DNA of 6,177 nt. Origin: Mageeibacillus sp. UBA5770. Lineage in GTDB: Bacteria; Bacillota_A; Clostridia; Saccharofermentanales; Saccharofermentanaceae. Within the stretch, counting starts at the first letter, position 1; every line of letters starts with the position of its first letter. The notes beneath the pieces were generated by a model that did no database searches, was not told the DNA's origin, and saw only the letters and a list, made by a program, of their open reading frames with translations. The position numbers and the translations under genes were made by a program. Shown piece after piece: positions 1 to 6,177 of this stretch. The stretch spans positions 1 through 6,177 of the forward strand of contig DIEQ01000104.1 in the NCBI GenBank assembly GCA_002418705.1. The letters are read 5' to 3'.

Positions 1-407
1 CCGTCTGCAGACACGAATTCGAGCGCGGCATCGGAAAATCTCGCCTGCCAGTTATCTTTCTTCATCGACGGCGTAAGGTCCAGGACCTGTCCCCGTCTCG
101 CGTACGTGGCCAGCTGACCGCCTCCCCATGTCTGGAAAACGTCTACGTCCCTGGCGCCGGCGGCGAGCATCGTGGCGAATTTCATCTTATAGTTGCTCAT
201 GTCGCCGTAGCTGACGACCTGGACTTCGTAGCCGGGGTTGGTGGCCTTGAACCGCTCAATCGCGCCGTCCAGAACTTTCCTGAACGGTGTTCCCGCCGGA
301 TAGATATCCCAGACAGTCAGTGTCTTTTCTTGGGCGCCAATGGAAGTCACGAGTACTCCGCCCATGGCGATCGCCACGCAGAGTACGACTGCGAAAAACC
401 TCTTCAT
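1..407 (-). CDS. Sugar ABC transporter substrate-binding protein, N-terminal part (runs off the window)
   Basis: This is the first 135 codons of a secreted solute-binding protein of the extracellular family 1 type, which captures a sugar or oligosaccharide outside the membrane and delivers it to an ABC permease. The start is the ATG at 407-405, chosen because a perfect AGGAGG (420-415) sits 7 nt upstream. Residues 1-25 form a signal peptide: MKR, a hydrophobic core, then SIGA before QEKTLTVWD. The only Cys (residue 10) is not in a lipobox, so this looks like a periplasmic protein rather than a lipoprotein. Typical family features follow: the first beta strand TLTVWD, the helix IERFKATNPGYEV, and MKFATMLAAGARDVDVFQTW with its glycine-rich turn. 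The gene starts 27 nt after the LacI-family gene and is probably cotranscribed with it; permease genes would be expected beyond the window edge. The ligand cannot be told from this fragment. The family call is firm. Confidence 0.88.
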   Translation of the reverse strand, partial: MKRFFAVVLCVAIAMGGVLVTSIGAQEKTLTVWDIYPAGTPFRKVLDGAIERFKATNPGYEVQVVSYGDMSNYKMKFATMLAAGARDVDVFQTWGGGQLATYARRGQVLDLTPSMKKDNWQARFSDAALEFVSAD

Positions 408-434
408 CTTTTTTCCTCCTGTGAGTAAAGGAAA

Positions 435-1457
435 TCAATGTCTGCTACATGTATCCCGGATTACCAAACTGGTTCCCAGAACTATGTCCTTATTGCGAGG
501 GGCTCCTCCGCTGATTTGCTCCAAAAGCAGGGATGCGGCCGAACGTCCCATTTCGTGCAGAGGCTGCCGAACCGTCGTGAGGGCGGGAACGGAAAATCCG
601 GCGGTAGGCAGGTCGTCGAAGCCGATGACCGAGAGGTCTTGCGGAACACGTATTCCCATGTCGCGCGCCACATCCATCGTCCCGAAGGCCATCTCGTCGT
701 TGGAACAGAAAATGGCCGTGGGCCTCGAGGAGATCCCCATCAGTTTCATCGCGCACTCCTTACCGCTGTGTCTTGAGAAATCGCCGTATTCGATCAGTTC
801 GGAATCGAAATCTATACTCGCCTCACGCAAGGCGTCACGGTATCCTTCCAGTCGGTCGCGGCTGCACCCAAAGTCCATGATTCCGGTAATAAAACCTATG
901 CGGCGGTGTCCCAGAGAGATGAGGTATTTTGTCGCCTCGTAGGCCCCCGGCCTGTTTGCTGCCGTGATGCTCGGAAATTTGGATCCGACACCCCCGACAC
1001 CTCTGTGATCGACCAGCACCGTCGGGAAATGCGTTTTGAAGAGCTCATCTCCGTATTTCTCGAAATTCCTGGGCAGCAGCACGACCAGCCCGTCGGTGAC
1101 ATTGCCGGTGAGGCGGGGAATGAATCGTTTCTGGTTTTTTTCCATCAGGCTTGTCGTGTAGAGTACGAGCTCGTAATCCGTTTCGGCGATTCCCTCCGCG
1201 ACACCCTGAATGACCGTCAAGCTGTATGGATTCGTCAGGGAAGGGACGACGAGGCCGATGAGACCTGTCTTCCCCTTCACGAGGTTGATAGCCGATTTCT
1301 GCGGCACAAAACCGGTATCTTGTATGATTTTCAAAATGAGCTTGCGCGTCTTGGCATCCACGTCGGGCTTCTCGTTCAGCACGCGGGAGACCGTCGTCTT
1401 GGAAACACCCGACCGGGTAGCTATGTCGGCTATCGTGACTTTCCTGTTTTGCTCCAT
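435..1457 (-). CDS. LacI-family transcriptional regulator
   Basis: Full-length (340 aa) LacI/GalR-type DNA-binding repressor, presumably controlled by a sugar ligand. The N-terminal helix-turn-helix spans about residues 7-28 (VTIADIATRSGVSKTTVSRVLN); K20 and T21 occupy the positions of the LacI specificity residues. The hinge helix is around residues 54-62, with L59 where LacI inserts Leu56 into a central CpG, which matches the CG at the centre of the operators found here. The periplasmic-binding-like sensor domain follows, with LVVPSLTNPYS, HRRIGFI, CSNDEMA and VIGFDD, and a normal C-terminus. The ATG at 1457-1455 is supported by GGAGA a few bases upstream. The gene has its own promoter (1496-1524), and a perfect palindromic operator lies over the expected transcription start, so it is probably autoregulated. 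The sugar-binding-protein gene follows 27 nt downstream. The gene is GC-rich, unlike the sulfur genes upstream. The effector is unknown. Confidence 0.95.
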   Translation of the reverse strand: MEQNRKVTIADIATRSGVSKTTVSRVLNEKPDVDAKTRKLILKIIQDTGFVPQKSAINLVKGKTGLIGLVVPSLTNPYSLTVIQGVAEGIAETDYELVLYTTSLMEKNQKRFIPRLTGNVTDGLVVLLPRNFEKYGDELFKTHFPTVLVDHRGVGGVGSKFPSITAANRPGAYEATKYLISLGHRRIGFITGIMDFGCSRDRLEGYRDALREASIDFDSELIEYGDFSRHSGKECAMKLMGISSRPTAIFCSNDEMAFGTMDVARDMGIRVPQDLSVIGFDDLPTAGFSVPALTTVRQPLHEMGRSAASLLLEQISGGAPRNKDIVLGTSLVIRDTCSRH

Positions 1458-1477
1458 TATTTCTCCGTTACCGATTC

Positions 1478-1491
1478 CGTAACCGGTTACG
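1478..1491. promoter_or_regulatory. LacI-family operator in front of the regulator gene
   Basis: CGTAACCGGTTACG is a perfect 14-bp palindrome centred on CG, the classic shape of a LacI/GalR-family operator. It lies 4 bp downstream of the -10 box, over the predicted start of transcription (about 1489), so a bound repressor would block initiation. An extra half-site (GTTAC, 1467-1471) lies between it and the regulator's ribosome site. A 13/14 match occurs upstream of the isomerase operon. That the adjacent LacI-family protein binds it is inference from position and symmetry. Confidence 0.85.
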
Positions 1492-1495
1492 AAGC

Positions 1496-1524
1496 AGAAT
1501 ATATCATTCTTTTCTATCTGTCAA
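1496..1524 (-). promoter_or_regulatory. Sigma70-type promoter of the LacI-family gene
   Basis: On the minus strand, TTGACA (1524-1519) is followed by a 17-bp spacer and TATTCT (1501-1496): a consensus -35 and a 5/6 -10 at ideal spacing. The predicted start near 1489 falls inside the operator and gives a leader of roughly 32 nt before the regulator ATG. The -35 and the first half of the spacer are repeated exactly at the isomerase promoter. No terminator is visible between sufE and this promoter (1525-1605 is plain AT-rich sequence), so read-through from the sulfur operon is also possible. Confidence 0.85.
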
Positions 1525-1605
1525 GGAAAATTTGTACTACTCTCTTCCAATTCTTGTAATCATCAATTTAATCATACAATGAATAATACTTTCTTAGATA
1601 ATAAG

Positions 1606-2028
1606 TCAGTCATCTTTAAGTTGTATCCTGCAATAAGTTTTTATTACTTCAACAGCTTTATTAATCCCAACAACCCTTGTTGAAACCATCTTGTCTTTAA
1701 TTCCTAATAATTCGAGAAAATCACAATCAAAATCGACTACTTCTGAGGGGAGAAGCCCATTGAAAGCATTTACCATCAAACCAAGAATACCAAGTACTAT
1801 CAGGGAGTCACTATCTACATCACAATTAATCTTACCATTTTCATCTAGGTCGACACTAATCCATGCCATGGATTGGCATCCTTTTATTCTATTATTGTCT
1901 GTTCTGGCAACCTTTCCGTAAGGAAATTTGCTCGCAAAGGCAATTATATAGGAATATTTGTTCATCCAATCACCTAGCCGATCGAATGTATCTTTTAAAA
2001 TAGAAAGCCTTTTTTTAAGTTCGGTCAC
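1606..2028 (-). CDS. sufE: SufE-family sulfur acceptor protein
   Basis: SufE proteins take the persulfide sulfur from the catalytic cysteine of a SufS/CsdA-type desulfurase and pass it on, usually to the Fe-S scaffold SufBCD or to a sulfur-incorporating enzyme in the cytoplasm. At 140 aa this one is full length. It has the family signature: a WMNKYSYII segment (21-29), the active-site loop NNRIKGCQSMAW (45-56) with the acceptor cysteine C51, SDSLIVLGI (73-81) and a late FLELLG...STRVVG segment. The start is GTG at 2028; AGGAG (2040-2036) sits 7 nt upstream and overlaps the TAG stop of the desulfurase gene, so the two are translationally coupled. No sufB, sufC or sufD is in the window. Last gene of the AT-rich operon, 115 nt before the LacI-family promoter region. 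CsdE is the alternative name within the same family. Confidence 0.93.
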   Translation of the reverse strand: MTELKKRLSILKDTFDRLGDWMNKYSYIIAFASKFPYGKVARTDNNRIKGCQSMAWISVDLDENGKINCDVDSDSLIVLGILGLMVNAFNGLLPSEVVDFDCDFLELLGIKDKMVSTRVVGINKAVEVIKTYCRIQLKDD

Positions 2029-2038
2029 TATTCTACTC

Positions 2039-3250
2039 CTAAACAGCGATCAATTTCCTAAGGCATTCAATTAGCCAATCGATTTCTTCTTTAGTATTAT
2101 ATAACGCAAAAGAAGCTCGTACTGTTCCTGGTATTTTAAAATGATTCATGAGCGGTTGAGCACAATGAGTTCCTGATCTTACCGCGATTCCATAATTATC
2201 AAGAAAAAGCGCAACATCGAAGCAATTCATATTGCTAATGTTGAAAGATATCAAACCGGTCTGGTTTATTCCTTTTCCGTAGATTTCTATTCCAGGTATT
2301 TTAGAAAGTCTTTCAAGAGCATATGCGAACAATTCTTTTTCATGATTATAAATATTAGCTAATCCGATACTTTCGATATAATCTAGTGCTGAAAACAGAG
2401 AATAAGCAGCTGCAACATTTAGGGTCCCGGCCTCAAGTTTATAAGGTATCTCTGAAAAAGATGTTTTTAAATCCAGAACAGTATCAACCATCCCTCCTCC
2501 ATAACGGAAAGGTTTCATTTCGTTTAGTAATTCTTTTTTACCATAGAGAATTCCCAGCCCCATGGAGGAGTATAGTTTATGAGGAGAAAAACAGTAGAAG
2601 TCACAATCAATTTTTTGGACATCAACACCGCGGTAAGCAATTCCCTGTGCTCCATCGACAACCACATAGGAGCCATTTATATGAGCTAACCTGATTATTT
2701 CTTCCAAGGGAGTAAAAATCCCGGTTACATTCGACATCTGGCTTACCGCTAGAATTTTGACATCCTTAGTCAACTTAGATCGGAAATCCTCCATACTCAA
2801 ATATCCATCTTTATCAAGGTCAACAATTTTAAAATTGAAACCCCTATTTATGCAAAGTTGTTGCCATGGAACAAAGTTAGAGTGATGCTCAAGTCGAGTG
2901 ACTAGAATGCTATCACCATGGGAGAGCAATTTGCCTGCGAAACCATAGGCTATTGTATTGAGGGCATCAGTTGCATTGTTGGTAAAGATAATTTCTTCCG
3001 GGGCCTTAGAATTAATAAAACCTGCAACTTTTCCCCTCGTCTTTTCCAGGCCTTCGGTAGCTCTGTTTGCAAGTGTGTGTATTCCTCGATGAATATTGGA
3101 ATTACTATTTAAATAGTATTCAGATATTGAGTTAATTATTTGTAATGGTTTTTGACTTGTAGCCGCGTTATCGAAATAAACAAGATTATAACCATTGATT
3201 TTTTCCTTAAGTATTGGGAAATCCCTCCTGATAATTCTAGGATCTAACAT
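2039..3250 (-). CDS. sufS: SufS/CsdA-type (group II) cysteine desulfurase
   Basis: A PLP enzyme that converts L-cysteine to L-alanine and holds the sulfur as a cysteine persulfide for SufE. At 403 aa it matches E. coli SufS almost residue for residue. Visible motifs are the N-terminal YFDNAATSQKP (25-35), RLEHHSNFVPW (119-129) with H123, VVVDGAQG with D199 and Q202, the PLP lysine K225 in FSPHKLYSSMG, and the catalytic C363 in AVRSGTHCAQP with R358, followed by VRASFALYNT with R378. All key residues are present, so it should be active. The motif has Thr where SufS enzymes usually have His (RSGTHC against R-x-GHHC), and SPHKLYSS replaces the usual SGHKLYGP-like loop; both are mild departures near the active site. 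The ATG at 3250 overlaps the end of the ACP-like gene by 14 nt, with a weak GAGAG upstream, suggesting translational coupling. sufE follows after 10 nt. Confidence 0.95.
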   Translation of the reverse strand: MLDPRIIRRDFPILKEKINGYNLVYFDNAATSQKPLQIINSISEYYLNSNSNIHRGIHTLANRATEGLEKTRGKVAGFINSKAPEEIIFTNNATDALNTIAYGFAGKLLSHGDSILVTRLEHHSNFVPWQQLCINRGFNFKIVDLDKDGYLSMEDFRSKLTKDVKILAVSQMSNVTGIFTPLEEIIRLAHINGSYVVVDGAQGIAYRGVDVQKIDCDFYCFSPHKLYSSMGLGILYGKKELLNEMKPFRYGGGMVDTVLDLKTSFSEIPYKLEAGTLNVAAAYSLFSALDYIESIGLANIYNHEKELFAYALERLSKIPGIEIYGKGINQTGLISFNISNMNCFDVALFLDNYGIAVRSGTHCAQPLMNHFKIPGTVRASFALYNTKEEIDWLIECLRKLIAV

Positions 3251-3656
3251 TTTTTTCTCTCATACATCTTGAAACAAGTTTTTCAAGATCATCAATAGTC
3301 TCAATATCTCCTGACTCTTCGTCAGGTAATTTTAATCCTAAGTCTCTCTCCAGTGCTATCAACAATAATATTTTTTTAGCGACAAAAGAATTTACCCCAC
3401 TGCAATCTTTCCCATCTTTATACTTCACCTGAGAGAAATCAATTCCTGCAAGCCTGGCTATTGAAAGCTTTGCCAGTTGAATGATATCTCTTTTTTCAAG
3501 GTCTTTTTCCTCAAGGATGTATTTGTTTTGAATATACTTCTCTAGAAGTGAGGTTATTATTGCTTCATTTTTTCCATCTTCCATCAATAACTTACTCACT
3601 ATCTCATTATTGATCTTTTGTCTTTCTAAAATCTTTGCAAGAATTTCATCAGCCAT
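3237..3656 (-). CDS. Acyl-carrier-protein-like small protein next to the desulfurase
   Basis: A 139-aa protein I do not recognise as a named family. Its C-terminal half (about 57-133) reads like an acyl/peptidyl carrier domain: an LAKLSIARLAGID helix, SGVNSF where carriers have the G-x-DSL motif, then IALERDLGLKLPDEE...IETIDDLEKLV, which parallels the ALEEEFG-x-x-IPDEEA...I-T-V-DL pattern of ACPs. S90 is the candidate phosphopantetheine serine; Asn replaces the usual Asp before it and the following helix is about two residues longer, so modification is uncertain. The first 55 residues are a charged helical extension absent from ordinary ACP, and C85 lies just before the motif. The ATG at 3656, preceded by GGTGATG, was chosen over an upstream in-frame GTG at 3719 that lies inside a hairpin. 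The stop overlaps the sufS start, so partnership with SufS is likely. Its function is unknown. Confidence 0.7.
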   Translation of the reverse strand: MADEILAKILERQKINNEIVSKLLMEDGKNEAIITSLLEKYIQNKYILEEKDLEKRDIIQLAKLSIARLAGIDFSQVKYKDGKDCSGVNSFVAKKILLLIALERDLGLKLPDEESGDIETIDDLEKLVSRCMREKNVRS

Positions 3657-3693
3657 ATAACTTTCATCACCAATAATATTTATATATAAAGGC

Positions 3694-3726
3694 AAGAGGA
3701 GTGAAATAATCACTTCCACTCCTCTT
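3694..3726 (-). terminator. Perfect intercistronic hairpin after the isomerase gene
   Basis: AAGAGGAGTG and CACTCCTCTT form a perfect 10-bp stem (3694-3703 with 3717-3726) around a 13-nt loop, beginning 6 nt after the isomerase stop codon. On the transcript it is followed by GCC-UUU-AUAUAU, a poor U-tract. It is therefore better seen as a leaky terminator or an mRNA 3'-end stabiliser that lowers expression of the sulfur genes relative to the isomerase than as a full stop. No promoter was recognised between the hairpin and the ACP-like gene. Confidence 0.6.
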
Positions 3727-3732
3727 ATAAAA

Positions 3733-5202
3733 TTATGCAGTCACAATCTCAAGGCCAAGAACCGTTCCAAGCTCCTGAAGTTGCTCAACATAGTCACCAT
3801 ATACCCAAGTATAATGATGACCGAAGTCAAGCATTTTTTTGAAAAGGTCTCTTGAATTCTCAACGGTATAATAAATTCCAGAAGGACAACCTTCTGCATC
3901 CTTACCGGCACCCGCGACGATTTTTCCTCTAACAACGAGCATTTTTTTACCATTTGGATGGAAGCGAACGAGGGTAATTTTTTCTCCAATATCTTTATTA
4001 AAGTCATGCCTGAGTGTCGCCCCCCAACCAGAATAGGTAAAAGCGCGAATAGAGTACGGATCCATTGGTTCATCAATACCATGCATGTTGCGGGGCTGGA
4101 CTGCGTGCCATGTCGAAACTATATTTTTCTTCCCTTCAATTTCAGGTACTAATTCAAGGCCAAGAGGGCTGGAATCTTCAGTTTTTAGCTCGTTGGATAA
4201 AGGATGAGTATTCCCCATATGAGTAGACGTTCTTGTCAAATACATAAGGACAATCATCGCCATCAACGCATTTACATCTGATTCGCATGCCGAGGGGATC
4301 CCTTCCTCTCTAAGGAGAGTATGGGCCAGACATGGAGTACATTTCAGTTCATCATTGAATTTTCTTGTCGCGCATATTTCAAAACAAGGCATAGTGAAGG
4401 CATTACATTCGTACTTTTCAAGGAGGGCGCGGATTACAATATAGAATTTTGCGGAATTTACGATATTTTCAACGGTCATGTTACTTTCTTCAGCATTGTT
4501 CTGGAGTTCTTTTGCTAATTGTTCTGCTTGTGATTTTTGCTCTTCAGTACAGTTGCGGAAAGCATCGAAGAGATCTTCTGCATTAGTAAAAGCGAATTTT
4601 ACTCCAAGATCCTTTGTAATACTTTGTAAATCGGTGATGGTACTTATGACGCCCTTGGAAACAATATCATTTTTTAGAATAACAAGGACCCTGGTGTGTT
4701 TCATCGCTGCTTTCACTTGCATATATTTCAACTGTCTGTTGGCATCGTCGGCGTCAATATAGCCATATGCCTCGAGCCCCCTATTCCTCAATCCAGCCGC
4801 ACCATCTGTACTCGCACAGCAACCGATTATTCCTACTGGCGCCTTGAAGCTCTCGGCAATTTCCATGGCCGGGAATTCATTGAAAAGGCCATCAAATAAG
4901 AAAATATCAGTCTTGCCCAGTGCATTCGTCAGCTTTTCCATCTCATTTTTTCTAAGAATAAACTCATCCGTCCACGTGATTAGTTCAGGGTCTAAAAATT
5001 GGATATAGTCCTTTGAATATTTCGTATTCAAGATATCTTTGAAAGCCTTAAATTTTTGATAGGCGATTTTAGTGTCGAATTCTGTAGTTAGCCGTTCAAC
5101 TGGCCCATGGCGACATGCTCCCTCATAGGCTGATCGATGAATCAGTTGCATATATGCAGGTTTTACCTTCAATTTGTAATCAATTGCTTTTTCAATTGCC
5201 AT
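3733..5202 (-). CDS. L-fucose/L-arabinose isomerase-fold protein (COG2407-like)
   Basis: A 489-aa cytoplasmic protein of the L-fucose/L-arabinose isomerase superfamily, whose characterised members interconvert aldoses and ketoses with a divalent metal. The architecture fits: alpha/beta N-terminal region, a central CESDVNALMAMIVLMYLT segment (306-323) matching the family's CE-x-D-motif helix, STWHAVQPRNM (363-373) matching the family's W-H-C-G-like strand, and the C-terminal domain GEKITLVRF...GHHYTWVYGDYVEQLQ (406-476) with the conserved HH-Y-x-x-VYGD. Departures are MGNTHPL (329-335), where many relatives have an acidic M-G-D segment, and Ala after the H366 position. Substrate, and even isomerase activity, are therefore unproven. 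The ATG at 5202 has AAGGAG (5215-5210) 7 nt upstream. It is the first gene of the operon, about 270 nt downstream of a strong operator-controlled promoter, and is AT-rich like the sulfur genes that follow. Confidence 0.8.
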   Translation of the reverse strand: MAIEKAIDYKLKVKPAYMQLIHRSAYEGACRHGPVERLTTEFDTKIAYQKFKAFKDILNTKYSKDYIQFLDPELITWTDEFILRKNEMEKLTNALGKTDIFLFDGLFNEFPAMEIAESFKAPVGIIGCCASTDGAAGLRNRGLEAYGYIDADDANRQLKYMQVKAAMKHTRVLVILKNDIVSKGVISTITDLQSITKDLGVKFAFTNAEDLFDAFRNCTEEQKSQAEQLAKELQNNAEESNMTVENIVNSAKFYIVIRALLEKYECNAFTMPCFEICATRKFNDELKCTPCLAHTLLREEGIPSACESDVNALMAMIVLMYLTRTSTHMGNTHPLSNELKTEDSSPLGLELVPEIEGKKNIVSTWHAVQPRNMHGIDEPMDPYSIRAFTYSGWGATLRHDFNKDIGEKITLVRFHPNGKKMLVVRGKIVAGAGKDAEGCPSGIYYTVENSRDLFKKMLDFGHHYTWVYGDYVEQLQELGTVLGLEIVTA

Positions 5203-5471
5203 GATATTTCTCCTTCTTTTCCTTGCAGATTAAGAATCTTAAAATTCCATGAGATTATTTTGTCTATGGAAATGAATTCATCTTAAATCAAACGCCATTC
5301 GTTATAGCTACTTGATAATCGGTGATCTAAAAGATCAAAATTCCCTTTCCATATCGGGTGGTAATAAATATTTACGATAGGGCCATTATTTGTGTCCCCC
5401 TTTATTCCTTAGAGAGAGAAGAAAAAAATGTGAGCACCAATTTACGTAACCGTTACCGTAATCGGTTACGA
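5203..5471 (-). other. Long untranslated leader of the isomerase operon
   Basis: From the predicted transcription start (about 5471) to the isomerase ATG there are about 270 nt with no gene. I see a possible mini-ORF (ATG at 5384, four codons, stop TAA) with a GGGGG purine run 9 nt upstream. There is also a potential stem between CCTATCG and CGATATGG around it, a 6-bp stem with a 3-nt loop at 5323-5337 (TGATCT/AGATCA), and a small hairpin at 5227-5239. I do not recognise a known riboswitch class, and there is no stem followed by a U-run that would make an attenuator. The leader could still be regulatory, or simply a remnant. Confidence 0.45.
5446..5470. promoter_or_regulatory. LacI-family operator cluster upstream of the isomerase operon
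   Basis: CGTAATCGGTTACG (5457-5470) is the same CG-centred palindrome as the one before the LacI-family gene, with one of seven base pairs broken. Immediately beside it GTAAC-C-GTTAC (5446-5456) forms a second, 5+1+5 inverted repeat, so four half-sites lie in 25 bp. The main site begins right after the predicted transcription start, 7 bp downstream of the -10 box, a position suited to repression. Binding by the LacI-family protein encoded at 435-1457 is inferred from the near-identity of the two sites. Confidence 0.82.
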
Positions 5472-5507
5472 AGGCTAATACTACATTACTATTTTCTATC
5501 TGTCAAG
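5457..5507 (-). repeat. Promoter-operator direct repeat, copy 2
   Basis: Second copy of the element described at 1478-1525: a 17-nt operator block (5457-5473, one mismatch) and the identical 16-nt block TTTTCTATCTGTCAAG (5492-5507). Similarity stops abruptly outside these blocks. Both copies drive minus-strand transcription. Confidence 0.85.
5478..5506 (-). promoter_or_regulatory. Sigma70-type promoter of the isomerase-sulfur operon
   Basis: On the minus strand TTGACA (5506-5501) is followed by a 17-bp spacer and TAGTAT (5483-5478). The -35 and adjoining bases, TTGACAGATAGAAAA, are identical to those of the LacI-family promoter, whereas the -10 differs. An A/T-rich run lies just upstream of the -35. 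Initiation is expected near 5471, directly before the operator. The insertion sequence ends within about 15 bp of the -35 box, leaving the promoter intact. Confidence 0.82.
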
Positions 5508-5559
5508 AAAAAACTTTCATATGGGTGCACGACAAATTAGTTGCCTTTTTTTAAATTAC

Positions 5560-5588
5560 TATACAGAAATGGATTTATGCGCTATACT
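5560..5588 (+). promoter_or_regulatory. Possible promoter of the insertion sequence genes
   Basis: TATACA (5560-5565, 4/6 to the -35 consensus), a 17-bp spacer and TATACT (5583-5588, 5/6 to the -10 consensus). The -10 lies in the left arm of the hairpin at 5582-5613, and the predicted start (about 5595) falls in its loop. The match is weak, as is usual for transposase promoters. Confidence 0.45.
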
Positions 5589-5613
5589 GACAGTAGCTCA
5601 GCTGTCAGTATAG
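5582..5613 (+). promoter_or_regulatory. 12-bp hairpin overlapping the orfA ribosome site
   Basis: CTATACTGACAG (5582-5593) and CTGTCAGTATAG (5602-5613) are perfect inverted repeats around an 8-nt loop. The right arm ends inside the AGGAGG Shine-Dalgarno sequence (5612-5617) of the orfA gene. An RNA that includes both arms could mask that site, whereas one starting in the loop could not. It might alternatively be an operator. Confidence 0.65.
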
Positions 5614-5623
5614 GAGGAATACT

Positions 5624-6016
5624 ATGATCAATAGCGTTCTTGCGCAATTACTTGACCATAAGGCACTTCTTCTTACAGAGCTCCAACAGTTCGGTGACTT
5701 TCGCCAGGGGACCCTTGTCGGCCGATATCGTAAATGCGGAAAACCGTACTGTCATTGCGCGAAGCCCGGGGAAAAAGGCCATGGGCCCAGTTGGTCTCTT
5801 ACGCGGACGATCAATGGAAAAACTGTTACAAAAATCATTCCTGCATCTGCCGTCGACGAGACGCAAAGACAGATAGCGGAGTACCACCGGTTCCGGGATA
5901 CCATTACCGATTTGATAGAAACCAATACGCAAATATGCGACGCGAAACTGGAACACCCGGATACCGACGATAGCGACCTCAAAGGGGCCGAAAAAAGGGG
6001 CTCCAGAAAGCCGTAG
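5624..6016 (+). CDS. Insertion sequence orfA, DUF6788-like zinc-binding protein
   Basis: A 130-aa protein resembling the small DUF6788-type proteins found with transposases. Residues 29-72 carry the recognisable core: GTLVGRYRKCGKPYCHCA with C38, C43 and C45 (C-x4-C-x-C, a probable metal site), then KGHGPSWSLTRTINGKTVTKIIP. A helical segment, ETQRQIAEYHRFRDTITDLIE (79-99), follows. The ATG at 5624 has a perfect AGGAGG 6 nt upstream. The last 25 residues are hydrophilic and of low complexity, and the reading frame ends just after an A6G4 run from which the transposase frame continues in -1. This protein is therefore likely either a stand-alone accessory protein or the N-terminal part of an orfA-orfB fusion. 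Its biochemical role in transposition is unknown to me. Confidence 0.72.
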   Translation: MINSVLAQLLDHKALLLTELQQFGDFRQGTLVGRYRKCGKPYCHCAKPGEKGHGPSWSLTRTINGKTVTKIIPASAVDETQRQIAEYHRFRDTITDLIETNTQICDAKLEHPDTDDSDLKGAEKRGSRKP

Positions 6017-6177
6017 CGAAGGAAATTGACGATGAATTTGCCCGCCTGAGCCGTCAGTCGCCGGGGCACAACCACTCGAGAACGACGATCCGTTTCGAGG
6101 AGTTAGAAACAACAGTCCGTACCATTGCCCTTCAAACCGCTGCTCGGATGTTGGAAGGCATATTGAACGCGGATCAC
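5974..6177 (+). CDS. Insertion sequence transposase, N-terminal part in the -1 frame (runs off the window)
   Basis: An open frame, -1 relative to orfA, runs from just after a TAG (5971-5973) to the window edge. The recognisable part begins around 6004: KAVAKEIDDEFARL, then FEELETTVRTIALQTAARML and EGILNADH. The FEELE...AL...AAR.LE..LNAD pattern resembles the region just before the zinc-finger and catalytic domains of ISKra4-family transposases; those domains would lie beyond 6177. There is no ATG with a ribosome site at its start (the first ATG in this frame is 6148, well inside the motif). Expression therefore probably depends on frameshifting from orfA, or this copy carries a frameshift mutation. 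The start coordinate is only the limit of the open frame. Confidence 0.6.
5991..6000 (+). other. A6G4 run, candidate frameshift site between orfA and the transposase
   Basis: AAAAAAGGGG lies in the 45-nt window where the two frames overlap (5974-6016). The orfA codons across it are GAA-AAA-AGG; the -1 codons are AAA-AAG-GGG. The register is one base off the classical A-AAA-AAG heptamer, so single-tRNA slippage at AAA or transcriptional slippage (one extra A) is more likely than standard tandem slippage. Confidence 0.5.

Follow-up and report, generated by a model that had tools for sequence, protein, structure and literature searches.

The known targets of sulfur relays include Fe-S clusters, tRNA, thiamine and molybdenum enzymes. 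In the SUF-type relay families, SufS makes a persulfide from cysteine and passes it to a cysteine of SufE, and in systems of the IscS-FdhD and NifS-XdhC type a desulfurase and a chaperone provide dedicated sulfuration of metalloenzymes. To our knowledge, no sulfur relay feeds a relative of the sugar isomerases. Here we describe a four-gene unit, contained in a stretch of DNA of 6,177 nucleotides (the window), in which SufS and SufE are accompanied by a carrier-like protein (ACPL) and an isomerase-fold protein (ISO). No published description of this four-gene set was found in the literature searched. We propose that the unit encodes a dedicated persulfide relay, running from cysteine through SufS, SufE and ACPL to ISO and serving the isomerase-fold protein, a proposal to which we give an even chance.

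The genes form one operon on the minus strand in the order ISO (3733..5202), ACPL (3237..3656), sufS (2039..3250) and sufE (1606..2028). These coordinates confirm the arrangement of four same-strand genes given in the preliminary description, including the coupling of ACPL to sufS by an overlap of 14 nt. A gap of 10 nt separates sufS from sufE, while the 76-nt gap between ISO and ACPL contains a stem-loop in the transcript (3693..3727, minus strand) with 14 pairs and a fold z-score of -3.7; its stability was reached by 0 of 200 shuffles, and an Rfam search gave no match. The operon genes have a GC content of 33-41%, against 52-57% for the flanking genes. Because it is AT-rich between GC-richer flanks, the operon was probably acquired by this genome. 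A DUF6788 gene adjoins it.

SufS (403 aa) is a group II cysteine desulfurase that passes the TIGR01979 cut-off (537.1 against 475.1 bits). In 34 aligned rows of its family, NifS-type sequences included, the PLP lysine (Lys225) is Lys in 33 with one gap, and the catalytic cysteine (Cys363) is Cys in 31 with three gaps. SufE, the sulfur acceptor (140 aa, GTG start), passes the PF02657 cut-off (96.3 against 27 bits) and retains Cys51, which is present in 28 of 29 rows and replaced by Tyr in one row at a contig end. Both are thus ordinary members of their families with their catalytic cysteines, as in the SUF and CsdA-CsdE relays. The window set differs from those relays in its added carrier-like and isomerase-fold proteins, and a Pfam scan of genes in the window showed no SufB, SufC or SufD.

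Relatives of ISO were located with two short peptide patterns, a scan that covers part of the ISO family. Since the resulting 55 loci were picked by ISO, its own count is not evidence; two of them (L054 and L055) did not reach the threshold for ISO, leaving 53. Within 5 kb of ISO, ACPL was found in 38 of these loci, SufE in 32 and a SufS-type desulfurase in 28. No partner was present nearby in 8 of the 53, which counts against the relay. The four-gene unit occurs in many gut and sediment bacteria, and the set recurs in several phyla with differing gene orders, regulators and fusions; some genomes fuse ACPL to SufS or to SufE. The viral contigs scanned held no relative.

Co-occurrence was also counted in taxonomic samples, whose genomes are related and not independent events, and for which no p-value is claimed; the group names given here follow the titles of the centre loci. 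In 250 genomes of the family around G001 (Lachnospiraceae), a sample that includes the known positives G001-G003 and seemingly other genomes from the ISO locus scan, ACPL was present in 10 and SufE in 9, all 9 of them ACPL-positive. In the class sample around G001 (Clostridia), both genomes with SufE also had ACPL (2/2), only one being a positive besides the centre genome. Among 149 genomes of the Coriobacteriia, the class of the Eggerthellaceae genome G004, ACPL was found in two and SufE in three, and one genome (G569) had SufE without ACPL; of four ACPL places in this class, three had ISO in the surrounding stretch retrieved and one (L090) did not. In the phylum of G006 (Spirochaetota, 149 genomes), SufE was present in 12 and ACPL in one, with no overlap, and this lack of a SufE/ACPL link counts against the relay.

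A chance or generic metabolic island, in which unrelated genes were joined by transfer, would fit the AT-rich, probably acquired operon between GC-richer flanks and the adjoining DUF6788 gene, but the same set in several phyla with varied orders, regulators and fusions, together with strong co-occurrence (SufE in 9/9 cases with ACPL in the 250-genome sample), leaves it almost no probability. The neighbourhoods and the co-occurrence counts contradict chance as the sole explanation. The preliminary description had named in advance, as its own refutation, a neighbourhood found only in this genome; instead, the neighbourhood is not due to chance and is a conserved unit (38, 28 and 32 of 53 loci; 9/9 SufE genomes). 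Its suggestion of a link between the 139-aa protein and SufS-SufE likewise held up, the two being tied by neighbourhood and by fusions.

ACPL has 139 aa from its ATG, or 160 aa in a longer frame from a GTG at 3719. At the sequence level its likeness to acyl carrier protein (ACP) is very weak; the predicted fold shows it more clearly. No Pfam match was found up to E 1, the best NCBIfam carrier model scored 16.8 bits (E 0.006) against a cut-off of 71, and the best PDB matches had E values of 1.9e-4 by sequence and 5.8e-4 by profile. The predicted model shows an ACP fold that has gained a helix at the N-terminus and additional short helices in the first loop; the lack of a carrier fold had been named beforehand as a refuting outcome, and the model speaks against it. 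Foldseek matched this model weakly (best E 0.015, rmsd 6.6 Å); a second comparison, over its own candidates, brought out the ACP fold more clearly. A search with ACPL alone against 5.8 billion proteins returned the window's own entry only, and the family was recovered via ISO neighbourhoods and then by profile. This gave 97 database sequences, which include the window's entry, partly overlap the loci and come mostly from one subgroup; none of these 97 listed members has a Pfam domain, and those that carry a name are annotated as hypothetical.

Cys85 of ACPL (codon 3402..3404, minus strand), which we propose carries the sulfur, is invariant in 51/51 loci sequences and 97/97 database sequences. 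At 21 further ACPL places, automatic alignment put a Cys in 18. It had misplaced the remaining three, and there the Cys was recovered with a profile alignment (L065 and L071) or by reading (L091). In the model, Cys85 starts helix II (85-106), and the preceding residues 80-84 have a pLDDT below 50. Lys94 is also invariant. The preliminary description had looked to Ser90 as a site of phosphopantetheinylation, with ACPL carrying an intermediate for a sulfur step. The ACP fold of the model suits such a carrier, as do the Ser90 of the window protein and the weak matches of 9 of 49 family members to the Pfam phosphopantetheine model (best E 0.0019; the 49 rows are the 51 without L003, which has runs of N, and L046, a long doubtful frame). 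Against it, position 90 varies (Ser in 35/51 loci sequences, Thr in 91/97 database sequences), it is not preceded by an Asp, and the DSL motif with its phosphopantetheine serine is absent. The place of ACP Ser36, in a gapless alignment by eye, falls at Val92, a position that is Met in 19/51 and 94/97 sequences and Ser in 7/51. Because Ser90 is not conserved while Cys85 is invariant, ACPL is probably no phosphopantetheine carrier, and modification at Ser90 is most improbable. ACPL thus differs from ACP in the loss of a conserved phosphopantetheine serine and DSL motif, in its lengthened helix II, and in its invariant Cys85 and Lys94 and N-terminal extension.

The parallel drawn in the preliminary description with the contact between ACP and IscS is a loose one. 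Passages of PMC13343975 state that the E. coli contact requires Ser36, Asp35 and Asp38 of ACP, and that in two-hybrid assays E. coli ACP, which binds IscS, did not bind SufS. According to the same passages, IscS becomes more active with acylated ACP of E. coli, and ACP-desulfurase complexes exist (PDB title 5usr). ACPL might accordingly activate SufS/SufE structurally or serve them as a docking subunit, in the manner of ACP-ISD11 with NFS1, with the desulfurase feeding Fe-S or other pathway pools and ISO linked mainly by shared regulation; the ACPL-SufS and ACPL-SufE fusions would fit docking. An activator would not need the invariant cysteine (51/51, 97/97), however, the E. coli ACP residues that bind IscS are not kept in ACPL (alignment by eye), and the Pfam scan of window genes gave no LYR-type protein. 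Moreover, ACPL tracks its own ISO paralogue: it co-varies with the neighbouring one in a permutation test that sampled 2000 of the possible within-locus reassignments (50 of 51 ACPL sequences, one from L021 being omitted; in L013 and L015 the pairing was changed manually to the upstream ISO), and in locus L021 it has multiplied along with ISO and not with SufS. We consider the activator role unlikely.

ISO (489 aa) resembles isomerases weakly by sequence and clearly by predicted fold, its model having the fold of L-arabinose and L-fucose isomerases (FucI/AraA). A PDB sequence search with ISO and its profiles found nothing relevant, and the ISO profile gave only weak local alignments to E. coli AraA and FucI, in which alignment-based residue matching ends at 330. 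The AraA metal ligands, which we take to be E306, E333, H350 and H450, are incompletely matched. In the weak local hhalign alignment, ISO E307 matches E306 and AraA E333 falls at ISO G330/N331; H366 and H463 were assigned to ligand places by order and motif, by eye. ISO thus lacks the full AraA/FucI ligand set at these positions and differs from those enzymes in having Asn331 at the second acidic-ligand place (63/67 rows). Seven cysteines are conserved (30, 266, 273, 277, 291, 306 and 439), and C30, C266 and C277 are clade-specific and set ISO further apart from the L-fucose and L-arabinose isomerases. ISO is also far under the equivalog cut-off of the sulfoquinovose isomerase SftI (64.8 against 700 bits, NCBIfam). 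Sulfoquinovose was dropped as a candidate substrate, given this weak likeness and because the genes scanned in the window include none for sulfoglycolysis. The link to a sugar pathway made in the preliminary description stands insofar as an enzyme of sugar type belongs to the conserved set.

Downstream of the operon lie a LacI-family regulator (435..1457, minus strand) and the start of a sugar ABC-transporter solute-binding protein (3..407, minus strand; PF01547, E 7e-12), cut by the window end. A promoter-like region with a LacI-type operator precedes lacI (1466..1530, minus strand; palindrome 1478-1491), and a diverged copy of it precedes ISO (5445..5512, minus strand; near-palindrome 5457-5470, second site 5445-5458). 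The window has seven operator matches at five places, a number reached by 0 of 200 shuffles. Because promoter-like sites are not above chance (10, against 13.8 in shuffles), the argument for shared regulation draws on the operator matches and on the region being repeated, from which the LacI regulator probably governs the ISO operon as well as its own. Across loci, the regulators are of LacI, LysR, AraC and PucR type and occur with uptake systems. Such sugar-type regulators and transporters, next to a sugar-fold enzyme with a dedicated donor, would suit a pathway in which ISO opens a sugar and the ACPL persulfide donates sulfur to it, so that a thio-sugar or other C-S compound is made or handled. 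Yet these regulators and uptake systems suggest catabolism and not product making, and the gene clusters found in the largest numbers of loci (ISO, SufS, SufE/ACPL and two regulator groups; the smaller clusters were identified in part) include no partner for a thio-product; sulfur transfer to the substrate is quite unlikely.

Because the unit couples a sulfur relay and a carrier-like protein to an isomerase relative, it suggests that ISO needs sulfur delivery. In the proposed relay, SufS would take sulfur from cysteine as a persulfide and pass it to Cys51 of SufE, residues that are present here. The sulfur would then move to ACPL, which appears to retain the acyl-carrier fold with the phosphopantetheine site lost; Cys85, at the tip of the lengthened helix II, would hold the persulfide, and the remainder of ACPL may serve as an adaptor matched to a single ISO paralogue. 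ACPL would deliver sulfur to the active-site region of ISO, which is rich in cysteines, there to form a persulfide or to enter a metal-sulfur site that replaces the acid-ligated metal usual in sugar isomerases. From its context, ISO may act on a sugar-like substrate imported by the neighbouring transporter and sensed by LacI. The specific version in which a persulfide cysteine replaces the pantetheine serine and ACPL feeds an ISO whose metal site is sulfur-dependent instead of acid-ligated is put forward tentatively, as possible but short of probable. By analogy, ACPL would resemble the IscS-FdhD and NifS-XdhC type in being an adaptor for one target, placed between desulfurase and enzyme and relying on an essential cysteine; the window set differs in fold and in target, with no molybdenum cofactor enzyme.

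If the relay is real, it would add a new relay target, show the acyl-carrier fold put to a new use, and give a role to the ACPL family, so far without Pfam domains (97 members listed) and hypothetical. It would also explain the presence of SufE in Clostridia, which needs explaining because passages of PMC8300815 describe the SUF system of Gram-positive bacteria as being without SufE. It would probably mean a new cofactor or chemistry in anaerobes of gut, rumen and sediment. In the more tentative version, with a sulfur-dependent metal site in ISO, anaerobes would have a new family of carbohydrate enzymes that depend on sulfur, each of them paired with its own carrier and transferable between phyla.

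The window carries ISO (3733..5202), a 489-aa protein of the FucI/AraA fold, ACPL (3237..3656), a 139-aa protein of the ACP fold, and the desulfurase pair sufS (2039..3250) and sufE (1606..2028), in this order on the minus strand, as the preliminary description had it. SufS and SufE are ordinary members of their families, with the catalytic residues present. Relatives of ISO were sought by scanning 84,980 species, each represented by a single genome, for sequence patterns; this yielded 55 loci from which profiles were built, with ISO proper in 53. Within 5 kb of ISO at these 53 loci, we found ACPL at 38, a SufS-type desulfurase at 28, SufE at 32 and all three at 23. The ACPL-bearing loci belong to Bacillota, Actinomycetota (Eggerthellaceae and kin), Spirochaetota and Myxococcota. 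Gene order varies among the loci, as do the regulators (LacI, LysR, AraC and a PucR-type helix-turn-helix protein). A regulator-like protein of ~528 aa, mostly divergently oriented, is common to 15 loci (including L031, L032, L034, L040, L041 and L042); a PucR-type helix-turn-helix lies at the C-terminus of the L031 member.

Because these first loci had been selected by ISO, genomes were also sampled regardless of it. Among 250 Lachnospiraceae genomes (the family of the Pseudobutyrivibrio genome G001), ten contain ACPL and nine SufE, all nine being among the ACPL-positive ten. ISO lies within the fetched 2-3.4 kb at 13 of the 16 ACPL places and just beyond at two more; the remaining one (L058) is at a contig end. 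Across 245 genomes of the G001 class, the same two carry ACPL and SufE; five have an ISO match at E <= 1e-20, and the match is nearly full-length in these two alone. Both ACPL genomes among 149 Coriobacteriia (the G004 class) have SufE, which occurs in a third genome lacking ACPL. No link was seen in 149 Spirochaetota genomes (the G006 phylum; SufE in 12, ACPL in one). By these counts, SufE accompanies the ISO/ACPL set in the sampled Clostridia and is independent of ACPL in the sampled Spirochaetota. The spirochaete G006 itself has an ISO-ACPL pair (L025) with no SufS nearby, and SufE was not found in its genome.

ACPL is joined in a single open frame to SufS at four loci (L037, L038, L027 and L063) and to SufE at two (L036 and L053). 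Distances between ACPLs track those between the adjoining ISOs (r 0.599); free shuffling of the pairs reached at most 0.19 in 1000 trials, and shuffling limited to same-locus paralogues, which preserves species history, gave a mean of 0.43 and a maximum of 0.595 in 2000 trials. Within 20 kb, locus L021 holds five ISO genes and six ACPL stretches with one SufS and one SufE. Taken together, the distance correlation and these gene counts make ACPL look like a paralogue-specific adaptor, and SufS/SufE like a shared source. One of the six stretches lies in a frame (14606-15274) whose start resembles an ISO remnant. In the Eubacterium ramulus contigs seen (L011 and L030), ACPL adjoins only one of three ISO genes, and the two ISOs having SufS/SufE are without ACPL.

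The ISO model matches the FucI and AraA fold over its entire length, at 12-15% identity. In a weak alignment, AraA Glu-306 corresponds to ISO Glu-307 and Glu-333 to Gly-330/Asn-331; AraA His-350 and His-450 were placed by order at His-366 and His-463. Asn-331 is conserved in 63/67 ISO rows and Glu-307 in 60/67. Cys-30, Cys-266 and Cys-277 (60/67, 63/67 and 62/67) are absent from four more distant FucI-like rows; Cys-273, Cys-291 and Cys-306 are present in all four of these, and Cys-439 in three. Judged from model and alignment, the ISO active site would be altered and rich in thiols, and plain aldose-ketose isomerase activity is doubtful. Two loci without ACPL have sugar-acid-like contexts, one with lactonase, HpcH aldolase and Ldh_2 dehydrogenase genes (L014), the other with UxuA (L047). 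At L022 (8512-13070), ISO is flanked by the IIC and IIB genes of an ascorbate-type PTS; a SufS-type gene comes after these, and neither ACPL nor SufE is near ISO. These contexts suggest sugar-derived substrates, without fixing a single one.

Four loci forming one clade of the ISO tree (L014, L023, L033 and L049) lack SufS, SufE and ACPL and have a NifS/IscS-type desulfurase, with its Cys and Lys motifs, adjoining ISO. The presence of two kinds of desulfurase beside one enzyme family suggests that ISO itself requires sulfur. At eight of the 53 loci, neither the Suf set nor a NifS/IscS-type desulfurase lies within 5 kb; the ISO cysteines are retained there, the exceptions being a single Ser at position 439 and a truncated row. 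These ISOs might depend on a desulfurase encoded farther away, or their cysteines might require none.

As is known for their families, SufS would catalyze cysteine desulfuration and SufE take up the persulfide. In the relay that we propose, the persulfide sulfur would move on to the invariant Cys-85 of ACPL and then be passed to ISO, the form in which ISO would hold it being equally conjectural. What is observed is gene linkage, fusions, co-variation, residue conservation and predicted folds.

Downstream of sufS-sufE in the window lie a LacI-type regulator gene (435..1457, minus strand) and the first part of a gene for a sugar-binding ABC protein. The region preceding lacI recurs as a diverged copy before ISO (77% over 43 nt and 84% over 31 nt), with LacI-type palindromes inside the repeat. 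Operator matches number seven, at five places in the window (0.09 expected), and a TTGACA-type promoter-like pair precedes both lacI and ISO, a class of pairs not above chance in the window. On these sequence grounds, the ISO operon is very probably controlled by the neighbouring regulator, whose inducer is probably sugar-like. The operon looks acquired, since its four genes have 33-41% GC and the flanking genes 52-57%. On its far side, adjoining the AT-rich segment, is a DUF6788 gene (5624-6016, plus strand), possibly part of a mobile element. Between ISO and ACPL, a very stable stem-loop of 14 pairs (3693-3727, minus strand) is maybe a message stabiliser or attenuator; a weak U-rich stretch follows it. 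It may keep ISO message more abundant than ACPL message, which would fit ACPL as a catalytic adaptor.

Literature searches found no description of the ISO/ACPL/SufS/SufE set. According to one study (PMC13343975), E. coli ACP contacts IscS via Ser-36, Asp-35 and Asp-38, its acylated form increases IscS activity, and two-hybrid assays gave no binding to SufS. In our alignment, ACPL retains none of these three residues, in contrast to E. coli ACP, so the system is not simply the ACP-IscS case. We rate the desulfurase relay as of an already known kind, and the carrier and the kind of target as new.
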